Shown piece by piece: positions 1 to 64,000 of a stretch of 64,000 nucleotides of DNA; within the stretch, counting starts at the first letter, position 1; each line of letters starts with the position of its first letter. This stretch comes from Candidatus Electrothrix scaldis. Its GTDB lineage: Bacteria > Desulfobacterota > Desulfobulbia > Desulfobulbales > Desulfobulbaceae. A program made the translations under genes and the position numbers. Below the pieces are notes generated by a model. It saw nothing but the letters and a program-made list of their open reading frames with translations. It was not told the DNA's origin and made no database searches. The stretch covers positions 868,001 to 932,000 of the forward strand of contig CP138355.1 of NCBI GenBank assembly GCA_033584155.1, written 5' to 3'.

Positions 1-3000
1 AGATGGCGACCGCTCTTCTGACCATTACTTTCGATATTCTCGATGGCCTGTTGCCGAATGGCCTCGTAGAACTGCATCTCGGATTTCTTCATCTCCACCC
101 GCAGGGTGATCTCTGTTCGAGGCGGCAGCTCATCCAGGACCTCGGATTTAATGCGACGGAGCATAAAGGGCCGGATCAGCTTTTTCAGCTGGCGGCGGGC
201 CGCCTGGTCCTGGTGCTTTTCAATAGGGATACCAAAGCGGCTATTGAATTGCTTATAGGTACCGAGCAGGCCACGGTTGATAAAGTTAAAGAGGTTCCAT
301 AACTCTCCCAGGTGGTTCTCGATAGGGGTACCGGTGGTGATCAGGCGGAACTTGGCCCTCAGGCGCATAGAGGCCTTAGAACGCTTGGTTGCTGCATTCT
401 TGATGGACTGGGCCTCATCCAGAACCACGGTTTGCCAGGAAATTGTTTCCAGGAGATCCACCTCCTGCTGGAGCAGGGTATAACTGGTGATGAGGATATC
501 CCGTTTTCCCAGGTTCTGGACAATGGCTTTACGGTCGTCCATCCCGGAAAGAGTTTTCAGGGTCAGGGTTGGGGCAAAGCGGGCCACCTCCTGCTCCCAG
601 TTGAGACAAACCGAGGTAGGGGCGATAACTAGGCTGGGACCATTTTCCGCCCGATCCAGAATGACCGCGATGGACTGTAAGGTCTTACCAAGGCCCATAT
701 CGTCTGCAAGGCAACCACCGACTCCCAGGTGAGCCAGACGGGCCATCCATATATACCCCTCGGCCTGGTAATCGCGTAACTCTGCCTGTAAGGTGGAGGG
801 AACCTCTGGAACGAAGTTTTGCACATAGTTTATGCGTTTCAGCTGCTCTCGCCAGCCCTCATCAGCCTCGGTGTTGGCCTGTTGGGTCAAATCTTCCAGA
901 GCCAGGGCCGCCAGGGGATGGACCTGTATCTCATCATCTCCGGTATCCTTAGTCCCTTTGGCATCCCCGAACTGGATCAGGTCTTCCAGGCGATCCCGGA
1001 ATTCCTGGGTCAGCGCAAGGAACTGTCCTTTGCCCAGGGGAATAAAGCGGCTATGGGATTCACGAATTTTATCCAGCAGGGATTTCAGGTCGATAACCTC
1101 ATCCTGATCCACCTTGACATGGCCGGACAGGGCAAACCAGTTCTGCTGCGAGGTGCGGATATTGAGGTTGAGTTGATTCACTCCAGCTCGTCTGCGCACA
1201 GCAAGTTTTTCTCCCTCTGGCCACTCCAGCACCACCCGATCCCGAATTTCCTCCAGCTCCAACAGGGCCTGGAGGCATTCTTCAGGGTCCAGCATATGCC
1301 ATTCCCGGTCGTTTTCCTGCTCCAGGTCTACTGCCAGGTCAAGGATAGGACAGCTTTCTTCCACCTCGCGAGCCTTTTCCTCTTCAAGAAGCAGGTTTCT
1401 TCGGGTCTGCATCCTCCGGCTATTGACCTCAGCCATGAGGTTGGCAACCCCGGCTCCGGGCTTCAGGTAGGGACCGCGTCGGGAGAAGGGTTGAACAAAC
1501 ATCTCCAGGCGGAAACCGCTTCCGTACGGAATAATGTGGAGATGAATAGTAGAGTCGGCCTCGACAACCTGTACGCCTTGCTTGGCTGTCCCCACATTGA
1601 TGGAGGAGTGGACTGTCATAAATGAGGCAACATTTCCTATGACATCAAGCATCTGGGCGCTTGCTGAAATCGGGATCCCCTCACTTTGCATTTCATCGCG
1701 ATTAATTATTTCAGCAACCCTTCGGTGTTCATCGCTTATCTCCATAATGCGAAAGCGGGTAGGAGTTTCAGGCCAGACAGCCACCTTTCCTTCGCCTATA
1801 TCCTGGAGAAAATGAATAAAAAGATGCTCGTCTTTCTCTTCAACCATCAGTTCTGGCTCACCTGCCACAATTTCCACGGGGATGCTTCCTGACTTTTCAA
1901 GAAAAACATACGGGTGACCAATCAAGGCAGGCAATGCTTCGTCCATTTCAAACTCACACCCACCATTGCGGGAGTTAACATCACCGACCTGGCGTAAGGC
2001 AGCGCAAATTTTCGTATCCTGCTCGGTGAGAAAGTCAAAATCCTCTGGTTGCATGAGTCGATTAAGGCCTATTCCCCGGCCTTTGCTCCATTTTCCTGCC
2101 CCCTTTCGCCTTTGCTCCTTGGCTGATAGCTGTAGATTCTCGCCGTCAAAATGGACCAGCCAGACCAAACGACTGGTTTTTTCCGGCTTCTGGGAGCGGC
2201 TGGTCACCGTGATAAGATCTTGAAGGCTCTGCTTCCAGGATGTGGTATCTGTGGAGACAATATGGACGATAGAGGTGTAGCTGTGCTTCTTACGCAGTTT
2301 TTTGGTAGCCTCAGCAAGATCTTGTTGGCTGGAATCTAAGGTACTCAGCAGCTCGGCACTCTCCATAGCCAACCAGAAAAAGCTGTTTTCTTGGGCCTGT
2401 TGGTAGAGCGAGAGGAGTTCGGTGCGAAATTCTTCAGGTATTTCCACGCCCATCCAGTACAGGGCAAGAACGGCTATCAGAGAGCTGATCCCGCGTTCCT
2501 CAGCCTTGAGTTGGTCTGTCAGTACCCGCATGTCTGGCAGGGTGCCATCGACACTGCGCACATAGGCATCAAGAAAGCGGAAGGGGACTTCTTCCGAGCA
2601 GCCCTTGCAGCGTTCCAGAACCAAGGCAACAGAACGCCGGATGAGAATGCGGTCTTTTTCCGTGTTGCGGATCAAGAGAGAGAAAATGCAAAAGAGGCCT
2701 GTTATGTTGAAGAAAAAGGTTCCTTCCGGTCCAGCGTATTTATTCAGTTGGACAAGGTCCTGCTCAAAGAGTTCCAGGGCCTTGTTGACCTCTCCCTGTA
2801 AAAAGGCAAGGGTGCCAGCAAAACCGGAGCCCTGAAAGGCATCGACACGGTCTTGGAGCAGCGTCTCAAGCTTACTGAAATTTCCCTGCAAGAGATAATA
2901 CCCTGCCAGCATGCGGTGGAAAGGCACCCGTTCATCCTCGGACAGGGTCATGCCCTCCTCGTCTTCAAGATAGGCAATGACCGCAGGAAAATGGCAGGCA

Positions 3001-3593
3001 GTATCCATCGCATACTTAATAATAGTGTTCAGCAGGAAGAACTGCTGAAAACCGGGCAAACCGCCGAACCATTCGGCGTCAAAATGCCGGGCAATGACGC
3101 GGACTGACGGGGGCTCAGGGCCGATATGCTCCCGGCCATGCTGTTCCAGAAAGGTGACAGCCTCATCAACCTTGTCAAAATCTTCTGAGTACAGACCAAT
3201 ACGGAATTGACGCAAAGCCCGTTGGCAACGGGTGGCCCATTTTCCGTATAAGTAGGAAACTGGCGCATTTTTTTCAATTAATGCGGCCAGGTCTGCAAAA
3301 CGTCCCTCTGTGACAGCCTGGCGGGTGAGTTGTTCCGCCAAGTGGGGTGGACATTGATTGAGTTCATTGAGGTATCCCTGCTTACGAAGCCCGTTGATGG
3401 TCGACTCCAGCTCATTACTGGTTAAGCGATGAACCTCTGGTATAGAAATATCTGTTTCCGCTAAGCAATTGCCGAGAAAGGTCGTTGATACTGGTTCATA
3501 AACAATTGAAATAAATTGAAGGATAAACTGCTCAAACAGGGGGAGTGTCTGGACAGGAGGCAGTTGCTCTTTTGTTGAATTTGGCACGGACAT
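1..3593 (-). CDS. SNF2-family DEAD/DEAH helicase, 3' truncated by window edge
   Basis: A minus-strand frame stays open from the ATG at 3593 to the window edge (about 1197 codons seen, stop outside). The N-terminal ~950 residues are a long, mostly helical region I do not recognise. The C-terminal part holds the start of a SNF2 ATPase: motif I DDMGLGKT near residue 965, then a DEAQ motif II followed by SIKN near residue 1060, then TGTPIEN. This fits an RapA/HepA-like SNF2 translocase that uses ATP to move on duplex DNA and displace proteins. The helicase C-terminal lobe lies beyond base 1. The start follows a short A/G-rich stretch; no alternative in-frame start looks better. The next gene, ppiD, is on the same strand upstream. 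Confidence 0.85.
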   Translation of the reverse strand, partial: MSVPNSTKEQLPPVQTLPLFEQFILQFISIVYEPVSTTFLGNCLAETDISIPEVHRLTSNELESTINGLRKQGYLNELNQCPPHLAEQLTRQAVTEGRFADLAALIEKNAPVSYLYGKWATRCQRALRQFRIGLYSEDFDKVDEAVTFLEQHGREHIGPEPPSVRVIARHFDAEWFGGLPGFQQFFLLNTIIKYAMDTACHFPAVIAYLEDEEGMTLSEDERVPFHRMLAGYYLLQGNFSKLETLLQDRVDAFQGSGFAGTLAFLQGEVNKALELFEQDLVQLNKYAGPEGTFFFNITGLFCIFSLLIRNTEKDRILIRRSVALVLERCKGCSEEVPFRFLDAYVRSVDGTLPDMRVLTDQLKAEERGISSLIAVLALYWMGVEIPEEFRTELLSLYQQAQENSFFWLAMESAELLSTLDSSQQDLAEATKKLRKKHSYTSIVHIVSTDTTSWKQSLQDLITVTSRSQKPEKTSRLVWLVHFDGENLQLSAKEQRRKGAGKWSKGRGIGLNRLMQPEDFDFLTEQDTKICAALRQVGDVNSRNGGCEFEMDEALPALIGHPYVFLEKSGSIPVEIVAGEPELMVEEKDEHLFIHFLQDIGEGKVAVWPETPTRFRIMEISDEHRRVAEIINRDEMQSEGIPISASAQMLDVIGNVASFMTVHSSINVGTAKQGVQVVEADSTIHLHIIPYGSGFRLEMFVQPFSRRGPYLKPGAGVANLMAEVNSRRMQTRRNLLLEEEKAREVEESCPILDLAVDLEQENDREWHMLDPEECLQALLELEEIRDRVVLEWPEGEKLAVRRRAGVNQLNLNIRTSQQNWFALSGHVKVDQDEVIDLKSLLDKIRESHSRFIPLGKGQFLALTQEFRDRLEDLIQFGDAKGTKDTGDDEIQVHPLAALALEDLTQQANTEADEGWREQLKRINYVQNFVPEVPSTLQAELRDYQAEGYIWMARLAHLGVGGCLADDMGLGKTLQSIAVILDRAENGPSLVIAPTSVCLNWEQEVARFAPTLTLKTLSGMDDRKAIVQNLGKRDILITSYTLLQQEVDLLETISWQTVVLDEAQSIKNAATKRSKASMRLRAKFRLITTGTPIENHLGELWNLFNFINRGLLGTYKQFNSRFGIPIEKHQDQAARRQLKKLIRPFMLRRIKSEVLDELPPRTEITLRVEMKKSEMQFYEAIRQQAIENIESNGQKSGRH

Positions 3594-3725
3594 GTCTTTC
3601 TTTGCAGGAAGAGAGGTAACTTGTTGTCTTTGCGTTTAATGAGAAAAATATTAAACACCCCAAAAAATAACAGACGGAGTTTTCGGCCCCGTCTGTCTCT
3701 CCATCATAGCTCTGGAGTTGAAGAA

Positions 3726-5630
3726 CTATTTGAGTAAGGCCTCATTGGTGGTTATGTTGGAGCGAGACTGAAGGCCAGCAACCCATGAGGCGACAAGTTC
3801 CCTTCGCGCTGATGCCAGGAGTTTCTCTCTCGCCTCATCTCGTTTGCTGACATCCTCCTTTTCCGCCCCGGCTCTCCGCTCGGCGATTTCAAAGAGATAA
3901 TAGGATGCCCCAACCTGAACAGGTTCCTGTACCAAATTTTGTTTCCAGGGCATCTTAAAGCTTTCCTGAATAAGCTGGTTCGGTGGAAGGTCTTCCCCGC
4001 TTGCCGAACGCTGGATGAAATCACTGACCTTTACTTCCGGCTTTGTCTCCTCAAGTTCCTGAACAGCCTGTTGAAGACCGCCCAGCTCCTTGCTTGCTGC
4101 CAGGAGGTCATTTGCAGCTTGCTCTGCCAATTCCTTAGATTTTTCATCGGTATAATCGGCAACAACCTTCTCTCGAACTGCATCAAGCTCTGGGATTTCA
4201 GGTTGCTTGATATCGTCAACAAAGAGGATAGCGTATCCGCCATTGATTTCCACTATAGAGGAAAGCTCACCCTGCTTCAGGCTGAAGGCAACATCAAGGA
4301 ATTTCGGATCGTTAATCATGTCTTCCGGGAGTTTGTTCCGGGAAAAATAATCAGAGGTCTGAATATTTTCCTCACCCTCTGTGCTGTATTTTTCCAGGCT
4401 GCCGGAGCGCATAATTCCTTCGTAGGCCTTGGTGACTCGTTGGAAGGTAAGTTTTTTCGCGTCTTGTTTTTTCAGGGTGACGGCCAGATTATCCCTGACC
4501 TGTTCATAGGTGCGGACAGATGCGGGGCGAATCTCTTCCAGCTTGATAATATGATAACCGAACTGGGTTTCTACGATGTCGCTGATTTCACCGGGCTGAA
4601 GAGAGAAAACAGCCTGATCAAAGGGAGGAACCATGCGACCGTTAGAGAAGAAACCCAAATCTCCACCTTTTTCTTTTGTGGGGCCTTCTGAGTATTCCTT
4701 GGCCAGTTCGCTGAAGTCGCTCCCTTCCTCGCGGGCAAGCTGAAGGACCTCTTCGGCCTGTTTCTTTTTCTCAGCCCGGACAGCCTCACTGTCGCCTTCG
4801 TTGGTTTTGAAAAGAATATGGCGGGCATGGCGTTGCTCCGGCTGTTTATAGCTCTCTTTTCTTTCCTTATACAGAGCCTGGATTTCTTCCTCGCTTGGCT
4901 TAACCTGCTCCATATCATCGCTTGTCTTGAAGGACAGGTATTTCAGGCGGATTTTCGGCTCGGAACGGTAGTTTTCTTTCTTGCTTGCAAACCAGGTTGC
5001 CAACTCTTCGTCTTGTATCTCCACTTTATCTTTAAAATCTGCTGCCTTCAGCTGCACATAGGCAAGTTTGACCTCTTCTTCGTTATAGGCGAGCCAGCGG
5101 TCTACTTCATTATCAGGTATTAAGGCAAAGTCTGCCAGATCATTGGTTATGCGTTGTGATCTGAGGTCAGATTTAATGCTTTCTTCAAAGACAGCGGGTG
5201 TCATGCGGTTTCTTGCCAGCAGGTCTTTATATCGTTGCTGATTGAAGTGACCATCTTCCTGGAAGACTTCCATATCTTTTATTTGTTCCTGTACCATCAG
5301 ATCACTGACTCTAATGCCTATTTCTTCGCCACCCTGACGCATGAGCTCTGATTGAATCAGTTGGTTGAGGACCTGATGCTGAAGACCAAGTTGCTCCAGC
5401 AGGGCAGGGGGGATCTTGCCGCCGAATTGCTGGCGGAAATTGTCAGTGGCCCGTTTATAGGCCTGGGCGTAGTCCTGATGTGAGATATCCACCTTATTGA
5501 CGGTGGCGACGGCAGTCTGACGGTTATTCTGGTTGCCGCCGAACCCCCAAAAAATAAAAACGATGACGATCACAAGCACCAAAATCTGAATCAGGGGGGA
5601 TTGAGCCTGTTTGCGCAGAATATTCAGCAT
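3726..5630 (-). CDS. ppiD: Membrane-anchored periplasmic peptidyl-prolyl isomerase, PpiD/SurA type
   Basis: 634 residues. One N-terminal membrane helix (about residues 12-31, rich in I/V/L, ending in FWGFGG) anchors the protein, followed by a SurA_N-like chaperone region (to about 170) and a parvulin rotamase domain at about 268-372, recognisable by HARHILFKT, FSELAKEYSEGP, GGDLGFF and FGYHIIKLEE. A second long helical region fills residues 380-634. Length and order match PpiD (about 620 residues in E. coli), which assists folding of exported proteins at the outer face of the inner membrane. It stands alone, read toward the SNF2 gene and divergent from dsrC. Confidence 0.9.
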   Translation of the reverse strand: MLNILRKQAQSPLIQILVLVIVIVFIFWGFGGNQNNRQTAVATVNKVDISHQDYAQAYKRATDNFRQQFGGKIPPALLEQLGLQHQVLNQLIQSELMRQGGEEIGIRVSDLMVQEQIKDMEVFQEDGHFNQQRYKDLLARNRMTPAVFEESIKSDLRSQRITNDLADFALIPDNEVDRWLAYNEEEVKLAYVQLKAADFKDKVEIQDEELATWFASKKENYRSEPKIRLKYLSFKTSDDMEQVKPSEEEIQALYKERKESYKQPEQRHARHILFKTNEGDSEAVRAEKKKQAEEVLQLAREEGSDFSELAKEYSEGPTKEKGGDLGFFSNGRMVPPFDQAVFSLQPGEISDIVETQFGYHIIKLEEIRPASVRTYEQVRDNLAVTLKKQDAKKLTFQRVTKAYEGIMRSGSLEKYSTEGEENIQTSDYFSRNKLPEDMINDPKFLDVAFSLKQGELSSIVEINGGYAILFVDDIKQPEIPELDAVREKVVADYTDEKSKELAEQAANDLLAASKELGGLQQAVQELEETKPEVKVSDFIQRSASGEDLPPNQLIQESFKMPWKQNLVQEPVQVGASYYLFEIAERRAGAEKEDVSKRDEAREKLLASARRELVASWVAGLQSRSNITTNEALLK

Positions 5631-5907
5631 GATATGTTATTCTCCAAAGAACGTTATTCAAAGAAAACGAATTGTATGTATTCAACTCTGAGGCGATAAA
5701 CATAGCAGGTTATCGAGGAAAAAGCCAATTATTGTGTAACCTGTCTTAGAAAGTGGCTGGAAAGGAAAGAATAAGTGAAAAAACGAACAAGATCTCTTGA
5801 CAAAGAATCTATCCTATAGTAAGTCTTTCCATCATCATAAATAGGATATAGAACAGTGGATAATCTTTTATTCATTTCATATTATTTTTACCCAAGGGAG
5901 AAATACA

Positions 5908-6228
5908 ATGGCAACTATTGAGCACAATGGTACCAGCTACGAGGTTGATGAAGACGGCTTCCTGTTAGACGGATCCACCACCTGGGATGAAAACTGGGTT
6001 GATTACGTAAAAGGTGTAGAAGGTATCAATGAGATGACCGATGAGCATCAGAAGGTTATCGATTCTTTGCAGGAGTACTACAAGAAGAATGGTATTGCTC
6101 CTATGGTACGTATCCTCTCCAAGACCACTGGTTTCCCCCTGAAAAGAATTTACGAGCTGTTCCCTTCAGGACCTGGTAAAGGTGCTTGTAAGATGGCTGG
6201 TCTGCCCAAACCTACAGGTTGTGTATAA
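5908..6228 (+). CDS. dsrC: DsrC sulfur-carrier protein
   Basis: 106 residues, the usual DsrC length. It contains the family's flexible C-terminal arm with two conserved cysteines, Cys94 and the penultimate Cys105, eleven residues apart (GACKMAGLPKPTGCV). In sulfate reducers these two thiols carry sulfite-derived sulfur as a trisulfide between DsrAB and the DsrMKJOP membrane complex. With both cysteines present this is a true DsrC and not a TusE or RspA relative. A GGGAG ribosome site lies 8 bases before the ATG. The gene is monocistronic with its own terminator at 6261-6288, and no dsrAB is nearby, as is common in Desulfobacterota. Confidence 0.95.
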   Translation: MATIEHNGTSYEVDEDGFLLDGSTTWDENWVDYVKGVEGINEMTDEHQKVIDSLQEYYKKNGIAPMVRILSKTTGFPLKRIYELFPSGPGKGACKMAGLPKPTGCV

Positions 6229-6260
6229 GCTGTAGAGCTGGACAGGACGCAAGTTCTGAA

Positions 6261-6288
6261 AGGGCCCCCATTCGGGTGGCCCTTTTTT
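6261..6288 (+). terminator. Rho-independent terminator of dsrC
   Basis: GGGCC-type stem with one mismatch around an ATTCG loop followed by six T residues, 33 bases after the dsrC stop. Confidence 0.8.
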
Positions 6289-6983
6289 ATTTTGAAATTT
6301 TCTCCCGCGCAAGGTATTGCCTTTCCTTCACTCGTGTATCACGAGTCGGTCGCTGTTTCCTTCCTCTGCTTTTCCGATCAAAATTTCCAAGCTTCCAGTA
6401 GATATCTTTTTCTCCTCCTGCTTTCCCGGACCTGTCAAAAGAAGATTTTTTTGATTTCTTATGGTTGGTAATGAATGAGAGATTTTATTGTGGCCCAGGG
6501 AAATATGTAGATTCTGAGAATATGACTTATTTTTATATTGTTGTTTTTTCGTATTAGTTGTTGACAGATCAGTTGTGATGCTTTCTCATGAGAGATGAAA
6601 ATTAGATCCTCTTGACGAGGAAAAAGGGGACGGAACTATTTTCTATGGAGACCCCTCCAACAGATAAAGCCAACCTTGTATTTTATGGAGTGTAAAAGGA
6701 GGAAGCAATTGTCGTTAAACGGCAGCACCGACAATCCTGTTCGCTCCCTCAGTCGCCCTGTCCGCCATGCGAAAATCGACACACGAACCGCCTTTCCTCG
6801 AAATCCTCATCGAATCCGGGGCCACAGCAATTCCTGACCGCACAGTTTTTGAACATCTCGCCCGCCGGGATAATGTGCCCGGCGTAGATTGTCATCAAGC
6901 AGGCCCGGCCTTGGATAAAATAACTCCATTCTTTTTGTGAACAAACGCAGTACACCAACAACCATTATTCTTTGGAGGTACGT
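6289..6983. other. Long intergenic region upstream of the RiPP-like locus
   Basis: About 690 bases without a convincing gene. It holds a perfect 7-bp palindrome with a TAT loop at 6330-6346. A strong AAAGGAGG site at 6695-6702 precedes a TTG-started 42-codon frame (6709-6837, Arg-rich, starting SLNGSTDNPV). An overlapping frame starting at ATG 6767 gives 57 codons, and a minus-strand frame runs 6961-6749. None is recognisable, so none is called; the well-placed ribosome site makes the 42-codon frame the best candidate for a small peptide. Confidence 0.4.
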
Positions 6984-7802
6984 ATGAGTTCAGAAGAAAC
7001 GTCATTCCCTATTATTCAAGTTGCAGTCGGTGAAAGTTTTGAAATTCACCTCTATTCACGAGGTGGATCGACTGGTTACCTTTGGTATCTGTCTGAGATG
7101 CCCAAGGGTGTGGTGCTGGTTTCCACAGCAGAAACACCTGTTGGTCCATCCATGCCGGGCAGTCAGACCCGCCAGACCTTTACCTTTGTCGCCACGGCAG
7201 AGATGAAAGGTCCCTTGTCCTTTGAGTTGCTTCGGATCTGGATGCCGACAGAACCCGCAGATACACGGAGCTATGTGGTCATTGCCGATGCAGCTGACGC
7301 GGAAAGCCTTGAGGCCAGAATGACGGCAGAGGCTGGTTCCGCCCGTTTTCTTCGACCGGAGTCCTTCAGGGCTGCTATGTCTCCGGTTCCCCCTTACGGT
7401 GTCCCTTATCCTGGACTCAAAGCAGATGAGTGTTGTAAGGATTCAGGTATCCATCCTCTCTATGGATTTCCACCGCCGACCTTGCCCGGAGGCCAGTATC
7501 TGGAATCCGTTGTTGAGAGTACCAACAACTGCCGGGTGAAATATGGTGTACCTTGGGGCGTGACCGATCCAGATAATTGTGTTTTGAAGTATGGTTTTCC
7601 GGGAGGTTGCTGCGATAAACCGGGAACAGTCATTCCATTGTACGGGTTCCCGCCTGATTCTCCGGTTGAAATAATTAAGGCGGATGATGATGCCAACTGC
7701 GTGGTGAAATACGGTATGCCGAATGGTGTCGGCAAAGATGATGAAAACTGTAACTTGAAATACGGTATGCCCAAGCCTAAACCGGATTGTAAAAAATGCT
7801 GA
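6984..7802 (+). CDS. Chagasin-like domain fused to seven Tyr-Gly motifs; candidate spliceotide-type RiPP precursor
   Basis: 272 residues. The start is the ATG at 6984, 5 bases after GGAGG. Residues about 8-105 resemble the I42/chagasin cysteine-protease inhibitor fold: a GGSTGYLW loop at 27-34 (family: NPTTGY-x-W) and LLRIWMP at 82-88 in the place of the family's RPW loop. After a ~30-residue linker the C-terminal half carries seven YG motifs, each followed by V, F or M and then P, at residues 138, 160, 187, 203, 220, 243 and 260, with paired or single cysteines between them (Cys150/151, 183, 199, 209/210, 239, 256, 269, 272). The gene directly downstream encodes a radical SAM/SPASM protein. 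PlpX-type radical SAM spliceases are known to cut tyramine out of X-Tyr-Gly sites to leave alpha-keto-beta-amino residues, so a substrate-enzyme pair is inferred. No signal peptide is seen. Confidence 0.75.
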   Translation: MSSEETSFPIIQVAVGESFEIHLYSRGGSTGYLWYLSEMPKGVVLVSTAETPVGPSMPGSQTRQTFTFVATAEMKGPLSFELLRIWMPTEPADTRSYVVIADAADAESLEARMTAEAGSARFLRPESFRAAMSPVPPYGVPYPGLKADECCKDSGIHPLYGFPPPTLPGGQYLESVVESTNNCRVKYGVPWGVTDPDNCVLKYGFPGGCCDKPGTVIPLYGFPPDSPVEIIKADDDANCVVKYGMPNGVGKDDENCNLKYGMPKPKPDCKKC

Positions 7803-7825
7803 TGAATTGGTGGTAGGTGATGTTA

Positions 7826-7855
7826 GGCGGTGCCGTGTATCTGCATCGCCTTTTT
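7826..7855 (+). terminator. Weak terminator or attenuator between precursor and radical SAM genes
   Basis: GGCGGTGC pairs with GCATCGCC around a short loop, followed by TTTTTGA. It lies 24 bases after the precursor stop and 35 before the next gene. Such a leaky terminator would give much more precursor than enzyme, the usual balance in RiPP operons. Confidence 0.55.
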
Positions 7856-7890
7856 GATAGCATATTGATTTTACGTAGAGGATGACTGTT

Positions 7891-9363
7891 ATGGATTTTA
7901 CCCCTGTTACAGGTGTATGGGAAATAACTATGGGCTGCAATATGCGCTGTAAGCATTGCGGCTCAAGCTGCACAAGCCCGCTGGAAGATGAGCTGACAAC
8001 GGAAGAAGCCCTGGCTCTCTGTGATGATATTGCCGACTTGGGACTCAAATGGATAACTTTGTCCGGCGGTGAACCCCTGACCAGAAGAGATTGGCCTCAG
8101 CTCGTGGAACGGCTGCGCTGTAAGGGGGTAATACCGAATATTATCACCAATGGCTGGATGTGTGATGAAAAGGCTGTCCTACGGGCCAAAGAGGCCGGAG
8201 TGGGCACCTTTGCCATCAGTCTGGACGGTTTGCCTGATACCCATGATTATATGCGGAAACAAGGTTCGTTCGAGAGAACAGCCAGGGCGTTTCAGTTGAT
8301 GGCTGAAAACGATATTTCTTCAGGAGCGATCACCACAGTAAGCACAAAGAATATGCCGGAACTGCCTGCGCTGAAAGAAAAACTGCTGGAACTGGGAGTG
8401 CGTTACTGGCAGTTGCAGATAGGTCTGCCTATGGGCAACTTTGAGCAGACACCGCAGATGATTATGTCCCCTGAAGATGTTGACCAGGTGATTGATTTTA
8501 TCTATTCCGCAGCCGATGATGACCGCATCACTATTTATCCTGCGGATTGCATTGGCTATTACAGTCATAAAGAACTGGCCTCAAGACAGAAGGCACATAA
8601 GGCTGCTTCGCCTCCAGTCTGGCGGGGATGCAATGCAGGAAAGCGCAGTTTCGGCATTCTCCATAATGGTGAAATACTCGGTTGCACCTCAATCCGTAAC
8701 AGAGAATTTATTGAAGGCAGTATCCGGGAAAGACCACTCCGAGAAATCTGGGAGGATGAAAAGAGTTTTCTGTGGAGCAGAACCCTGAAAAAAGAAGAGC
8801 TGGAAGGGCAGTGTAAGACCTGCCAGTACGGTGACCTTTGCCTGGGCGGCTGCCCCAATACCCGATTGACTATGACAGGTAGGATTCATTCGGAGAATGC
8901 ATTCTGTTCCTATAATGTGGCCTTAAAGAAAACACAGCGCATCATAGGACCAATTGATAGTGTAGCTGAACTTCTTCAAACGGCCCGTAACTTGGTGATG
9001 AAGGGAGAGTTCCAGCTCGCAGCCTTGTCCCTTGAGCGGGCACTGGAAATAGAGCCTGAAAATATTGATGTGCTACAATTGTATGGTTATGTCAGTTTCT
9101 CACTGAATAATCTGAAGGAATGCAGAGATGCCAATCAGCAGGTGCTGAAGATTGATACCGACAATGTATATGCTAACAAAGGGATGGGACTGGCCCTGCA
9201 TCGCTTAGGAGATTCGGACGTCGGTATTCGCTATTTGCAGAAGGCTGTTGCTCTGGCACCGGAGGGTGATAGAGACCCGTATAATGATCTTGCGGCAGTA
9301 TATATGGAAACAGGACAACAAGACAAAGCGGAAGCCTTACTGAAAGAGGCGAATCTTTTGTAA
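7891..9363 (+). CDS. Radical SAM/SPASM protein with C-terminal TPR repeats; candidate splicease
   Basis: 490 residues from the ATG at 7891, which has AGAGG 9 bases upstream; the ATG at 7882 touches that ribosome site and is unlikely. Cys16, Cys20 and Cys23 form the CX3CX2C site for the SAM-cleaving 4Fe-4S cluster (GCNMRCKHC). A SPASM region follows at about 245-345, with Cys in RGCNAGKRS, LGCTS, CKTCQYGDLC, GGCPN and AFC, consistent with auxiliary clusters. Residues about 350-490 form tetratricopeptide repeats (LERALEIEPENIDVLQLYGY and the like), unusual for a peptide-modifying enzyme and perhaps used to hold the large substrate. It follows the YG-repeat protein in a two-gene unit closed by a strong terminator. 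Peptide modification is inferred from context; the exact chemistry is unproven. Confidence 0.85.
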   Translation: MDFTPVTGVWEITMGCNMRCKHCGSSCTSPLEDELTTEEALALCDDIADLGLKWITLSGGEPLTRRDWPQLVERLRCKGVIPNIITNGWMCDEKAVLRAKEAGVGTFAISLDGLPDTHDYMRKQGSFERTARAFQLMAENDISSGAITTVSTKNMPELPALKEKLLELGVRYWQLQIGLPMGNFEQTPQMIMSPEDVDQVIDFIYSAADDDRITIYPADCIGYYSHKELASRQKAHKAASPPVWRGCNAGKRSFGILHNGEILGCTSIRNREFIEGSIRERPLREIWEDEKSFLWSRTLKKEELEGQCKTCQYGDLCLGGCPNTRLTMTGRIHSENAFCSYNVALKKTQRIIGPIDSVAELLQTARNLVMKGEFQLAALSLERALEIEPENIDVLQLYGYVSFSLNNLKECRDANQQVLKIDTDNVYANKGMGLALHRLGDSDVGIRYLQKAVALAPEGDRDPYNDLAAVYMETGQQDKAEALLKEANLL

Positions 9364-9381
9364 CCTCAAGTTGTATCCACA

Positions 9382-9416
9382 GAGAGATTGTCGCCGGACA
9401 ATCTCTCTTTCTTTTT
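9382..9416 (+). terminator. Terminator of the RiPP-like operon
   Basis: An 11-bp perfect stem (GAGAGATTGTC with its complement, GCCG loop) followed by a T-rich tract, 18 bases after the radical SAM stop. Confidence 0.85.
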
Positions 9417-9462
9417 GCAATATTTTCAAACCGGTTGAACAGCTCACCCACCGGAGAGGCGG

Positions 9463-9741
9463 TTAAACAATAGCAATCTTACAGCCCAAGGCTTCAACCA
9501 CTTTTTTCACAGTGTCGAATTTCGGTGAGCTACCTTCAGACAGAGCTTTGTAAAGATTCTGCCTGCCAAGTTTTGTTTTTTGGGCAATTTCAGTCATGCC
9601 TTTTGCCTTGGCAATATCACCCAATGCACGTTGAAAGCCTTCAACACCGTTTTCTTCCAACATAATCTGAAGATATTCTTTCATCATTTCCGGGCTGTCA
9701 AGATATTCGCTTGCGTCCCACTTGCTTGTAATAACTTTCAT
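9463..9741 (-). CDS. HTH antitoxin of an addiction module (HigA-like)
   Basis: 92 residues with a helix-turn-helix in the C-terminal half (GMTEIAQKTKLGRQNLYKAL, then SPKFDTVKKVVEALG). It belongs to the group of addiction-module antidote proteins encoded downstream of a RelE/HigB-like toxin. The toxin gene ends 2 bases before this start. The antitoxin should bind the toxin and repress the pair's promoter. Confidence 0.85.
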   Translation of the reverse strand: MKVITSKWDASEYLDSPEMMKEYLQIMLEENGVEGFQRALGDIAKAKGMTEIAQKTKLGRQNLYKALSEGSSPKFDTVKKVVEALGCKIAIV

Positions 9742-9743
9742 TT

Positions 9744-10043
9744 TTATTGCTCCAGTTTGTCCATAATCGTTATAGCCCTGGCAATATCCTGTTTCTGTGA
9801 TGATTTATCACCGCCGCACAGCAGCAATATAATTTTTTCACCTTTAATTGTGTAATAAACACGATAGCCTGAGCCGAAGAAAAATCGTAATTCAAACAAA
9901 TTCTGACCGACCGATTTCACATCACCGAAATTACCGTATTCAACACGGTAAAGCCTTGCCATAATACGGTTAACGACCGTTTTGTCTTTCAACTTGTTCA
10001 GCCAGCTGTTAAAGACATTTGTTTTCTCAATTTTGTATTTCAT
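9744..10043 (-). CDS. RelE/HigB-superfamily toxin
   Basis: 99 residues from the ATG at 10043, chosen because AAAGGAG lies about 10 bases upstream; the frame is open 25 codons further. The sequence has the killer-protein pattern: an N-terminal helix pair (FNSWLNKLKD, VVNRIMARLYRVEYGNFGDVK), then ELRFFFGSGYRVYYTIKGEKIILLLCGGDKSSQ. Proteins of this group cut mRNA on the ribosome. The gene is first in a toxin-antitoxin pair, with the antitoxin 2 bases downstream. Confidence 0.85.
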   Translation of the reverse strand: MKYKIEKTNVFNSWLNKLKDKTVVNRIMARLYRVEYGNFGDVKSVGQNLFELRFFFGSGYRVYYTIKGEKIILLLCGGDKSSQKQDIARAITIMDKLEQ

Positions 10044-10228
10044 GAGCGTATTGTCTCCTTTGTAGGACAATGGGTCAAGCTGAATTTTAGAAAATTCTTC
10101 AAAAATTCCTTCTACCACTCTATACCCCTTGACTTGTCAGGCAATCCCTTCTAAGTATCTTTTTTGCAGTTTCAAACGAGTATCATTCCTCCCCAAAAAA
10201 AATAGAAAAAGAAGGTAGATAAATTACC

Positions 10229-11806
10229 ATGATTACCCTGCTAGATTACGGTGCTGGCAATGTGCGTTCAGTTGTAAATGCCCTGGAGAGCTTGGGCGAA
10301 ACAGTGGTCAGGGTTCATTCTCCTGCTGATATTGCCAAGGCAGAACGGCTGGTTTTTCCCGGAGTGGGCAATTTTGGTGCCATGATGCATACGTTGCGAG
10401 AGCAGCAGCTTATAGAACCCCTCCTCCGTTACCTCCACGAAGATAGACCGTTTTTCGGTATCTGTGTCGCGCTGCAGGCCTTGTTTGAGTCCAGTGAAGA
10501 GGCACCTGGTGAGACTGGGCTTGCCTTTCTTCCTGGGCGGGTGAAGCGCTTTGAGACGGATTTGGCCATCCCCCATATCGGCTGGAACGGGATCAAGGTG
10601 CATCAACCTTCCCGGATTTTTTCTGGTTTCTCTGGGGAGGAAAAGCTGTATTTTGTTCATTCCTATCATGTGGAGACCTCGGAGGACGATGCTGTTCTCA
10701 CCACCACCGATTATGGCTATGAGTTTGTCAGCTCGGTACAGAAGGGAAATATCATTGCCACCCAGTTTCATCCGGAAAAGAGCGGCAAGGCGGGCCTGAA
10801 GTTGCTGGAAAATTTTTTGGATACCAGCCGTGAAGCTGTTATTCCGCAATCCTGCCCAACAGAGACTAAATTGGCCGAGCGTATTATTGCCTGCCTTGAT
10901 GTTCGCTCCAATGATCAGGGCGATCTGGTGGTGACCAAGGGCGATCAGTATGATGTACGAGAGGATGGAAATGTGCGTAATCTGGGGATGCCGATTGAGC
11001 TGGCCCAGGATTATTATGAGCAAGGGGCTGATGAGGTCACTTTTCTTAATATCACCGCCTTCCGTGATTTCCCCCTTCAGGATATGCCGATGATGGAGGT
11101 GTTGCAAAAGACTTCGGAAAAGGTCTTTGTGCCCTTGACCGTCGGTGGTGGGATTCGCGATTTTACCGATTGTAATGGAAAAAAATACTCAGCCTTGGAG
11201 GTTGCCTCGGAGTATTTTCGTTCAGGAGCAGATAAGGTCTCCATTGGTTCTGATGCCGTATTGATTGTGGAAGAGGTCATCAAGGCCGGTAAATCCACAG
11301 GGCTCAGCTCCATAGAGCAAATTTCTCGGGTGTATGGCAATCAGGCAGTGGTGATTTCTGTGGATCCAAGGCGGGTTTATGTGCAGCATCCTGATGACAC
11401 CTCGCATCCGGTTATCAAAACCGCATTTCCTGGAGAAAACGGGGAAGAGTATTGCTGGTATCAGTGTACGGTGCTGGGAGGGCGTGAAGGGCGCGATCTT
11501 GATGCGATTACGCTGGCCAAGGTCTGCGAGGACTTAGGTGCGGGAGAAATTCTCCTGAACTGCATTGATAAGGATGGAACCAACTCCGGCTTTGATTTGG
11601 AATTGATTAACGCAGTGAAGAGCGCCGTCACGATCCCGGTTATTGCCTCAAGCGGGGCTGGATGTGCTGAACATTTCCTCGAAGTTTTTACCAAGACCGA
11701 TGCTGAGGCGGCTTTGGCAGCTGGCATCTTTCATCGGAAAGAAGTACCAATCGGAGAGGTAAAGCAATTTTTGCAGGAAAACGAGATAGAAGTCAGGTCT
11801 TGTTGA
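10229..11806 (+). CDS. hisHF: Fused imidazole glycerol phosphate synthase HisH-HisF
   Basis: 525 residues in one frame. Residues 1-200 are the glutaminase HisH, with nucleophile Cys79 (FFGICVALQ) and His181/Glu183 (QFHPEKSG). From about 213 the HisF cyclase barrel begins (IIACLDVR, catalytic Asp224). The two activities make imidazole glycerol phosphate and AICAR from PRFAR and glutamine in histidine synthesis. Separate hisH and hisF are normal in bacteria. Here the fusion, a long insert with FTDCNGKKYSALEVASEYF, and the motifs WYQCTVLGGREGRD, GEILLNCIDKDGTNSG and AALAAGIFHRKEVPI match the eukaryotic HIS7 pattern. The gene stands alone, with no other his genes in the window. Confidence 0.93.
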   Translation: MITLLDYGAGNVRSVVNALESLGETVVRVHSPADIAKAERLVFPGVGNFGAMMHTLREQQLIEPLLRYLHEDRPFFGICVALQALFESSEEAPGETGLAFLPGRVKRFETDLAIPHIGWNGIKVHQPSRIFSGFSGEEKLYFVHSYHVETSEDDAVLTTTDYGYEFVSSVQKGNIIATQFHPEKSGKAGLKLLENFLDTSREAVIPQSCPTETKLAERIIACLDVRSNDQGDLVVTKGDQYDVREDGNVRNLGMPIELAQDYYEQGADEVTFLNITAFRDFPLQDMPMMEVLQKTSEKVFVPLTVGGGIRDFTDCNGKKYSALEVASEYFRSGADKVSIGSDAVLIVEEVIKAGKSTGLSSIEQISRVYGNQAVVISVDPRRVYVQHPDDTSHPVIKTAFPGENGEEYCWYQCTVLGGREGRDLDAITLAKVCEDLGAGEILLNCIDKDGTNSGFDLELINAVKSAVTIPVIASSGAGCAEHFLEVFTKTDAEAALAAGIFHRKEVPIGEVKQFLQENEIEVRSC

Positions 11807-11821
11807 ACCGAAATCTGCTAA

Positions 11822-13093
11822 TTATTTCGAAGTCTCCTGCGCATTGGAGGGAGTGGGAGGAGCCGGGTGGACTGTTTGGGGTGGTTCAAAAATCGTGCAT
11901 CGGTTCTTCCCGTGTCCTTTGCTTGTGTAGAGGGCCTTGTCGGCCATTTTCATAATCTGGGTCAGGTCCTGCCCATGTTCGGGGTAGCAGGCTATCCCGC
12001 AACTGACAGTTATTGCTAAGGTATTTCCCTCGTAGTTCAAGGGGGCCTCGGCTATTCGAATCCGCATCCTTTCGGCAATTTCCCAAGCCTTTTGACAGGT
12101 GGTATCAGGGAGAAAGGCCACAAATTCATCGCCGCCAAATCTGGCCAGCATATCCTCTTCCCGCAATTCTGAACGCATGGTCTCGGAAATAGAGACGATG
12201 AGCATGGTTCCGGCATGATGCCCATGCAGATCATTTACGGCCTTCAGGCTGTCAGCGTCAATCATGAGGACAGAGAATTTCCCTGTTTTTGCCAGAATAC
12301 GCTGATACTCCCTCTGCATAAAAATCAGCAGCATTTTCATATTCCACAGGCCGGTGAGCTGATCAGTCCGTGATAATTGGCGGATTTTATCCTTTGTTCG
12401 TTCTGTCTCCTTGGCGATCAGAGTAACAAAATAGGCCAGGAGCCAAAGGAGGAAGAGCTGGACAATCGGTCGGGTGAGGTGCTCTGCCTGAAATATATTT
12501 GCAGTATCGTTGAGGAAAAAACCCATTTCTGCCACCCCCAGAAAGAGGTAGCAGGCCGTGACCAGCAGGGTGCCCATGATGGTTGATAAAGCCCCCAAGG
12601 TAGTGCCCGCTAACATGACAATGGTGAAATAGAGGGGGAGCAAGGGGCTTGAGAGGGAGCCTGTTTCCCAGACCACCGCTGTAATAAAAAAGGTCATTCC
12701 CCACATATTCAGAGCGAGCTTCCAGCGTGTTCCATCATGGCTACGCCATACATAATGAAGAATCGAGATGAAGCAGGCAAAGCCTATGATGCTTGCATTG
12801 AGAATTGTGGGGTCTGGAACATGTACCCAGGGGAGTCTGGTGCAGAGAAAGACAAGGAGTAACAGAAGCCACTCAAGGCCTGCGACAGTTCTGCGATAGC
12901 CAATGAGCTCTTCTTTATCTATTTCCTTATGTTCGTCTATGGGAATCTGGCCAACTCGTTGACCATTCAGCAAGGAATAGATCGGAGAACTCTTTTCGTA
13001 CGAGAGGGGAGTCTTGGCAACGCTTTTTTCAAAGAAAAAGCCTTTCCTTGATGATGGATGTTGACCCTGTTTTGGCGGGCTAACTTTGGTCAT
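11822..13093 (-). CDS. Membrane-bound diguanylate cyclase (GGDEF)
   Basis: 423 residues. A soluble N-terminus of about 70 residues is followed by about six hydrophobic segments (residues 70-230), then a GGDEF domain with an intact active site at about 320 (ARFGGDEF). An RxxD inhibitory site (REED) lies just ahead, so product inhibition by c-di-GMP is expected. The membrane part probably senses an unknown signal. It is convergent with hisHF. Confidence 0.9.
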   Translation of the reverse strand: MTKVSPPKQGQHPSSRKGFFFEKSVAKTPLSYEKSSPIYSLLNGQRVGQIPIDEHKEIDKEELIGYRRTVAGLEWLLLLLVFLCTRLPWVHVPDPTILNASIIGFACFISILHYVWRSHDGTRWKLALNMWGMTFFITAVVWETGSLSSPLLPLYFTIVMLAGTTLGALSTIMGTLLVTACYLFLGVAEMGFFLNDTANIFQAEHLTRPIVQLFLLWLLAYFVTLIAKETERTKDKIRQLSRTDQLTGLWNMKMLLIFMQREYQRILAKTGKFSVLMIDADSLKAVNDLHGHHAGTMLIVSISETMRSELREEDMLARFGGDEFVAFLPDTTCQKAWEIAERMRIRIAEAPLNYEGNTLAITVSCGIACYPEHGQDLTQIMKMADKALYTSKGHGKNRCTIFEPPQTVHPAPPTPSNAQETSK

Positions 13094-13399
13094 ACGTTGC
13101 TTGTCTTGTCTGTATAATCTTTCGGGCAGGCGGATAGTTGAGTGGACAGCTTAAAAACTCTCAATAATTATAGAGTAAAATATCATGTCATACCTATAAA
13201 AACAAGCTCGAATGAAAAACTGTACCCCATAGTCAATGACTTGTTGAGGGAAATTACAGACTAGCTTTATCTTGAGTTCTTGAGGTGGGTTTCTTCTCCT
13301 CTCACCATTTTTCTTTTTTTAATCATACTTGATTTTCGCAAAAAATCCTTATAAAAGGTGTTGACAGGAAGAAAAGTTTGTTGTACCTAACATTTTACT
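13094..13399. other. Intergenic region between divergent GGDEF and feo genes
   Basis: AT-rich, about 300 bases. A TTGACA box at 13360-13365 lies about 35 bases before the first feoA and could be its -35 element, but the -10 match is poor. No clear Fur or DtxR operator palindrome was recognised. Confidence 0.3.
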
Positions 13400-13723
13400 A
13401 TGAAGAGAAATGGCATGAGACGAAAACGGAGCATATTTTCCTGTTGTTTACGCGCGTTGCAACAGCAGAAAACTGAGGAATCTGAAGGGGTTCGCCCTTT
13501 GTCAGAGTGTTGTGGTTGCAGCAGGGTGAGAGTATGTAAAATCGGTGGTGATCGGAGTGCCTGTGGAAGGATTGCCGCTATGGGGGTCTTGCCTGGAACC
13601 GTGTTGGAGCTTCTTTGTCCTGCGCGGGGCCGAGGACGCAAGCAATGTATGGTGAGAATTAATGGCGGGACCCTGAGTCTTGATGCCTTAACAGCTCAAA
13701 ATATTTTTGTTTGCCCTGCCTGA
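13400..13723 (+). CDS. FeoA-domain protein with Cys-rich N-terminal extension
   Basis: 107 residues. The C-terminal ~70 residues form an SH3-like FeoA domain (CGRIAAMGVLPGTVLELLCP, RGRKQCMVRINGGTLSLDA). An N-terminal extension holds CC pairs (SCCLRAL, SECCGCSRVRVC). FeoA-type proteins support FeoB-driven ferrous iron uptake. It is first of a four-gene feo unit. The true start could be the internal Met6. Confidence 0.85.
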   Translation: MKRNGMRRKRSIFSCCLRALQQQKTEESEGVRPLSECCGCSRVRVCKIGGDRSACGRIAAMGVLPGTVLELLCPARGRGRKQCMVRINGGTLSLDALTAQNIFVCPA

Positions 13724-13785
13724 GTGCTCTTTTTTTTGTCTTTTGTTTTAGGTTTGACTAAATAAGTTTATGGTGGGTAATAAAT

Positions 13786-13989
13786 ATGCAGAATCTCATC
13801 GTCTTGTTGGTTGTCCTTGTGGCGATTTTTTTTGTTGGCAGGACTCTGTTTCGTTCCTATCGATCCGGATTGTCAGGGAAATGCTCCTGTTCTGGTGGTT
13901 GTGCAGGATGTAATGGCGATACAGGAACAGCATGTGTGCCTCAAAATAACTCCCATCCCTCCCCTCCGGGGAGGGACAACAAAAAATGA
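13786..13989 (+). CDS. FeoB-associated Cys-rich membrane protein
   Basis: 67 residues: one N-terminal membrane helix (IVLLVVLVAIFFVGRTLF), then a small Cys cluster (GKCSCSGGCAGCNGDTGTAC) and a short polar tail. This matches the small FeoB-associated Cys-rich proteins commonly found beside feoB, thought to serve the transporter. A GGTGGG site is upstream. It lies between the two feoA genes. Confidence 0.85.
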   Translation: MQNLIVLLVVLVAIFFVGRTLFRSYRSGLSGKCSCSGGCAGCNGDTGTACVPQNNSHPSPPGRDNKK

Positions 13990-14055
13990 AAGTCGGTTGG
14001 GTGACTCAAGGAGTCACTGATACTTTCATATAAAAGAGAACGGGGACGAAAAAAA

Positions 14056-14316
14056 ATGAATTTACGAAAAATGCAGACCGGGCAATCCGGTATTATTTCT
14101 TCGGTGAAGATCGGGGGCAGCCTGGGTTTACGGATCAGGGAGATGGGGCTTGTACCGGGAACAAAAATAACCGTGACAGGACGAGCTCCCTTATATGATC
14201 CAGTGAAACTTCGTATTTTTGGGCAGACCTTAACATTGCGCAACAGTGAGGCAGACTATATTGACGTGGAAACAGAAGGGAAACGCGATTCCGGGGAGGG
14301 AGAAGCTGATGGCTGA
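14056..14316 (+). CDS. feoA: FeoA ferrous iron transport protein
   Basis: 86 residues, a complete FeoA SH3-like fold ([39 protein letters not shown]). Second FeoA of the operon. Its stop overlaps the feoB start by 8 bases, suggesting translational coupling. Confidence 0.9.
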
Positions 14317-16462
14317 TGCTCTCCATATAGCCCTTGCCGGTAATCCCAATGCAGGCAAAACCACCCTTTTTAACTTTCTTACAGGCGCACGTCAGCATGT
14401 AGGGAATTATCCCGGTGTAACTGTTGAGAAGAAAGAGGGAAAATACTCCCATGAAGGTAAGACAATCCGGATTGTGGACCTGCCCGGAACCTACTCCCTG
14501 ACCGCCTATTCTGTCGAAGAGCTGGTGGCCCGTGATTATTTGGTCAATGAACAGCCCGATGTGGTGGTCAATGTTGTTGATGCCTCGAACCTGGAGCGTA
14601 ATCTTTATCTGAGCTGCCAGTTTCTTGAGCTGGGCGTCCCTCTGGTGATCGTCCTGAACATGATTGATGTGGCGGAGAAACGCGGCATCCGTATTGACAC
14701 GGAAAAACTCAGCGAGCTCACCGGTGTCCCGGTTGTCCCTCTTGTTGCCCGCAACGGAAAAGGTGTGCCTGAGCTGTTGCAGACCGTACAAACTGTCAGT
14801 CAGGCCGGGCCCGTGCCCCGTACTCTGATTCGCTATGGAGCAGATATTGATGAGGCGATCAGAGGCTTAGTCCCGATAATAGAAGAGCATGAGCTTTTGA
14901 CAGCAACCTATCCCGCCTCATGGACCGCCTTAAAGGTCTTGGAAAATGACGAGCAGATTGTGGCCAAAATCATGCTGGCAGATATGAACGTTGGACAGCA
15001 GGTCATTGATCGGAGTGAGGCCTTGGCCCGCCATCTCCAGGATACCATTGAGGCCTACCCTGAAACGGTTATTGCCGATCATCGTTACGGCTTTATCCGT
15101 TCCATTCTCCGCCAAGGTAAGGTCACCCGCGTAACAGAGCAGGACCGTCTCTATGCCTCGGATCAGATAGACAAGGTGGTGACCAATAGGGTGGCTGGTC
15201 CTCTGCTGATGGCAGCAGTCCTCTTTGGTCTGTACAGCTTTACCTTTAATTGGTCCGGTTTGCTTGTGGACTGGTTTGCGATGTTTTTTGAGATGCTGGG
15301 TAATCTGACCGAAACCATGCTGCCCGATGGTCCGGTGAAGTCCATGATTATCTCCGGGGTGATTGATGGGGTAGGTGGTGTACTTGGTTTTGTGCCGATT
15401 ATTATGTTCATGTTTTTGGGTATAGCCGTTCTGGAAGACTCTGGTTATCTGGCCCGGGTTGCCTTTATGATGGATCGGATCTTTCATTTTTTCGGCCTGC
15501 ACGGATCCTCTGTTATGCCCTTTATTATTTCTGGGGGCATTGCAGGTGGCTGTGCCGTGCCCGGTGTCCTGGCAGCCCGGACCTTACGCTCGCCCAAGGA
15601 GCGGATGGCCACTCTACTGACCGTTCCCTTTATGAATTGCGGTGCCAAACTGCCGGTTCTGACCCTTATTATTGCAGCCTTCTTTCCTGCTCATCAGGCC
15701 AGATACATGTTTCTGGCAACCCTTGTTTCCTGGTTAGTGGCCCTTATGGCGGCGAAGTTCCTTCGCATGACGCTCTTGCGAGGAGAATCTACCCCTTTTG
15801 TTATGGAGCTCCCTCCTTACCGCCTCCCCACGGCAAAGGGGCTACTCATTCATACCTGGGAGAGAACCTGGCAGTATATGAAGAAAGCAGGCACGGTGAT
15901 CCTCGGTATTTCTATTTTGCTCTGGGCGATGATGACCTATCCGGGGTTGCCGGAAGATAAGCTTGCCGAGTTTGAAATCATGCGTCAGCAGGCTGTTTCT
16001 TCCGGTGCCGAGGAGGACGCCTTGCTGCGGATTGACAGCTTGGAGGCTGAGGAAGGTTTACGTCATTCCCTAGCGGGCCGTATAGGTATGGCTTTAGAAC
16101 CTGTTACCCATTTTGCTGGCTTTGACTGGAGGACTAATATCGCCCTGGTGGGCGGATTCGCTGCCAAGGAGGTGATTGTCTCCACTCTGGGGACGGCCTA
16201 CTCACTGGGTGAGGTGGACCCGGAAAACACCACCTCTTTAAAGGACCGACTGGCCAGGGATAGACATTGGAATCCCGTTGCTGCCTTGGCTTTCCTCTTT
16301 TTTATCATGTTTTATTCGCCCTGTTTTGTTACAGTAGTTGCTATCGCGAAGGAGGCCGGTTCGTGGAAATGGGCGTTTTTCTCTATGGGATTTAACACCA
16401 TTTTTGCGTTTAGTATGGCGGTAGGTATTTTTCAGCTGGGGAGCTTGCTCGGGCTGGGATAA
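14309..16462 (+). CDS. feoB: Ferrous iron transporter FeoB
   Basis: 717 residues from the ATG at 14309, which follows GGGGAGGGAG and overlaps the feoA stop. The N-terminal G domain shows GNPNAGKT (11-18), DLPGTYS and NMID; a helical regulatory region follows, then two Gate motif blocks in the membrane part ([38 protein letters not shown]) and about ten membrane helices. It moves Fe2+ across the inner membrane using GTP hydrolysis. It ends the feo operon, and a DtxR-type regulator lies 800 bases downstream. Confidence 0.95.
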
Positions 16463-16519
16463 GAAGGAAAATCGCTGGACAGGCCATGTGTATCCCGAAG
16501 TTGATTGCCCAGTAATAGC

Positions 16520-17158
16520 ATGAAGAAGAAGGTTAATATACGCAGGATGGCTTACATAATCCTGCTTCTGGCACTTGCCGCCATTATTATTCCCAATCTG
16601 CTGATAAGCAGTTACGGGAGGTACAGCTATGACAGTCTGGAAGAGACCCCGAAGGTCTACTGTGCCATCCTGCTGGGGACTTCCAAATATTTACCTGGAG
16701 GACGGAGAAACCTGTACTATAAGTACAGGATAGAGGCCGCCAAAAGGCTGTACGATAGTGGTGGCTGCGAGAAAATTATCGTTTCTGGCGATAACGAGAC
16801 TATGCAGTATAATGAGCCCCAAAGGATGCGCAAAGACCTGATTGAGGCCGGTGTGTCCAGCGAGGATATCATCTGCGATTATGCGGGCTTCCGGACCCTG
16901 GACTCAATCGTCCGCTTTAAAAAGGTTTTTGGCAGGCAGCGGGGTGTGGTTATCTCCCAGCAGTTTCATAATGAGCGGGCCATCTATATAGCTAGGGCCT
17001 ACGGGGTCGAGCTGTATGGCTATAATGCTTTGGATGTAGGGCTTCGCAGCGGCTTCAAAGTGCGGATGCGTGAGGTGTTCTCCCGGGTTATGTGTGTGCT
17101 GGATGTGGAGCTTCTGCACACCGGGCCAAGGTTCTTGGGAAAAAAGATTGAGGTTTGA
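16520..17158 (+). CDS. SanA/YdcF-like DUF218 membrane protein
   Basis: 212 residues from the ATG at 16520; a TTG at 16505 is also in frame, and neither has a strong ribosome site. One N-terminal membrane helix (AYIILLLALAAIIIPNLLIS) precedes a DUF218 domain (AILLGTSKYL, YKYRIEAAKRLYDSG, KIIVSGDN, RTLDSIVRFKKVFG, VVISQQFHNERAIYIARAYG). SanA-type proteins affect envelope permeability by an unknown mechanism. It sits between feoB and the DtxR regulator and may be part of their transcript. Confidence 0.8.
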   Translation: MKKKVNIRRMAYIILLLALAAIIIPNLLISSYGRYSYDSLEETPKVYCAILLGTSKYLPGGRRNLYYKYRIEAAKRLYDSGGCEKIIVSGDNETMQYNEPQRMRKDLIEAGVSSEDIICDYAGFRTLDSIVRFKKVFGRQRGVVISQQFHNERAIYIARAYGVELYGYNALDVGLRSGFKVRMREVFSRVMCVLDVELLHTGPRFLGKKIEV

Positions 17159-17252
17159 CCCTGGTGGATTCCTTCCCGGAAAGACGATTGACTTTCTTGC
17201 CCATCTGCCGTAGATTTTAACCAGTTCATCGTTCATACTCATACCCGTATCT

Positions 17253-17738
17253 ATGCCCTCAGAGAACAAACTCACCGCCAGCCAGGAAGACTATTTAGAG
17301 GCAATCTATAATATAGTTGCCGATAAGATGGCAGCTCGCGCCAAGGATATTGCCGAATACCTTGCTGTGCGGGCATCCTCTGTGACGGGTGCTCTGCGTA
17401 CCTTGAGCGCAATGGGCTTGGTCAACTATGCTCCCTATGATTTGATTACCCTTACCGAAAAAGGGCATACTGCTGCCGAGGAGATTGTCCGTCGCCATAA
17501 GGCGCTGGAGAATTTTCTGGTCAATGTGCTGGGGGTTGATGCCAGGGAGGCCGATGAGGCTGCCTGTAAGATGGAACACTCGGTGCCCAAGGCTATTGTA
17601 GAGCGGCTCGTGAAGTATGCTGAGTATGTAGATAAATGCCCCAAAGGTGGTATCAGCTGGGAATCCGGATTTGGTTATTATTGCAAGCATGGTTGCACCG
17701 AAGAGGATTGCAAAAAGTGTCACTGTAAAGAGGCGTAG
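17253..17738 (+). CDS. DtxR-family metal-dependent regulator
   Basis: 161 residues. A winged helix at the N-terminus (SQEDYLEAIYNI, RAKDIAEYLAVRASSVTGAL) is followed by the metal-binding dimer domain (RRHKALENFLVNVLGVD, ADEAACKMEHSVPKAIVERL), as in IdeR/MntR. There is no SH3 domain. The C-terminus ends in an unusual Cys/His-rich tail (YYCKHGCTEEDCKKCHCKEA) that may bind metal too. Its position after feoB suggests iron-dependent control of the feo genes (inference). Confidence 0.88.
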   Translation: MPSENKLTASQEDYLEAIYNIVADKMAARAKDIAEYLAVRASSVTGALRTLSAMGLVNYAPYDLITLTEKGHTAAEEIVRRHKALENFLVNVLGVDAREADEAACKMEHSVPKAIVERLVKYAEYVDKCPKGGISWESGFGYYCKHGCTEEDCKKCHCKEA

Positions 17739-17994
17739 CTTCTGCTTTCCGGGGCTGTTCCTTGTCTTTTTTCTGCTGGTACATTGCTGCGTCAGCGTAG
17801 TTTCACGCTAATTTTCCCTCCTTTCCTGTTCCTTCTTTTCTCTCCTCGTCTAAGCTGACGAAGCTTCCTGCCGTGTTTTCGTTCTTCTCTTTTTTGCTCA
17901 GTTTTTTACTCAGTTTTTTATAGTGGATAGCTGTGTCGAGTTGTCCTGTTTGGTAGAGGTGTACTTTGTTGGCTCAGATGATGGGGGAGGGTGG

Positions 17995-18225
17995 ATGCTT
18001 GATTGGGTGATGAAGAATAAGGAGTGGCTCTTCAGCGGGGTTGTCGTGGCTGTGATAGGAGCTGTTATCGGGTGGCTGCGCTCGAAACGGGGTGCGGGAG
18101 AGAGTGGTGTAGGTTCCAATAATCGTGCGGGAAGAGACCAGACCATCACGATTGATAACTCTGTACATCAAACGCACAGCGGCAGTGGTGACAATGTAGC
18201 TGGTGACAAGATAATCAAGGGCTAA
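17995..18225 (+). CDS. Small single-helix membrane protein with GDNVAGDK motif
   Basis: 76 residues from the ATG at 17995, preceded by GGGGGAGGG; the frame stays open to a GTG at 17923. One membrane helix (WLFSGVVVAVIGAVIGWL) is followed by basic residues and a Gly/Asn/Asp-rich tail (NNRAGRDQTITIDNS, then HSGSGDNVAGDKIIKG). The next gene begins with a nearly identical motif and starts 4 bases after this stop, so the two probably work together. No known family name is assigned. Confidence 0.65.
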   Translation: MLDWVMKNKEWLFSGVVVAVIGAVIGWLRSKRGAGESGVGSNNRAGRDQTITIDNSVHQTHSGSGDNVAGDKIIKG

Positions 18226-18229
18226 GGGG

Positions 18230-19978
18230 ATGTTTGATCGGAACGAGCATCATACGACTGAGTTGCACCTGAAACACAGTGGTTTTGGCGATAATGTGGG
18301 GCGTGACAAGGTTGTCCATCAGCATCTCTATGGTTCTGTGGATTATCAGAGACTCACAGCAGATATTGCTGAAACGGAAGAAGACCTGCGGGAAATTCCG
18401 GCAGACAATATACCAAGGCGGCTAAAGAAAGGAGAAAAACTTGCCGCCCTTCGTAAACAGTTAGAGGACTTTAAAGCGGATGTATTTCGCCTCCATGAGC
18501 TGTTCACCCGGATTCCCATCAACACGGAGCGGCTGCGCAAGGCCAAGGAGCATTTTGATAAGGGCGAGTTTCGCGAAGCTGACGCTCTGCTCAAGGCAGA
18601 GGATATCCAGCAAGACGTTGAGCAGTGCAAAGCAAGGCGTGCAGCCGCAATGGAGACCGTAGCTGCAATGGACCAAGACTTAGCGTACTTAGCAAACGAG
18701 TTCTTGGTTAAGGCCCGGCTTTCCTTAGTCATGCCGGTGGGGGAGGGTGAGGAAAGGTTCAAGCAGACAGTGGGGTATTTTGAACAGGCTCTTGCGGCGG
18801 CTCGGACAACTGACATACTCTTTGAGTACGCAGTCTTTCTCTATGAACACAATGCATTCAGCAAGGCAGAGGTGTTGTGTCAAGAATCTTTGGAGGTGTA
18901 TCGTAGAGAGGACGAGGCAGATGCTACGACCTTTCTCTCTGGCGTGGCAATGGCCCTGAATAATTTGGCTGCCCTCCATCAGAGGACTCAAAAATATGGT
19001 CCGGCACTGAAGGAATATAAGGAGGCTTTAAAAATCTTTCGCTTTCTTGTTGAAGTCGAACCTAAAAAATTCCAATCTGGGCTTGCTCTTATTTTAAATA
19101 ATCTTGGAGAGCTGCATCGGGTAACAGATAACTTTAATTTATCCGAGGGGGAATTGGATGAGGCTCTGCAGCTCAGGCGTATTTTCGCTAGAGAAAACCT
19201 CAAAGAATTTGGCTCAGATGTGGCCCAGACTCTAAACAATCTGGCCCTCCTTCATGCTGATACGCAGAACTACGATTCTGCCCAGAGGGAATACAAGGAA
19301 GCTCTAGAGCTTAGTCGTAGCCTTGCCAGAATCGATTCTAATACCTTTATCCCAGACGTTGCTATGATCCTGAATAACTTAGCCCTTCTTTATGCTGATA
19401 CACAGGACTACAGCTCAGCCATGCAGAAGTACGAGGAAGCGCTAGAGATAAGATACTCTCTTGCTAAGGTTGAGCCAAAAGCCTATCTTCCTGACGTTGC
19501 CATCACTCTAAATAATTTAGCTATTTTGTATTATGAAATCAAAGAGTACAATCTTGCTCTAGAAAACTATAAGGCAGCCTTGCAAATATTTCGTATCCTT
19601 GCTCTGGACGAACCAAAAGTCTTTCTCCCTAATGTTGCTATGGCTCTAAATAATCTTGCTCTTTTGCATGGCGAAGCCCAAGACATTGATTTAGCTTTGG
19701 AGGAGTTTGAGGAGGCTTTGAGGTTATATCGCTGCCTTATTGCAAGGAAACCTAAAACTTTCGTTCGAGGTTTCGTGGAGACTTTACTGAATCTGAGCAT
19801 CTTTTATCTTGAGGTCGGGCTGGACGAGGCTAAATCAGTCGAATATGCGCAGGAGGTGCAGGAAACACTCAGGCCGATTATAAGGCAGGTTCCTAATCTG
19901 CAAGGATATCTTGATGCAGCCGAGCGGCTGCTGGAGACAATAAGGTCAACTCCAAGGAATAGCTCTACATCAGTCTGA
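18230..19978 (+). CDS. TPR-repeat protein with N-terminal GDNVGRDK motif
   Basis: 582 residues. Residues about 15-35 repeat the neighbour's motif (HSGFGDNVGRDKVVHQH). A coiled-coil-prone region with a predicted helical pair follows (60-180), then about seven tetratricopeptide repeats of roughly 43 residues, each with an AxxLNNLAxLx core (residues 240-560), similar to kinesin light chain type repeats. Repeat arrays of this kind bind partner proteins. Such GD-V-GD motifs often sit in multi-domain signalling or conflict proteins, but no catalytic domain is visible here, so the function is unknown. Confidence 0.75.
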   Translation: MFDRNEHHTTELHLKHSGFGDNVGRDKVVHQHLYGSVDYQRLTADIAETEEDLREIPADNIPRRLKKGEKLAALRKQLEDFKADVFRLHELFTRIPINTERLRKAKEHFDKGEFREADALLKAEDIQQDVEQCKARRAAAMETVAAMDQDLAYLANEFLVKARLSLVMPVGEGEERFKQTVGYFEQALAAARTTDILFEYAVFLYEHNAFSKAEVLCQESLEVYRREDEADATTFLSGVAMALNNLAALHQRTQKYGPALKEYKEALKIFRFLVEVEPKKFQSGLALILNNLGELHRVTDNFNLSEGELDEALQLRRIFARENLKEFGSDVAQTLNNLALLHADTQNYDSAQREYKEALELSRSLARIDSNTFIPDVAMILNNLALLYADTQDYSSAMQKYEEALEIRYSLAKVEPKAYLPDVAITLNNLAILYYEIKEYNLALENYKAALQIFRILALDEPKVFLPNVAMALNNLALLHGEAQDIDLALEEFEEALRLYRCLIARKPKTFVRGFVETLLNLSIFYLEVGLDEAKSVEYAQEVQETLRPIIRQVPNLQGYLDAAERLLETIRSTPRNSSTSV

Positions 19979-20359
19979 AAGCGTTTCCACTTCATAGAGA
20001 CTGATTTTTTGATCAACACTAACCAACACCATTGACTCGCTCATGGCCTGTGCAATAAGTAAGCGATCGAACGGGTCGTTATGGTGGTATGGCAAGTGCT
20101 GGAGGGCGTAGATATGGGGCAGTTCGATAGAAAGCATGTTCAGGCCGTTCTCTCTGACTTGCGTTTCTATCAAGTCTGATAACGCCGCTCCGAGCCGAAG
20201 TTTGCCGAGCTGCTGCTTGATCTGGATTTCCCAGGGAGACACATGGCTCAAGTACAGCTGGTTTCCAGAATCAGAGCAGACATCGTAAGTAGCTGGAGGT
20301 ATCTTCTCAGGCTCTGAATTAAGCCATAGAAAAATATGCGTATCCAGAAGAAGTTTCAT
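19970..20359 (-). CDS. vapC: PIN-domain toxin VapC
   Basis: 129 residues with PIN motifs: LLLDTHIFLWL at the N-terminus (first acidic residue), SPWEIQIK (Glu), DPFDRLLIAQA and LVSVDQK (later acidic residues). PIN toxins are Mg2+-dependent RNases. The start overlaps the antitoxin stop by 4 bases (ATGA). The 3' end overlaps the end of the TPR gene by 9 bases in the convergent direction. Confidence 0.9.
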   Translation of the reverse strand: MKLLLDTHIFLWLNSEPEKIPPATYDVCSDSGNQLYLSHVSPWEIQIKQQLGKLRLGAALSDLIETQVRENGLNMLSIELPHIYALQHLPYHHNDPFDRLLIAQAMSESMVLVSVDQKISLYEVETLSD

Positions 20360-20589
20360 GTGTCTTCCTCTGACCAGAAGGTGTCTGGCAACGCATCGTC
20401 AAAATCCTCACTCATCTCTATCCGCCCTTTGAACTGTCCGAACTGCCTTCTGGTTGAAGATTTTTTCGGCGGTTTTGTTTTTTCGTAGAGCACAATCACT
20501 CGGACGCTGCCAAACTCTATGTCATGAGGAAGCTTCAGGCATATTTCTCGATTTTTTGTTACTTCTGCCTGCAATTCCAGTGCTTCCAT
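20356..20589 (-). CDS. VapB-type antitoxin
   Basis: 77 residues from the ATG at 20589, which has GGGAGG about 8 bases upstream; a longer frame to 20727 lacks a ribosome site. The N-terminal strand region (ELQAEVTKNREICLKLPHDI) resembles short antitoxins of PIN toxins, and the C-terminal acidic tail (MSEDFDDALPDTFWSEED) is suited to toxin binding. Overlaps vapC by 4 bases. Confidence 0.75.
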   Translation of the reverse strand: MEALELQAEVTKNREICLKLPHDIEFGSVRVIVLYEKTKPPKKSSTRRQFGQFKGRIEMSEDFDDALPDTFWSEEDT

Positions 20590-20640
20590 AGCGATGACCT
20601 CCCTATCTGTTTTTTTCTCTCGATGATTTTCTATTCTTTT

Positions 20641-20669
20641 ATGATATTTCTTTCTGTTTGATTGTACAA
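20641..20669 (-). promoter_or_regulatory. Possible promoter of the vapBC pair
   Basis: On the minus strand TTGTAC and TATCAT are spaced 17 bases apart, 52 bases before the antitoxin ATG. The -10 match is good and the -35 match is only partial. Confidence 0.3.
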
Positions 20670-20935
20670 GTAAAAATGATATTTCAGACAGCTGGGTGCC
20701 CACCCTCTCTTCTTTTAGGGTCACCAACCGTATCTGTTATTCCCCAGTAAACCTGATGAGCCTAATGCCGCACTTTTCTTCCCTAAAAACCCTGCTTGCC
20801 AAATAGCCTAACTACGAGTATTCTTGCGCCAACCATTGGCCGGTTCCCGGGCAGATACCCTATTCTGTGTCGATTTCAGCTGATAATACAGCAGCTGGCA
20901 CGCCCATTTTAAACCTTTACTAAAGCAGACTGATC

Positions 20936-22288
20936 GTGAAGAGCAACGCCTATCCTCTGGTCGCCCTAATCGGACGACCCAACGTGGGGAAATCCACCCT
21001 GTTTAACCGTATCACTCGACGGCGCGACGCCATTGTCGACCCCACACCGGGAGTCACCCGGGACCGTCATTATGCCCAGGCCAGCTGGGAGGAGTGTGCC
21101 TTCATGTTGGTGGATACCGGCGGTATTGAGGAGGCCGATGGACCGGACAGCGATCAGTTCAGTGATCATATCCGCACTCAGGCCTTGCAGGCCATTGAAG
21201 AGGCAGATCTTATTCTCCTGCTTCTCGATGGACGCCAGGGTGTATTGCCGGGTGACCATGAGATCGTAGAAATCCTCCGGCGCACTGATAAAGAAGTTTT
21301 CTTTATCGTGAATAAGATTGATGCCCCGGAAGTAGAAACCGAATTGCTGACCCCATTCTGGGAACTCGGCGTACCCGAGCTCTGGGCCCTGTCCGGGGAT
21401 CATGGGTACGGCTTTCGTACCCTGATGGATGCCTTGGTCAATAAACTGGGAAAAACAGAGGCCCCGGCGGAACTGCCCGAAGGAACGATCCGTCTTGCCT
21501 TCCTGGGACGCCCCAATGTGGGCAAATCCTCTATGGTCAACGCCATCATGGGGCAGGAGCGGATGGTTGTTTCTGATATCTCCGGCACCACCCGTGACTC
21601 GGTGGACACCCTGCTCAGCCGGGACCAATATAATTACCTGCTCATTGATACGGCGGGTATCCGGCGCAAAGGTAAGACCAAGGATAAGCTGGAGAAGTTT
21701 TCCATCCTCAAGGCGCTCAAGGCCTTGGGCCGTTGTGATATCGCAGTGGTAGTCATTGATGCCGATGAGGGGATTACAGAGCAGGACACCAAGGTCATCG
21801 GGTATACCCAGGATCATGGCCGGGCCCTGATGATCCTTATTAATAAATGGGATCTGATCAAGGACGATAGAAAGAAGCAGAATTGGTTGTTAGAGGAAGT
21901 TCGTCTGGCTACCAACTTTATTCCTTTTGCTCCGGTTTTCAGGGTGTCGGCCAAGACTGGCTATGGGGTTAAAAGGATCTTTCCAGAGATCGGTAAGGTG
22001 CATCGGCAATTCCACCAGCGTTTTTCCACCTCAGCCCTGAACCGGCTCCTGGAATCGGCAACTCAACATCACGAGCCTCCTATGTATCGGGGGCGAAGGC
22101 TGAAGCTGTACTACACCGCCCAAATCGATACGGCGCCCCCATCTTTTGTGGTGATTGCCAATTATCCCAAGGAAATCCATTTTTCCTATCAACGTTACCT
22201 GAAGAACCAGTTTCGGGAAGGCCTGGGCCTGGATCGGGTACCGGTACGTCTCATCTTTAAGGAGCGGAGCGGACGAACAAAGCGTTAA
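20936..22288 (+). CDS. der: Ribosome-assembly GTPase Der (EngA)
   Basis: 450 residues with a GTG start. Two tandem G domains are complete: GRPNVGKS at about 13 with DTGG, NKID; and GRPNVGKS at about 185 with DTAGIRRKGK and NKWD. A C-terminal KH-like domain follows (FSTSALNRLLESA to the end). Der acts in large ribosomal subunit assembly. No operon partner is visible. Confidence 0.96.
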   Translation: MKSNAYPLVALIGRPNVGKSTLFNRITRRRDAIVDPTPGVTRDRHYAQASWEECAFMLVDTGGIEEADGPDSDQFSDHIRTQALQAIEEADLILLLLDGRQGVLPGDHEIVEILRRTDKEVFFIVNKIDAPEVETELLTPFWELGVPELWALSGDHGYGFRTLMDALVNKLGKTEAPAELPEGTIRLAFLGRPNVGKSSMVNAIMGQERMVVSDISGTTRDSVDTLLSRDQYNYLLIDTAGIRRKGKTKDKLEKFSILKALKALGRCDIAVVVIDADEGITEQDTKVIGYTQDHGRALMILINKWDLIKDDRKKQNWLLEEVRLATNFIPFAPVFRVSAKTGYGVKRIFPEIGKVHRQFHQRFSTSALNRLLESATQHHEPPMYRGRRLKLYYTAQIDTAPPSFVVIANYPKEIHFSYQRYLKNQFREGLGLDRVPVRLIFKERSGRTKR

Positions 22289-22591
22289 GAAGCCTCACCG
22301 GTCCTCTGGTAAAAGGGGTGATATTATCCTGCCCGCCTGTGGTAGTTTAGGGAGAGGGTGGGTTCTTTTTTCTCAGGGCAAGGAAGTTGCTGTTCCTTGG
22401 TCATGAATTTTATTTTTTGCCCTGTGGAGTTCCTTTTCAACGAACACCTTTACGTAAAGCGGCTTGCCAAAAAAAAATCAGAAGAGTATTCTTATCTCAA
22501 CTTGTTGAACAATCAGAGACTGTCACAGAAGGGCTTGCTGGAGAAAAAATGCAGAGTTTTTTGCTTTTATGGATATGATACAAAGAAGTCT

Positions 22592-23143
22592 ATGAGCTGG
22601 AGAAAAGATATCGACAGGATACTCCTTCCTGAGAAAATTTGGGAGGAGATCGTCGCGCATTGTCGAAGAAAGGTGGCTGGAGAGTTTCTTCCCGGAGAAA
22701 CAGAGGTGAATAGGGCCTTTGGTATTCTTGCCGGGGTGCAGGCAGGAAGAGAGCTGCATGTACGTAAGGTGATTCCGGTAAAAAAAAACGCCAGGAATCA
22801 GGAACCCCTGAAAAGTTTTATGGACAAGATGATGGAAGAGCATGCTGTTCCATCGACCACCCCGCTCAGTAAACGAGGCTGGATAACCGATCCGCAAGAA
22901 TTCAAAGCATGCCTTGATCTCTGCCAAAAAGATGGTCTTTCCATTTTCGGTGCCTATCATATCCATGTGGTGCCCTGGGAAGGCGACCCCCTTCGCGACA
23001 CCCCAACCCGTCTTGATACCCTCTTGGTTAAGAATAGCAAAATGTTCTCCTTTATCATTTCTCTGGTCGATGTTGAAAAACCTTCTATGCGCGCCTTTTA
23101 TGAAGGAAAAATTGACCAGGAATCGTCGATTATCATCGTTTAA
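22592..23143 (+). CDS. JAMM/Mov34-like protein
   Basis: 183 residues from the ATG at 22592; the frame is open 78 codons upstream (to 22358), but that part lacks protein-like character. The core GAYHIHVVPWEGDPLRDTP fits the JAMM metal site H-x-H-x7-S-x2-D, with Pro replacing Ser, and an earlier EFLPGETEVNRAFGILAG supplies a possible catalytic Glu region. JAMM proteins are zinc isopeptidases or related hydrolases. No E1-like or ubiquitin-like partner is next to it. It lies 25 bases before the dehydrogenase gene, so it may share its transcript. Confidence 0.55.
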   Translation: MSWRKDIDRILLPEKIWEEIVAHCRRKVAGEFLPGETEVNRAFGILAGVQAGRELHVRKVIPVKKNARNQEPLKSFMDKMMEEHAVPSTTPLSKRGWITDPQEFKACLDLCQKDGLSIFGAYHIHVVPWEGDPLRDTPTRLDTLLVKNSKMFSFIISLVDVEKPSMRAFYEGKIDQESSIIIV

Positions 23144-23167
23144 TTTATTTTCCAGCACTAGGTTTTT

Positions 23168-24361
23168 ATGTTCACAGCAGCTATGAGAAAAGACTCGGAT
23201 CTTATTGTCGAATATACAGATCCGCTTGAGGGATTTAAGGGATGGCTGGTCATTGATTCGATGACCCATAAACTGGCAGCCGGAGGGCTTCGGGTGCAGA
23301 AGGGACTGACCTGCGAATGCGTCCAGCGTCTTGCAGCCACCATGACCCTGAAGATGCGCATTGCCGGTATCCGGGCTGATGGTGCTAAAAGCGGCATTGA
23401 TTATGACCCGGCCAGTCCGGGCAAGCAGGAGGCCCTGTATCGTTTTATCCGCGCTATCAAACCCTATATGGAAGAGCGCTATTCTATGGGGCCGGACCTG
23501 AATACCACCATGCCTGAACTGGATGCTGTGTGTCAGCGCCTCGGTTTTTCCTCCATCAAGAACGCTGTGGCCAGGAATCAGCAGCTGGATGACGCGGCCT
23601 TTGCCCAACGAACAGCCTTGCTTGCCGCGCCTCTCGGCCCTGCAACCCTTGGTAGGTTGCGGTCTGGTGCCGGTGTCGCTGCATCCTGCCTGGCAACCCT
23701 GGAATTCCTGGGGATTCCCTCGGAAAAGGCAACCGTGGCTATCCAAGGCTTTGGTGGTTTGGCAGCTGGCGCTGCCTATTTTTTGCATAAGGCCGGAGTA
23801 CGTATTGTCGGTCTGGCAGATCGGGACAAGAGCCTGTATAGCATCAACGGCACCCGGCTGGATATCCCTGCCTTGCTCGCCTCCCAGGAGGGAGGGGAGA
23901 AGGGGATTATCCCTGTGGCTGAAAATCCCAAGTTCGCATATGCTGACAATAAAAAGATCTATGATCTTTCCTGCGATATTTTTGTCCCGGCTGCTATTGA
24001 AAAGGCGGTTGACAAAGGGGTAGCAGAGCATATCAAAACAAAGGCCATTGCCAGTGGTGCCAATCTGGCTGTGACAGAAGAGGCTGAGCAGATTCTTCAT
24101 CAGCGTGCTATTCCGGTTATCCCGGATATGGTTGCGGGCTGTGGTGGTTCCCTGTCTATGGAAGGCTTGTATGGCCCAGAGACCCCTCCTACGCCTGAAG
24201 ATGTCATAAACCATGTTGACCGGAAGACACGAAAGATTGTTAAGGCCATGCTGCAACGCAGTCAGCAGGATAATATCTCTCCGCGAGAAGCTGCCTTGCG
24301 CCTTTGTGCCGAGGCTCCGTTGTATCCCGACTCCAAACCCTATGTGCCGCTGGCCGAGTAG
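23168..24361 (+). CDS. Glu/Leu/Phe/Val-family dehydrogenase
   Basis: 397 residues. The N-terminal half shows the amino-acid dehydrogenase catalytic region (KLAAGGLRV, TLKMRIAGIRADGAKSGID with the likely catalytic Lys). The C-terminal half has an NAD(P) fold (VAIQGFGGLAAGAAYFL, DIFVPAAIEKAVD, IASGANLAVTEEAE). It should catalyse reversible oxidative deamination of an amino acid. It is shorter than glutamate dehydrogenases (about 420-450), and the substrate cannot be told from sequence alone. Confidence 0.88.
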   Translation: MFTAAMRKDSDLIVEYTDPLEGFKGWLVIDSMTHKLAAGGLRVQKGLTCECVQRLAATMTLKMRIAGIRADGAKSGIDYDPASPGKQEALYRFIRAIKPYMEERYSMGPDLNTTMPELDAVCQRLGFSSIKNAVARNQQLDDAAFAQRTALLAAPLGPATLGRLRSGAGVAASCLATLEFLGIPSEKATVAIQGFGGLAAGAAYFLHKAGVRIVGLADRDKSLYSINGTRLDIPALLASQEGGEKGIIPVAENPKFAYADNKKIYDLSCDIFVPAAIEKAVDKGVAEHIKTKAIASGANLAVTEEAEQILHQRAIPVIPDMVAGCGGSLSMEGLYGPETPPTPEDVINHVDRKTRKIVKAMLQRSQQDNISPREAALRLCAEAPLYPDSKPYVPLAE

Positions 24362-24450
24362 GTCTCCTGAGATTACTCTATACCTCTGTGCCTACCGTTA
24401 AAACAGTGGGCTCTGTTCGACCGGCCCCTCCGGGGCGGTAGGAAAACAGC

Positions 24451-24498
24451 GTCCCAAAGGGACTGTCGAAAATAGCCCGGTTTTTTTAAACCGGGGCT
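24451..24498. repeat. Pair of small palindromes (REP-like)
   Basis: GTCCC-AAA-GGGAC at 24451-24463 and an AGCCCGGTTT/AAACCGGGGCT hairpin at 24474-24498, preceded by a GC-rich CCCCTCCGGGG. The second hairpin could end the dehydrogenase transcript, but the set looks like a dispersed intergenic repeat. Confidence 0.45.
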
Positions 24499-24529
24499 GA
24501 ACCGAATCTATTCATCTTCGATACCTTCT

Positions 24530-25894
24530 ATGCCCGTCCATCCTTTTGATTTTCAGATAAATCCTCATGTTTTCAGCACCCCGGAGCTGGAGACCCTTTT
24601 TGACGAACAGGCCGTGCTGCAACGCTGGCTTGATTTTGAGGCTGCCCTGGCAGGTGCTCAGGGCAAGCTCGGCATTATTCCTGAAGAGGCTACGGTTGAG
24701 ATCCAGGCAAAGGCAAGGCTGGAACAGATTGATCTGGAGAGCGTCCGTGAGGGATATGGTAAGAGCCGCAATTCTGTGGTTCCGCTTTTGGGAGGGCTTC
24801 GCCGGGCCTGCCGGGACGGATATGGGGAATATGTTCATTACGGCGCAACAACTCAGGATGTCCTGGATACCGGCCAGATCCTCTCGCTTAAGCAGGTCTT
24901 GAATATCCTGCATCGGGACCTTCTGGCGTTGGAGGAAATTTGCTTACAGCTGGCTGAGAAGCACCGCGCAACGCCTATGGTTGCCAGAACCCACGGTCAA
25001 CAGGCCTTACCCACCACCTTTGGCCTGAAGGTCGCAGGTTGGTTGACAGAAATACGTCGCCATATCCAACGCATCACGCATCTGCAAAACACGGTTTGTG
25101 TTGGTCAGCTCAGTGGTGCTGTGGGGACCTATGCGGCCTTGGGCGCTCAGGGGCTTGCGGTTGCGGATGAGACCATGCAGCTGCTCGGTCTGGAGCATGA
25201 TCCCCTTTCCTGGCATACCAGCCGTGATCGGATTGCTGAGTTGGCTTCGGATTTCGCACTGTTGGTTATGACCTTGGCCAAGATTGCCAATGAGATTTTT
25301 CAGCTCCAGAAAACAGAGATAGACGAGCTCCGTGAGCCCTCGTTGTCTGGAGCATTGTCCAGCAGCACTATGCCTCACAAGCAGAACCCGGTTATCTGTC
25401 AGCGGGTGAATGCCCTGGCAAAGCATGTTCGAGCCTTGGCTGGGACGGTCATGGAAAGTACGCAGCATGAGCATGAGCGAGATCCCCGTTGTCTTTGGGC
25501 CGAGTGGTTAGCTATTCCCCAGCTCTGTGTCTATACCGGGACAGCCCTGCAATCTATGCTTGGAGTCTTTGGTGGTCTCACCGTGCGAACAGAGCAGATG
25601 CTGACCAATCTGCATGAACGAAGGGATTTGATCTCTACTGAATGGTTGCTTTTTCAACTGAGCAAGGAAATGGGGAAGAATAAGGCACTGGAGAAATTGC
25701 ACCGTTTAGCAGGCCTTGCCACAGAGAATGGGACCAGCCTGAAAGAGGTTGTTCTGGCTGATGATGAAATAGGGCCGCTGTTTACGGCAGAAGGTCTTGC
25801 TCCCCTTGATCAACCAGAGCAATATGTTGGGCATGCCATAGAAATTGTGGGGAAAACAATTGCGGCTATTCGTCAGCAGAGAGAGAAAGGCTAA
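24530..25894 (+). CDS. Fumarase/aspartase-superfamily lyase (adenylosuccinate lyase-like)
   Basis: 454 residues. The superfamily signature is clear (SSSTMPHKQNPVICQR), as are HYGATTQDVLDT and ARTHGQQALPTTFGLK. The N-terminal stretch (VLQRWLDFEAALAGAQGKLGIIP) and VPLLGGLRR look closer to carboxymuconate-cycloisomerase-type members than to canonical PurB. In this genome it could serve as adenylosuccinate lyase or as a related lyase. It stands alone after the dehydrogenase gene. Confidence 0.85.
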   Translation: MPVHPFDFQINPHVFSTPELETLFDEQAVLQRWLDFEAALAGAQGKLGIIPEEATVEIQAKARLEQIDLESVREGYGKSRNSVVPLLGGLRRACRDGYGEYVHYGATTQDVLDTGQILSLKQVLNILHRDLLALEEICLQLAEKHRATPMVARTHGQQALPTTFGLKVAGWLTEIRRHIQRITHLQNTVCVGQLSGAVGTYAALGAQGLAVADETMQLLGLEHDPLSWHTSRDRIAELASDFALLVMTLAKIANEIFQLQKTEIDELREPSLSGALSSSTMPHKQNPVICQRVNALAKHVRALAGTVMESTQHEHERDPRCLWAEWLAIPQLCVYTGTALQSMLGVFGGLTVRTEQMLTNLHERRDLISTEWLLFQLSKEMGKNKALEKLHRLAGLATENGTSLKEVVLADDEIGPLFTAEGLAPLDQPEQYVGHAIEIVGKTIAAIRQQREKG

Positions 25895-26055
25895 GCAGGA
25901 CGTCTCTATTCCTCATCTCTTGGCGGGATGAAATTTTGTCCTTGTCAAGAGTATCAGGGTGTGCTTTAAAAAAAAGGTGAAGGGATTTTCAAGGGCTAGG
26001 CCTAAGCTATTTCGTTGCCGGTAATTCGGTAGAATCTATGGAGGAGACCCGAACA

Positions 26056-26244
26056 ATGCGAAACGTAAAAATCGATATGGAAAAATGCACAAATTGCCGA
26101 GAGTGCATCGAGGTTTGCCCTGAAGAAGTCTTTCAATTACAGAATGGTGTCCCTGTCCATGTTCACAAAGAGAAATGTATTGAATGCGATCTTTGTATCA
26201 ATATTTGCCCGGAAGATGCTATCAGCGTTATAGGATCTTCCTAA
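26056..26244 (+). CDS. Small 2[4Fe-4S] ferredoxin
   Basis: 62 residues from the ATG at 26056, which has GGAGGAG about 10 bases upstream; the in-frame ATG at 26038 precedes that site. Two CxxCxxCxxxCP motifs (CTNCRECIEVCP and CIECDLCINICP) bind two 4Fe-4S clusters. It is a low-potential electron carrier; its partner enzyme is not nearby. Confidence 0.9.
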   Translation: MRNVKIDMEKCTNCRECIEVCPEEVFQLQNGVPVHVHKEKCIECDLCINICPEDAISVIGSS

Positions 26245-26313
26245 TACACTGCCTCGCATCTTCCCTTGCTGTTTTTCTCTTCTTGCATGAGAAGGGCTGT
26301 TGGCAAAAAATGA

Positions 26314-26655
26314 TCAGGTGATTCCCTCCCAGGAGAAGGTTTCGTACATGGAAGGGGAAAAGGATGAGGTTGGCAGACAGGAGTTCCACACCTGACGTCC
26401 TGTCTGTAATGATGCGCTCAATGGGCAGCGTTGCCAGTTAATAATAAAACTCCCTCCCTCTATCGTTCTGATTATCCCACACTCGCTTATTCCTGAGCAG
26501 TCTTCCAGTGTTCGGGAAAGAATTCTAATGTGTCCGTGCCAGTCTTCCTGTTGTTTAATGGTTTCGATGTCTCGAATCCGTACCTCGACGGTCTTCTTGG
26601 TAACAGGGCAATGACATCTCCTATGGTGAACGCTACTTACCAACCGTGTAATCAT
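26314..26655 (-). CDS. Cys-rich hypothetical protein
   Basis: 113 residues, not recognised. The ATG follows GAGGTG by 4 bases. Cysteines cluster in RRCHCPVTKK, LEDCSGISECGI and NWQRCPL, a pattern that suggests a small zinc- or cluster-binding domain. It is convergent with the ferredoxin gene. Confidence 0.5.
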   Translation of the reverse strand: MITRLVSSVHHRRCHCPVTKKTVEVRIRDIETIKQQEDWHGHIRILSRTLEDCSGISECGIIRTIEGGSFIINWQRCPLSASLQTGRQVWNSCLPTSSFSPSMYETFSWEGIT

Positions 26656-26824
26656 GTTTCACCTCATATGGGTTGAGTGCCTTCCTTTGCTTCATAGTAC
26701 ATTGTGGGTATTTTTTTGACAATATTGTTCTTGATTCTGTATGGTTATATTTGTCTTTTGTTGAAATTTCATTGCGGCACAAGAGAATTTTACCGCCCTT
26801 TCAAGTAGAGAAATTACTGGGGAA

Positions 26825-27007
26825 ATGATCGCCAGTTATGACGGCCTGGTTTTGCCTGATGCTCAAGAAAACCACCGCATGCTTGATGCAAAGAAAGGAA
26901 CCTTATATGATAACCTTAATAATCTTTCCAGAATCCTGAAAAAGCATAAGCTTATTGATGCAACGCTATCCTATGAGCAGCTTCTGATGGATAAATTTCT
27001 GCTCTGA
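26825..27007 (+). CDS. Small hypothetical protein upstream of the PAS-GGDEF gene
   Basis: 60 residues, helical (DNLNNLSRILKKHKLIDATL), not recognised. Its stop is 8 bases before the next ATG and abuts that gene's ribosome site, which suggests a shared transcript. An in-frame stop just upstream fixes the start region. Confidence 0.4.
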   Translation: MIASYDGLVLPDAQENHRMLDAKKGTLYDNLNNLSRILKKHKLIDATLSYEQLLMDKFLL

Positions 27008-27015
27008 AGGAGCGT

Positions 27016-29052
27016 ATGCAGCTGAGATTCCTTGTCCCCTGCACGATGTTTTTTTGCGTGCTCATGACTATCTTCTTCTCCTTTCTTGGGAGTCGGAGCA
27101 TTATTCTGTCCCGGGTGGAGAACACCCAAAATGTGTTGGTGAGGGAACGTATAGGAACGCTACAGGGGATACTGGAACATATTGCTGTAAAAGAAAAAAA
27201 ACTGATAGCTGAAATCCTTTCCCTGTACGGTGCAGCCCCTGATCATGATATTTTGATGCTGACGGATCAGGATGGAAAAGTTATTTCCTCAACGCATTAT
27301 GAGGATATAGGCCTGCCTTGGCAGGAAACAGAGTTTGCCGACAGGCAGGTTTCTGCGTTTTCTCTTCGAGAGCAGTCTGTTCTTGTCAATATGTCCGATG
27401 ATAGAGAAAAGCAGGATGCCTACGCCTCTATTTGTTGGAAAAGTGAACAGCGCGATTTGCGTAATCAAATCTGTGGGGTGCTCTATTATCGTCAGAATCT
27501 CGGATATCATAAAGACATAGCGCTGAGCGATATCTATAGATTGCTCAGTCTGATCAGTGGCGGCAGCATATTCCTGGGGTTTCTGCTTTGGGGATTTCTT
27601 CATCAGCATTTAACACGACGAACATCGGATCTTATTGATGTCCTTGAGCGATACAGCAAGGGAGAGCGAGATATAGATGCGCAGGTATCTGGTCATGATG
27701 AGCTGACGAAGATTACCTCTTCCATCAATATGCTCATCAATACGATATATGAGGACGAGATAGCTATCCAGAGGAGTGAGCAGCGTTTCCGTTCTTTGGT
27801 GGAGAATATTCCCGGTGCTGTGTATCGCAGCGACATAGAACTTCCTCGCCACATGTTGTTTCTCAGTAAAGGGATTGAAAAGATTTGTTCCTATTCTGTG
27901 GCAGAGTTACTTGCTAACCCGGAGCTGAAATTCTTTGACCTTATTGATCCTGATCATCGGGAGAAGGTTATGTCTTATATCCATACCCAATTGCAGGAGG
28001 GTGAGCCTTTTAGCACCGAATACCCGCTGATGAATAGCAAAGGAGAAACCCGCTGGGTTTTGGATATCGGGCGTGAGGTGACCGATGCAACAGATAAAGA
28101 ACGCTATGTTGAGGGGATTATTCTTGATATCACTGAACGTAAGAAAACCGAAGCTAGCTTGTTGAATCAGCAGAGAATGCTCAAGGCTATGAGCTTAGCT
28201 GCCCATGATCCTATGATCATTATTGATGGTCAGGATAACATCCTTTTCTGGAATACGGCCGCTGAGAAGCTGTATGGCTATAGCGCTGAGGAGGTGGTTC
28301 AGAAAAGAAAGATGCACTACCTTATCTGCACGAAAGAGGATAGAGAGCTGGCCTATAAAGGTTTCGAGAAATTTATTCAGACTGGACAAGGGGCTGTCCT
28401 CAACAGTGTGATGGAATTTCAGAGTGTCCACCGGAGTGGCAGACTTTTTCCTGTAGAGCGGTCGGTAGCGGCTTTTCAGATGGACGATACTTGGTATGCC
28501 GTGGGGTCTGTGCGTGATATCACAGATCGTAAGAATGCGGAAAAGGCTCTGCGTTCACTTGCGACTACGGATTCGTTGACTTCCTTGAATAACCGTCGCC
28601 ATTTTCTTGAGCTTTCTTCAAAGGAAATTAGCGATGCGCAGCGCTATGCCATGCCCCTTGCTGTTTTTATGTTTGATGTTGATTACTTTAAGTCTGTCAA
28701 TGACACCTATGGTCATGATATTGGTGATCAGGTTCTTAAGGAATTGGCTGAGCTGAGTAGGAAAAAAGTTCGTGATACAGACATTATCGGAAGGCTCGGT
28801 GGAGAGGAATTTGCCGTTACCCTGCCGAATACGGAGAGGGCGCATGCAGAAAAAGCTGCGGAGCGGCTCCGGAAGGCGGTGGCTGAGCATCGGGTGATCA
28901 CGGCAAAGAGGGAACTGACCGTGACCATCAGTATAGGTGTTGTTATGATGGAGGCTGGCAAGGAATGTGATATCGATGCCTTGTTAAAGGAGGCTGATGA
29001 GGCTCTGTATCGGGCGAAAAAACAGGGGAGAAATTGTGTTATTATGGCCTGA
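27016..29052 (+). CDS. Sensor diguanylate cyclase (membrane sensor, HAMP, two PAS, GGDEF)
   Basis: 678 residues with GAAGGAG 3 bases before the ATG. A first membrane helix (residues 5-25), a periplasmic sensor of about 150 residues, a second helix (about 180-198), a HAMP region (LTRRTSDLIDVLERYSKGERD), two PAS domains (about 255-380 and 390-510, each ending in DITERKK or DITDRKN) and a GGDEF-class catalytic domain with GGEEF at about residue 595. It should make c-di-GMP in response to an external and perhaps a bound small-molecule signal. Confidence 0.93.
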   Translation: MQLRFLVPCTMFFCVLMTIFFSFLGSRSIILSRVENTQNVLVRERIGTLQGILEHIAVKEKKLIAEILSLYGAAPDHDILMLTDQDGKVISSTHYEDIGLPWQETEFADRQVSAFSLREQSVLVNMSDDREKQDAYASICWKSEQRDLRNQICGVLYYRQNLGYHKDIALSDIYRLLSLISGGSIFLGFLLWGFLHQHLTRRTSDLIDVLERYSKGERDIDAQVSGHDELTKITSSINMLINTIYEDEIAIQRSEQRFRSLVENIPGAVYRSDIELPRHMLFLSKGIEKICSYSVAELLANPELKFFDLIDPDHREKVMSYIHTQLQEGEPFSTEYPLMNSKGETRWVLDIGREVTDATDKERYVEGIILDITERKKTEASLLNQQRMLKAMSLAAHDPMIIIDGQDNILFWNTAAEKLYGYSAEEVVQKRKMHYLICTKEDRELAYKGFEKFIQTGQGAVLNSVMEFQSVHRSGRLFPVERSVAAFQMDDTWYAVGSVRDITDRKNAEKALRSLATTDSLTSLNNRRHFLELSSKEISDAQRYAMPLAVFMFDVDYFKSVNDTYGHDIGDQVLKELAELSRKKVRDTDIIGRLGGEEFAVTLPNTERAHAEKAAERLRKAVAEHRVITAKRELTVTISIGVVMMEAGKECDIDALLKEADEALYRAKKQGRNCVIMA

Positions 29053-29365
29053 GATCCGACATTCCGCATGTCACGTTGTAGGGTTTAGAATTAATGGATA
29101 CGGTGGACCGTTTTGTAGACTTTTTTGAGGAGAGGGTATTTTTTACACACCACTCTTCTAGCTTTACCTGGAGCTTCTCTTCACTCCCCTATTGCATAAT
29201 TTCCCCTGTTTTTGTACAGTCCTGAATTTATAAAATATGATGTAAGCATATGTTCCAGCTCACAGCGATTAAAAATATCAGCCCACGATTCATCCCTATC
29301 CAGAGCGAGCAGATCGGGCAGCAGTCTACAAGCTGATTCGTAAATACTCTTCTCATGAAAACAGC
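29053..29365. other. Intergenic region before trpC
   Basis: About 310 bases. A short plus-strand frame begins at the ATG at 29250 (MFQLTAIKN, 28 codons) and a minus-strand frame overlaps the trpC start; neither looks convincing. No clear attenuator was identified. Confidence 0.3.
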
Positions 29366-30136
29366 ATGATCCTTGATACCATTGTCGCACGAAAAAAAGA
29401 AGAAGTCGCAGCCCTGAAACAACGGGGCATCCGTCCCCCAGAGACCAAAACGCCCCTTGATCCGCCACGCGGTTTTATGCAAGCCCTGATTGATGCACCA
29501 GGGGTGGCTATCATTGCTGAGGCCAAGAAGGCATCTCCCTCCAAGGGGGTGATTGAACCGAATTTTAATCCGCAAAAAATAGCGCTCAACTATAAACAGG
29601 GCGGTGCCCATGCCATATCCGTCCTCACGGACCAGGGCTTCTTCCAAGGCTCCATTGATTACATTCCTCTCGTCAGGAGCACGGTGGACCTTCCAGTTCT
29701 GCGCAAAGAGTTCATCATTGATCCCCTGCAAATCGAAGAAGCTGCCGCCTTTGGTGCCGATGCAATCCTCCTTATCGCCGCCATTCTGGAAACCGAGCAA
29801 CTCAGAGATTTTCGCCTCCAGGCCGAAGAAGCTGGCATGGATGTGTTGGTTGAAGTACATAACGAGGAAGAGCTAGAAAAGACCTTGGCCGCAGAAAGCA
29901 GACTCATCGGCATCAATAACCGTAATCTGAACGACTTCACAGTTGACCTGGAAACTACCTTCAGGTTGCAAAAGCAAATTCCATCCAACATTCCCATTGT
30001 CAGCGAATCAGGTATCTCAACCCGCGAGGAAATGCTCCGCCTTCAGGAAGCCGGTATTGCAGCCGCTCTGATCGGGGAAAGTCTGATGCGCAGTACAGAG
30101 CAGGATGAAACACTCCGTCATTTTCTCTCTACTTAA
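29366..30136 (+). CDS. trpC: Indole-3-glycerol phosphate synthase
   Basis: 256 residues, full length. Signature regions: IIAEAKKASPSKGVI, ISVLTDQGFFQGS, VLRKEFIIDPLQI, LIGINNRNLNDF, VSESGISTREE and ALIGESLM. Converts carboxyphenylaminodeoxyribulose phosphate to indole glycerol phosphate in tryptophan synthesis. It overlaps the trpF frame by one base if that gene starts at 30136. Confidence 0.96.
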   Translation: MILDTIVARKKEEVAALKQRGIRPPETKTPLDPPRGFMQALIDAPGVAIIAEAKKASPSKGVIEPNFNPQKIALNYKQGGAHAISVLTDQGFFQGSIDYIPLVRSTVDLPVLRKEFIIDPLQIEEAAAFGADAILLIAAILETEQLRDFRLQAEEAGMDVLVEVHNEEELEKTLAAESRLIGINNRNLNDFTVDLETTFRLQKQIPSNIPIVSESGISTREEMLRLQEAGIAAALIGESLMRSTEQDETLRHFLST

Positions 30137-30147
30137 TGCAGGATATT

Positions 30148-30801
30148 ATGAACGTAGATCGGATTCGCATCAAGATGTGCGGCATCACGAATCTGGAAGA
30201 TGCCATTGCGGCAGTAGGTGCCGGGGTGGATGCTTTGGGATTTATTTTTTATGAAAAAAGTCCGCGTAATATTGATCCTGAGGTTGCCAGAATCATTATT
30301 GAGCAATTGCCTCCCTTTGTTAGCACTGTCGGAGTCTTTGTTGATCGCAAACGACAGGAAGTCGAAGAAATCATTCGCTTCTGCCGCTTAGGATATGCCC
30401 AGCTGCATGGTCAGGAATCCCCCAAATATTGCGAGCGTCTAACCCGTTTTGCGGCCCCTTGTCAGGTAATAAAGGCCCTGAGGGTAGGAGAGCATTTACA
30501 GGCCAGCGATATTATACCATATAACGACCATGTGAAAGGATTTCTCCTGGATACCTACCAAAAAGGGGTCAAGGGAGGAACAGGGCAACGCTTTGACTGG
30601 TCTCTAATTCAGGGCTTGAAACTGCAACGGGATTTTATCCTTGCTGGAGGCCTTGATGCGGAGAGTGTGCGGGAGGCTGTTGAAAATGTCAGCCCCTATG
30701 CCTTAGATGTCAACTCAGGCGTAGAAGCATCTCCGGGCCAAAAAGATCATAGCCTGATCAAGAAATTCATCCGGCAGGTACGGGCTTGCGAAACGAGCTG
30801 A
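30148..30801 (+). CDS. trpF: Phosphoribosylanthranilate isomerase
   Basis: 217 residues from the ATG at 30148, which has AGGA just upstream; the ATG at 30136, overlapping the trpC stop, is also possible. KMCGITNLEDA, GFIFYEKSPRNI, VGVFVDRK, YAQLHGQES and ALDVNSGVEASPGQKD are typical. It acts just before TrpC in tryptophan synthesis. Only trpC and trpF are present here. Confidence 0.95.
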   Translation: MNVDRIRIKMCGITNLEDAIAAVGAGVDALGFIFYEKSPRNIDPEVARIIIEQLPPFVSTVGVFVDRKRQEVEEIIRFCRLGYAQLHGQESPKYCERLTRFAAPCQVIKALRVGEHLQASDIIPYNDHVKGFLLDTYQKGVKGGTGQRFDWSLIQGLKLQRDFILAGGLDAESVREAVENVSPYALDVNSGVEASPGQKDHSLIKKFIRQVRACETS

Positions 30802-31067
30802 AGGGTACATTTATGCTGCGGTTGATAAGAAAAGTTTCACTTGATGAAATTTTGCTTTTTTTTTACTGCTTTTTGGCCCTCTTGCCCACGGCTTAGTAGA
30901 AACCTGGTCAATAACAATTGCTTATATTGTTATTATTTTCTTGACTTGCATAATCTGAAGCAAAAGTTATCGAACCATTGAGCAGCAGGTTATAAACTAT
31001 TTTCCTGAGATGTCAACGTGCGGAATGTGGGACATAGGGGAAACAAACGGTAAAGAGCCGTTTTAAT

Positions 31068-31107
31068 TAAAAAAAACGGCAAGTCGAGCGATGCTCAACT
31101 TGCCGTT
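31068..31107 (-). terminator. Terminator downstream of tRNA-Pro
   Basis: AACGGCAAGT pairs with ACTTGCCGTT with one bulge around GAGC-GAT-GCTC; on the minus strand a T-run follows directly. It lies 15 bases after the tRNA. The 270 bases between trpF and this site hold nothing else recognisable. Confidence 0.8.
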
Positions 31108-31122
31108 GTAAAAGCAAAAAGA

Positions 31123-31200
31123 TGGTCGGGGCGGTAGGATTCGAACCTACGACCTCCTGCTCCCAAGGCAGGCACGCTAACCAGGCTGCGCTACGCCCCG
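31123..31200 (-). tRNA. tRNA-Pro(TGG)
   Basis: 78 bases with encoded CCA. Acceptor stem CGGGGCG/CGCCCCG, anticodon loop CTTGGGA (anticodon TGG), T-loop TTCGAAT and discriminator A. Confidence 0.95.
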
Positions 31201-31366
31201 ACGGCACGATGTATGCAGAAAGTTTTTCTTATATACAAAACTTTCATCTTCTCTGCAAGCTTTTCTCTCGCCTACAAGCTTTTTTTGTTAGCTGTTGTTT
31301 TTTTACTTGACCGCCCCGGCCTTTTTTGGTATAAAAGCCCACGTTGACTTGAGCGATAAACTTTGT

Positions 31367-31442
31367 TCCTCGGTAGCTCAGTTGGTAGAGCGGGTGGCTG
31401 TTAACCACCTTGTCGGCGGTTCGAGTCCGTCCCGAGGAGCCA
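31367..31442 (+). tRNA. tRNA-Asn(GTT)
   Basis: 76 bases with encoded CCA. Acceptor TCCTCGG/CCGAGGA, anticodon loop CTGTTAA (GTT), T-loop TTCGAGT and discriminator G. It lies 150 bases upstream of asnS, the gene for its own synthetase. Confidence 0.95.
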
Positions 31443-31452
31443 GATATATAAA

Positions 31453-31486
31453 AAGCCTGAAGGAGAAATCCTTCGGGCTTTTTTTT
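31453..31486 (+). terminator. Terminator after tRNA-Asn
   Basis: AGCC-GAAGGA pairs with TCCTTC-GGCT around a GAAA loop, followed by eight T. It separates the tRNA from asnS. Confidence 0.85.
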
Positions 31487-31591
31487 GTTTCATAGCACCT
31501 ATACCCATAGAATTCAGTGGATATATCAGCAAGGTTCGCGTTAAATAGAGAACAACATGCCCCATTAACCCGATATTGAGAATAACGAGTT

Positions 31592-32968
31592 ATGAAACCA
31601 CGCATCAAAGATCTCCTCAACACCGAACCGAACGACCAGCAGATCCTCGTAGATGGCTGGGTACGAACCTGCCGAGACTCTGGCAACCTCTGCTTTATCG
31701 AACTCACAGACGGTTCCTGCTTATCCGGCATCCAGGTCATTGCTGAATCAGACCTGCAAAACTATAGCGAAGAGGTTCGCCACCTCAGCACCGGTACAGC
31801 CATAAAAGCTACCGGCATCCTGGTCAAGTCGCCTGCCAAGGGTCAGGCTGTGGAAATTCGGGCGCAGCAGATCGAAATTCTCGGCCCTGCGGACCCGAAC
31901 ACCTACCCTTTACAGAAAAAGCGGCACAGCTTCGAATTTCTCCGTTCCATCAGCCAGCTCCGTCCACGTACCAATGCCTTGGGTGCAGTCGCTCGCATCC
32001 GCTCTGAGCTGAACTTTGCTATTCATCGTTTCTTTCGGGACAAGGGCTTCTTCCAGGTTCACACCCCGCTTATTACCACTTCGGACTGCGAAGGTGCTGG
32101 CGAAATGTTTACCGTCACAGCACTCACTGATAAGGAATTAGGGCAGGAAAATGCCTTTGCAAAAGATTTCTTTGGCCGTAAAGCAGGCCTGACGGTCAGC
32201 GGACAACTACAGGCTGAAATTTATGCCCTCTCACATGGCAGGGTCTACACCTTTGGCCCCACCTTTCGGGCAGAAAACTCCAATACCAGCCGCCATCTGG
32301 CCGAGTTCTGGATGCTGGAGCCTGAAATGGCTTTTTGCGATTTGCATTGCGATATGGAAATTGCCGAGGCCCTTATTCAGGACCTCATCAACACGGTGCT
32401 GGAAAATTGCGCAGAAGACCTTGAACTTTTCAACCGATTTATCAGCAAGGGACTCCTTGAAAAACTGGAAACCGTGCGGCAACACAGCTTTGCCCGGATG
32501 ACCTATACAGAAGCAATTAAAGAACTGGAGCGGGCGCAACAGCAATTTGAATACCCTGTTGCCTGGGGCAGTGATTTGCAGGCAGAGCATGAACGCTTCC
32601 TCTGCGAAGAGATCGCTGGCAAGCCGGTAATAGTCACAGGTTACCCCAAGACCATCAAGCCCTTTTATATGCGACAAAATGACGATGGCAAGACTGTTGC
32701 GGCTATGGATATCCTGGTGCCGGGAATCGGAGAACTGGTTGGCGGGAGCCAACGAGAGGAACGACTGGATTTGTTAACAGCTCGCATGCAAGAGGCTGGA
32801 CTTGATCTGGAAGAATACAGCTGGTATCTGGACCTGCGTCGGTACGGCTCTGTACCGCACTCCGGTTTTGGTCTGGGTTTTGAGCGGCTGGTTCAGTTCG
32901 TCACTGGCATGAGCAATATACGGGACGTCATCCCCTTTCCCAGAACACCGGGTAGCGCCCCTTGCTGA
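31592..32968 (+). CDS. asnS: Asparaginyl-tRNA synthetase
   Basis: 458 residues, class II. OB-fold anticodon domain ([21 protein letters not shown]), motif 2 region ([20 protein letters not shown]) and motif 3 ([15 protein letters not shown]). Charges tRNA-Asn with asparagine. The presence of AsnRS means the direct pathway is used. It is the gene next to tRNA-Asn. Confidence 0.96.
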
Positions 32969-33276
32969 AACATCCCAACCCGTTCTTCCTCCCCCCCAGG
33001 GCTTAGACCAAGGCCTTTAGCGCCTTACTCCTCAACTTCTGTCGTAAAAAACAAAAAAATAAGCGGCAATTTGTAAAAAGATTTTCAATGGATACTGCGA
33101 GCAACGCATTTAGAGTGTTAGTCAACCGCATCCCTTTGACAGTCACCTGATATCTATTCTGTCTTGGCATTTTTCGGATAATCCGCCACTGTACACAATC
33201 TTCTTGCCTTTGCAGTAAAAAATCAAAAAGTCGAGAGGGCGATGTTGGAAAGGAGGTTGCTTGAAATGATCTCGCG
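32969..33276. other. Intergenic region after asnS
   Basis: About 310 AT-rich bases; nothing recognised apart from short inverted repeats. Confidence 0.3.
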
Positions 33277-33486
33277 CTACGATTTCATATGGAGAGCTGC
33301 GTACGACCCACAGCCCTCTTCTGAGAGGACAAACAGCAGAGAACAGTTATTGCCTCCGGGATCCTGTTGGTCATAATGAGGGCACTGTAGATTCCCGCAG
33401 GTCATGAAGTTGTCTTGGTCGTTTGCTTCGGGAGCCTCGTTCGTAGTACTTGCAGGATGCTGTCCTTTTTTTGAAGAGGAGTGCAT
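33277..33486 (-). CDS. Small Cys-containing hypothetical protein
   Basis: 69 residues, not recognised. AAGGAAAG precedes the ATG. A C-terminal block (CGNLQCPHYDQ, GNNCSLLFV, EEGCGSYA) has four to five spaced cysteines with a His, which suggests a small metal-binding unit. The N-terminus is polar and low in order. Confidence 0.5.
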   Translation of the reverse strand: MHSSSKKGQHPASTTNEAPEANDQDNFMTCGNLQCPHYDQQDPGGNNCSLLFVLSEEGCGSYAALHMKS

Positions 33487-33722
33487 GAGCTTTCCTTGTC
33501 TCTTGTTGATGGAGATCTTAACTTCCTGTAGAAACTTTTAATCTACAGCGCCTCTCTTTCCTCTGCAAGAGAAAAGGAGTCTGTGTTTCTCAAGCCTCAT
33601 CTTTCAGAATAAGCTCTCTTGCAATCCTTTTTTCCCTCGGCCATAATGAACTTATTGTCAAGATGGCTTGAAAAAGGAGCGAGCGTAATGCTACTCGTAA
33701 TACCTACAAATGGAGCTTCGTT

Positions 33723-34148
33723 ATGAAGAGAAGGAATACAGGTATTTTGTTGATTCTGAGTTTACTCGTGTTGTTTATGTCCCTGTCTCCTGTTGGTGCT
33801 GCCTGCAAAAAGGGCGATGCGAATATGGATGGTGATATCGATCATGCTGATTTGTATGAAATAAAAGAGCTTCTGCGGTTGAATGGTTCCTGTGGTCCTG
33901 TTCCAGAATGTGCGGATTATGACGGGGATGGCTCTATCACGGTTTTCGATGTCCGCAGCGTTCTGATCGCTATTAATAAGGAATGTGCCCCCGGTGATGC
34001 CAATACAAGTGGGCATCTGACTGTAGCTGATCTCTGCAAAATAGAAAAAATGATCGCCAAAAAAGAGTATTCAAAATGCGCAGATTGCAATGAGGATGGG
34101 GTGTTAGATGCTGCTGATGTTACCTGTCTGCAGAGTAAGCTTCATTGA
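33723..34148 (+). CDS. Secreted dockerin-like calcium-binding protein
   Basis: 141 residues. A signal peptide (GILLILSLLVLFMSLSPVGAA) is followed by four dockerin type I like F-hand segments: GDANMDGDIDHADL, ADYDGDGSITVFDV, GDANTSGHLTVADL and ADCNEDGVLDAADV. The first, second and fourth keep most Ca2+ ligands; the third has lost several. Cysteines near each repeat may form disulfides. No cohesin or cellulase gene is near, so a structural or adhesive role is possible. Confidence 0.8.
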   Translation: MKRRNTGILLILSLLVLFMSLSPVGAACKKGDANMDGDIDHADLYEIKELLRLNGSCGPVPECADYDGDGSITVFDVRSVLIAINKECAPGDANTSGHLTVADLCKIEKMIAKKEYSKCADCNEDGVLDAADVTCLQSKLH

Positions 34149-34348
34149 CCCCTTTGGGTAGTCCTCTTGCGGATACGCCCCTTGTATTCGTTTTTCGCTT
34201 TCACTTGCTTTTTTGTCGCTGACTGAATATTGTTTCCTGGTTTGTTTATTGGAAGATAGAGCCTTTTTTTGTACGAAAGGAGTGGTTGCACTTTGTTGTA
34301 TCCGCTTACTCTTTTCCTGTTATCCAAAAAAACGTCAGACCAAGAAGT

Positions 34349-37300
34349 ATGCTGTCAATTTGTAAACAGTTGTCCGAGAATAAGGAAGGACAGGGAAAAA
34401 AAATAGATATCTGCGGATTGCATGGAGGCAGTGCGGCTCTGTTTGTGGCCCGGCTTCAGGAAATTCAGCGGCAAAGCATTTGTTGTCTTCTCCCTTCCGA
34501 TGATCAGCTGGACACCCTGGCCGGAGATATTCGCCTTTTTACCGATATTCCGGTTCTCACCTATCCCGCCTTTGAGATAGCTCCGTACACCCAGTTGGCC
34601 CCGGACCCGTCTACCGTCGCGGCCCGGCTTTCCACCTTGTATTTTCTTCAGGAACAGAGTGGGCCTTGTATCGTCCTGACCTCGGTGGAGGCGGTTTTGC
34701 GTCGGGTTCTTCCTCAGCAGGTCTTGAGCGGGCGTTGTGAACTGGTCATGGCTGGTGAGGATACGGATCGGGATGCTTTGATTTCCTCGCTTATTGATGC
34801 CGGGTATGAGTCCTGTGAATTGGTTCGTCAGCCTGGCGATTTGGCTGTACGAGGTGGTATTATTGATCTTTTTCCCCCAGCATCCAGCCCTGCTGTGCAA
34901 GGCCCCCTGCGTCTTGATTTCTTTGGTGATACTGTCGAGTCTATTCGTAGCTTTGATCCGCTGACCCAGCGTTCAGAAGACGAGTTAGAGGAGGTGGTGC
35001 TCCTGCCTGCTTCGGATGTGCTTTTTCCTGAAGACTCTGCTGTAGAGAAATGGCGGCAAGACGTGTATGCTGCTGTCGAAAAGCTGGCCCCGAATCAGAA
35101 GGATTCTGAGACAGCACGCCAGGTCATGCAGCAGTTGCGGGAGCGGATCCGTTTTCCGGGGATTGAGTTCTTTCTCCCCTTGATGTATCGGAATCCCGGC
35201 CCGCAGACCCTGTTTGAGTATCTCCCGGCTGCATGCCCTGTTATCCTTCATGATCCTGTCAGTATTCAGCGCAAGATTTCCTTGGTTCATGAACGGGTCG
35301 CGGCCAATTATGAAGAGGCTGCCAGCGAGGGCTTGGCCTTTCCGCCGAAAACACTCTTTGTTGAGCAGGAGGAGCTTGAGCAACACCTTGATAAAAGGTC
35401 TCGGGTTGACCTCTGCCTCATTCCTAATCCAGATGCTGTCCAAACGCCGATTCTCCATCGGGTTGGTGATCATTCCCTGCTTCGGCAGGAAATAGAGCTG
35501 CAACGGAAAAAACGTGGTGTCCTGGCTCCGCTTGCTGATAGACTCCTGAAATGGCAAAAGGCTGAGGATACCATTGTCCTTGCTTGTCGCTCAATGCAGC
35601 AGGCGAAGCATCTGGAAGAGATGTTGGCAGGCTACGGCATCCAATGCGGTCGGGACACGACGCCGCTTGATTTGCAAAAGCAGCATCCAGGACAGGTCCT
35701 GCTGGTAGAACATCCGCTTTCACACGGATTTGATCTGCCAGAAGAGCATCTGCACATTTTTTCAGCGGCGGAGCTTTTCGGAGACAAACGTCTCCAGTCA
35801 GGTGGCAAGAAAAAGAGTCGTCGTCCTCAAGGTGAGCCCATTGCCCTGGAGGAAATTGCTATCGGCGATGTCGTTGTCCACCGGGACCACGGTCTGGCCA
35901 GCTTTCAGGGGCTGGTGAATATGGATTTTGCCGGACAGCGCGGCGACTTCATGCTCCTTGAGTTTCAGGGTAATGATAAACTCTATATTCCGGTGCATCA
36001 GCTGCACTGGGTCAGTCGCTATCAGGGGCTGACGGATCAGCAACCCAAGCTGGATCGGCTGGGTTCCCAACGCTGGCAAACGGCCAAGAAGAAGGTCACC
36101 GAAGCGGTCTGGCAGGTTGCCCAGGAATTACTTGCCATCTATGCCCGCCGTGAGATGCGCAGAGGCCATAGTTTTCAGCAGCCGGGTATCCTGTTTAAGG
36201 AACTGGCAGAGTCCTTCCCCTATGATGAAACCGAAGGGCAGGCTAAGGCTATTGATGATGTGCTTACGGATCTCTGCTCAGATAAGCCGATGGATCGGCT
36301 AGTCTGCGGCGATGTGGGCTACGGCAAGACCGAAGTTGCCGTCCGGGCAGCCTATAAGGCCATAGAAGACGGTTTTCAGGTGGCAGTTCTGGTGCCCACC
36401 ACGGTTTTGGCGGAACAGCATGCGGCAACCTTTCGGGAGCGCTTTGCCGGTTTTGATGTGGAAGTGGCCTGCACCAATCGTTTCCGTACCACCAAGGAGC
36501 AGAAAGAGATTGTTCGGGATCTGAAAGATGGAAATATCCATCTGGTGGTCGGCACCCACCGCCTCCTCTCAAAGACCATTGGTTTCCATAAGCTGGGTCT
36601 GCTCATCGTGGATGAGGAGCACCGCTTCGGCGTCTCCCATAAGGAGAAGATCAAGAAATTGCGGGCCGATGTAGATGTCCTCACCCTGACTGCTACCCCG
36701 ATCCCCCGAACCTTGCAGATGTCCCTCCTGGGTATTCGCGATCTCTCCGTGATCTCCAGTCCTCCCCGGCAGCGGCGCGCGGTGAAAACCTTTCTTGCTC
36801 GTAAAGATGATCTGGTGACCCGGGAAGCTGTCCAGCAGGAGCTGGAGCGTGGAGGGCAGGTTTTCTTTGTTCATAATCGGATCCAATCGATCCATCGGGT
36901 CGCGGAGAAGATTGAGCACTTGGTTCCCCATGCCCGCATTGCTGTGGCGCACGGTCAGATGTCGGGCAAGCAGCTGGAAGAGGTCATGGTCAGTTTTATT
37001 AACCATGAGGTAGATATTTTGGTCAGTACTACGATTATTGAGTCGGGCCTGGATATCCCCAATGCCAATACCATTATCATTAATCGGGCGGATCGGATCG
37101 GTTTGGCAGATATGTACCAGTTGCGGGGCAGGGTAGGGCGTTCTTCCCGCCAATCCTATGCCTATTTGCTGGTGCCCTCTACTGAGAAGATGACGTCAGA
37201 TGCTGGTCAGCGCCTGCGGGCCCTGATGGATTGTTCGGACTTGGGTGGTGGTTTTAAGCTGGCCATGAATGATCTCCAGATTCGCGGCGGCGGTAATCTG

Positions 37301-37966
37301 CTCGGTGTGTCCCAGTCCGGCCATATTGCGGCGGTGGGATATGATCTCTATCTGGAGCTGCTCCAGTCTACGGTGGCGGATCTGAAAAAGCAGGCTGAGC
37401 AGGGCGGAGATATTACAGCACCTGAGCTGGAGCCGGATGTTAAACTGCGAGTGGCGGCCTTTCTCCCTGATGATTATGTTCGGGATACGGTGCTTCGTTA
37501 TCGTCTGTACCGCCGCCTCTCGGTGGCAGGGAATGAAGCTCCTGAGCTTTTGGCTGATTTGCAGGACGAGGTAGTTGATCGTTTTGGAGCTTTACCCCGT
37601 GAGGCAGAAACCTTATTTGCCTTGGTTGGGCTGAAATATCCACTTCGTCAACTGGGGATCACCAAACTTGAACAGGGACCAGCCAGTCTTGTTTTTAGTT
37701 TCAGTGAGCAATCCCCCGTTGCCCCGGAAACGCTGCTGGCCTTTATTGAGCATTCTCGACCGAAGAAATCGCTAAAGAAAAAGGAGCAGCGCCCTCCCGT
37801 CAGAGGTCTACGGGTACCGGCAAGAGCCCCGGCTTCGGAGCCAGAGCCTGTGCGGCTCACCCCGGATCAACGACTTATTATTGCTTTGGAGGAAAATATT
37901 GCGCAGGAAGAGCTGTTTCGGCGTATAGACGCGGTCCTTAGCTTTCTTGGTGCGCAACATGGCTGA
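34349..37966 (+). CDS. mfd: Transcription-repair coupling factor Mfd
   Basis: 1205 residues from the ATG at 34349; an in-frame TTG at 34286 close to AAAGGAG is an alternative. Order: UvrB-like N-terminal region (ICGLHGGSAALFVARL, YESCELVRQPGDLAVRGGIIDLFPP), RNA-polymerase interaction domain (GDVVVHRDHGLASFQGL), helicase with Walker A GDVGYGKTE at about 653, DEEHRFG, TATPIPRTLQ and a TRG motif region, then the C-terminal regulatory domain. Displaces stalled RNA polymerase and recruits UvrA. Confidence 0.96.
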   Translation: MLSICKQLSENKEGQGKKIDICGLHGGSAALFVARLQEIQRQSICCLLPSDDQLDTLAGDIRLFTDIPVLTYPAFEIAPYTQLAPDPSTVAARLSTLYFLQEQSGPCIVLTSVEAVLRRVLPQQVLSGRCELVMAGEDTDRDALISSLIDAGYESCELVRQPGDLAVRGGIIDLFPPASSPAVQGPLRLDFFGDTVESIRSFDPLTQRSEDELEEVVLLPASDVLFPEDSAVEKWRQDVYAAVEKLAPNQKDSETARQVMQQLRERIRFPGIEFFLPLMYRNPGPQTLFEYLPAACPVILHDPVSIQRKISLVHERVAANYEEAASEGLAFPPKTLFVEQEELEQHLDKRSRVDLCLIPNPDAVQTPILHRVGDHSLLRQEIELQRKKRGVLAPLADRLLKWQKAEDTIVLACRSMQQAKHLEEMLAGYGIQCGRDTTPLDLQKQHPGQVLLVEHPLSHGFDLPEEHLHIFSAAELFGDKRLQSGGKKKSRRPQGEPIALEEIAIGDVVVHRDHGLASFQGLVNMDFAGQRGDFMLLEFQGNDKLYIPVHQLHWVSRYQGLTDQQPKLDRLGSQRWQTAKKKVTEAVWQVAQELLAIYARREMRRGHSFQQPGILFKELAESFPYDETEGQAKAIDDVLTDLCSDKPMDRLVCGDVGYGKTEVAVRAAYKAIEDGFQVAVLVPTTVLAEQHAATFRERFAGFDVEVACTNRFRTTKEQKEIVRDLKDGNIHLVVGTHRLLSKTIGFHKLGLLIVDEEHRFGVSHKEKIKKLRADVDVLTLTATPIPRTLQMSLLGIRDLSVISSPPRQRRAVKTFLARKDDLVTREAVQQELERGGQVFFVHNRIQSIHRVAEKIEHLVPHARIAVAHGQMSGKQLEEVMVSFINHEVDILVSTTIIESGLDIPNANTIIINRADRIGLADMYQLRGRVGRSSRQSYAYLLVPSTEKMTSDAGQRLRALMDCSDLGGGFKLAMNDLQIRGGGNLLGVSQSGHIAAVGYDLYLELLQSTVADLKKQAEQGGDITAPELEPDVKLRVAAFLPDDYVRDTVLRYRLYRRLSVAGNEAPELLADLQDEVVDRFGALPREAETLFALVGLKYPLRQLGITKLEQGPASLVFSFSEQSPVAPETLLAFIEHSRPKKSLKKKEQRPPVRGLRVPARAPASEPEPVRLTPDQRLIIALEENIAQEELFRRIDAVLSFLGAQHG

Positions 37967-38090
37967 CAGAAACAAGAAATCGGGTTTGACAGCATATCTC
38001 TTTTGTATTAGATCGTATAATATATAGGTGTGAAAAGCTTCCGAAAGAAAGTTTTTTGCCGGTTGGCTGAAAAAAAATAGACGTAAGAGT

Positions 38091-38804
38091 ATGCTGGAAA
38101 TAAAGGAATGCGCTGAAAATCAGGAACAAGTGTGTGGAAATAAAATAGGACACAGCCTGTCCTGGGATGAGATTGAGACCGTCATGCTGGACATGGACGG
38201 TACCTTGCTGGATAAGCATTTTGATGATTATTTCTGGGAAGTGTATCTACCGGAACATTACAGCCTGTTGCATAATATCTCGGTCGAAGAGGCGAGCCGG
38301 GAGCTCCGAGCCCGTTATCAGTCTGTGGAGAATTCTTTACAATGGGCTGATCTTGAATATTGGTCGCATACCTTGGAGCTCGATTTGCCGGAACTGAAGC
38401 TACGGATTAACCATCTTATAGGGGTACATCCCTATGTGGTAGAGTTCCTGGAGTTTTGCCTGAAGAAGCGGAAAAAGCTGTATTTAGTGACCAATGCGCA
38501 CTCCAAGGCTTTATCCATCAAGTTGGAGAAAACCGCCATCGGAGCGTGGTTTGATAGGGTCATTTGTGCTGAAGAAATTGGTTTTGCAAAAGAGGAACCG
38601 CAATTCTGGCCTCGTTTGCAGGAAGTACTGGGTTTTTCTCCGGCGACAACCCTGCTTGTTGATGATACGGAAAAGGTGCTTCGGGTGGCCGATACCTTTG
38701 GGTTGGGCCATTTAATCCATGTTGCCCGCTCAAGTAGTCGGCGTCCGGCCTGCTATTCGACAGAATATCCGTCCATTGATTATTTTAAAGAGTTAATTCG
38801 GTAG
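38091..38804 (+). CDS. HAD-family hydrolase, YrfG-like nucleotidase
   Basis: 237 residues. HAD motifs: DMDGTLLD (nucleophile Asp), VTNAHSKAL (motif II), GFAKEEPQFW (Lys) and LLVDDTEKVL. The TNAH and KEEPQFW patterns and the length fit YrfG, a GMP/IMP 5'-nucleotidase. Stand-alone gene. Confidence 0.82.
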   Translation: MLEIKECAENQEQVCGNKIGHSLSWDEIETVMLDMDGTLLDKHFDDYFWEVYLPEHYSLLHNISVEEASRELRARYQSVENSLQWADLEYWSHTLELDLPELKLRINHLIGVHPYVVEFLEFCLKKRKKLYLVTNAHSKALSIKLEKTAIGAWFDRVICAEEIGFAKEEPQFWPRLQEVLGFSPATTLLVDDTEKVLRVADTFGLGHLIHVARSSSRRPACYSTEYPSIDYFKELIR

Positions 38805-38949
38805 GGATGAGCGTTTTTATCCTGTCGTGCAGGGTTAATCGTTTTGTTCGTTTTCAATTCGGTGAAAGTTGTTGTACCATAGCATATAGAGCATGTTGAA
38901 AGAAGGGCAGTGAACGGCATACAGTTAAGGTAGTCAGCAGGGATAGACT

Positions 38950-39336
38950 ATGGTGGATGACAGTAATTTTCGCAAACAGGATAGGATTAAGCTCCGAGGA
39001 TATATCGTAGATATATCCGACGGTACCTATGATTATGACGCCATAGTCGAAGATGTCTCTCTCGAAGGTCTCTGTTTGACCGACTTGTCCAATAGGTTCA
39101 GTGTGGAGAAGAGAATCTATAGTGCTATAGTATCTGGCGGTGCTGATGGGGAAGCATTCCGGTTGCAGGTGCAGCCCCGCTGGGTGCGGAGGCATGGCGA
39201 GTATGTCGAGGTGGGCTTTATCATCATCCGTTCGCCGACCAAATGGAAGCGGTTTATCCGCGACCTCATCCCTAAGCAAGATTCGGCAGATATGGACGAA
39301 GAATGGGAACGCTGTTCTAATCTGAGCATATGGTAG
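38950..39336 (+). CDS. PilZ-domain c-di-GMP receptor
   Basis: 128 residues. The c-di-GMP motifs are present: FRKQDRIKLRG (RxxxR) and EDVSLEGLCL (D/NxSxxG). No other domain. It overlaps the next gene by 7 bases, so the two may be translated together. The window also has two diguanylate cyclases that could supply the ligand. Confidence 0.85.
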   Translation: MVDDSNFRKQDRIKLRGYIVDISDGTYDYDAIVEDVSLEGLCLTDLSNRFSVEKRIYSAIVSGGADGEAFRLQVQPRWVRRHGEYVEVGFIIIRSPTKWKRFIRDLIPKQDSADMDEEWERCSNLSIW

Positions 39337-40022
39337 AGCTTTTCTTTCAAGACTCGGAAACACTTGTTGCTGATCTGGCTGGGCGAATCGGCCAGTCTCT
39401 CCAAGAACATATTGATGCTCACGGATGGGCAAGCATGGCTGTTTCCGGTGGCTCAACTCCCAAGCCTTTATTTAAGAGGCTTTCCACGATAGATATTTCC
39501 TGGCAGGATGTGGTCATTACTCTGGTTGATGAGCGCTGGGTTGCACCCTCGAGTCCTGATTCTAACCAATACCTCATTTGTCAGTACCTTTTGCAGGGTA
39601 GGGTTGCCGCAGCCACCTTTGTCGGGTTGAAAAATTTTTTCCCTACCGCTGCCCAAGGCGCAAGGGAATGTGAGTTGAAGCTGCGTAAGTTGGCCCGTCC
39701 TTTTACGGTACTCGTCCTTGGGATGGGCAATGATGGGCACACAGCCTCCTTGTTTCCAGGTTCTCCTCAGCTTGCAGCAGCCACAGGCATGCATTCCGGT
39801 AAGATCTGTATGGCCTTGACTCCTGCTGATGCACCTTACGAGCGTATGACGCTTACCCTGCCCGCCATCCTCGACTCCCAGGAAATTATTCTCCATATTA
39901 CAGGTGAGAAAAAGAAGGCTGTGCTGGCAAAGGCCCAAGAGGCAGGTCCGGCAGAAGAGCTACCCATCCGTTTTATCCTCCGCCAGCAGGCTTGTCCTGT
40001 CACTGTCTATTGGGCGCCTTGA
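39330..40022 (+). CDS. pgl: 6-phosphogluconolactonase
   Basis: 230 residues of the DevB/Pgl group: MAVSGGSTPKPLFKRL, TLVDERWV, LVLGMGNDGHTASLFPG and ERMTLTLPAIL. Hydrolyses 6-phosphogluconolactone in the pentose phosphate route. No zwf or gnd is adjacent. Confidence 0.93.
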   Translation: MVELFFQDSETLVADLAGRIGQSLQEHIDAHGWASMAVSGGSTPKPLFKRLSTIDISWQDVVITLVDERWVAPSSPDSNQYLICQYLLQGRVAAATFVGLKNFFPTAAQGARECELKLRKLARPFTVLVLGMGNDGHTASLFPGSPQLAAATGMHSGKICMALTPADAPYERMTLTLPAILDSQEIILHITGEKKKAVLAKAQEAGPAEELPIRFILRQQACPVTVYWAP

Positions 40023-40027
40023 GGGTT

Positions 40028-41137
40028 TTACATCAACTGATTAAACAGGTATCCGGTAAAGAGGATTCCTGAGCCCACCACACCAACAAAGACTGCAATC
40101 AGCTTCGGTTTAAGTACCTTGCGCAGGATAACCATTTCCGGCAGGGAAAGGGCGATAACGCTCATCATAAAGGCCAGAGCTGTTCCCAAGGCTGCCCCTT
40201 TGCCAAGCAGAGCCTCCAGTACAGGCACTATTCCCGCCGCGTTGGAGTACATGGGAATTCCCACCAAGACTGCTGCTGGCACAGACCACCATTGTTCGCC
40301 CCCCATAATAGAGGCCATGACGTTTTCCGGTACATAGCCGTGGATACCTGCGCCCACTGCTATGCCAGCAATCACGTAGATCCAGACCTTGCCGATAATT
40401 TCTTTGACCGCAACCCAACCCATGTCTACCCGGTCATGCCAGGTGAGTTTTTTGTTCAACACCAGGGGCTGTCCTGCCCGCATTTCCTGTACCCAATCTT
40501 CCACCCAATGTTCAAGGTGTAGACGACCGATTACCCAGCCTGCGATGATAGCAATGATCAGGCCTGAAATAAGATAGGTTGAGGCAACTTTCCAGCCCAA
40601 GAGGCCGTATAGAAGGATCAGGGCAACCTCGTTCACCATGGGAGCGGCAATGAGAAAGGAGAAGGTGACGCCGAGGGGCACGCCCGCCTGCACAAACCCG
40701 AGGAAAAGGGGAACAGCCGAGCAGGAGCAAAATGGGGTGATGATGCCCAGCAGAGCGGCCAGCACATTGCCGACAGCCTCTCTTCTGCCTGCGAGATAGC
40801 GGCGGGTTCGCTCCGGGGTAAAAAAAGATCGGACAACACCAATCAGGAATACCACAAGGGTGAGCAGCAGCATGACCTTGGGGGTGTCGTAGACAAAGAA
40901 TTGGATTGATTCACCGAGGTGGCTTCCTTTGTTGATGCCCAGGAGGCTGTAGGTGAAGAAATGGGAGAAGGGCAGGAGTTGGCTATAGATCAGGTACCAA
41001 AGGCCAAGGCCCAGAATGCCAAGTAACCATGCCTGCGCTTTGCTCAATTTTTTTATGCTGGTCGTCTGACCGGTTGGCTTTTTCTCACAGCCGCAACCCG
41101 CAGGCTGTATGGGCTGTAAAGGTTGTAAGGGTTCCAT
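40028..41137 (-). CDS. Permease of the DUF318/YraQ (ArsP-like) family
   Basis: 369 residues with about eight membrane helices and the family motif GIITPFCSCSAVPLFLGFVQAG, whose cysteines may bind metal or thiol. A CGCEKK motif sits near the N-terminus. Members export metals, arsenicals or related compounds. The gene is read with the ArsR regulator 14 bases upstream, which supports a metal(loid) export role. Confidence 0.87.
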   Translation of the reverse strand: MEPLQPLQPIQPAGCGCEKKPTGQTTSIKKLSKAQAWLLGILGLGLWYLIYSQLLPFSHFFTYSLLGINKGSHLGESIQFFVYDTPKVMLLLTLVVFLIGVVRSFFTPERTRRYLAGRREAVGNVLAALLGIITPFCSCSAVPLFLGFVQAGVPLGVTFSFLIAAPMVNEVALILLYGLLGWKVASTYLISGLIIAIIAGWVIGRLHLEHWVEDWVQEMRAGQPLVLNKKLTWHDRVDMGWVAVKEIIGKVWIYVIAGIAVGAGIHGYVPENVMASIMGGEQWWSVPAAVLVGIPMYSNAAGIVPVLEALLGKGAALGTALAFMMSVIALSLPEMVILRKVLKPKLIAVFVGVVGSGILFTGYLFNQLM

Positions 41138-41151
41138 ATCGTTTCCTTTCG

Positions 41152-41517
41152 TTATTCATGGAAGGGGTGGATGTTTTTCTTGTCAGAACGTAAGGTCGCT
41201 GCTTCGGGAAGTAGTTGAATCATTTTTCGAACCCCCGGATCGTCTTGCAGCCAGTCTTTGAGCTGGGTGAGCATGGTCTGGGCATAGGGGGACTCTTCAC
41301 CAGCACTGAGACTGTACAGTATCCAGGTACCCTCTCGTCTTCGCTTGACTAAACCAGCCTCTTCAAGGATCTTCATGTGCTTGGAAACAGTTGGTTGTGC
41401 TAGGCCTAAAAGATGCTGGATCTCACAGACGCAGAGCTCTCCCTGCTCCAGTATTTTCAGAACAGCAACTCTGCTCGGGTCGGAAAGGGCCTTCATGGCT
41501 TGGATGAATTGCCGCAT
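41152..41517 (-). CDS. ArsR/SmtB-family regulator
   Basis: 121 residues, winged helix (SDPSRVAVLKIL, LGLAQPTVSKHMKILEEAGLV). The ELCVCEIQ motif keeps the two cysteines that sense As(III) or soft metals in ArsR. First gene of the two-gene unit with the permease, which it probably represses. Confidence 0.92.
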   Translation of the reverse strand: MRQFIQAMKALSDPSRVAVLKILEQGELCVCEIQHLLGLAQPTVSKHMKILEEAGLVKRRREGTWILYSLSAGEESPYAQTMLTQLKDWLQDDPGVRKMIQLLPEAATLRSDKKNIHPFHE

Positions 41518-41547
41518 TGTTCCTCTTCTCGTTTTGCTTGTTAATTA

Positions 41548-41604
41548 CCATATTCCTATATGGCAATATAGAGATTAAGAGGTGATCTGTCAATATGGAG
41601 ATTA
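41548..41604. promoter_or_regulatory. Candidate ArsR operator region
   Basis: A palindrome CCATAT-TCCT-ATATGG at 41548-41563, followed by direct repeats CAATATAGAGATTA (41564-41577) and CAATATGGAGATTA (41591-41604). It lies 31-87 bases before the arsR start, where an autoregulatory operator is expected. Confidence 0.5.
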
Positions 41605-41701
41605 TGGAAATGCAAGACTTGTCTCTTTCCTGTGCTTCCGGTATCTTTTCCCTCTGTTCAGAAGGGAGCTACGGATAAACCGATGTTGTTGGGGGGCGCA
41701 G

Positions 41702-42181
41702 ATGAAAAGAGAGGAGCAGGAGGCACGGGATTTCTATTGTATGGGCAAGGCCCTTGATTTTGCCGCCTATGCCGCAACTCAGGAGGAGGTACCTGTGGGG
41801 GCGGTCCTGGTGGATCGGGATTATGAGATTATAGCCGGGGCAGGGAATAACTGCATTCGAGCTCATGATCCTACCGGTCATGCTGAGATCCATACCTTGC
41901 GGTCAGCGGCGGACAAGTTGGGTAATTACCGCCTGCCGGAAACCACCATGTACGTCACTCTGGAGCCCTGTCCCATGTGTGCGGCAGCCATGATCCAGGC
42001 TCGGGTGGAGCGTATCGTCTTTGGGGCTATCGATCCCAAGGGCGGAGGCCTGCAATCTTTATATACTATAGGCAGCGATGGGAAGCTGAATCATCGTTTT
42101 GCAATTACCGGAGGGGTCAGGGCCGAGGAATGTGCCACGCTTCTCAAGGATTTTTTTCGGCGGCGAAGAAAAAAAGGATGA
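41702..42181 (+). CDS. tadA: tRNA adenosine(34) deaminase TadA
   Basis: 159 residues from the ATG at 41702; the frame is open to 41582 but that part is not protein-like. The zinc deaminase motifs are GHAEI (catalytic Glu) and PCPMCAAAM. Converts A34 of tRNA-Arg to inosine. A cytidine/guanine deaminase is less likely given EVPVGAVLV and the ending. Confidence 0.9.
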   Translation: MKREEQEARDFYCMGKALDFAAYAATQEEVPVGAVLVDRDYEIIAGAGNNCIRAHDPTGHAEIHTLRSAADKLGNYRLPETTMYVTLEPCPMCAAAMIQARVERIVFGAIDPKGGGLQSLYTIGSDGKLNHRFAITGGVRAEECATLLKDFFRRRRKKG

Positions 42182-42305
42182 GCATGGGATTTTTTCCTTG
42201 TCAAAAAAGCCCATGCGGTTTATATACATGTGCCCAAGGCAATATAAGTAACGGCTGGAGAGTAAAATTTCTACTTTGTCCCAACCGGTTGCTTTTCATG
42301 GAGCA

Positions 42306-42391
42306 GGAGAGGTGACCGAGTGGCTTAAGGTGCACGCCTGGAACGCGTGTGTACGCAAGTACCGTGAGTTCGAATCTCACCCTCTCCGCCA
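42306..42391 (+). tRNA. tRNA-Ser(GGA)
   Basis: 86 bases with a long variable arm and encoded CCA. Acceptor GGAGAGG/CCTCTCC, anticodon loop around TGGAA (GGA), T-loop TTCGAAT and discriminator G. It marks the left edge of the accessory island together with the SRP RNA. Confidence 0.95.
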
Positions 42392-42418
42392 ATTACATAT
42401 TTGACCCACGTTTTGATA

Positions 42419-42512
42419 GCCGGGTCCTGCACAACAAAGAATCGTGAACTCCGTCAGGTCCGGGAGGAAGCAGCGGCAGCGAGCCCCTTTGTGTGTTGCA
42501 GGGTTGCCCGGC
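42419..42512 (+). ncRNA. ffs: Small SRP RNA (4.5S type)
   Basis: A long hairpin whose ends pair (GCCGGG with CCCGGC, TGCA..CAAAG with CTTTG..TTGCA). It carries the diagnostic apical region TCAGGTCCGGGAGGAAGCAG. Eight T follow at once (42513-42520), giving a built-in terminator. It forms the RNA core of the Ffh signal recognition particle. Confidence 0.95.
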
Positions 42513-42695
42513 TTTTTTTTATCCATACTTTTCTCTTCCTCTGTCGTTTTCCCCCTTCATTCTCTCCGCGTTTCAGCGGATTTTTCAAATTCATCAACAG
42601 TAAGAGCAGCAACAGGCGAGACAAAATTTTGCAGAGATGGTACTGTATTCCCGACGTGATTTGTATCTCATTAATATGATCAGGGAGAAATAGCC

Positions 42696-44159
42696 ATGCT
42701 CTTTGCCTTTGTGACGCTCGTCAGTAAGATTCTTATTATTCTCAGTGTAACCGGGTTGATTTTTAACTGGATACGGGGAGGTATTGATGAAGATTCTGCC
42801 ATCCTTCGGTTTCTTCCTAAGAAGTTCGGTAGCGTAAAATTGATCGGTGTTTTTTTCATCGGGTTGATTATCCTTTCCTTAAATTCTATCTTTTTCTATG
42901 CCGAGCCAGGCATGAGTTATCTTGTTCAATATCCTTGGGGATCGCAGAACTCCGTTCTGCAACCTGGCTTTCATCCCCGATGGTTCGGTGAAGTCATACC
43001 GTTTAAGAAGTTTTTGACCATCGCCTTTGTTGATGAGAAGACCAATAAAAAGACTTTTTCCGGGACAGCTCCGATTCAGGAGATCCGTTTTCACGACTCG
43101 GTGACGGCAACAATGAAAATGACTGCCCGTTTCGAGATGCCCAATGATGACGCCCGCTTTCTGCCTATGGCGGTCGCCTACCGAAGCCAGGAGAATCTGA
43201 TCTATTCCACCCTGATCCCGACTATGCAGGAGGCCATGCGCAACGCCGGACGGATGTATGCGGCCCAGGAGTATATCGGAGGGAAGGGCGGTGATTTTGA
43301 GAACGCGGTTCTTGATCAGATTCGTAACGGGATTTTTCTCCTTGATATCCAGGAGGAAACCACCTATTCCGGCAAAGAGAACATCAGCGATGATGAGGAT
43401 CGGACCATTCAGCAGGATCAGACCATGCGGGTCTATGTCCGCAAGAGACTGGGGCCGGAAGGACAGGAGCTGCGCAAGGATGGCGGCGAAACTCCGCTGA
43501 AGAAATTTGGCATCACCCTTATCCAGGCCAATGTCCAGGATGTTGATCCAGATCCCGGCTTTAAAAAGAAGTTGCTTGAGCAACGGGAGGCAGCAGCCCA
43601 GGTGGCCATAGAGCGGCAGAATGCCCGCAAGGAAGAAGAACGCAAGAAGCGCATTATTGCCCAGGGTGAGGCGGAAAAGGCCGAGAAGCGGATTGAGCTG
43701 GAAAAAGCCCAGATTGAGCGGGTGATCGCGGCAGAGACTAAGGCCAAAGAGGCTCAGCAGGAGCAGAACCAGCGCGTCACCTCTGCCGAGACCCTGAAAA
43801 AAGAGTCGATGATTGAAAAAGAGCGCAAGGAAGTGGAATTGAAGACCGCCAAACTGGAGGCCCAGCGCATTGAGGCCCTTGCTGAGGCTGAGTCCAATAA
43901 ACGGCGCAAGCTCATGCAGGCGGATAATGCCCTGGAAAAACGCCTGGAGGCCTTTGTTGAGGTATCCAAGGCCTATGCCGCAGCCTTGCAGGATAAGCAG
44001 CTGGTTCCTGGAGTGGTCATAAGCGGGGGAGGTAAAGACGGCGGTCAGCCCAACGCCACCGACCTGATCTCCTTGCTCACGGCCAAGGCGGCCAATGATC
44101 TGGGTGTTGCGGTGACAGCCAAGCAGCAGGCGGCGCCGTCTCCGGCGGTTTCACAGTAG
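42696..44159 (+). CDS. SPFH/band 7 (prohibitin/flotillin-like) membrane protein
   Basis: 487 residues. Two N-terminal membrane helices (5-25 and 48-68), an SPFH domain (about 70-290) and a long charged coiled coil rich in Glu, Lys, Arg and Ala (about 290-430), then LQDKQLVPGVVISGG near the end. SPFH proteins form ring assemblies in the membrane. No NfeD or protease partner follows. Small unknown genes lie downstream. Confidence 0.85.
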   Translation: MLFAFVTLVSKILIILSVTGLIFNWIRGGIDEDSAILRFLPKKFGSVKLIGVFFIGLIILSLNSIFFYAEPGMSYLVQYPWGSQNSVLQPGFHPRWFGEVIPFKKFLTIAFVDEKTNKKTFSGTAPIQEIRFHDSVTATMKMTARFEMPNDDARFLPMAVAYRSQENLIYSTLIPTMQEAMRNAGRMYAAQEYIGGKGGDFENAVLDQIRNGIFLLDIQEETTYSGKENISDDEDRTIQQDQTMRVYVRKRLGPEGQELRKDGGETPLKKFGITLIQANVQDVDPDPGFKKKLLEQREAAAQVAIERQNARKEEERKKRIIAQGEAEKAEKRIELEKAQIERVIAAETKAKEAQQEQNQRVTSAETLKKESMIEKERKEVELKTAKLEAQRIEALAEAESNKRRKLMQADNALEKRLEAFVEVSKAYAAALQDKQLVPGVVISGGGKDGGQPNATDLISLLTAKAANDLGVAVTAKQQAAPSPAVSQ

Positions 44160-44192
44160 ATGCGGGTGCAGGAGCACGGCAGTGCCTTCTTG

Positions 44193-44258
44193 GGCCGGAG
44201 ATGAATCTCTGTGCTCTTATCGGATGTCCCTTTGGAACAAGGTGCGTCCCCGTGAGAA
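44193..44258 (+). repeat. Dispersed ~65-bp repeat, copy 1
   Basis: Related to 45593-45659 and 46527-46590. Shared core: GGAGA-GAATCTC, then CTTATCGGATGT, CTTTG and CGTCCC. It follows the SPFH gene and precedes the next gene by about 100 bases. Confidence 0.7.
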
Positions 44259-44359
44259 TGATTGATCTGAAGGACGTTCGCAGAAGAACATGCGGCTCAG
44301 TATGGAAATAATCTTTAGCGTATTATCTGGAATGAACAGCAGGACAAAAAGAGGTTACA

Positions 44360-44752
44360 ATGGATCCGGAAGACGAACTCCCCATTGACGAAGAAGAGCT
44401 TATTGAAGTAGCCAAGAAGATTATTAAGACAATAACTGAAAATCCGAAGTTTGCGAACCTGCCGCTCCCCATATCAGAAATACAGAACTCGCTTGATAGT
44501 TTGATCAAGTCAAGGGAGGCGGAAGCCGCTATCTGCGAAGCGCAGAAGCAGGTCAGGGAGAAATTGCAGGCCGCCTGGGAGGATGTGTATTCTGCGCAGC
44601 GGAATATACGGGCATACAACAGGGAGCATGGCATACGCGACAGCAATGTCCCTTTGGTGGCATCCGGCATGCCCGGACTGGCTGAGCGTGTCTTTTCTCA
44701 ACTCCCTGACCAGGATGACACCCTGCAGATTGCGAAGAAGGACAAAGACTGA
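44360..44752 (+). CDS. Hypothetical helical acidic protein
   Basis: 130 residues, not recognised. Acidic start (MDPEDELPIDEEELIEVAKK), then a helical stretch with heptad-like spacing (residues 45-85) and a charged tail. Its neighbours are another small helical protein and repeats, so it belongs to the accessory part. Confidence 0.55.
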   Translation: MDPEDELPIDEEELIEVAKKIIKTITENPKFANLPLPISEIQNSLDSLIKSREAEAAICEAQKQVREKLQAAWEDVYSAQRNIRAYNREHGIRDSNVPLVASGMPGLAERVFSQLPDQDDTLQIAKKDKD

Positions 44753-44852
44753 TAGCGCATTGTCTGAAAAGAGCAGCAGGGTTGAAGCGGGTGGAGCTGT
44801 AGGATTATCGCCCCTGATGGGACGATGCGAAGAGAGCCAGCTATTGCAGTAG

Positions 44853-45135
44853 CGGCTGTTCTTTTGGCAAAAGGAGACGTTCTTTTCTTGCGAGAGGTCT
44901 TTCTTTTGTAAAGAGAAGCTGTCCTTTCGTTAATAGTGGTCGTTCTCTTCTTGCGAGAGGTACTTCTCTTGTTAAGAGAGGTCGTTCTTTCGTTAAGAGT
45001 AGCGGTTCTCTTCTTGAAAGAGGCACTACTTTTTTAAAGAGAGGTACCTCTCTTGTCGCGAGAAGCTGTTCGTTTTTAAAAAGCGGCTCTTCTTTTCACG
45101 GGAGGAGAGGTTCCTGTTTGACGAGGAGCTGTGCT
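44853..45135. repeat. Degenerate 21-bp tandem repeat, about 12 units
   Basis: Units of about 21 bases of the type TTCTCTTGTTAAGAGAGGTCG, each itself a small imperfect palindrome (CTCTTG..AAGAG). On the minus strand one frame is open for about ten units (45078 down to 44841) and gives a seven-residue repeat close to PLLTKER; it has no good start, so no gene is called. The 487-base gap from 44753 to 45239 holds little else. Confidence 0.8.
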
Positions 45136-45239
45136 GTTGTTACGAAGAAGTTGCATTGCAAGGAATGTATCGCCTGTTGCGGACAAAGTGCCTTTGCTGC
45201 TGACAGGAGAACCTGAACCCAAAACACATGGAGGTTGCA

Positions 45240-45584
45240 ATGATCGGAGGAAGTATACCCAAGTTACTACAGATCGCTGGTGAAACCAAAGAGGCCCTGG
45301 GCAAGATCAGCGCGGACCTGCCCGCTGATGTGTCGGTGGCAGAGATGACGGCTAAGATCGACGAGCTGGAAACTGCGATCAGTGAGTTGGACGCCGTGAA
45401 TGCGGAGCGGACTCGCCTGGTCAATGTCAAGGGGGACAAAGCCGGGGGCTTGAGTGATTATCTTGTCCATGTGCGCACTTCGGTCAAGGCGGTCTGCGGC
45501 CCGGATTCCTCAGAGTACGATATGATCGGCGGGACGCGGTCGAGTGAGCGGAAGAAGCCGAAGAAGAAGGATAAGGAGGAGTGA
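45240..45584 (+). CDS. Hypothetical small helical protein
   Basis: 114 residues from the ATG at 45240 with GGAGG 5 bases upstream. Not recognised. A coiled-coil-like stretch (AEMTAKIDELETAISELDAV) fills the middle and a Lys-rich tail ends the protein (KKPKKKDKEE). It could be a partner of the other small proteins of this island. Confidence 0.55.
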   Translation: MIGGSIPKLLQIAGETKEALGKISADLPADVSVAEMTAKIDELETAISELDAVNAERTRLVNVKGDKAGGLSDYLVHVRTSVKAVCGPDSSEYDMIGGTRSSERKKPKKKDKEE

Positions 45585-45592
45585 TGCTTTCC

Positions 45593-45659
45593 GGCCCGGA
45601 GAGGAGTCTCCGGGCTGTTATCGGATGTGTCTTGCGGGACAAAATACGTCCCGACTGGA
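45593..45659 (+). repeat. Dispersed ~65-bp repeat, copy 2
   Basis: Most complete copy: a GGCCCGGAGA/TCTCCGGGC hairpin, TGTTATCGGATGT, then GGGAC/GTCCC. It begins 8 bases after the preceding stop and ends 27 bases before the next gene. Confidence 0.75.
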
Positions 45660-45685
45660 TGCTGCGAACATACAAAGAGGATACT

Positions 45686-45946
45686 ATGGAACTGACGAAA
45701 CTACGCTCACAGATTCACGCTCTGCCGCGCCGGGAGAAATATCTTCTCATCCAGTTGCTTGTACTGGATCTGGCACGGGAGGATTCTTTACAGACAGATG
45801 GACGTTCCGAAGATCAGAGCGATGGAATCATGGAGATGCCGAACGGGCAGGCGGTTGGCACATTTCTGGGAAGATGGAAAGGCTGTCTCAAAGGTGTTGA
45901 TCCTGATGAAGCGAAACAAAGCTATCTGAGGGAGAAATATCAATGA
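45686..45946 (+). CDS. Antitoxin-like protein paired with a PIN toxin
   Basis: 86 residues from the ATG at 45686 with AGAGG just upstream. The N-terminus (LRSQIHALPRREKYLLIQLL) is helical and the C-terminus GTFLGRWKGCLKGVDPDEAK resembles antitoxins of PIN proteins. It overlaps the PIN gene by 4 bases. Confidence 0.65.
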   Translation: MELTKLRSQIHALPRREKYLLIQLLVLDLAREDSLQTDGRSEDQSDGIMEMPNGQAVGTFLGRWKGCLKGVDPDEAKQSYLREKYQ

Positions 45947-46353
45947 ATGTCCTGTTGGACACCAATGTTGTCCTTGACTTTGTGCTTGATCGACAGCCGT
46001 TCGCCAAGGCGGCGGAACTGGTGCTTGAGACGGCCAAGTGCCGCCCGATTCAATTCTATCTGTCCGCGACCACCATCACTGATTTGTTTTATATTGCCGC
46101 CAAAGCGAAAGGAAAGACCTTCTCACTGGCATTGATCAGGGATTTGCTGGAGTTTGTCGAGATCGCTGCTGTGGATAAGACGGTGATTCTTGACGCGCTT
46201 CACTCCGGGCAGCCTGATTTTGAAGACGCTGTGCAGGTAGAAGCTGCAAAACAGGCCGCAGTCAGTGTCATCGTTACAAGAAACGAGGCGGATTTTGTCG
46301 GAGCGGGGATTGATGTCTGCTGTCCTGATGAATTTCTGCGACGTTATAGATGA
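45943..46353 (+). CDS. PIN-domain toxin
   Basis: 136 residues. PIN acidic residues appear in VLLDTNVVLDFVLDR, SATTITDLFYIA, PDFEDAVQ and VTRNEADF. Predicted RNase of a toxin-antitoxin pair; both ends overlap neighbours by 4 bases, so three genes form one tight unit. Confidence 0.87.
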   Translation: MNVLLDTNVVLDFVLDRQPFAKAAELVLETAKCRPIQFYLSATTITDLFYIAAKAKGKTFSLALIRDLLEFVEIAAVDKTVILDALHSGQPDFEDAVQVEAAKQAAVSVIVTRNEADFVGAGIDVCCPDEFLRRYR

Positions 46354-46538
46354 TTGATGATCCGATTGTAGAAGAGATACGGCGTTTTCGCAGAGAACAC
46401 GCAGCGCGATACGGGAACAATCTTCAGCGTATTGCCGAGGCATTGCGGGAGAAGGAGCGGCTGTCTGATCGGGTGCGCTTGAATCTGGGGCCGAAGGGGT
46501 TGGATGAGAAGGTGTTGGGGAAGAAGGCGCAGAGATGA
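46350..46538 (+). CDS. Small protein of the DDPIVEE type
   Basis: 62 residues. The start DDPIVEEIRRFRREHAARYG is typical of small proteins often found in toxin-antitoxin units; no function is proved. It overlaps the PIN gene by 4 bases. Its last codons lie within repeat copy 3. Confidence 0.65.
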   Translation: MIDDPIVEEIRRFRREHAARYGNNLQRIAEALREKERLSDRVRLNLGPKGLDEKVLGKKAQR

Positions 46539-46590
46539 ATTTCCGGGCTATTATTGGATGTTCTTTGTGGGGTACACGTCCTATAGGGGA
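46527..46590 (+). repeat. Dispersed ~65-bp repeat, copy 3
   Basis: Most diverged copy (AGAGATGAATTTCCGGGCTA, TTATTGGATGTTCTTTG, CGTCC). It overlaps the stop of the small gene before it. Confidence 0.65.
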
Positions 46591-46672
46591 ATGAGGAAAG
46601 TAGCTGGGTGCTTCAGCGGTAGGCTGAGGTTTCAAGAAAAGTGACGGTATAATAAGGGTAAAAGGTTAAGTT

Positions 46673-47897
46673 TTGTCAAAGTGCAATCATGATAATGTGC
46701 ATTGTATCAATCAGTTCGAATTGATTCGCAAGTATGAGTGTGTTGATTGCGGTACAGTAATGATGTGTGCTTGTGATAAGGAAATAGGTGAGAAGTTTTT
46801 AGCCCATCAACTTGTTTATGGCAAAAGACTGCGAAACGCAGCAACGAGTAAAAGTTCAAGAAGGTTTTGTCGATAATATTTGTGAAGAATGTCGAGGGTT
46901 GCCTCCCACTCCATATCCTGTAGCCTCTATAGTCGGTCGTACCACAAAGATTAAACGTTATTATTGGCGTGAGTTAGCGTTTCGTGAATATGAACTGTAC
47001 GAAGAGCTTGGAGGGCGTCCAGAAAATTATACTTATGAGTTGGGCAACAAAGAATCCAAAATCATCTGTAAAGCCCAAACTCAAGCATTGGCTGATATAA
47101 AGGCTCTACATGCAGCTAAACCAAAGTACCATTATGATGAAGAGTCGAATGACTCTTTTATCAAACGAATGGGTGTCTATGTTCGCGAGGTGCAGGGCGT
47201 TTGCGCTAAAGATAACAATAGTCGCAAAGCAAAGATTGTTTATGATGACAGGTTGCTGACCGTCGAGCAATATGCCAAGAAAATATACGAAGACTTAGGT
47301 TATCAAGTCCTTTTTTCAGAAAGCGTCCCGTTTCATGCTCTGTTCGGCATTTATACATGGATGTTGATTCAAGATCCCTTTGACTCTGAAGTACGTATGG
47401 CAGGGTTTGGAGAGCGGTCAGCTTATGAAAAAGATCGTTCAAATAATCTTATATGGGTTCCTTTGCCGTCTGATTTTGGGACAAGTGGCTATGCGGAACG
47501 TAGGAAAGAGAAAATAAAAGCACATCTGTCTTACATTAACCATGAGGATACAGAAGAGCTTCTCTGGCTTTTTGACTACTGGACTACATATAGTGAAGGA
47601 CTAAGACAATACTTATGGGCTCATAAACATGAACACGTTCAAGTCGCAAGGAAAATAGTCGAAGTCCTAGAGCCGTATGCCACGTTAGGGATTATTGAGT
47701 ATCTCTTAGGTGATTACTGGGGTAGATATCTAGGGTGGCCGGATATGCTTGTCTTTAATGATGATGGTTACTTGTTTGTCGAAGTAAAATTATCCAAAGA
47801 TAAACTTTCGGATGAGCAGCGGCACTGGATTGAAGAAAACGATAAGCAATTGCATTTACCGTTTGAAATTTTAAAAATTAATCGTGTTATAGCCTAA
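46673..47897 (+). pseudogene. VRR-NUC nuclease protein with frameshift
   Basis: Two frames together make one protein. The first (46673, TTG start, 67 codons) is Cys-rich (SKCNHDNVHC, YECVDCGTVMMCACDKEIGE). The second runs to 47897 and starts with another Cys pair (NICEECRGLP). Dropping one A from the AAAA at 46822-46825 joins them as HQLVYGK-DCETQQRV. The C-terminus holds a VRR-NUC domain of the PD-(D/E)xK fold (GWPDMLVFNDDGYLFVEVKL, then KQLHLPFEILKIN). It may be a recent inactivation, a sequencing error or ribosomal frameshifting. Such nucleases occur in phage, repair and defence contexts. Confidence 0.7.
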
Positions 47898-48071
47898 CAA
47901 ATAAATCATGAAAGCTTTCTGTCCGAGCGAAGAAAGGAAGGAAATGAGGGCTGATAGCGAGTAGAATGTACAGTAGCCTAATATCACTCTGGACTGGCAC
48001 CCAAGCTCTGCTTGCGCACAGACACCGTGAAGCTCCGCCTCAAACAAAAAGCAGAGCTTCAGGAATACGTG

Positions 48072-48097
48072 CTCCCAAGCTGGAGCTTGGGAGCCAG
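48072..48097. repeat. Palindrome (REP-like)
   Basis: GCTCCCAAGCT pairs perfectly with AGCTTGGGAGC around GG. A related but poorer palindromic region (CACCCAAGCTCTGCTTG, then GAAGCTCCGC) lies just upstream at 47998-48040. Typical of small dispersed intergenic repeats. Confidence 0.65.
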
Positions 48098-48118
48098 AAG
48101 AATACGAGGTAAACAAGT

Positions 48119-48346
48119 ATGCATTCCATAACCATTAATATCAGCAATGAGAAATTGGTCGAAAAAGTTCTATGGTTCCTCAATTTTCTCAAAAAAGATG
48201 GATTGGAAATAGTCTCAAGAGAAGATATGGATGACCTCAAGCTGTTGAGAGCTACAAGAGATGAGGAATCTATTCCATTTGAAGATGCCGGAACAATCTT
48301 AACGAGGATTGTCTATGCAGACATTATCAATACCGTACATCGATGA
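48119..48346 (+). CDS. Small antitoxin-like hypothetical protein
   Basis: 75 residues, not securely recognised; a helical N-terminus (ISNEKLVEKVLWFLNFLKKDG) and an acidic middle suggest an antitoxin-like protein. GAGG lies upstream. Its end overlaps the next gene by 32 bases in another frame, so the three genes from here to 49053 read as one unit. Confidence 0.5.
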   Translation: MHSITINISNEKLVEKVLWFLNFLKKDGLEIVSREDMDDLKLLRATRDEESIPFEDAGTILTRIVYADIINTVHR

Positions 48347-48566
48347 TCTTTTAGTTTCCTCTGGGCAATCGAAAGAACGCCTTGAGCAGGAATTGCGTTT
48401 TTTGTTGGCTGTGAAACTGTTCGAGTTAAGACGCCTTTCCGTGGGCAAGGCAGCGCAGCTGTGCGGAATGGGAAAGCTGGATTTTATGGACGAACTCGGG
48501 CGAATGGGGATACCGGTGATTAATCTTGATGATGAGCAGATCCGGGATGAGTTACAAAATGCGTGA
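48315..48566 (+). CDS. UPF0175-family protein (putative antitoxin)
   Basis: 83 residues from the ATG at 48315 (an in-frame TTG lies 6 bases upstream). RLEQELRFLLAVKLFELRRLSVGKAAQLCGMGKLDFMDELG fits UPF0175, a short HTH-like group nearly always paired with DUF3368 proteins. It overlaps the next gene by 8 bases. Confidence 0.85.
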   Translation: MQTLSIPYIDDLLVSSGQSKERLEQELRFLLAVKLFELRRLSVGKAAQLCGMGKLDFMDELGRMGIPVINLDDEQIRDELQNA

Positions 48567-49053
48567 TGTGGCGGCAGTTGCCGACAGCGGGCCGTTAATT
48601 TTTCTTGCCCGGATTGATCTGCTCAACTTGCTGCCGAAATTATTTGACGAGATTCTCATTCCGCCGGAAGTACGAGATGAAGTAATGGTCCGTGGCCGGA
48701 ATCGTCCAGGAGCCTACGTAGTCAGTCAGGCGAAATGGCTCACTGTTCAGGCTCCTAATCCTCAATTGGTCAAGCCCTTGAGTATTCTTGTTGATGCTGG
48801 TGAAGCAGAGGCTATTGCTTTGGCGCAGACCACGGAAGATTGTACAGTGCTGTTGGATGATTTACGGGCCAGGAAGGTTGCTCAACGGCTTGATATTAAG
48901 CAGATCGGTACGGTTGGCTTGTTGCTTAGGGCTAAAAAAAGGGGATTGCTGGAGACGATTAAGCCGCATCTTGCAGCTCTGATGGAAAGCGGCATTTATA
49001 TTCGCAAGGAGTTAGTCGAAGCTGTTTTGAAGGAAGCTGGAGAGGGTGTGTAG
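48559..49053 (+). CDS. DUF3368 PIN-like protein (putative toxin)
   Basis: 164 residues from the ATG at 48559. AAVADSGPLIFLARIDLL, PPEVRDEVMVRG, VDAGEAEAIALA, VLLDDLRARKVA and KQIGTVGLLLRAKKRG are DUF3368 landmarks with PIN-type acidic residues. Predicted RNase toxin of the pair with UPF0175. Confidence 0.87.
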   Translation: MRDVAAVADSGPLIFLARIDLLNLLPKLFDEILIPPEVRDEVMVRGRNRPGAYVVSQAKWLTVQAPNPQLVKPLSILVDAGEAEAIALAQTTEDCTVLLDDLRARKVAQRLDIKQIGTVGLLLRAKKRGLLETIKPHLAALMESGIYIRKELVEAVLKEAGEGV

Positions 49054-49056
49054 CCC

Positions 49057-49716
49057 ATGAAACCTTTTCCGCAATGGACAAGAGAAGAGATTGAAGACGA
49101 GTTCAGCCTGTGTGCTGACCGACAGTACGGGTTACTCCAGGAATGGCTTGCCGTGTCTCCGTCCTTTACTGATACTGAACAGCAAACCCTGCGCACTCTC
49201 TCTCAGACGCTGTTGACCCATGTCCATGACTGGAATGAAGAGGAGCTGAAGGTCTATTTCATTGCATCGCTCCTCAATATGGTGAACTTTTATCAGCCTT
49301 CGTACCGCCCTTTTCTTGAACGTGAGTTGAGCGTTGAATATGCGGACGGAAAGCGGCTGTGGGGCATTGTTGATTTTCTTGTTGCCTCGGGCAGGCAGGC
49401 TCCCAAGCAGCCTTTCTTTTTTTTGCATGAATATAAGAAGGAATTGGATAGTTCCAATGATCCGCTGGGACAGCTGCTGGCGGAGATGGTCGCGGCCCAA
49501 GCTGCAAATGCTCGTGCGCAGCCTGTCTACGGGGCCTATATTATCGGTCGGCATTGGTACTTTGTCCTCCTTGATGGGCAAGTCTATGCGGAAAGTCTGG
49601 CCTATGATGCGACAAAAGAGGCGGAGATTGTGCAGATAGCTGCTATACTGCGAAGAACTAAGGAGGTTATTGATGAGCTGGTTTGCTCTGGTGCTCAAAC
49701 AGTACAATCCCTTTAA
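49057..49716 (+). CDS. Hypothetical protein with PD-(D/E)xK-like core
   Basis: 219 residues, 3 bases after the DUF3368 stop. The stretch GIVDFLVASG ... FFFLHEYKKELDSSNDPLGQLLAEM has the spacing Asp, then Glu-x-Lys (as EYK), typical of the restriction-endonuclease fold, followed by a glutamine helix. Full family not recognised. It may be a nuclease-like element of this accessory region. Confidence 0.6.
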   Translation: MKPFPQWTREEIEDEFSLCADRQYGLLQEWLAVSPSFTDTEQQTLRTLSQTLLTHVHDWNEEELKVYFIASLLNMVNFYQPSYRPFLERELSVEYADGKRLWGIVDFLVASGRQAPKQPFFFLHEYKKELDSSNDPLGQLLAEMVAAQAANARAQPVYGAYIIGRHWYFVLLDGQVYAESLAYDATKEAEIVQIAAILRRTKEVIDELVCSGAQTVQSL

Positions 49717-49732
49717 AGTTAAGCAGAATACC

Positions 49733-49787
49733 TTGTCCTATCTCGTCCTAGCCAGAAAGCCGTTGTCCGAACCTTGCAAAACGGCTT
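49733..49787 (+). repeat. Degraded copy of dnaX 5' end, copy A
   Basis: TTG start, then TCC TAT CTC GTC CTA GCC AGA, the DnaX N-terminus LSYLVLAR. A deletion of about 40 bases has occurred between two GCCAGAAA copies that also exist in dnaX. The rest matches dnaX up to AAAACGG. The methyltransferase ATG is the next base. Confidence 0.85.
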
Positions 49788-50996
49788 ATGAGTTCTGACC
49801 ACATGAAGAGTATGCTGCTGTTACGCGAAGACGAACGTTCCTATGGAACGCGCTGTTCCGGTGCCTTGCTCAAAGAAACCCCGCAGCGTTACCGGCTGAT
49901 TGATCTCTTCGCCGGAGCTGGCGGCATGTCATTAGGGTTTTCCGAGTCGTTCGGACAGCCCTTTCAATCGGTTTGGGCGAATGACTGTAATCAGTTTTGT
50001 GTTGATACATATAATGAGAACTTCGGGCCGCACTGTGTTGCCGGTGATCTTGCGGAAATACTGAAAGACGATCAGATCAGGATTCCTCAAGCTGACGTGG
50101 TGATAGGAGGCCCTCCCTGCCAGGGCTTCAGTCTGTTGAACAAGAATCGGGCTGATGACCCTCGGAAGGAACTCTGGCGTCCTTTCTTGCAAGTTGTTGA
50201 GCAATGCGGGGCCTCAGTCTTTGTTATGGAGAACGTGCCACAGCTACTTGGTACCTTTGAACATGGGGAAATTGTCGGGATGGCGCAAGCCCTCGGCTTT
50301 AAAGTCTATCAGGAGAAGCTGATAGCTGCTGACTATGGTGTTCCACAGACTCGTACCAGGGCATTTATCATCGGGTGTACTTTTGCAGATCCCTCAATGC
50401 TCTTTCCTCCGAGAAAAACGCATTGCAACCCGAACGGAAAGAGCAAGCAGCTGTTGCTGCCGTTTGAGAAGCAGGAGTTTTTATCTTCTCCTCAACATTG
50501 GAAAACGGTACGAGATGCGATTAAGGATCTTCCTCCGCCTGAAGGGACGGAAATCAGAGAAACAGCTCCGCCGCTTGATTTGCATTTCGGAAGAAATCCT
50601 ACCGAACTCAGCCGAAAAAGATACAGGGCTATTCCGCAGGAGGGAATGAACCGCTTTGATTTACAGCGAGTCGCTCCCGAATTAACTCCGAAATGCTGGA
50701 TCAAGAAGAAATCTGGAGGTACGGATTTGTTTGGGCAGCTCTGGTGGGATCGACCTTCAGTGACGATACGGACAGAGTTTTTTAAGCCGGAAAAAGGTCG
50801 TTACCTGCACCCGGAGCAGCATCGCCCGATTACTCATCGGGAGGCGGCACGGTTTCAAAGTTTCCCGGACAGCTTTCGTTTTACCGGGTCGAAAATTGAA
50901 ATTGCCAAACAGATCGGCAATGCGGTTCCTCCATTGCTTGCGGCAAGGGTGGCTGATATAGTCAGGGTATTGCTGGACAGCAGGGTTGAGACATGA
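49788..50996 (+). CDS. DNA (cytosine-5) methyltransferase
   Basis: 402 residues. Motif I LIDLFAGAGGMSLGF, motif IV GGPPCQGFS with the catalytic Cys, motif VI MENVPQLL, motif VIII RTRAFIIG, and motifs IX-X toward REAARFQSFPD and IGNAVPPLLA. The variable target-recognition part lies at about 210-310. No cognate endonuclease is obvious unless the next gene supplies it. The gene begins right at the end of the degraded dnaX copy. Confidence 0.93.
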   Translation: MSSDHMKSMLLLREDERSYGTRCSGALLKETPQRYRLIDLFAGAGGMSLGFSESFGQPFQSVWANDCNQFCVDTYNENFGPHCVAGDLAEILKDDQIRIPQADVVIGGPPCQGFSLLNKNRADDPRKELWRPFLQVVEQCGASVFVMENVPQLLGTFEHGEIVGMAQALGFKVYQEKLIAADYGVPQTRTRAFIIGCTFADPSMLFPPRKTHCNPNGKSKQLLLPFEKQEFLSSPQHWKTVRDAIKDLPPPEGTEIRETAPPLDLHFGRNPTELSRKRYRAIPQEGMNRFDLQRVAPELTPKCWIKKKSGGTDLFGQLWWDRPSVTIRTEFFKPEKGRYLHPEQHRPITHREAARFQSFPDSFRFTGSKIEIAKQIGNAVPPLLAARVADIVRVLLDSRVET

Positions 50997-51436
50997 AAGC
51001 GGAAGAGATACGAAAACAGCTGCTGGAGTTGTTGATAGATTTTGAAGATGAATTGCGCTCTGATAATCTGCGGCAGAAGGTACTGTCCCTTGTTCCATGC
51101 TATCATCAGTTGCGCGACCTGGGGAAATCCCTCATTCCTGCTGAAGAGGCCCGCAGTGCCCGCGACAGGATACTGCATTATTTCTTGAAATACCAAGGAG
51201 TGATCATCAGCGGAGATGAACTGCTTGTTGTCTCGGGCATTCAGGAATATGCTCGGAGGATACGTGAGTTGAGAGTCCAATTCGGCTGGTCGATAGCGAG
51301 CGGCCTGACAGCTACGCAGATGGCGGAAGAAAATGAGTTTCCTCTTGTAGATATTGATGCAGCAGCGATGGGGACTTCGGACTATATTGTCACGCTCTGC
51401 ACTGTTTGTCATGATGATATCCATCGTAAAAAATAG
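50993..51436 (+). CDS. Methyltransferase-linked winged-helix protein, possibly truncated restriction partner
   Basis: 147 residues, overlapping the methyltransferase stop by 4 bases. ARDRILHYFLKYQGVIISGDELLVVSGIQEYARRIRELRVQFGW forms a helix-turn-helix seen in proteins beside C5 methyltransferases that may contain HNH nucleases. The end reads TLCTVCHDDIHRKK, like the start of an HNH Cys/His block, so the nuclease domain may have been lost or be minimal. Confidence 0.55.
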   Translation: MKAEEIRKQLLELLIDFEDELRSDNLRQKVLSLVPCYHQLRDLGKSLIPAEEARSARDRILHYFLKYQGVIISGDELLVVSGIQEYARRIRELRVQFGWSIASGLTATQMAEENEFPLVDIDAAAMGTSDYIVTLCTVCHDDIHRKK

Positions 51437-51455
51437 GGAATAAAAAGAAGCTGCC

Positions 51456-51568
51456 GTGTCCTACCTCGTCCTCGCCAGAAAATCCCGACCCCAGACCTTG
51501 TTCCGGGGAGCCCAGGTGGTCGGCCAGAAAGCCGTTGCCCGTACCCTGCAAAATAGGTTAGAGCAGAG
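51456..51568 (+). repeat. Copy of dnaX 5' end, copy B
   Basis: The first ~50 bases after GTG are identical to dnaX up to CAGACCTT. Then an extra ~9 bases, then CAGGTGGTCGGCCAGAAAGCCGTT again identical. Homology starts at the base before the GTG start codon and not upstream of it. See the peptide at 51456-51593. Confidence 0.92.
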
Positions 51569-51593
51569 TAAGAACAATCAGGAGGAACAGTGA
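51456..51593 (+). CDS. 45-residue peptide made of the DnaX N-terminus
   Basis: GTG start; the frame stays open through the duplicated dnaX start and the small insert: MSYLVLARKSRPQTLFRGAQ then VVGQKAVARTLQ. Stop at 51591-51593 overlaps the GTG of the transporter gene, whose AGGAGG lies inside this frame. It may be a translated relic serving as a leader for the transporter. No ATPase part is present. Confidence 0.4.
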   Translation: MSYLVLARKSRPQTLFRGAQVVGQKAVARTLQNRLEQSKNNQEEQ

Positions 51594-51925
51594 GTCCATT
51601 GAAAAAATATCTGATTCTCTTTGCCCCAGTGATTTTTTCCACTGTTGCTCAGCTCCTGCTAAAGCAGGCAGCCTTAAAGGAATGGAAGAGTACGGCATGG
51701 CTGCTGACAATGGGGAGCAGCGTTGTGGTGTATGGTCTTGCTTTGGCCCTGTACTCGGTTGCGCTTCGATACTTTCCAGTCAGTTTGGCAAGTCCAGTGA
51801 ATACCATTGCCTGCATGTTGCTGGTGATCTTAGGCGGTACGTTTTTTTGGAATGAACCCTTTGGCATACGTCAGGCTCTCGGGACATTGCTCGGGGTGCT
51901 CTCCATGCTGCTCATTCTTTCTTGA
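51590..51925 (+). CDS. SMR/EamA-like small membrane transporter
   Basis: 111 residues with a GTG start after AGGAGG. Four membrane helices with TVAQLLLKQAAL, SLASPVNTIACMLLVILGGTFFWNEP and LGTLLGVLSMLLILS, as in EmrE/ArnE-like proteins. Probable small-molecule or lipid-linked export; the substrate is unknown. It sits between two dnaX starts. Confidence 0.82.
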   Translation: MSPLKKYLILFAPVIFSTVAQLLLKQAALKEWKSTAWLLTMGSSVVVYGLALALYSVALRYFPVSLASPVNTIACMLLVILGGTFFWNEPFGIRQALGTLLGVLSMLLILS

Positions 51926-52031
51926 TTTGGTCATAACGGAATACTGAAGAGGCTGTGTTGCTGCGTAATCCGCAGCCAGTCATATCCAGAATACATAAAC
52001 ACATTGCTTGAACCTTTTAATCTGAAATCCC

Positions 52032-53909
52032 GTGTCCTACCTCGTCCTCGCCAGAAAATCCCGACCCCAGACCTTTGCTCAGGTGGTCGGCCAGAAAGCC
52101 GTTGTCCGTACCCTGCAAAACGGATTAGTACAGAACCGGGTGCCCCATGCCCTGATCTTCAGCGGGGTGCGCGGTACCGGTAAAACTACTCTTGCCCGCA
52201 TCATGGCCAAGGCCCTGAACTGCGAAAAGGGAGAACCGCCTGAACCCTGCAACGAATGCCGCTCCTGCAAGGAGATCATGGCAGGGAGTTCCGTTGATCT
52301 GCACGAGGTAGATGGTGCCTCCAACCGGGGTATTCAGGAGATCCGGGAGCTGAAGGAAAATATCCGCTTCATGCCCACCAGCTCCAAGTTCAAGATCATC
52401 ATCATTGATGAGGTCCACATGCTCACCACCGAGGCCTTTAACGCCTTGCTCAAGACCCTTGAGGAGCCGCCTGAGCATGTCTATTTCATGTTTGCCACCA
52501 CGGAATTGCACAAGGTGCCGGTGACCATCCTTTCCCGCTGTCAGCGCTACGAGCTCAAGCGTGTTTCTCATGCGGAGCTGTCTGCCCATTTTGCCTCTTT
52601 AGCGGAGCAGGAGGGAATCAGCATTGATGAGTCAGCCCTGAACATGGTGGTCCGTGAGGCAGGAGGTTCGGTGCGCGATGGCCTTAGTCTGCTGGATCAG
52701 GTCTTTTCTTATTGCGGCGACAACGTCACTGGCGAGGAGGTGGCTGATGTGCTGGGCCTGGTCAGTCACGAGGTGATTGCCGATCTTGCCCGCGCCCTGC
52801 TCGCAAAAGATATTGCCACTGCCCTGGACTGTTTGGAGAAGGTCTATAGCTACGGCATGGATATCAAACGCTTCATTAATGAAGTGCTGGCCTGGTTTCG
52901 CAATCTGGTGGTGTGCAGCGTCAGCAAAGACCCTGCTCAGCTTCTTGATCTCCCTGTCGATGAACTGACCCTGTTGCAGGAGGTGGCAGCAGCCTATTCT
53001 GCGCAAACGCTGTTCATGATGTTCAATATGCTGCTTGAAGGGCTGGAAAAGGCTGCCTTTTCTCCTCGTCCCCGCTTTGCTGTGGAGATGACCTTTATCC
53101 GGGCCGTGCAGGTGGATGATGTGGTGCCGGTGACGGACCTGCTTACCCGCCTTGATGATGTGCTGGCTGGTGTGGCCTTGCCGCAACAGCAGGTCGCTCG
53201 GCAAACAATGCTATCACAGCCTCCATCGCAGACGCCTCAGCAGGTTTCGCAGCCAGGGCAGGGCAGGGGAGCGATAATGTCTCCACCGCCTTCGTCTTCA
53301 CAAGCTGTACCTCTTGCCGAGGTCGAAAAAAAAAAAGAACCTGAACCGGTAATCCCTCCTCCGCAAGAGCCTCCCCCTGTGGAGGAGCAGCGACCGCCGG
53401 AACCAGATCCACCCGAAAAATTAGTAGGGGCGACTGGCCGGTCGCCCCTACCTCAAGATACAGGTGCCCCGGTTTCATCAGGTGCGCATACAAAAGATGT
53501 GCGCAAGCTGTGGCCCGGTTTTGTCCAGTATGTGCAGGAGCGGGTTCAATGGATGGCGGCGGCCCTGAAAAGTTCTTCCTCTGTTCGTTTGGAAAACGGT
53601 GTCCTGACCGTGAATTATGATGATTCTGCGGACTGTATGCTGCTGGGGAATAAGGAGAACCTTGTGCAGCTGACTGAGTACGCAATGGATTATTTTCAGG
53701 AGGAGCTGGAGGTGACCTTTAAGGTGCCCAATTCTTCCGCCTGTGCCACAGATTCAAACGGTGCGGCAGCTGTTCGACAAGAGCGGAAAAAATTGGCCAA
53801 TGATGCATTAGTCCTGGCAGCCGTGGATATTTTTAGTGGTCAGGTCGGGGATATTCGGGTTGGTGCTCGTTTCCGTGGAACTTTGAATGAGGAAAAAAAT
53901 GACGAATAA
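52032..53909 (+). CDS. dnaX: DNA polymerase III subunit tau/gamma
   Basis: 625 residues with a GTG start. Walker A GVRGTGKT (45-52), the zinc Cys set (64, 73, 76, 79), DEVHML and SEN-like sensor regions, and LSRCQRYELKR. Domain III ends near 370. A Pro/Gln-rich linker (about 390-490) holds an A11 run at 53326-53336 and an in-frame palindrome at 53424-53451. The C-terminal domain that binds the polymerase follows (about 490-600). First gene of dnaX-ybaB-recR. Confidence 0.96.
   Translation: MSYLVLARKSRPQTFAQVVGQKAVVRTLQNGLVQNRVPHALIFSGVRGTGKTTLARIMAKALNCEKGEPPEPCNECRSCKEIMAGSSVDLHEVDGASNRGIQEIRELKENIRFMPTSSKFKIIIIDEVHMLTTEAFNALLKTLEEPPEHVYFMFATTELHKVPVTILSRCQRYELKRVSHAELSAHFASLAEQEGISIDESALNMVVREAGGSVRDGLSLLDQVFSYCGDNVTGEEVADVLGLVSHEVIADLARALLAKDIATALDCLEKVYSYGMDIKRFINEVLAWFRNLVVCSVSKDPAQLLDLPVDELTLLQEVAAAYSAQTLFMMFNMLLEGLEKAAFSPRPRFAVEMTFIRAVQVDDVVPVTDLLTRLDDVLAGVALPQQQVARQTMLSQPPSQTPQQVSQPGQGRGAIMSPPPSSSQAVPLAEVEKKKEPEPVIPPPQEPPPVEEQRPPEPDPPEKLVGATGRSPLPQDTGAPVSSGAHTKDVRKLWPGFVQYVQERVQWMAAALKSSSSVRLENGVLTVNYDDSADCMLLGNKENLVQLTEYAMDYFQEELEVTFKVPNSSACATDSNGAAAVRQERKKLANDALVLAAVDIFSGQVGDIRVGARFRGTLNEEKNDE
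53326..53336 (+). promoter_or_regulatory. A11 slippery tract inside dnaX
   Basis: Eleven A followed by G at codon about 435. In both the -1 and +1 frames a stop comes within five codons (ACC TGA; CGG TAA). Slippage there would give a ~435-residue gamma-like product, close to the 431-residue E. coli gamma. Confidence 0.6.
53424..53451. repeat. REP-like palindrome inside dnaX
   Basis: GTAGGGGCGAC pairs perfectly with GTCGCCCCTAC around a TGGCCG centre. It is read in frame as part of the linker (VGATGRSPLP). Confidence 0.8.
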
Positions 53910-54084
53910 TCCTAAAAAATGATTATACTGCTCCGTAAGGGGCGACAGGCAACCCCTTGGCGGCAAACGACTATAAGCTCCTTTCACCCTTTCTGGGGTT
54001 GGGAGAGTAACAAAACATGAAGGTAGAAGTGGTGATTCGAGGAATCATTACCTCCTTTCATATAAAAAAATATAAGGAACGATA

Positions 54085-54393
54085 ATGAATATCTCTGATA
54101 TGATGCAGCAGGCAAAGCAATTCCAGGAAAAAATTGGCTCCATGCAAGAGGAGTTGGCAACCAAAACCGTGACCGGTTCTGCTGGCGGTGGGATGGTGAG
54201 TGCCACTATGAATGGAAAGGGCGAGCTGGTGGGCCTTTCCATAGAGCCTGGTATCGTCAATGCGGACGAAGTGGACATGCTCCAGGACCTGGTTGTTGCT
54301 GCCGTCAATGATGGGGCTCGCAAGGCGGCTGAGTTGGGCAAGGGTGAGATGTCCAAACTGACTGGTGGCCTGAATATTCCCGGCCTTTCCTAA
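54085..54393 (+). CDS. YbaB/EbfC nucleoid-associated protein
   Basis: 102 residues. MISDMMQQAKQFQEKI-like start (MNISDMMQQAKQ), then VSATMNGKGELVGLSIEP and LQDLVVAAVNDGARKA. Binds DNA as a dimer. It sits between dnaX and recR, the usual order. Confidence 0.94.
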   Translation: MNISDMMQQAKQFQEKIGSMQEELATKTVTGSAGGGMVSATMNGKGELVGLSIEPGIVNADEVDMLQDLVVAAVNDGARKAAELGKGEMSKLTGGLNIPGLS

Positions 54394-54419
54394 CGTTCGT
54401 AAATAACGACCAGACGACT

Positions 54420-55022
54420 ATGCAGGTTATTCCTCCGGCACTGGAACGGCTGATTACCGATCTGACCCGCTTGCCGGGTATCGGGCAGAAGACTGCTTCC
54501 CGGCTGGCCCTTTATCTCTTGCGACGTCCTGCTGCTGAGGCCCTGAATCTCTCGGCGAGCCTAGCCGAGCTGCACTCCTCAATCCGTCTGTGCAGTAGCT
54601 GCTTTGCCTTTTCTGAGAACGATCCCTGTCGCATCTGTGAGGATGCCCGCCGCAATAACCGATTGGTCTGCGTGGTGGAGGAGCCTGGCGATCTCATGGC
54701 CATTGAAAAGACCGGTGCCTTTCGCGGGGTGTATCATATCCTCCACGGGGTTTTGGCTCCTATGGAGGGCATCGGGCCGGATGAGCTCAAGATTCGTGAG
54801 CTTTTTCTGCGGGTGCGAAGCCAGGGGATTGAGGAGATTCTGATCGCGACCAGCTCCACAGTGCCGGGCGAAGCTACTGCCTCCTACCTGATTGATCATT
54901 TGTCGGGTTTGCCGGTCAAGGTGACCCGCCTTGCCTGCGGGATACCTATGGGGATGGACATCAAGTATGCGGATGAACATACGCTCTCAAGAGCTATAGA
55001 ATCCAGGCAGTTTATAGGGTGA
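54420..55022 (+). CDS. recR: Recombination mediator RecR
   Basis: 200 residues. HhH region (LPGIGQKTASRLALYLL), zinc finger with CSSCFAFSENDPCRICED, and Toprim domain (VVEEPGDLMAIEKTG, EILIATSSTVPGEATASYL). Acts with RecO and RecF in gap repair. Last gene of the operon. Confidence 0.96.
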   Translation: MQVIPPALERLITDLTRLPGIGQKTASRLALYLLRRPAAEALNLSASLAELHSSIRLCSSCFAFSENDPCRICEDARRNNRLVCVVEEPGDLMAIEKTGAFRGVYHILHGVLAPMEGIGPDELKIRELFLRVRSQGIEEILIATSSTVPGEATASYLIDHLSGLPVKVTRLACGIPMGMDIKYADEHTLSRAIESRQFIG

Positions 55023-55361
55023 TTCATAGCGACTCATTGCTCAACCTGAAGATGGCAATGACAGAGAGGCGTCTCAGACGGGGCTTCTACATAACGGGTG
55101 GAAGAGAAGAACGGGTTTGTGAGGAGCTCTACCTTACTTTTCGGAGAACTCTGTCTTGGCAATAGGGGGCCGCTTTAGCTGGCTTGAATGCACCCTTGAG
55201 GGTAAAATCCCAGAAAGGAGTGGATAACCGCAAGAAGGCTTGAAGAAGCCGAAGGGCTAGAGCAGGAAAGAAAGATTGCGTGAAATCGATTTAGGCGAAA
55301 CAAAAAAAGAAGCGTTCTTGTACAAAGCTGGAAATATAATACACTGTAATTTTAAATAAAA
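55023..55361. other. Intergenic region after recR
   Basis: About 340 bases, no frame of note and no recognised RNA. It contains short GGCGTCT-type inverted repeats but no clear known element. Confidence 0.3.
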
Positions 55362-55396
55362 AAGGCCGTAGCATTTAAGCTGGTGGCCTTTTTTTA
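55362..55396. terminator. Bidirectional terminator
   Basis: A-run, GGCC..AGC / GCT..GGCC hairpin, T-run. It serves recR on the plus side and the TIR gene on the minus side. The hairpin contains TTTAAGCTGGTGGCC, very close to the terminator at 62945-62984. Confidence 0.7.
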
Positions 55397-55421
55397 CCAT
55401 ACAATGGGTTGTGCAATAAAG

Positions 55422-55973
55422 TCATTTTTTCCAATCTAAATAATCATCTAACGGATGATTCGACTGACTGTGACTAATTACACTTTCATTAACAAGCCTG
55501 TAAGGATATGAATAATCAGAAGATATTTTCTTTAGATACTCGTTTAAACTTTTAGTCCCTTTAAGAACAACACCAATCTTAAGGTACTCTGGAAGTTGCA
55601 CTTCACCTTTCAACTTTAAGGATGAAATTTTTTTATCCGATTTTTTTGCATACCCAATTTCATAAGGAACCCACCATGAATAAACTGTTTTTTTGCTGTA
55701 GAGACACATTAAATGCGTTGATCTACTTAAGCCCTGTTCAATAAATTTAGTTATTTTGTACGGGTCTTCTTCATCTACCGCTTTTTGCAATTCAGTATCA
55801 TATATATCTAAATATATATCAAGATCACCTTGATCCATGATATAGTCACCAATAGACTTAACAGTGGTTTTATCTAGAGATATATGAGACAAAAAAATAC
55901 ATGGTTTTCTAGGTCCTGAACTCTTAGCAAAAACAGCGCTCCGTGAGAGTTGCGCCAAATTTCTCCCGGCCAT
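55422..55973 (-). CDS. TIR-domain protein (short)
   Basis: 183 residues. TIR signs: KPCIFLSHISLD, DLDIYLDIYDTELQKAVDEE, LSRSTHLMCLYSKKTVYSWWVPYEIGYAKK with a candidate catalytic Glu in PYEIG. Bacterial TIR proteins of this type break down or convert NAD in phage defence, for example in Thoeris. It is last of the minus-strand group TIR / helical protein / TIR. GGAGGGAGG lies directly at the ATG, so a start a few codons later is possible. Confidence 0.82.
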   Translation of the reverse strand: MAGRNLAQLSRSAVFAKSSGPRKPCIFLSHISLDKTTVKSIGDYIMDQGDLDIYLDIYDTELQKAVDEEDPYKITKFIEQGLSRSTHLMCLYSKKTVYSWWVPYEIGYAKKSDKKISSLKLKGEVQLPEYLKIGVVLKGTKSLNEYLKKISSDYSYPYRLVNESVISHSQSNHPLDDYLDWKK

Positions 55974-56035
55974 CCTCCCTCCTTACTTGTTATATTGTAA
56001 AGTTTTTTAAGTTTATTTTTTCGGGCTAGAGAAAA

Positions 56036-56190
56036 TTATTCCTCTAGTTCCGTTAAGTCTTCAACCCCTGCCATATCAGCAAGCATTTTACTGTAGTTTT
56101 TTAATATCTTCTGAAGATCAATTAATTCTTTTCTAAATTGAGCACACTGCTCAGAATCTGAGAAAGCAACTTGCGATGAAGAAACTTTAT
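56036..56190 (-). pseudogene. 3' part of a gene split by the insertion sequence
   Basis: About 50 codons (VSSSQVAFSDSEQCAQFRKE, LIDLQKILKNYSKMLADMAG, VEDLTELEE, stop at 56036-56038). It joins in frame with 58359-58036 once the insertion and one TTTAT are removed. See that entry for the protein. Confidence 0.85.
56186..56190. repeat. Target-site duplication, left copy
   Basis: TTTAT next to the left terminal repeat of the insertion sequence; the same five bases follow the right end at 58036-58040. Confidence 0.85.
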
Positions 56191-58035
56191 AAGGGTGTTG
56201 AAAAGTAGTATTTTTATGAGTTAGTAAGGTTGTCCAGTAGCCGTAATGATGGCTTTTTTTCGCTTTGAAACCTCCGAAGGAACTGTTCCGACCTGTTTTC
56301 CGGATTTAATCTATTGAGTTGAAACAATCAATAAAGATTCTTGGTATTTTCAGGGCGTTATATCCTTGGAGCTTTGCAGCGTTTTGTGTGTAACTATTTG
56401 TTATTTCTATTACATCATGCTGCCTTACTGAACAGTTCAAGTTGTTGACTTTCATTCTTTGGTTTCTTTTTACGAAATCCGGCCATTTCAATAAGCAAGG
56501 TTGTTATCATGGTAAATGTCATCCTGCCGCACAGAGCATGTTGACTGCGAACAACCGCATCTTCCAGGCATTCTCGTTTTTTCATGAGATTAAAAGGTCT
56601 TTCGCAATTTTTTCGCATCTCGATTGCCTGTCGTGCCGCTTCGCTATCAACCGGCATCCTCTGAAAATGGGCGTCATCAAAAGCAATTAGACGAAACCGG
56701 GGACAAATTGCCGCGCGTGAACATTCACCGGCACCGGCTGCGCATTTATATTCATGTCCTTCGTCCGTCAGGCCCATACGATTCATTGGAATTTCACAGA
56801 ATTGATCACATTTCACATGGAGGCTCCCCGGCTCGACATGTTCCGGCAGGGGTGTATCGGCTGACACCGGCGTGATGAGATGGACTCCGGTGTCGGACAA
56901 CAAATCCCCCTCTTTGTCATGATACGCCTGATCCGCGCTGATGAGTTTCATTTCAATACCAATTGCTTGCGCAAGTTCAACCAACGGCTTTAAGTACAGG
57001 CTGTCATGATGATTGGCCGGACCGAGCAGAGAAACAAGGGGATAACTCAATCCTGTCGACGGGTTGATTGCCGTCAACGTATGCATACGATAACCTACTA
57101 CATACGGGGACTTATCGCGCTTGTTGCGTCGAGCGCCGCAGTCGCAATCTATATCACTGTAGACCCGTACCTTTTTATCGCCGACTTTGATGCTGTACAG
57201 TGGGTACTGGTTATCATTGGCTATTTCAGTGGAATCAACTCCATGCAGCACACTGTTCTCCAACAGACCGCTGCCATAGAAATGATGTAATATGTACACC
57301 AGAATATTCACAAGTTGAGAGAATTTCAAATCTCTGCGGAAATGACAAAGCTCAGTATGATCAATAATTTCCTTGGTGTTGAGCGGTAACCCTAAAAATC
57401 TGCGATTCTCTTTACGTTCCTGCCCCATGTATTCCGAGCTGCAAAATTTACGGTAGCTTATCTCAGGGTATTTTATGGCTTTTAATAGTTCGGCACGAAA
57501 AAGTTGGCATGGAAAGATGTCCCGCATTTGCGGTGAATAACCTTCGTTGGCTAATAACGCATTGATGATGCGATTATCAAGCAACTCGTCAATGAATCGA
57601 AGTTCCTCATTGTGAATCTCAGTCCATGATTTATGAGAGCGGGAAAATTTCAACAATCCGGCTTTTGTATAAAAATTATCTACAAAATCAGCCATATCCT
57701 GTAATGGTATAATCCGACTGTCAGGCTGTTGTTGCTCAATGCCGATCAGCTCCTCAATCGGTATGTCCAGTTCCTCATCAAACTCCTGATAATCTGCTGC
57801 CGCTGCATCCGTTATCTCTTTGGTGATTTTCTTTTTTTGCTTTCTGGAGAGACGCTGCCAATTCGGATGGTTCGATTTCAGCTGCTTCCTGATGATTCGT
57901 TTGATATCTTTCTCTTTCATAACGCCTCTCTTTGGTATCAATTTGTTTTTGTTGACTTTTATACCATTATAGAGGCTTTATATGTTTTAAGCAACTGTAT
58001 TGATTTGTTTATTTTGCATTTTCTTCAACACCCTT
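56191..58035 (-). mobile_element. Complete insertion sequence (DDE transposase, 1845 bp)
   Basis: Both ends read AAGGGTGTTGAA inward, perfect for 12 bases and similar for several more. The single transposase gene fills most of the length. It is flanked by TTTAT direct repeats of 5 bases. All parts look intact, so the insertion seems recent and probably still active. Confidence 0.93.
56415..57920 (-). CDS. IS transposase with DDE domain
   Basis: 501 residues from the ATG at 57920, which follows AGAGAGG by 4 bases. A Lys-rich N-terminus is followed by a helical region with YRKFCSSEYMGQE and LCHFRRDLKFSQL, then the catalytic core: HGVDSTEIAND (first Asp), LISADQAYHD (second Asp) and CERPFNLMKKRE (Glu). 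The layout resembles IS1182/IS4-like transposases; the exact family is not certain. Confidence 0.88.
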   Translation of the reverse strand: MKEKDIKRIIRKQLKSNHPNWQRLSRKQKKKITKEITDAAAADYQEFDEELDIPIEELIGIEQQQPDSRIIPLQDMADFVDNFYTKAGLLKFSRSHKSWTEIHNEELRFIDELLDNRIINALLANEGYSPQMRDIFPCQLFRAELLKAIKYPEISYRKFCSSEYMGQERKENRRFLGLPLNTKEIIDHTELCHFRRDLKFSQLVNILVYILHHFYGSGLLENSVLHGVDSTEIANDNQYPLYSIKVGDKKVRVYSDIDCDCGARRNKRDKSPYVVGYRMHTLTAINPSTGLSYPLVSLLGPANHHDSLYLKPLVELAQAIGIEMKLISADQAYHDKEGDLLSDTGVHLITPVSADTPLPEHVEPGSLHVKCDQFCEIPMNRMGLTDEGHEYKCAAGAGECSRAAICPRFRLIAFDDAHFQRMPVDSEAARQAIEMRKNCERPFNLMKKRECLEDAVVRSQHALCGRMTFTMITTLLIEMAGFRKKKPKNESQQLELFSKAA

Positions 58036-58359
58036 TTTATGCCATTTTGCCGTAAAGGGACGAATCTTTTGATTTAGAATAAGTACAGCAATCTTTGTAA
58101 ACTCGACACAATGTCTACCATTACGTTTAATTATCTCTCGGGTTGTAGGGAAAATAGAATAAATACTTTCAAGAGCTGTTTGTTCATCACCATGACTGCT
58201 GGCAAGCGGCTGAGTAGTTATCCTGGTCAAAAGTTCGATGTATAATTCCCAAGCCGCCGTTTTGTCTTCATCTTGAGGCTTCCACTCCATATCAAGAAAT
58301 GGTGCCTTAACCTTGAGAGATGTCATTTCCCATTGTTCAAGCCACTTACTCCATTTCAT
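58036..58359 (-). pseudogene. 5' part of a gene split by the insertion sequence (helical protein between TIR genes)
   Basis: 108 codons (MKWSKWLEQWEMTSLKVKAP ... RPFTAKWHK), after which the frame runs into the insertion. Removing it with one TTTAT copy restores an uninterrupted protein of about 158 residues ending VEDLTELEE. The protein seems helical; LELLTRITT-like and IEFTKIAVLILNQ-like helices follow a fixed DMEWKPQDEDKTAAWELYIE region. I do not know its function. It lies between two TIR genes on the same strand, so a role in the same system is inferred. Confidence 0.85.
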
Positions 58360-58456
58360 CTTTTTCTACCTCCTTCTCTAAACAACACGAGATGTATTTT
58401 ACTGTTAATTTGCTATTTTATTTCGTCCGCAGGCCGGGGAAGGCTTTTAAGTTGTA

Positions 58457-59302
58457 TTAAATAGGATTCCTGTTTAATATATCTTTTCCGTAATACGTAA
58501 TTGATATAAATGGCTTTTTCCCCTCAAGAGTTCTTTGAGGTAAAACAATGAGACAGCCTTTCTTGATTAACTGACGCAATGATTCAATAGTTTCTTCTTT
58601 CGTGAAGGTTGACACTTCTCTGATAAATAAATCATATTCAATATTTTCATATGTGCTTGAGCTTGCGGCTTCATCAATGAGTCTTAATATATTTAAATGC
58701 AGATCTATGTTATCTTCGCAATAATGTATTGTTTTTTTTAGGTACTGAACTGCACCTTGAGTTACATTATTTGGTCTTTCTAACTCTAACGTTTTATCAT
58801 CTAGGCTATTAACTGAATTATCTCCTTTCGTTGAATTCTCAGAAAACTTTCTAACACAATCTATAAACTCTAGAAAGTCAACGTTGGGCGGAGCAGAGCC
58901 TAATACACCAGCTATAGTCAAAACAACTTCGTTGAGGTCATCAATATCTGTTGCGTTTGCAGACTGTAGTAATGATAATGGTAGGTTAAGATTATCCTTG
59001 TCTAAGCCAGAGTGACATATTGGTATTACGGGGATATCTCTTATCCACCCCGCACCAGACTCAAAACCTATCCAAGGTCTCGTAATTGAATATAGACTAC
59101 ATAAAATAATTTCAACGTGACATTTTTTTAGCGATCTTGTTATTTTATCGACCCACTTTGATCCTGACTGAATGCTATCAGGGTCTGAAGCAATAAAAAC
59201 CTCAACCATGTCCAAAAAGCCAATTGTTAGGGCCTTTTTTAACGATTTTGCTATTGCTTCCTCTTCGGTTCTATGCGAGATGAAAATTTCAATTTTACTC
59301 AT
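58457..59302 (-). CDS. TIR-domain protein with C-terminal extension
   Basis: 281 residues. N-terminal TIR: IEIFISHRTEEEAIAKSLKK, VEVFIASDPDSI, GSKWVDKI, ITRPWIGFESGAGWIRDIPVIP with a candidate catalytic Glu in GFESG. From about 150 a Ser/Asn-rich linker and a helical C-terminal domain ending with a winged-helix-like fold (SLRQLIKKGCLIVLPQRTLEG, SITYYGKDIL). First gene of the minus-strand set; the split gene starts about 100 bases downstream. Confidence 0.85.
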   Translation of the reverse strand: MSKIEIFISHRTEEEAIAKSLKKALTIGFLDMVEVFIASDPDSIQSGSKWVDKITRSLKKCHVEIILCSLYSITRPWIGFESGAGWIRDIPVIPICHSGLDKDNLNLPLSLLQSANATDIDDLNEVVLTIAGVLGSAPPNVDFLEFIDCVRKFSENSTKGDNSVNSLDDKTLELERPNNVTQGAVQYLKKTIHYCEDNIDLHLNILRLIDEAASSSTYENIEYDLFIREVSTFTKEETIESLRQLIKKGCLIVLPQRTLEGKKPFISITYYGKDILNRNPI

Positions 59303-59465
59303 AAACTAAACGATGTTCATCGTGTTTATTGTACTCACCTAATCATTTTATATTCACCTGACAAACTTAATTTGTATTTTTTAAACTATTGACTGAGAAT
59401 TCTTGCAGGATTCTCCATCCAGGTAATATCCACGAACACTATACATATTTTTTAACTATTCCGAA

Positions 59466-59494
59466 TTAAAAAGTTAACAGCGGAACCCGCTGTT
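59466..59494 (-). terminator. Terminator after the duplicated helicase end
   Basis: AACAGCGG-AAC-CCGCTGTT hairpin followed on the minus strand by AACTTTTTAATT. It lies about 100 bases past the helicase fragment and suits it as the old 3' end. No gene is seen in the 280 bases 59303-59587. Confidence 0.6.
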
Positions 59495-59587
59495 GAAAGG
59501 ACGAAATGTACCCATTTTTTTGTATCACAGCTTGTCTTTAAGCCGCGTAGCCATACGGATTAGCAACTGATGGCCCAGACTGTTTGC

Positions 59588-59803
59588 TCACGAACCACTC
59601 TCAAAAGCGTGATCATTTCCCAGAGTAGAATATATATTCATTAAATCCTGACTGTATTCGTTATTACCTGATGTGGTAATAAGCAAATACTCCTGCGCCC
59701 TTGTCATGCCCACATACAGCAGGCGAGCGGAATTCTGCCTGTGCTTTTCATCATCCCTCAACGCGCCGATTCCCATAATGATGACTCTTGAAAACTCAAG
59801 CCA
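59588..59803 (-). pseudogene. Duplicated 3' end of the NERD helicase gene
   Basis: About 215 bases that repeat 60860-61076 with few changes. The translation (GIGALRDDEKHRQNSARLLY, VGMTRAQEYLLITTSGNNEY, SQDLMNIYSTLGNDHAFESG) differs from the helicase end at about six residues. It lacks a start; homology stops sharply at CTCAAGCC. Confidence 0.9.
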
Positions 59804-59839
59804 ACATCTACAGACGCAACCGTCAAACTTATTGGCTTG

Positions 59840-60346
59840 TTATTTGACTTTCTTCAACAATCCCCAAAAGAGCATAGACGAACCACCGAATAAGAGTAAT
59901 CCTATTATACCAAGTATAACATTTCCAAATATTATTGTAGCTGCCGCACCAAAAGCCATGAGTACTGACAAGCTGAGTAGAATCCACAAAAAGGGTTTGC
60001 CCAGACTTGACGACAAATTTGATAAAGCTGCTTCTCTTTGCTCAGGTGTCGGAGTCGCTGGAGGATCCACTATAGGAAGGCCACGAGATAAAAACCAAAA
60101 CGCTACATAAAAAATAAGAGTCCATACACCTAACCCAATATACAGAGCCTGTAATCCACCAACTAACGGTAAGAGTGTAATAATGAAAAACAACGTGTAA
60201 TAGACACGGACAAACCAGGTAAATTTTTTCCGATCAACAGTGCCAACCAAATAACATGAACCTTTTCTGCCCCATGGCCGAAAGTACACTCTTCCATCTG
60301 GTGCCGTGTAAAGAATCGTTGCTTCAAGAAATTTTCCAATTTTCAT
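59840..60346 (-). CDS. Four-helix membrane protein, unknown
   Basis: 168 residues. A small N-terminal soluble part (YTAPDGRVYFRPWGRKGSCYLVG) precedes helices at about 45-65, 68-88, 118-138 and 142-162, with a Pro-rich loop (IVDPPATPTPEQREA). Not recognised. With the next gene it forms a two-gene cassette between the helicase copies. Confidence 0.6.
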   Translation of the reverse strand: MKIGKFLEATILYTAPDGRVYFRPWGRKGSCYLVGTVDRKKFTWFVRVYYTLFFIITLLPLVGGLQALYIGLGVWTLIFYVAFWFLSRGLPIVDPPATPTPEQREAALSNLSSSLGKPFLWILLSLSVLMAFGAAATIIFGNVILGIIGLLLFGGSSMLFWGLLKKVK

Positions 60347-60409
60347 AGGTTATATTCCTTAATCAAACATCCGCTCTCAATTAAATTACCGGTCCACGTT
60401 GCTCGCCAA

Positions 60410-60811
60410 TTAATCGAGATAAAATTCAGCATGTTTTTCAGTAACCACATCGTGTTGGAATAGCAAAACTCGCATACGATAGTGTGAATCATATGCGGAC
60501 TTTGTCCAACGCATGCCAATATCCCAACCAGCATGCCCATATTTATTAGGATAAGTGTCTAATGGTTCTCCGAGTAAGTCTTTAACTTCCGCCTCACTCA
60601 TACCTTTACTGACCTGTAAAAATTTGCAATCTGAGTACTCAGATGAATAAACGGTATCTCCCCCGCAATAAATAATATCCCATATTGCGCTCCCCCAACC
60701 TTCAATCAACGCAAGTTTTGCAGGGTAGATACTCAACAAGAAGATTGCCACCCCATAACAGAGGGCTGTTTTCTTGGCTGTCGATGCATTGCGAAATGAA
60801 AAACTTTTCAT
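60410..60811 (-). CDS. SmpA/BamE-like domain protein
   Basis: 133 residues. One N-terminal helix (ALCYGVAIFLLSIYPAKLAL) then a small domain with FLQVSKGMSEAEVKDLLGEP, the SmpA/OmlA/BamE fold mark, and WDIGMRWTKSAYDSHYRM. No lipobox is seen, so it is not BamE itself. It lies first in the two-gene cassette. Confidence 0.6.
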   Translation of the reverse strand: MKSFSFRNASTAKKTALCYGVAIFLLSIYPAKLALIEGWGSAIWDIIYCGGDTVYSSEYSDCKFLQVSKGMSEAEVKDLLGEPLDTYPNKYGHAGWDIGMRWTKSAYDSHYRMRVLLFQHDVVTEKHAEFYLD

Positions 60812-60859
60812 AATGTTAAACTGTTAAGTTTACGGCTAAAGTTATTTAATCTATATGAT

Positions 60860-62752
60860 TTACGAATCACCCTCAAAAGAGTGATCATTTCCCAGAGTAG
60901 AATATATATTCATTAAATCCTGACTGTATTCGTTATTACCGGATGTGGTAATAAGCAAATACTCCTGCGCCCTTGTCATGCCCACATACAGCAGACGAGC
61001 GGAATTCTGCCTGTGCTCTTCATCATCTTTCAACGCTCCGATTCCCATAATGATGACTCGCGAAAACTCAAGCCCTTTGCTGCTGTGGATCGTCGACAGG
61101 GTCACCACGTCGCTTGCAGGGTTATAGGCACTCTTCTGTTTCTTCGAATGCATTAACAGGTGCGGTATCTGTTGCGTTTTCAATCGGGAGGCTAAGTCGT
61201 TGCCCTGTTTTATCTTGCAGTACAGCACCGCTATCTTGTTCCACGGCACGCCTCTTTGATGCCATGTTTCCAGGCACCGGGCCACATATGAAACTTCTTC
61301 GGAGAAATTAGCCTGCTCGCAGACCACAGGGGGCAGCCCGAAAACACCGGCAGGTTCCGGCTGGATAAGCGGGATATGGTCGTCATCCGCATTTTGTGCG
61401 CTCAGGTAATGGGCGGCAAATTTATAGGCAAATTCTAATATTTCGTGCGTATTGCGATAATTCAGCCGTAAAATGGTTGTGCGGCCCTGGGCCTTCACGC
61501 CGACGCTGGACAGGCTGAAATCAAGCCCGGAGCGGTTATCATAAATTGATTGGGCATCATCATAGAGCAGCAACAGAGAATTCGTTTCAGGGTCAACCAT
61601 CTGGACAATAAGCTGAAGCCACTCTGCGGCGAAGTCATGCCCTTCATCGATAAGGATAGCACCATACTGTGCTCTGGGGATCAGGCCCTTATCTACAGAA
61701 GATATAACCGCCTCGACCTGTCGCTCAAAATAATTCCTGCATGGTTTCACCTCGACATGATATGTTTTCAGCTGCTGGCCGCACCAGTCGTGAAAATGAT
61801 AGACCTGCACCTGTCCACCTATGCCTTTGGCGGAAATAAAGGCCCTGATTTTTGCGGCTAAGGTAACATTGAAGCAGAGAACCAGGATCGGTTTATCTGT
61901 CTCCTCTGTCAGATACTGGCACCGACACCCCAGAATCATGGTTTTCCCTGATCCGGCGACCCCGTGAACCACCCTGTGCCCTTCACCGAGTCCCCGCGCC
62001 AATTTCTCCTGCTTAATATCCATGACCTTAACGAGATCCTGGAAATCTTCGATAAACGGTGATGAGGTGTCTTTGTCAGGGCCGAAAAGTTCTTCTTCGG
62101 TGAATTGCTCGTCAAGACGAATTTCCGGGAAGAGGTGCCAGCGGATACGGTCGATTTCCGGCATGGTCAGGGTATGGGGAAACCGATAGTGGAACATACC
62201 CCAAAGCTGTTCCTGGAATTTTTCCACATCGGCACCCTCGTACATCTCATCCTTATAGATCATCAGGTGATCCGGCAGGAGGTTTTCGCGCCTGTCTTCT
62301 GGTATCGCCTTTTCAACCTGCGTGCGGGTGATGTTTGTGAATACGCAGCCCCAGCCCCAGGTCATGATCGGCTTACCCTGGTACTTTCCCTCTTTATTGC
62401 AGAGCATAGAATCCCGCTTGAGCTTATTTACGACCACGTATGTATAGTCGCGAGCCTGATTTACAGGGTGCTGCACTATCTTCCGACCCGTATCAAGCAA
62501 CAAGGTAACTTCTGAAGGTGAAATGTGCTTCACGGTTGACGCTTTCCAGTCCTTTACTTCCAGGCAGAGTATACCACGGGATGGGTGAAGGATGATAAAG
62601 TCAGGATAGCGTTGCTGCCTGCCTATGGGGATGTCGTACCATATAGTATAGTCATCCTCAAGAAAGGCCAGTAATCGGCGCGCAAATCGATGTTCTCCGG
62701 CAGTCATACGACTGATGGTTTGCGCATTAAGCGGCGGGATCATTTCGGCCAT
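60860..62752 (-). CDS. NERD-domain UvrD-like helicase
   Basis: 630 residues from the ATG at 62752 (a GTG at 62761 is also possible). An N-terminal NERD nuclease-like domain (residues about 20-110: RFARRLLAFLEDD, QRYPDFIILHPSRGILCLEVKDWK). Then helicase motifs: HGVAGSGKTMILG (Walker A), ILIDEGHDF (Walker B), LRLNYRNTHEILE, VVTLSTIHSSKGLEFSRV and YVGMTRAQEYL. Such enzymes act in repair or defence. Last ~70 codons exist twice (59588-59803). Confidence 0.9.
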   Translation of the reverse strand: MAEMIPPLNAQTISRMTAGEHRFARRLLAFLEDDYTIWYDIPIGRQQRYPDFIILHPSRGILCLEVKDWKASTVKHISPSEVTLLLDTGRKIVQHPVNQARDYTYVVVNKLKRDSMLCNKEGKYQGKPIMTWGWGCVFTNITRTQVEKAIPEDRRENLLPDHLMIYKDEMYEGADVEKFQEQLWGMFHYRFPHTLTMPEIDRIRWHLFPEIRLDEQFTEEELFGPDKDTSSPFIEDFQDLVKVMDIKQEKLARGLGEGHRVVHGVAGSGKTMILGCRCQYLTEETDKPILVLCFNVTLAAKIRAFISAKGIGGQVQVYHFHDWCGQQLKTYHVEVKPCRNYFERQVEAVISSVDKGLIPRAQYGAILIDEGHDFAAEWLQLIVQMVDPETNSLLLLYDDAQSIYDNRSGLDFSLSSVGVKAQGRTTILRLNYRNTHEILEFAYKFAAHYLSAQNADDDHIPLIQPEPAGVFGLPPVVCEQANFSEEVSYVARCLETWHQRGVPWNKIAVLYCKIKQGNDLASRLKTQQIPHLLMHSKKQKSAYNPASDVVTLSTIHSSKGLEFSRVIIMGIGALKDDEEHRQNSARLLYVGMTRAQEYLLITTSGNNEYSQDLMNIYSTLGNDHSFEGDS

Positions 62753-62944
62753 TATCGGCACCCGTAGGGAGGTATTTTTTTATGCTCGACAATCGTTCAT
62801 TAGAAATGCGTTTGAATTCATTTATATAAAAATGATTTACGAAAAAAACAACAGAAAGATGGTGGAAGGAGGGCGTAAGCATCAAGCTCAGCGTGTGCGG
62901 GTTTGTTGGGCGGGGTGCGGGTTCAAATCCAAGCGGCAGGAAAC

Positions 62945-62984
62945 AAAAAAAAGGGTCGCTAGCAATTAAGCTGGTGGCCCTTTT
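62945..62984 (-). terminator. Terminator of the secreted-protein gene
   Basis: GGGCC..AGC/GCT..GACCC hairpin with eight T on the minus strand and a shorter T-run on the plus strand. It shares TTAAGCTGGTGGCC with the terminator at 55362. Confidence 0.7.
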
Positions 62985-63034
62985 TATTTCAAATAACTTT
63001 GGCATGAAGATAACGTAACATAGCATTGTTATGT

Positions 63035-63547
63035 TTAAAGATTATAGGTGTATATTCCATCGTTCCAATCAGGGTGCATGTCCTGATACTTTTTAGGACA
63101 AAGGCCACCAATATCTATCACTCTAATAATGATCTGATAAAGATCTCCATCAATTTCTGCGGTGTTATCTCCTGAAAGAGGGGGAAAGTTCATATCTGAA
63201 ACACCACCTGATTCTGGAGCACCACCAGCCGAACCAATTACAATAGGTGTAACTCCCAATGTGGTATGAATAGGAACCGCAAAATAGTCAGCAAGATCAG
63301 AACCAATAGAACGTGAGTCAGACTCGGCAGCCTTACAAGAGGTTGTGTCCGGCGAGCATACTGGTATATTATCTTTAAAACCTATAACAGATTCTCCCGC
63401 ATCACAGACAAAATCACTGACTCCCGAAGCTTTGCTAACCAGAGGTATAACTACTGCTTTTTCTGCCTTAGCCACAGCAGGCGCTACTATTGACAGGCAC
63501 AACAAAAAAAATCTAGCTGCTTGTCTTCTCTTCGTATCAGCATACAT
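63035..63547 (-). CDS. Secreted protein of unknown function
   Basis: 170 residues. A signal peptide (AARFFLLCLSIVAPAVAKAE) is followed by a mixed domain with Cys pairs (DFVCDAGESVIG, PVCSPDTTSCKAA) and IIIRVIDIGGLCPKKYQ. Not recognised. No partner on the same strand within the window. Confidence 0.6.
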   Translation of the reverse strand: MYADTKRRQAARFFLLCLSIVAPAVAKAEKAVVIPLVSKASGVSDFVCDAGESVIGFKDNIPVCSPDTTSCKAAESDSRSIGSDLADYFAVPIHTTLGVTPIVIGSAGGAPESGGVSDMNFPPLSGDNTAEIDGDLYQIIIRVIDIGGLCPKKYQDMHPDWNDGIYTYNL

Positions 63548-64000
63548 ACCCTTCTCCCTTTGCGTTTTTGTTACATGATTACATGATACCTGTCATTTAA
63601 ACCTCACAACACAGTAACAGGTGAGGTGCAAATTAATAAATAAAAAAAAATCATAGAGCTATCACTCCTCATTTTAACTTGTGCAGCAATGGAGGAAAAA
63701 ACACTTTGATAATCATTCACAGAGGACAACGGCGTTCATGATGGCCAAAAATGGAAAAATAGGCAAGAATGCTGTTTGGAGGGCCCGTAAGGAGGGCCTT
63801 TTTGTGCGACTGGTGCGACTCAGACCGTTTTAAACTGTCTAAAATGGCCTCTTATTGCCTGGAGTGGTCATTTTTTACGGCTTCTTTCACTGCGTCGACA
63901 CAATGAATAAAATATGGTAAGTTTGCGATGGTCTGTTGGGTCACTTGTTGGGCTTTTTTTCTGCAACTGGTGCAAATTGAGCGTTTTAAACTTGCCCGAT
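63548..64000. other. Non-coding end of the window with terminator and direct repeats
   Basis: About 450 bases. A GGCCC/GGGCC hairpin with TTTTT ends at 63803. A ~40-base motif occurs twice at 63799-63840 and 63955-63995 (TGC-ACTGGTGC ... CGTTTTAAACT). No frame was found. Confidence 0.45.

Follow-up and report, generated by a model that had tools for sequence, protein, structure and literature searches.

The window, a stretch of 64,000 nucleotides from Candidatus Electrothrix scaldis, contains a two-gene unit encoding a protein with a chagasin-like domain and a tail of repeated Tyr-Gly-x-Pro (YGxP) sites, followed by a radical SAM/SPASM enzyme with C-terminal TPRs. The enzyme is kin to the PlpX-type spliceases, and related enzymes recur next to site-bearing proteins built on different carriers. 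The TPR-fused enzyme, which belongs to a PlpX-related group, probably acts on the YGxP sites of the chagasin protein by tyramine excision.

The unit is laid out as listed below. The two ORFs, their domains and the number of motifs are those of a preliminary description, whose coordinates are exact.

6974..6978, plus strand: putative ribosome-binding site of the substrate gene, GGAGG (sequence reading)
6984..7802, plus strand: candidate substrate/inhibitor gene, ATG to stop, chagasin domain and repeat tail, 272 aa (ORF read from the sequence, Pfam, AF2 model)
7020..7274, plus strand: chagasin (Inhibitor_I42) domain, aa 13-97 (Pfam, AF2, Foldseek)
7395..7406, plus strand: site 1, Y138 (PPYGVP), X=Pro (sequence)
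7461..7472, plus strand: site 2, Y160 (PLYGFP), X=Leu (sequence)
7542..7553, plus strand: site 3, Y187 (CRVKYGVP), X=Lys, Cys at -4 (sequence)
7590..7601, plus strand: site 4, Y203 (CVLKYGFP), X=Lys, Cys at -4 (sequence)
7641..7652, plus strand: site 5, Y220 (PLYGFP), X=Leu (sequence)
7710..7721, plus strand: site 6, Y243 (CVVKYGMP), X=Lys, Cys at -4 (sequence)
7761..7772, plus strand: site 7, Y260 (CNLKYGMP), X=Lys, Cys at -4 (sequence)
7882..9363, plus strand: second ORF, 493 aa, radical SAM/SPASM enzyme with TPRs; start probably at 7891 (ORF, Pfam, profile, model)
7921..8352, plus strand: radical SAM domain, aa 14-157, C19-x3-C23-x2-C26 (Pfam, 3.3e-25)
8629..8826, plus strand: SPASM domain, aa 250-315 (Pfam; Cys alignment)
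8962..9351, plus strand: TPR array, about aa 361-490 (Pfam TPR families; helices in the model)
9381..9408, plus strand: intrinsic-terminator-like hairpin, 12 pairs then T-rich, at the end of the two-gene unit (consensus scan)

The ATG at 7891 is a likelier start of the enzyme gene than that at 7882, because AGAGG is found at 7877-7881 and the L024 relative starts with MDF. The terminator-like site begins 17 bases past the enzyme stop; the consensus scan, the sole basis of these calls, finds 4 such sites in the region against 2.9 in shuffles.

The chagasin-like N-terminus proposed earlier is borne out by both Pfam and structure. Residues 13-97 of the substrate match PF09394 (E=1.8e-11; 44.6 bits, gathering score 27.2). 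The AF2 model has ten-residue pLDDT means of 71-94 across aa 11-110, and Foldseek with this model finds EhICP2 (3m88, E=1.5e-6) and chagasin (2nqd/2oul, target TM 0.71/0.73). Chagasin has three binding loops, NPTTGY/F, GxGG and RPW. Judged from the sequence against this consensus, the binding loops appear only partly kept: the first is partly retained (GGSTGYLW) and the third reads RIW instead of RPW. Nif11 and nitrile-hydratase leaders are absent from the substrate, in which Pfam gives I42 only and NCBIfam nothing, and inspection by eye revealed no signal peptide.

The tail, predicted to be disordered, contains exactly seven YG(V/F/M)P sites with Tyr at aa 138, 160, 187, 203, 220, 243 and 260, the residue x being V, F, V, F, F, M and M in that order. 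Sites account for seven of the nine Tyr past residue 110 and for none of the four ahead of it. Counted over both strands, the 5.09-Mb genome has 239 copies of the underlying DNA pattern TAYGGNNTNCC; 0.009 occurrences are expected in the 377 bases of tail DNA on one strand and 7 are present, so the earlier count of seven motifs in the C-terminal half stands and is far above chance. The residue preceding the site Tyr is Lys in four cases, Leu in two and Pro in one. The Cys-rich spacer to which the preliminary description drew attention is real and patterned. Four of the ten tail Cys lie exactly four residues ahead of a site Tyr, and in the window, L009 and L010 together a Cys is found at this distance N-terminal to the Tyr in 20 of 31 sites.

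Pfam domains and a structure model (pLDDT 90.9) agree that a radical SAM/SPASM protein with C-terminal TPRs lies next to the substrate gene. The TPR fusion, formerly considered unusual, is normal here: 37 of 41 relatives have TPRs. The radical SAM cysteines C19, C23 and C26 are invariant across 39 aligned rows, as are C250, C268, C311 and C314 and, past the SPASM domain, C320, C324 and C342. Both features of the TIGR04103/PlpX-type spliceases, the CxxxCxxC motif and the seven-Cys SPASM, are thus present. TIGR04103, which we take to be the PlpX splicease family and the same entry as IPR026482, is the best curated profile of the enzyme with 225.7 bits, followed by TIGR03913 with 204.9 and the next with 181.8, a margin of 44 bits over the next unrelated family. 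The score misses the membership cut-off of 725, and the enzyme is therefore a sister group of TIGR04103 and not a member. IPR026482 is named for PlpX in PMC11002830; among the papers listed by a literature search, none names the TIGR04103 identifier. An unrelated SPASM family such as the anaerobic sulfatase maturases had been named as the counter-case: their profile, TIGR03942, is a poor match (68.2 bits, below its cut-off of 349.45), sulfatase maturases not being among the tree rows.

A tree of 51 rows separates the window group, TIGR04103, TIGR03913, L048 and L057, with support of 100/100, from 8 outgroup SPASM rows, a narrow outgroup drawn from own-phylum matches to the TIGR04103 profile or from the window's own genome. 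The window enzyme thereby groups with a TIGR04103 protein above the cut-off; how the window group, TIGR04103/TIGR03913, L048 and L057 branch relative to one another is not firm. Fifteen residues, G27, S28, Q177, Q179, M184, N186, G225, G258 and N339 among them, are common to at least 90% of the 38 ingroup rows and also to the three TIGR04103/TIGR03913-type rows, but to at most one quarter of the outgroup. None of the 59 genomes of the same phylum has a TIGR04103 member above the cut-off. The earlier assignment to the PlpX-type spliceases holds as kinship, by best profile and tree grouping, and fails as membership at 226 bits.

The published PlpX-type motif is X-Tyr-Gly. The Tyr-Gly motif given in the preliminary description fits all seven window sites but is not strictly kept in sister loci, where YA and YM occur. 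Eleven chagasin-like tails together hold 103 Y-x-x-P sites, which have G 43 times, A 43 times, M 9 times and Q 4 times at +1; Gly is absent there from 60 of the 103, and the Pro at +3 stays when Ala or Met replaces Gly. The chemistry, therefore, might not be that of PlpX. The enzyme could instead carry out another radical SAM reaction at Tyr-x-x-Pro, for example a Tyr-based C-C or ether crosslink or an epimerisation, giving rings or D-residues and not ketoamides. This is unlikely, though it would agree with the dispensable Gly, with the score far under the TIGR04103 cut-off and with the closest solved folds to the enzyme model, PqqE, SkfB and anSME, no splicease structure being among the 50 matches listed. 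The best profile and the tree grouping argue for splicing, as does the (L/K)YGxP context, which fits both a Nostoc precursor and the PlpXY tags described in PMC10533398. The net reaction given there, moreover, appears to leave the +1 residue without a role.

The proposed partnership of enzyme and substrate is strengthened by its recurrence. At 38 of 41 relatives a neighbouring ORF on the enzyme's strand contains Y(G/A/M)x(x)P (opposite strand 7/41, far flanks 5/25), and ORFs with at least two such sites at 23 of 41 (opposite strand 1/41, far flanks 0/25). In a control without the Pro, at least two plain Y(G/A) are found near 31 of 41 relatives, yet also on the opposite strand in 15 of 41; because this control is weak, only the Pro-bearing motif was used for the counts. 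For L011 and L046, the neighbourhood showed no ORF with such sites. The chagasin-like arrangement is found at ten other loci, seven of them Pfam-confirmed, and relatives have up to 16 Y-x-x-P sites per substrate. At all eleven loci the substrate gene lies upstream on the enzyme's strand, adjoining it except at L033, where two ORFs intervene. Enzyme sets follow carrier type in the 51-row tree: the eleven chagasin-linked enzymes fall within a single 15-row set (97/97), and the nitrile-hydratase-leader enzymes form another (100/99). Eleven such occurrences, motif carriers near 38 relatives and the agreement of enzyme sets with carriers make it extremely improbable that the repeat-bearing protein is a chance neighbour and not the substrate.

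A quick 59-row tree with more outgroups places the chagasin-linked enzymes as several separate branches at the base of the TPR group, whereas the careful 51-row tree, which omits four long outgroup rows, joins them with four other rows in one set. The trees differ in their root, and no direction of carrier change is claimed. One query at E<=0.01 found no gene for a chagasin-type partner in the L011, L019, L036, L045 and L046 genomes. Six distant matches on viral contigs were obtained with the enzyme alignment and none with the chagasin protein. A 68-aa YG-rich ORF (L013:5648-5854), at first a candidate precursor, was rejected: it is read out of frame from a chagasin gene that has YMAP repeats.

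Three steps can be envisaged. The enzyme would excise tyramine from every site Tyr and rejoin the chain, so that the residue preceding Tyr becomes an alpha-keto-beta-amino (ketoamide) residue; PlpXY is reported to cause a loss of 135.0757 Da per site, and the same loss would be expected here. This excision and rejoining is fairly probable. The TPRs or the chagasin domain would stand in for the leader/RRE recognition of PlpXY. The resulting protein would carry as many as seven electrophilic ketoamide warheads, of which four would be Val-Lys or Leu-Lys, and would block cysteine or serine proteases; the chagasin fold might add binding to a papain-type cleft. The chance that the product is such a multi-warhead protease inhibitor seems close to even. 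Spliced products are stated to inhibit proteases in section 10 of PMC10373908 and in PMC11117315.

It is also quite possible that splicing is real and that the chagasin domain serves as a folded recognition handle, a domain-sized leader, so that the product is no chagasin-type inhibitor. Related enzymes adjoin Nif11/nitrile-hydratase-leader, double-glycine-leader and S-layer-domain proteins, which suggests that the carrier is exchangeable. L016 and L033 give no Pfam I42 match with a threshold as loose as E<=10, and L040 falls under the cut-off; the other 8 of the 11 loci, the window included, pass it, and L013 and L083 retain both STGY/GTGY and RPW. No export signal was seen. The window genome has one papain-type (C1) protein, with a signal-like start, and C1 proteases are not associated with the chagasin type: a host papain-type protease as the general target was rejected, C1 genes being found in 1 of 9 chagasin-type genomes (2 of 10 once the window's own genome is counted) and in 2 of 11 others. 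On the side of an inhibitor, inhibitor fold and inhibitor-type chemistry meeting in eleven loci would be an odd coincidence. Peptidase-transporters serve other spliceotide clusters according to PMC10885120; the window neighbours scanned include no transporter or protease, and by-eye reading of the first 100 residues of ORFs found no recurrent one at the ten other chagasin-like loci.

A bolder version of the inhibitor reading, which we consider rather improbable, would have cytosolic two-component inhibitors whose chagasin fold carries up to about 15 ketoamides, made by a TPR-fused enzyme that needs neither leader nor RRE. In the window lineage the Cys four residues ahead of the excised Tyr (C-x-x-K) would mask the Lys-type ketoamides by forming a reversible thiohemiketal ring, and the enzyme would tolerate Ala, Met or Gln after Tyr provided that Pro is at +3.

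If the sites are spliced, nature has a route to many protease-reactive ketoamides in a single folded protein that involves no leader peptide and, it seems, no separate recognition protein. This would be of use in protein engineering, where PlpXY required elaborate placement of tags in FtsZ, most placements not being accepted (PMC10533398), and would bear on why bacteria make beta-amino-acid proteins. The masked version, if true, would amount to a multivalent warhead protein that masks itself and comes from a leader-free splicease. The family is a natural experiment, with related enzymes, at least four carrier types and lineages in which YG has turned into YA or YM, and this variation makes the rules of site recognition readable from sequence.

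The closest known systems include PlpXY of the Pleurocapsa plp cluster, and a Nostoc plasmid TIGR04103 protein (853 bits, above the cut-off) was compared in place of PlpX. Beside it lie a Nif11 precursor with the C-terminal end GGRGSIALYGLPPELF, containing the terminal ALYGLPPELF, and a 71-aa ORF, presumably PlpY by its place; the group resembles the plp layout published in PMC11002830, in which PlpY is a truncated RRE. The window enzyme is 29% identical to the Nostoc protein and has its cluster-Cys pattern, the substrate gene is directly upstream in both, and the site form (L/K)YG(L/V/F/M)P is alike: the window contains PLYGFPP, and PLYGLPI occurs in PlpXY splice tags (PMC10533398). Unlike PlpX, the window enzyme is under the family cut-off and has added TPRs; its locus is without the Nif11/nitrile-hydratase leader and without a detected PlpY, the single Nostoc query, an insensitive search, giving no tblastn match at E<=1 at the loci searched. 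Its substrate is a folded inhibitor-type domain, with up to 16 sites in relatives, and the +1 Gly is lost in sister lineages. The TIGR03913 GDL-motif peptide maturases (DUF1843 peptides), the second-best profile, join TIGR04103 in the enzyme tree, and 4 of the 5 small peptides read at L071 and L072 contain PYG, MYA or LYA; these maturases have neither a TPR match nor a chagasin partner. With the chagasin/I42 inhibitors (T. cruzi chagasin, EhICP2, P. aeruginosa ICP) the window protein shares fold, Pfam family and, in the first binding loop, STGY and Trp; it differs in the third loop and in having no signal peptide by eye. An open-literature search found no paper joining splicease, radical SAM or RiPP with chagasin or I42, although an earlier description may exist. 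What the window protein adds to the inhibitor family is the long repeat tail with its seven putative enzyme sites.

ORF A, a chagasin-type protein and the predicted substrate, and ORF B, a radical SAM/SPASM enzyme with TPRs, form a two-gene unit on the plus strand between a DsrC gene and a reversed toxin-antitoxin-like pair. The source genome is a single contig of 5.09 Mb, of which the window covers 868001-932000. In window coordinates, the features are:

5908-6228, DsrC gene (Pfam, E=6e-33)
6984-7802, plus strand, ORF A, chagasin/I42 protein
7882-9363, plus strand, ORF B, radical SAM/SPASM enzyme with TPRs (Pfam; model pLDDT 90.9)
9381-9408, terminator-like hairpin after ORF B
9463-10118, minus strand, toxin-antitoxin-like pair: dnstrm_HI1420 antidote and Gp49-like protein (Pfam)

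The toxin-antitoxin-like pair lies directly behind the hairpin. At 10229-11806, a single ORF fuses a HisH-type glutamine amidotransferase to a histidine synthase of the HisF type (GATase and His_biosynth); HisH-HisF fusions are known chiefly from eukaryotes.

The preliminary description of ORF A as a Tyr-Gly-repeat protein with a chagasin-like N-terminus was confirmed. The chagasin/I42 domain occupies residues 13-97 (Pfam, E=1.8e-11) and the tail contains seven Tyr-Gly-x-Pro (YGxP) sites. In the AlphaFold2 model, built with nine aligned rows, the ten-residue pLDDT means are 71-94 over residues 11-110 and below 50 from residue 120 onward; EhICP2 and T. cruzi chagasin head the Foldseek list. On the two strands of the genome together, the DNA pattern for the YGxP sites is present 239 times; seven copies fall on one strand within 377 bases of ORF A, where 0.009 are expected. 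Tyr is preceded by Lys at four sites (itself after Val or Leu), by Leu at two sites and by Pro at the remaining one.

The proposed kinship of ORF B with the PlpX-type spliceases was supported by profile comparison. The top NCBIfam match is TIGR04103, which we take to be the PlpX family, with 225.7 bits, below its cut-off of 725; TIGR03913 (GDL-motif peptide maturases) follows with 204.9, other SPASM families score from 181.8 downward, and the anaerobic sulfatase maturase profile only 68.2. A Nostoc plasmid encodes a TIGR04103 protein above the cut-off (853 bits), whose gene adjoins a Nif11 precursor with the C-terminal end GGRGSIALYGLPPELF and a 71-residue ORF. The plp cluster is laid out in this way; there, according to passages in PMC11002830, PlpX and its partner PlpY cut tyramine out of X-Tyr-Gly. 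In a 51-row tree, the ORF B group, the TIGR04103 and TIGR03913 rows and the long-branched enzymes of L048 and L057 (L-numbers denote loci in other genomes) separate from eight outgroup SPASM rows with 100/100 support, the branching order within the ingroup being unresolved. Fifteen residues occur in 90% or more of 38 ingroup rows and in all three TIGR04103/TIGR03913-type rows, but in no more than a quarter of the outgroup. Because the outgroup is narrow, PlpX itself is absent from the comparison and identity to the Nostoc protein is only 29%, ORF B is assigned to a related group that lies outside TIGR04103 and probably works like a splicease.

A scan of genome contigs yielded 48 loci. Of these, 41 (L009-L049) are clear relatives, and L050-L056 were excluded; because the search relied on exact short peptides, the sample is biased. 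The match to ORF B extends through the TPRs in 37 of the 41 (exceptions L043, L045, L046 and L048), and the TPR fusion, earlier regarded as unusual, is thus normal here. In an automated count, the pattern Y(G/A/M)x(x)P occurs in a same-strand ORF near the enzyme at 38/41 loci, vs 7/41 on the opposite strand and 5/25 in far flanks; for at least two sites the counts are 23/41, 1/41 and 0/25. By ORF reading, the carrier is chagasin-like at ten loci (L009, L010, L013, L014, L015, L016, L024, L033, L038, L040) and a short double-glycine-leader peptide at sixteen (L012, L017, L018, L020, L021, L023, L026, L027, L029, L031, L034, L039, L041, L043, L044, L049), most of these with several sites, e.g. 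PLYGIQPLYGIKPLYGI. Nine loci (L022, L025, L028, L030, L032, L035, L037, L042, L047) have nitrile-hydratase-type-leader peptides with a single Tyr-Gly or Tyr-Ala, the leader type being assigned by sub-cut-off Pfam matches in L022 and L028 and by eye in the other seven. The L036 carrier is an S-layer-domain protein with three sites (Pfam SLH, 1.4e-27). On ORF reading, L019, L045 and L048 have short or other carriers, and no site carrier was seen in L011 and L046.

Several carriers have further features. The L036 protein (1793-2575) adjoins the enzyme and has YGYP, YGIP and YGFP in its C-terminus; it is possibly a surface-layer protein with a modified tail. At L048, the enzyme, a TPR-less distant relative, is preceded by a protein (5160-5978) that has VYAGP/VYGGP repeats and ends in a zinc-ribbon-like segment. 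The syntrophomonad loci (L022, L025, L030, L032, L042, L047) contain rows of small double-glycine-type peptides together with nitrile-hydratase-leader-like ones, which have a single AYG/VYG and a W-x-W-P tail rich in Gly. Of five 'GDL motif' peptides (DUF1843) encoded beside TIGR03913-type enzymes, at L071:3165-3878 and L072:2299-2754, four have PYG, MYA or LYA (RPYGPAM, LPMYAAS, VLYAAG, QPYGAGI), a hint that these enzymes may likewise act at Tyr-Gly/Ala sites.

The chagasin-like set comprises eleven proteins, from the window, L083 and nine scan loci; L038 was left out, being from the same genome as L033. Pfam I42 is above cut-off in eight (window, L009, L010, L013, L014, L015, L024, L083) and scores 18.7 in L040 (cut-off 27.2); L016 and L033 lack a Pfam I42 match and are labelled by alignment to ORF A (34% and 29% identity). 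Y-x-x-P is the better form of the site across the eleven tails: Pro stands at +3 of 103 of their 142 Tyr, at a Pro content of 11.8%, a description of regularity rather than a probability, as repeats within one protein are non-independent. At the 103 sites, the residue after Tyr (+1) is Gly in 43, Ala in 43, Met in 9, Gln in 4 and others in 4, with Ala predominating in L014, L015, L024 and L083 and Met in L013; Lys precedes Tyr at 51 and Leu at 20. At 21 of the 103 sites Cys stands at exactly -4; positions -3 to +1 are free of Cys throughout. Twenty of the 21 are among the 31 sites of the window (4/7), L009 (6/9) and L010 (10/15), and none is in L013, L014, L015, L024, L033, L040 or L083; the Cys is therefore a trait of some lineages.

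The substrate gene is upstream of the enzyme on the same strand in all eleven, and adjacent except in L033 (two ORFs between). No signal peptide was seen by eye at the start of the chagasin-like proteins (L083 start unsure), and no recurring transporter or protease in the flanking ORFs of ten loci (first 100 residues, by eye; several loci short); L013 has transporter-like ORFs downstream on the opposite strand. A B12-binding radical SAM gene (Pfam) directly precedes the chagasin-repeat gene at two YAAP-site loci (L014:3298-4734, L024:3647-5098) and is possibly a second modifying enzyme. L015:3355-4809, outside the Pfam scan, resembles these genes.

Enzyme type and carrier type go together in the 51-row tree: all eleven chagasin-linked enzymes fall in a single 15-row set (97/97; other members L011, L036, L043, L046), and the nitrile-hydratase-leader set has 100/99. 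No ancestry is claimed for the chagasin-linked enzymes, because a quicker tree with other outgroups disagrees, placing them as several basal branches.

The ORF B-type enzyme is rare in drawn genomes, in each of which the best few candidates were scored. In the Desulfobacterota, 1 of 394 other genomes has a relative at E<=1e-70 (L057); this enzyme lacks TPRs and adjoins a small ORF with AYGDGGGGG close to its C-terminal end. The 65-residue ORF (L057:2644-2841, minus strand; C-terminal AYGDGGGGGVGIA) is a possible single-site precursor. Among 397 other genomes from the phylum to which the L013 organism belongs, three have relatives at E<=1e-90: L083, a chagasin-type locus whose repeats read KYAAP, and two of the nitrile-hydratase-leader type, one identical in sequence to L030.

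Splicing by ORF B and protease inhibition by the product are both predictions. Splicing at the seven ORF A sites would give a product with seven ketoamides, four of them Val/Leu-Lys; with Val/Leu at P2 and Lys at P1, these four would fit proteases that are papain-like or Lys-specific. Passages in reviews citing Scott et al. 2022 state that spliced products inhibit proteases (PMC10373908, PMC11117315).

The chagasin domain may in addition bind the papain-type cleft. Of the loop elements that we take to be the chagasin consensus, TGY and RPW, both are kept in L013 and L083; the window has RIW, and more is lost in L016, L033 and L040. Since the loops are partly lost and papain-type genes have no association with the chagasin-type loci, the domain may instead be a mere handle for the enzyme.

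Spliceases and spliceotides are already known, as is their spread through bacteria. A search of an open library that did not include Scott et al. 2022 gave no paper in which chagasin is joined to a splicease, to a radical SAM enzyme or to ribosomally synthesized peptides; the chagasin type may already stand in that work, whose title names peptides and proteins. Compared with known spliceotide systems, the apparent novelties are the chagasin-type carrier in place of a Nif11 precursor such as the one beside the Nostoc TIGR04103 protein, a TPR fusion with, as far as seen, no PlpY, the relaxed +1 position, and a Cys register that is fixed in some lineages.
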